This document shows, piece by piece, positions 1-6,626 of a DNA stretch of 6,626 nt. The position numbers and the translations under genes are program-made. Positions within the stretch are counted from its first letter, which is position 1. The number at the start of each line of letters is the position of its first letter. The stretch covers positions 1-6,626 of the forward strand of contig JALVLE010000428.1 in the NCBI GenBank assembly GCA_027033555.1. Reading direction: 5' to 3'. The stretch comes from Caldifarciminota bacterium. GTDB lineage: Bacteria; Hydrothermota; Hydrothermia; UBA1063; CAJXJZ01. The notes under the pieces are model-generated. The model had not been told where the DNA came from, did no database searches, and saw nothing but the letters and a program-made list of their open reading frames with translations.

Positions 1-91
1 TCTTTATATTAAGAGAACCGATTATTTTATCAATGATATTTTTATCCTTGAGAAAAACCTGACTGAGTTTTACGTTTTTTCTCCTGCTCAT
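1..91 (-). CDS. rsmA: Ribosomal RNA small subunit methyltransferase A (KsgA/RsmA), N-terminal fragment
   Basis: Only the first 30 codons are present; the gene runs off the left edge. The peptide starts MSRRKNVKLSQ and continues with VFLKDKNIIDKI. This matches the N-terminal signature of the RsmA/KsgA family (basic stretch, then K-x-x-G/S-Q-x-F-L-x-D-x-x-I-x-x-K-I), where the Gln and Phe-Leu lie at the S-adenosylmethionine pocket. Family members dimethylate two adjacent adenines in helix 45 of 16S rRNA late in 30S assembly. The ATG overlaps the stop of the M23 peptidase gene in an ATGA arrangement, which suggests translational coupling. A weak AAGG lies 10 nt upstream (105-102). The match is short, so the assignment depends on this one conserved block; the SAM-binding G-x-G motif would lie outside the window. 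Confidence 0.8.
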   Translation of the reverse strand, partial: MSRRKNVKLSQVFLKDKNIIDKIIGSLNIK

Positions 92-1602
92 CTGAGATAA
101 ACCTTATTTTTCCAGACTCTACGGTTGCCGGCTCTGTCCATTGCTAAAAATGAAACTTTATAAGCCCTGTGTTTTTTAAGATGGTGTCTCAGGACGGCAA
201 TTTTTCTTTCGTAGTCGTAATACACGGGATACCATCTGCCGCCTACGGTTAGCCTGAAAGAATCTGCATCCACACCGGAGAGTAAATCATCTACGTAAAA
301 GGCTATACTGTCAGAACCTCCCACATATTTTATGTAGGGAGGCACTGAATCGTGCATTGCTAAAAATACACCTAATTTGAGAGTTTTCCTGGTAAACTTT
401 TTTCTGCCCGTATGTTCAATTCTATAAATTTCTCTACCTGTATCATGAGTTCTTACATAGATATAACCTGTGAGCTGAGGGAGTTCTGGATAAACAAAAA
501 GTGTATCGCCTTTTTCTCTGTAAAAGAGTCCCCTAAGATAGGGTAAATAGGTGGTATTGACTTCAAGGGTAATCCTGCCATTGTTTATCGTTATGAGGGT
601 GTCGCCATCATACTTTATAAACTTATAGCCCAACTTTCTGGCCTTAGAACTCAACCGAATACCGTAATCAGAAAAACTGTATTTTACTCCGTCATAGGTT
701 GTGTCAAAAACAGGTCTTAGTTTTATGCCTTTTTTGAATCGGACCAAATAACACACAGTGTCACCGTAAAAGGAAATAAGTTTTACGGAAAGAGAATCAA
801 CACCTGTGTACTCACGGACACAATGTTTGACTGTGGAGGGGACCTCTTCGGTATAATTTGTCCTTATATACCCACTGAATCCATTACGCCTGGGTTTATA
901 CACAAATCCTGCCTCCCTTTGATTGAGGTAATTGAGAGTGTCAAGGGAAAAAACAAAATAGGTTGAATCTCCATCCTTTATTATAATCTTCCTGGTATGC
1001 TTTACGGCAAGAAACATCTTAAACCGTTTGAAATAAGGGAAAAGGAAAGTGTGTTTTTTGTGATAATCAATCCTGTAATTTCCTCCGGGTGTCTCAATTA
1101 ATACTGTCTGGAGCCTCGGAAGAAGATAAATGGTATCTGTAAGGGGAAATACTGGCAAAAGCCATCCTGCCCTTCTTTCAAAATGTAAATGGGGATACCC
1201 AACTCCGCTCTCCCCAGAATAACCTATGATTTGCCCTTTTTTCACGCTAAAATGCCCATCTTCAAAATATACGTCCTGCCTGTATTTATGGGTATATACC
1301 TGAAGCTTAAATACTGTATCCTCAAGAAGTTTTATAAACCTATCAAGATGGGCATATACATACAAGTTGCTGTCTGGAGCCATTATATATACAGCGTTCC
1401 CGTATCCGTAATATGATCTTTTTATTCTTACCACCTGGCCATCTGTCACGCTGTAAATGGGATACCCACATTTACCATGTGTTGAAAAATCAATACCCAT
1501 ATGGTAGCGTAATGGTCTTGCTTCTCCAAAATCACTTGTTATAATGATTTTCCCTGGCTGGATAGGTAAGATGCTCATTAAAAGGATAAAAAAGTGGGAC
1601 AT
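88..1602 (-). CDS. M23 family metallopeptidase with C-terminal beta-rich/Ig-like domains
   Basis: Predicted zinc endopeptidase of the LytM/lysostaphin family, 504 aa, likely acting on peptidoglycan cross-links outside the cytoplasm. The catalytic domain covers about residues 17-155 and all expected residues are visible: H34 and D38 in HMGID, H85 in YAHLD, H138 and H140 in PHLHFE. About 25 extra residues lie between YAHL and KKGQIIG; as I recall, this is typical of a Bacteroidetes-like M23 subgroup. Residues 160-415 are rich in short beta strands and aromatic residues, with no family I can name. Residues 420-504 look like an Ig-type sandwich ending in the common D-R-A-G-N motif. The N-terminus has a short hydrophobic run (FFILLMSILPI) without a positively charged n-region, so it is a weak signal peptide. 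The start lies 7 nt after the rho stop without a clear Shine-Dalgarno, and a stop 10 codons upstream leaves no other standard start. No anchor is seen at the C-terminus. Confidence 0.9.
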   Translation of the reverse strand: MSHFFILLMSILPIQPGKIIITSDFGEARPLRYHMGIDFSTHGKCGYPIYSVTDGQVVRIKRSYYGYGNAVYIMAPDSNLYVYAHLDRFIKLLEDTVFKLQVYTHKYRQDVYFEDGHFSVKKGQIIGYSGESGVGYPHLHFERRAGWLLPVFPLTDTIYLLPRLQTVLIETPGGNYRIDYHKKHTFLFPYFKRFKMFLAVKHTRKIIIKDGDSTYFVFSLDTLNYLNQREAGFVYKPRRNGFSGYIRTNYTEEVPSTVKHCVREYTGVDSLSVKLISFYGDTVCYLVRFKKGIKLRPVFDTTYDGVKYSFSDYGIRLSSKARKLGYKFIKYDGDTLITINNGRITLEVNTTYLPYLRGLFYREKGDTLFVYPELPQLTGYIYVRTHDTGREIYRIEHTGRKKFTRKTLKLGVFLAMHDSVPPYIKYVGGSDSIAFYVDDLLSGVDADSFRLTVGGRWYPVYYDYERKIAVLRHHLKKHRAYKVSFLAMDRAGNRRVWKNKVYLR

Positions 1603-1609
1603 AGGGTTA

Positions 1610-2908
1610 TCAGTCAGAAGAACTGTCCCTTAATTTTTTGGTAAGCATTTCAAGGAACTCCCTGTTATTCACAGAGAGTTTCATGTTTTGAAGTATGAAT
1701 TCCATTGCTGTTATGGGGTCCATTTCAGAAAGCGTCTTCCGAAGAATCCATACCTTGTTAAGAACATCTGGGGGGAGCAATAATTCTTCTCTTCTTGTAC
1801 CAGATTTGTTAAGATCAATTGCAGGGAATATTCTTCTATCTGCAAGCCGCCTATCCAGTACTATTTCACAGTTACCTGTACCTTTAAATTCTTCAAATAT
1901 AACTTCGTCCATCTTGGAACCTGTTTCTATAAGGGCAGTGGCAATTATTGTAAGAGACCCCCCTTCAACAAGGTTTCTGGCAGAACCGAAGAACTTTTTC
2001 GGTTTTACAAGCGCAGTGGAATCTATTCCACCTGTTAGCGTTCTCCCACTATGGGGTGTAATTGTATTATAAGCCCTTGCAAGTCTTGTAATTGAATCAA
2101 GCAGAATTACCACATCCCTGCCAAGTTCGGCAAGGCGCTTTGCACGTTCAAGTACTACCTCTGCAACCTCAGTATGCCTCTCCGCATACATGTCAAAAGT
2201 GGAACTAATCACGTCTGCGTCAATCTGTCTTTTGAAATCCGTAACCTCTTCTGGTCTTTCATCAATGAGAAGGACGATAAGCTCAACATCTGGATGATTT
2301 CGCCTTATGGCATTGGCAATATTTTGTAAAAGTACAGTTTTGCCTGCCCTCGGCGGGGATACAATGAGAGCTCTTTGCCCTTTTCCTATAGGGGCAAAAA
2401 GGTCCACTATACGGAGTGAGTAATCATCCCCCCTGACCATATCAAAATCAAACTTTTCGTTGGGATAATCGGGGGTAAGTTTTTCAAACACAGGCCTGTT
2501 ATTTTTTATCTCCTGCCAGGGTCTTCCGTTAACAAGTTCAGCCTTCACAAGCGCTGCATACTTTTCCCCCTCCTTTGGAGGCCGAGCAAACCCCTGCACA
2601 AGATCTCCCATCCTAAGGCCAAGCTTCTTTATCTGGGATTGAGAAACGTAAACGTCTTCCGGACTCGTCATATAGTTATATTCTTTTTTCCGCAAAAATC
2701 CATATCCATCATTCTTTATATCCAGCACTCCTTCTACATACTTGTACCCCTCTTTCTGCGCAAACGCCTCTACTATCTTTATAGCCAGTTCCCTTTTTCT
2801 TAAATTGGATGCATTGGGAATTTCAAGCTGTTTTGCAAGCTCATATAATTCCACAACTTTTTTGTTTAGAATCTCCTGAATATTTATTTCAATACTATTT
2901 GCGTTCAT
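1610..2908 (-). CDS. rho: Transcription termination factor Rho
   Basis: Hexameric RNA-dependent ATPase/helicase that ends transcription at Rho-dependent sites in the cytoplasm. With the chosen start it has 432 aa, close to the E. coli length of 419. Residues 15-50 are the helical Rho_N domain. Residues 58-127 are the cold-shock-type primary RNA-binding domain, with the YGFLR aromatic strand. The ATPase core follows: Walker A PPRAGKT (185-191), catalytic LIDERPEE (214-221), Walker B VVILLD (266-271) with SITRLARAYN, Q-loop region LTGGIDSTALVKPKKFFG, and R-loop region EEFKGTGN to FPAIDLNKSGTR. The usual STFDEP motif reads STFDMYAERH; the Asp is kept. GTG at 2911 is in frame, but ATG at 2908 sits 6 nt after GGGGGAG and is preferred. 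The gene begins 13 nt after the HD gene and has no leader of its own. Confidence 0.98.
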   Translation of the reverse strand: MNANSIEINIQEILNKKVVELYELAKQLEIPNASNLRKRELAIKIVEAFAQKEGYKYVEGVLDIKNDGYGFLRKKEYNYMTSPEDVYVSQSQIKKLGLRMGDLVQGFARPPKEGEKYAALVKAELVNGRPWQEIKNNRPVFEKLTPDYPNEKFDFDMVRGDDYSLRIVDLFAPIGKGQRALIVSPPRAGKTVLLQNIANAIRRNHPDVELIVLLIDERPEEVTDFKRQIDADVISSTFDMYAERHTEVAEVVLERAKRLAELGRDVVILLDSITRLARAYNTITPHSGRTLTGGIDSTALVKPKKFFGSARNLVEGGSLTIIATALIETGSKMDEVIFEEFKGTGNCEIVLDRRLADRRIFPAIDLNKSGTRREELLLPPDVLNKVWILRKTLSEMDPITAMEFILQNMKLSVNNREFLEMLTKKLRDSSSD

Positions 2909-2914
2909 CACCTT

Positions 2915-2921
2915 CTCCCCC
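2915..2921 (-). promoter_or_regulatory. Shine-Dalgarno deciding the rho start
   Basis: The run GGGGGAG begins at the base after the HD-domain gene stop. It lies 6 nt before the ATG at 2908 but only 3 nt before the in-frame GTG at 2911. The spacing favours the ATG and drops one residue from the longest reading frame. Confidence 0.65.
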
Positions 2922-3596
2922 TTACATCATTTTTGTATCGTTTATATAAAGTTCAAATCTTGCATCCAGAAAACTTGCAGATTTGGAAGCGATTAACATT
3001 CTCTGGAGAAATATTCTGAAATAATCCACAACAGGCGCAATCTGGGTATCCACCTCCAGCTTATATCTTACAATCCTGAGATTGGGGTCCACCTCAATAA
3101 AGGACCTGGTTGCAGAGTAATTTACTCTGTCATGAATATCTTTCTGAAGATTATCAAGATTCTTTGTACCCTTTCTTACCCTTGATCTGTGCACATCTGC
3201 CTTATCTGCAAGTATAAGAGCAGCAGATAAAATTGATACGGGATATCCGTCCTCCTCGTGATGATTCCCTATAGCCATCATTACATCTGCCACCTCATCA
3301 AGCTCAAAACCTTCCTCCTCCAGTATTTTACCTGCGAGTATAGCTCCCACCTGTGCATGATGGTCCCTATTTATTAAATTGCCTATGTCATGCAAAAAAC
3401 CCGCTATCTCACCAAGTTCCACAGTCCGTCTGTCATACCCCAATTCTCTTAAGACATAGGCAGTATTTTTTGACACCCAGGTGGCATGTCTTATTCCATG
3501 CTCTGTATAACCAAGACTCGCAAGCTGTTCATCCGCTTTTCTTATAAATAGTTCTATTTTTGGGTTTTTTCTCAGGTCTTTTAGTGTTTTCTGCAT
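2922..3596 (-). CDS. HD-domain metal-dependent phosphohydrolase
   Basis: Protein of 224 aa from the HD superfamily, whose members use one or two metal ions to cleave phosphate esters; the substrate cannot be read from the sequence. Likely metal ligands are visible in order: H33 and H37 in TEHGIRHA, H69-D70 in FLHDIGN, H79-H80 in RDHHAQ, H112-H113 in GNHHEEDG, and D131/D134 in LADKADVHRSRVR. The extra HH pairs suggest a two-metal site. Residues 162-222 form a separate mixed alpha/beta tail ending in FELYIND; from memory, similar tails occur on HD proteins of Firmicutes and Thermotogae. No GGDEF, response-regulator or membrane segment is present, so it is soluble. It has a near-perfect ribosome-binding site, follows the GGGPS gene by 9 nt and precedes rho by 13 nt. 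A role in prenyl-phosphate or nucleotide turnover is possible but only inferred from position. Confidence 0.88.
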   Translation of the reverse strand: MQKTLKDLRKNPKIELFIRKADEQLASLGYTEHGIRHATWVSKNTAYVLRELGYDRRTVELGEIAGFLHDIGNLINRDHHAQVGAILAGKILEEEGFELDEVADVMMAIGNHHEEDGYPVSILSAALILADKADVHRSRVRKGTKNLDNLQKDIHDRVNYSATRSFIEVDPNLRIVRYKLEVDTQIAPVVDYFRIFLQRMLIASKSASFLDARFELYINDTKMM

Positions 3597-3601
3597 ACCT
3601 A

Positions 3602-3607
3602 CCTCCT
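3602..3607 (-). promoter_or_regulatory. Strong Shine-Dalgarno of the HD-domain gene
   Basis: A perfect AGGAGG sits 5 nt before the ATG at 3596 and overlaps the TAG stop of the preceding GGGPS gene. It is the strongest ribosome-binding site in the window and suggests that the HD protein is translated efficiently from the shared transcript. Confidence 0.8.
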
Positions 3608-4316
3608 ATACAAATAGTTTATTTTTTTCTACTGCGGTACCTACAACTATGTGCTTCGCACCACTTTTTATGGCCTTTTCTATATCCCGGAGAGATACGA
3701 AACCTCCCCCAGCTATTACTGGAATGCTAAGAAACTCTGTAGTCCTTTTAATGGCATCAAACGGCACATGATAAATGGCACCAGAGCCGGCCTCAAGATA
3801 AATAAGTTTAAACCCAAATAATTCTGCGGCTTTTGCATGATAGGCCACAAGTTCTGCTTTGTCCCGTGGAATAGGCTTTGTATTGCTCATAAATTCCACA
3901 GAGGTTATTTTTCCTCCGTCAATGAGGATATATCCTGTGGAAATTGCTTCTATGCCAGTTTCCACTATAAAAGGTACCATTCTAAGTTGCTCCCCTATTA
4001 GTAAATGGGGATTTCTACCAGAAATAAGAGACATGTAAAGCACAGCATCCGCATACCGTGAAAGCTGGGAATGGGAAGAGGGAAACATAATAACAGGCCT
4101 GTCAGTATTTTCTTTTATCCTTTTTACATATTCGTCAAGATTGAAGGCTATCTGAAAACTGGAACCTATAAAATATGCCTTTACCATATTGTTGTTATTT
4201 AATTTGTCTATTTTTCTGAGTGTCTCTTCTATACTGGATCTATCAGGGTCAAAAAGGATTATAACCCCACTTTCTTCTTTTTTAAATAATCTGTCGTAAA
4301 GTTTCTCCTGCCGCAT
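3606..4316 (-). CDS. Geranylgeranylglyceryl phosphate synthase (GGGPS/PcrB family, group II-like)
   Basis: TIM-barrel prenyltransferase of 236 aa. The family joins sn-glycerol-1-phosphate to a polyprenyl diphosphate, forming the first ether bond of archaeal-type lipids. Visible family blocks are FDPDR (residues 22-26, Mg/diphosphate region, usually L-x-DPD-K/R), PVIMFPSS (74-81), SLISGRNPHLLIGEQ (96-110), TGYILIDGG (127-135), SNTKPIP (144-150), the phosphate-binding YLEAGSGA (173-180), AGGGF (202-206) and VVGTAVEKN (224-232). SLISGRNP and the overall length point to group II, known from archaea and from FCB bacteria. Bacillus PcrB is the main alternative and uses longer prenyl donors, so chain length is uncertain. 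An in-frame GTG at 4331 would add five residues, but ATG at 4316 has the better ribosome-binding site. The gene overlaps the reductase gene by 35 nt. Confidence 0.93.
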   Translation of the reverse strand: MRQEKLYDRLFKKEESGVIILFDPDRSSIEETLRKIDKLNNNNMVKAYFIGSSFQIAFNLDEYVKRIKENTDRPVIMFPSSHSQLSRYADAVLYMSLISGRNPHLLIGEQLRMVPFIVETGIEAISTGYILIDGGKITSVEFMSNTKPIPRDKAELVAYHAKAAELFGFKLIYLEAGSGAIYHVPFDAIKRTTEFLSIPVIAGGGFVSLRDIEKAIKSGAKHIVVGTAVEKNKLFV

Positions 4317-5502
4317 AGATTCCCTTTGCACCGAACCTAAAAAGAAACAGAGGATCTTTTTTCAGGACTTTTATCAGCATGGAGACAGGGTTAAGAGGGG
4401 GGTGTATTTCCATGGTGCCCAATGCTTCTTTTACACTTTCCACAAAGCTTCTGAGTTCCTCTGACGAGAGGGAAGTGTAAAACTCCCTGGCAAAAAGTGT
4501 TATAATATAATCATGCATAATCCATTCTTTGAGCTTCTTCTCATAAACCTTTAGCAAGTTTTCCCCAAAATTCCTCTTTTTGATGGCAAATGCCGCCACC
4601 TCTGCCCCCACAAGACCGGAAATGTATGCATTGGCAATTCCGCCCCCTGTAAGTGGATCTGCAAGCCGAGCTGCATCCCCAAGTATTAATACATTATCCG
4701 CATATAATTTTCTTTTGTGAAAAACAGTGGGAACAACTCCATGAGTTACACCTAATATTTTAACGCCTTTACAATGTTTTTCCAAAAAGTTGTTGAGGTA
4801 TGTATGGAGCCCATCTCTTTTACCAGGTATTCCTACACCAATGTTGGCAAAACCTCCCCCTTTGGGGAAAATCCAGGCGTAGCCATGCGGGGCAACGCTC
4901 TCTCCAATGCCAAAATAAAGGTAATCGTCCCTTATACCGTCACAATATCCGTAAATCTGATAAGTGTAAAAATCTGTATTTTTGTCATAGTCTTTAAAAA
5001 TACCAAGTGACTTTGCTATAACAGCAGCAGGCCCGGAAGCATCTATTATAAGGGAAGTATTGAAAACCCTCTCCTGGTTTCCATTTTTTAAAGTTACCTC
5101 CACCTTCTTTCCCTTCCTGTTGGCGTTTATAAACTTTGTATTGACAAGAATATCAGCCCCCTCCTTTACTGCCCTCTCAACAAGATACCTGTCAAAAATC
5201 TTTCTTTCAAGTATAGCACCACCGGGCTTTTTTAATTTTACTTCAACATATGGTTTTCCTTCGTAGGTAAGCACTCCTCCATGAATATAAGCTGCAACAT
5301 AATTTCTTTTGTGAGCAAGCTCTTTCTCCACAAGATTCAAGAACTCCATTGAAACGCCCTCTGCACATAAAATAGTGTGTGCCACTTCTCTTTGCTTTTC
5401 AACAAGAAGAACAGAAAGTCCTTTCCGGACAGCATAATACGCAAAAGAACTCCCTGCCGGGCCTGCTCCTATCACAATTGCATCGTAAGTTGTTTTATCC
5501 AT
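4282..5502 (-). CDS. Geranylgeranyl reductase family FAD-dependent oxidoreductase (digeranylgeranylglycerophospholipid reductase-like)
   Basis: Flavoprotein of 406 aa. The family saturates the double bonds of geranylgeranyl chains; archaeal members act on ether-linked membrane lipids, others on geranylgeranyl diphosphate, chlorophyll or quinone side chains. The N-terminus is the FAD-binding Rossmann fold, VIGAGPAG (10-17) followed by VLLVEK (31-36). C46 in ILCAEGV matches the conserved cysteine of the family. DASGP (154-158) and ILGDAARLADPLTGGGI (273-289) are the later FAD motifs. GYAWIFP (207-213) followed by GVG at 222-224 fits the YxWxFPx(7-8)GxG substrate motif of archaeal reductases. 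Residues 310-406 form a helical C-terminal region. The ATG starts directly at the Rossmann strand but has no clear Shine-Dalgarno. A sigma70-like promoter lies just upstream. Adjacency to GGGPS supports an ether-lipid substrate; quinone-chain reduction is the main alternative. Confidence 0.92.
   Translation of the reverse strand: MDKTTYDAIVIGAGPAGSSFAYYAVRKGLSVLLVEKQREVAHTILCAEGVSMEFLNLVEKELAHKRNYVAAYIHGGVLTYEGKPYVEVKLKKPGGAILERKIFDRYLVERAVKEGADILVNTKFINANRKGKKVEVTLKNGNQERVFNTSLIIDASGPAAVIAKSLGIFKDYDKNTDFYTYQIYGYCDGIRDDYLYFGIGESVAPHGYAWIFPKGGGFANIGVGIPGKRDGLHTYLNNFLEKHCKGVKILGVTHGVVPTVFHKRKLYADNVLILGDAARLADPLTGGGIANAYISGLVGAEVAAFAIKKRNFGENLLKVYEKKLKEWIMHDYIITLFAREFYTSLSSEELRSFVESVKEALGTMEIHPPLNPVSMLIKVLKKDPLFLFRFGAKGIYAAGETLRQII
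4321..4327 (-). promoter_or_regulatory. Shine-Dalgarno deciding the GGGPS start
   Basis: AAAGGGA, with its AGGG core 5 nt before the ATG at 4316, lies inside the reductase coding sequence. The more upstream in-frame GTG at 4331 has no purine-rich block at a suitable distance, so the ATG is the likelier start. Confidence 0.65.
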
Positions 5503-5532
5503 AGACTGGAATCAAGCCATACTCAGGCAGGG

Positions 5533-5552
5533 TATATGATAATCCTCATATA
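5533..5552 (-). promoter_or_regulatory. Inverted repeat over the -10 box, candidate operator
   Basis: TATATGA, a 6-nt gap, then TCATATA form a perfect dyad with 7-bp arms. It covers the end of the spacer and the whole -10 box of the promoter before the reductase gene, so a repressor bound there would block RNA polymerase. AT-rich 7-bp arms can occur by chance and no regulator gene is in view. Confidence 0.4.
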
Positions 5553-5564
5553 GTGCAAAGTCAA
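5536..5564 (-). promoter_or_regulatory. Sigma70-type promoter for the reductase-GGGPS operon
   Basis: TTGACT (5564-5559) and TATCAT (5541-5536) are separated by exactly 17 nt, each matching the consensus at five of six bases. Transcription would start near 5529, leaving a leader of about 27 nt before the ATG at 5502. The -35 box includes the TGA stop of rluD, so the promoter uses the only real intergenic gap in the window. The genes downstream to rsmA have gaps of at most 13 nt and may all depend on it or on read-through from rluD. Confidence 0.65.
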
Positions 5565-6544
5565 CCAGTGTGCAACTCAAGATACTCTTCAAGCTTTTTC
5601 ATATCTTCTGGCAGGTCTATCTCAAATGTAATCTTTCTTCCCATACCAGGATGGAAAAACGTGAGTTTCGCTGCATGCAAAGCCTGTCTGTCCATTATGT
5701 TTAAAATATCGGATACGTACTTTTTCATTGAAGGGGGCACTACCTGAAGAATTCTCCTTGGCTCTCTACCCGAATAGGTCTCATCTCCTATAACAGGATA
5801 TCCCATGTACTCCATATGTACCCTTATCTGATGAGTACGTCCTGTATGGAGCTCTAATTCCAGCTTTGTTGCCAGTTTTCCATACCTTTTTAGCACCTTA
5901 AAATGAGTTATGGCACTTCGGGAATGGAATGGAGTAACGGCCATGCGGGTTCTATCTACTGGATGCCTTCCAACAGGGGCATCCACAGTGCCAGAATCAA
6001 GAGGTACACTCCCCCACACAAAGGCTATGTACGTCCTTTTTGCTGTCTTCTCTTCCATCTGCCTTCCGAGACTGTAAAGGGCTCTCTCTGATTTTGCGAC
6101 GACTAAAAGGCCGGTTGTATCCTTATCCAGTCTGTGAACGATGCCGGGACGCTGCTTTTGCTCATTTGTGGGAAGTTTTTTGTATTTTGCAAGTAAAAAG
6201 TTCACAAGAGTACCTGTTGCATTCCCCTTTGCAGGATGTACAACAAGTCCTTTGGGCTTGTTGATCACAAGAACATCTTCATCCTCATATACCACATCAA
6301 CCGGCAGATCCTCAGCAATCAATTTTATCGGCTCATATACTTCAAATTCAGCATATATATGGTCTCCCTCCTTTACCCTGTAGCCTGGCTTGGATTTTTT
6401 GTTATTAACAAGAACTTTGCCCTCTTTTATAAGCTTTTCCGTACGGGAACGAGAAAGACCTATCCCACCTTTTAACAAATACATATCAAGACGGGTATTC
6501 TCCATCTTTTTGGAGACCACCCGTTCAAATATTTTCTTCACCAT
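5561..6544 (-). CDS. rluD: RluA/RluD-family 23S rRNA pseudouridine synthase
   Basis: Converts selected uridines in rRNA to pseudouridine; RluD itself modifies 1911, 1915 and 1917 in helix 69 of 23S rRNA. The protein has 327 aa, normal for the family. Residues 16-66 are an S4 RNA-binding domain (RLDMYL, LSRSRTEKLIKEGKVLVNN). The catalytic domain starts near residue 85; the active-site block GIVHRLDKDTTGLLV carries the nucleophile D140. Motif III appears as LHTGRTHQIRVHMEYMGYPVIGD (232-254), and a C-terminal HAAKLTFFHP closes the fold. RluD is preferred over RluA or RluC because of the S4 domain, length and motif spelling, but exact site specificity is uncertain. The ATG at 6544 overlaps the preceding reading frame by 20 nt. 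AGAGG abuts the ATG with no spacing, so the adjacent GTG (6541) is a possible alternative; a TGA lies just upstream in frame. Confidence 0.95.
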   Translation of the reverse strand: MVKKIFERVVSKKMENTRLDMYLLKGGIGLSRSRTEKLIKEGKVLVNNKKSKPGYRVKEGDHIYAEFEVYEPIKLIAEDLPVDVVYEDEDVLVINKPKGLVVHPAKGNATGTLVNFLLAKYKKLPTNEQKQRPGIVHRLDKDTTGLLVVAKSERALYSLGRQMEEKTAKRTYIAFVWGSVPLDSGTVDAPVGRHPVDRTRMAVTPFHSRSAITHFKVLKRYGKLATKLELELHTGRTHQIRVHMEYMGYPVIGDETYSGREPRRILQVVPPSMKKYVSDILNIMDRQALHAAKLTFFHPGMGRKITFEIDLPEDMKKLEEYLELHTG

Positions 6545-6626
6545 CCTCTTTCAAAGATGCGGGATTAAAGAACCTGATATTATCAAGACTTTTTATTGTA
6601 TCAGTCCATATATCTCCCTGCTCCTC
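6525..6626 (-). CDS. Unidentified protein, C-terminal fragment
   Basis: The last 33 codons of a reading frame entering from the right edge; the other two minus-strand frames hit stops within about 35 bases. The tail reads IWTDTIKSLDNIRFFNPASL and then an acidic, polar end (KEDGEENI). I do not recognise the family. It has no membrane segment, which argues against LspA, a common neighbour upstream of rluD. Its TGA lies 20 nt inside rluD in another frame, so the two genes are probably co-transcribed and perhaps translationally coupled. Confidence 0.6.
   Translation of the reverse strand, partial: EEQGDIWTDTIKSLDNIRFFNPASLKEDGEENI

Follow-up and report, generated by a model that had tools for sequence, protein, structure and literature searches.

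A geranylgeranyl reductase-GGGPS gene pair in WOR-3 bacteria and its predicted place in an archaeal-type ether-lipid gene set

Archaeal and bacterial membranes differ in the chirality of the glycerol backbone and in the chains attached to it. What, then, is the function of two adjacent genes of archaeal-type ether-lipid synthesis, encoding a GGGPS and a geranylgeranyl reductase (GGR), in a bacterial gene cluster? The question was raised by an earlier reading of sequence alone (the sequence-only reading), which described an overlapping pair with intact family motifs among genes that mark a bacterium. The DNA concerned, here called the window, is a stretch of 6,626 nucleotides that makes up positions 1 to 6,626 of contig JALVLE010000428.1 in assembly GCA_027033555.1, from a Caldifarciminota bacterium. 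Its genes are as follows, in window positions.

88..1602, minus strand: M23 peptidase, downstream context gene (Peptidase_M23, 56.3 bits)
1610..2911, minus strand: transcription terminator Rho, bacterial context gene (TIGR00767, 622.4 bits, above cut-off)
2922..3596, minus strand: HD-domain protein between GGGPS and rho (HD, 31.4 bits)
3606..4331, minus strand: GGGPS, group II, 241 amino acids from a GTG at 4331 or 236 from an ATG at 4316 (structure match 4jej, aligned catalytic residues)
4282..5502, minus strand: GGR flavoprotein of the geranylgeranyl reductase family, 406 amino acids (GG-red-SF profile, structure match 3oz2, motifs, tree)
5561..6544, minus strand: RluD-type pseudouridine synthase, upstream context gene (TIGR00005, 297.9 bits)

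The coordinates, open frames, Pfam matches and motif alignment all agree with the description of the pair. Both frames are open, and they overlap by 50 bp with the GTG start of the GGGPS gene or by 35 bp with the ATG; the database copy of the GGGPS has 236 residues and fits the ATG. The bacterial neighbors named by that reading are borne out as well, RluD, Rho and M23 by profile matches and the fourth as a gene start at the left edge of the window, which we provisionally take to be RsmA from a motif. A gene start matching this left-edge gene also lies downstream of M23 in two public records. The HD protein, which is tied to GGGPS and rho, is 88-95% identical within the genus, compared with 69-86% for GGGPS.

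The genome that contains the window comprises 1.96 Mb in 433 contigs and is 92.4% complete, with an estimated contamination of 7.49%. It was compared within a set of 31 genomes, which includes three others of the same genus (95-98% complete, 1-2% contamination) that carry the same gene set. Three public records, two titled candidate division WOR-3 and one uncultured bacterium, encode RluD, HD and Rho proteins that are 80-95% identical to those of the window and arranged as they are there; by such close relatives the genome is assigned to WOR-3. Protein identity to the same-genus genomes is 62-81% for the contig with the G1PDH-type gene and 59-78% for that with the DGGGPS-like gene, both discussed below. 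Contamination, including a misbinned archaeal contig, is ruled out by the gene order in the public records together with these same-genus matches.

The synthase could in principle have been a PcrB, a doubt that the sequence-only reading had itself raised. It scores above the cut-off of the Pfam PcrB profile (120.6 bits) and passes the NCBIfam subfamily model TIGR01768 (129.5 against a cut-off of 113.25), and it falls just under two narrower models (TIGR01769, GGGP, 155.9 against 161.55; NF003198, 232.8 against 247). The best solved structure is 4jej, a bacterial GGGPS that is presumably the F. johnsoniae enzyme (169.1 bits, E 9.2e-49), whereas the PcrB structures 3vzx and 1viz give E values of 0.11 (15.3 bits) and 0.12, and the PcrB model NF003197 gives 20.2 bits against a cut-off of 260, which places the protein outside PcrB. 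Tyr134, Tyr178 and Glu180, for glycerol-1-phosphate (G1P), and Asp28, for Mg, align with the solved enzymes; these roles of two Tyr and one Glu in binding G1P and of an Asp in binding Mg are described in passages of PMC9385802. In the VGTAVE stretch of the alignment, a Thr stands in place of the group-I Asn216. Furthermore, the comparison with the nearest same-genus gene gives a dN of 0.082 and a dS of 1.13, which places the gene under purifying selection. By its alignments, the window gene at 3606-4331 encodes a group-II GGGPS that is far from PcrB.

The second member of the pair scores above the cut-off of Pfam GGR_cat (63.9 bits) and passes TIGR02032, GG-red-SF (209.7 against 158.8); it misses the two DGGGPL-reductase equivalog models (NF041160, 193.6 against 780; NF041080, 136.9 against 580), and the MenJ profile gives 62.4 bits. 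Its best solved structure is the DGGGPL reductase 3oz2 (182.4 bits, E 1e-52), and the motifs GxGxxG, RxxFD and PxxYxWxFP are present, with LxGD reading ILGD. Outside WOR-3, its closest relatives that bear an organism name are DGGGPL reductases of archaea. In a tree with several long branches and a weakly supported root (61/78), for which the outgroup was bacteriochlorophyll-type reductases and a halogenase, a single group (support 89/96, not both above 95/80) holds the proteins of 16 WOR-3 genomes together with two proteins named as WOR-3/Hydrothermia, and this group adjoins the archaeal DGGGPL reductases. Six weaker GGR-like matches kept in the tree fell outside the WOR-3 group. The sequence-only reading is upheld by this placement beside the archaeal enzymes and apart from the bacteriochlorophyll-type ones, in a tree drawn without a menaquinone reductase. 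The WOR-3 GGR is predicted to saturate isoprenoid chains.

An ether-lipid pathway needs more than this pair, and that reading had pointed to the rest of the genome for a source of G1P, a second prenyltransferase, CarS and a polyprenyl synthase. A single G1PDH-type gene is present, on contig C415 and outside the lipid operons. Its product scores 260.5 bits with NF002022, under the cut-off of 413, versus 66.5 with a glycerol dehydrogenase model; the best structure, at 168.4 bits, is 3ce9, titled glycerol dehydrogenase, and G1PDHs come next with 141.1 and 134.7 bits. In the G1PDH tree the WOR-3 proteins lie with those of Streptomyces, Nitratidesulfovibrio and Cytobacillus and with 3ce9 (98/98), apart from the archaeal proteins and from the Priestia AraM, and the tree does not recover them as a single group among the bacterial branches. 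The expected source of G1P thus stands as far as the presence of a G1PDH-type gene goes, and is weakened by a score under the model cut-off and by the grouping with bacterial enzymes whose role is uncertain. A search with PF13685 gave matches in 23 of the 31 genomes; eight of these, which a search with the G1PDH protein at 1e-10 failed to hit, have weak partial-profile matches and were provisionally read as iron alcohol dehydrogenases of another kind. One record titled Micrarchaeota has a G1PDH gene next to GGGPS on the same strand (L013:5129-6651).

The second prenyltransferase was found elsewhere in the genome, as anticipated. Three UbiA proteins are encoded there, and one of them, on contig C247, is DGGGPS-like: its best structure is the DGGGP synthase 6m31 (E 7.2e-36, the next match being 6.4e-4), both Asp-rich motifs are present, and in a UbiA tree it joins 6m31 (98/96) apart from three other UbiA proteins of this genome and a same-genus genome. 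It passes no NCBIfam model cut-off. In none of the four genomes of the genus do the GGGPS and DGGGPS-like genes share a contig. In the window's genome and one other of the genus, an SPFH/Band-7 gene lies upstream of the DGGGPS-like gene and shares 4 bp with it (L044:3044-3994 and 2214-3047). Across 23 loci the adjoining gene is an SPFH gene in 10 and a YfcE-type phosphodiesterase gene in 13, and none of the papers searched names both DGGGPS and SPFH. The window's genome also encodes a 753-residue protein that has a central UbiA domain and, towards the C-terminus, a TPR motif (L046:1257-3518, contig C329), and UbiA-matching open frames of 719-721 amino acids occur in the other three genomes of the genus (G001 C18, G002 C3 and G003 C29).

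CarS is the part of the expected set that was not found in the genome or its genus, a profile search giving no match in the four genomes. Over all 31 genomes weak matches occurred in five, one of them above the cut-off; four of the five lay inside CdsA genes, and none was from this genus. CdsA itself is present in the window's genome, together with GpsA, PlsY and PlsC of the bacterial route, and the substitution of CdsA for CarS is cited in a passage of PMC7852524. These four genes rule out a bacterium without ester lipids. According to part of PMC13400652, PlsY and PlsC accept both G1P and G3P, so that a supply of G1P could also alter the ester lipids.

The polyprenyl synthase sought by the sequence-only reading exists in this genome and, from its sequence, appears to form FPP. 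A search with PF00348 found a single trans-prenyl synthase per genome across the four of this genus. At position -5 of the first Asp-rich motif this sole synthase carries a Phe, and it has an insert of two residues; both features are common to all eight main synthases compared. It passes an FPP-synthase model (306.8, cut-off 275) and fails the CrtE GGPP model (294.9, cut-off 460), and no GGPP synthase was found in the genus. As described in a passage of PMC9385802, small residues at this position are those of type-II GGPP synthases, whereas with large ones the product goes no further than FPP. Because only an FPP-type synthase was found, the supply of C20 is uncertain: the donor chains may be C15, or the synthase may make both C15 and C20. 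Several WOR-3 families have an additional trans-prenyl synthase, missing from this genus, in which the residues ahead of the first Asp-rich motif are small, like those of enzymes that make longer chains (L127-L132 and L134).

How far do these genes travel together? GGGPS occurs in 23 of the 31 genomes, in one as a match of 36 positions and in another as two pieces. A DGGGPS-like UbiA is likewise found in 23, being present in 22 of the 23 genomes with GGGPS and missing from seven of the eight without it. GGR occurs in 21 (E 1e-20), 18 of which have GGGPS, and G1PDH in 15, that is, in 15/23 GGGPS-bearing genomes versus 0/8 of the others (Fisher p 0.0024, uncorrected for relatedness). All four genes are together in 13/31. 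Of the 18 genomes that have both GGR and GGGPS, 14 have the two side by side, always with rho nearby, and the four exceptions belong to one family, f9. Flank counts, which cover 20 of the 24 GGGPS matches, place rho around GGGPS in 16 loci and HD beside it in 12; the four loci without rho are those of f9. Another family of the same order, f2, has GGGPS and GGR in 5/5 genomes and G1PDH in 0/5. Eight further GGGPS loci, seven from other or unplaced bacteria and one titled Micrarchaeota, had no GGR match beside GGGPS within 3-13 kb, and plasmid searches with GGGPS and UbiA gave no match. The genes, their family assignments and the conserved order around GGGPS are thus observed, as is the joint presence of the set in all four genomes of the genus. 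Judged by gene content, order and selection, the pair belongs to a conserved, selected archaeal-type ether-lipid gene set in WOR-3.

The main claim of the sequence-only reading, an archaeal-type ether-lipid pair in a bacterium, therefore holds up well, supported by the G1PDH-type gene, the DGGGPS-type UbiA, the polyprenyl synthase, the GGGPS scores and the GGR tree. We propose, with moderate confidence, that the pair is the committed part of a pathway to saturated isoprenoid glycerol ethers that runs alongside the synthesis of ester lipids. The G1PDH-type enzyme would reduce DHAP to G1P, GGGPS would join the first prenyl chain to it, and the DGGGPS-type UbiA would attach the second. GGR would saturate the chains, and CdsA, replacing the missing CarS, would activate the product for the bacterial head-group enzymes, while GpsA, PlsY and PlsC would provide that cell with ordinary G3P ester lipids. 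We infer every one of these enzymatic steps, as well as the stereochemistry and the chain length, which would be C20, or C15 should there be no donor source other than the FPP-type synthase. Production of diethers by the cell is likely on this gene content.

The link from the G1PDH to the pathway can be questioned, since this protein groups with bacterial enzymes, some of them encoded beside cytidylyltransferases, and its G1P may therefore serve another product. A nucleotidyltransferase like the cytidylyltransferase part of IPCT-DIPPS adjoins G1PDH in 5/15 genomes (L041:4507-5217; also L097, L098, L100, L102 and L103), two of them of this genus, the Streptomyces relative is flanked on one side by a gene of the phosphocholine-cytidylyltransferase family and on the other by one for a CDP-alcohol phosphatidyltransferase, and in f9 (4/15 G1PDH genomes) the gene upstream is glycosyltransferase-like, as named by eye. 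The G1PDH might then feed the synthesis of a surface polymer, or of some other compound, by way of cytidylylated glycerol, with GGGPS using G3P, or G1P from elsewhere, as proposed for Cloacimonetes; ether lipids would still exist. We regard this as unlikely, given that no such nucleotidyltransferase adjoins the G1PDH of the window's genome or of one other in the genus, and that all 15 genomes with G1PDH have GGGPS and none of the eight without GGGPS has G1PDH.

Two further possibilities concern the product of the pair itself. Single-chain isoprenyl glycerol ethers are known in Bacillales (in a passage of PMC9179154), and here the second prenyltransferase is DGGGPS-like and under model cut-offs; the pathway might thus end at a single-chain or dephosphorylated isoprenyl glycerol, comparable to the heptaprenylglyceryl phosphate of Bacillus, and yield no membrane bilayer lipid. 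The group-II character of the GGGPS, with its 15 bits to PcrB, the near-constant company of a DGGGPS-type UbiA and the adjoining chain reductase argue against such an end point, which we consider quite improbable. Finally, the GGR could saturate another isoprenoid, menaquinone or a polyprenol, and sit beside GGGPS incidentally. The family is broad, archaeal paralogues being thought to act on several terpenoids (according to part of PMC10821996), the equivalog cut-offs are missed, and in the four f9 genomes GGR is apart from GGGPS. Against this, the genes adjoin in 14/18 genomes, the nearest named relatives outside WOR-3 are archaeal DGGGPL reductases and the MenJ score is only 62.4 bits, all of which makes an incidental placement very unlikely.

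If the ether-lipid pathway does operate, a more speculative extension suggests itself, which we offer tentatively and as possible rather than probable: a natural heterochiral membrane, in which sn-G1P isoprenoid diethers, made with the cell's own G1PDH and possibly C15, would coexist with sn-G3P fatty-acid esters, and in which an SPFH scaffold, encoded with the second ether step, would gather the ethers into domains. With a G1PDH-type gene, GGGPS, DGGGPS, GGR and an ester pathway, the question of both lipids in one natural cell can be asked in a single organism. The WOR-3 isolate sy37, which stands near Ca. Hydrothermae, has been cultured, and the main text of the paper that describes it (PMC12285271) uses neither the term lipid nor fatty acid, so that WOR-3 membrane composition can be measured. 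The passages of PMC12542636 on 181 WOR-3 genomes contain no isoprenoid, ether or geranyl terms.

Individually, the enzymes resemble known ones. The window's GGGPS shares the fold family and aligned catalytic residues of the 4jej-type group-II bacterial GGGPS (169 bits), and differs in the conserved GGR-GGGPS-(HD)-rho order of its genes. The GGR resembles the archaeal DGGGPL reductases (3oz2 and the Methanosarcina and Archaeoglobus relatives) in its 182 bits, FAD and substrate motifs and adjoining clade, but it fails the equivalog models, and the WOR-3 reductases group by themselves (89/96). The AraM-PcrB heptaprenylglyceryl pathway of Bacillus is also a G1P-based prenyl ether route in a bacterium; its PcrB, however, is of another group (15 bits), and it has neither a second chain nor a GGR pairing.

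The closest system is that of Candidatus Cloacimonetes and further bacteria of the FCB group; for Cloacimonetes, passages of Villanueva et al. (PMC7852524) report GGGPS, DGGGPS and GGR in four MAGs, with a full bacterial fatty-acid ester pathway, CdsA available, and CarS and G1PDH not found. As in the WOR-3 genus, CarS is thus missing and CdsA at hand. The same passages report that the Cloacimonetes GGGPS and DGGGPS make archaeal phospholipid in E. coli, and leave chirality open because the four MAGs lack G1PDH. They also limit GGGPS-DGGGPS co-localization to Cloacimonetes, where GGGPS adjoins DGGGPS, whereas in the WOR-3 genus it adjoins GGR; and they describe two polyprenyl synthases, whereas one, FPP-type, was found in the WOR-3 genus. 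In the relevant part of their survey, Coleman et al. (PMC6431249) report that two of 12 FCB phyla, Fibrobacteres and Cloacimonetes, have G1PDH, and that single genomes of Firmicutes, Actinobacteria and Fibrobacteres carry G1PDH, GGGPS and DGGGPS, three core genes whose predicted counterparts also occur together in the WOR-3 genus; WOR-3 was surveyed, and that part of the text does not list it with the phyla that combine the three. Archaeal lipid genes in bacteria are therefore already known. What is new here is a genus whose predicted G1PDH, missing from the four Cloacimonetes MAGs, would fill that gap and make a natural mixed membrane testable.
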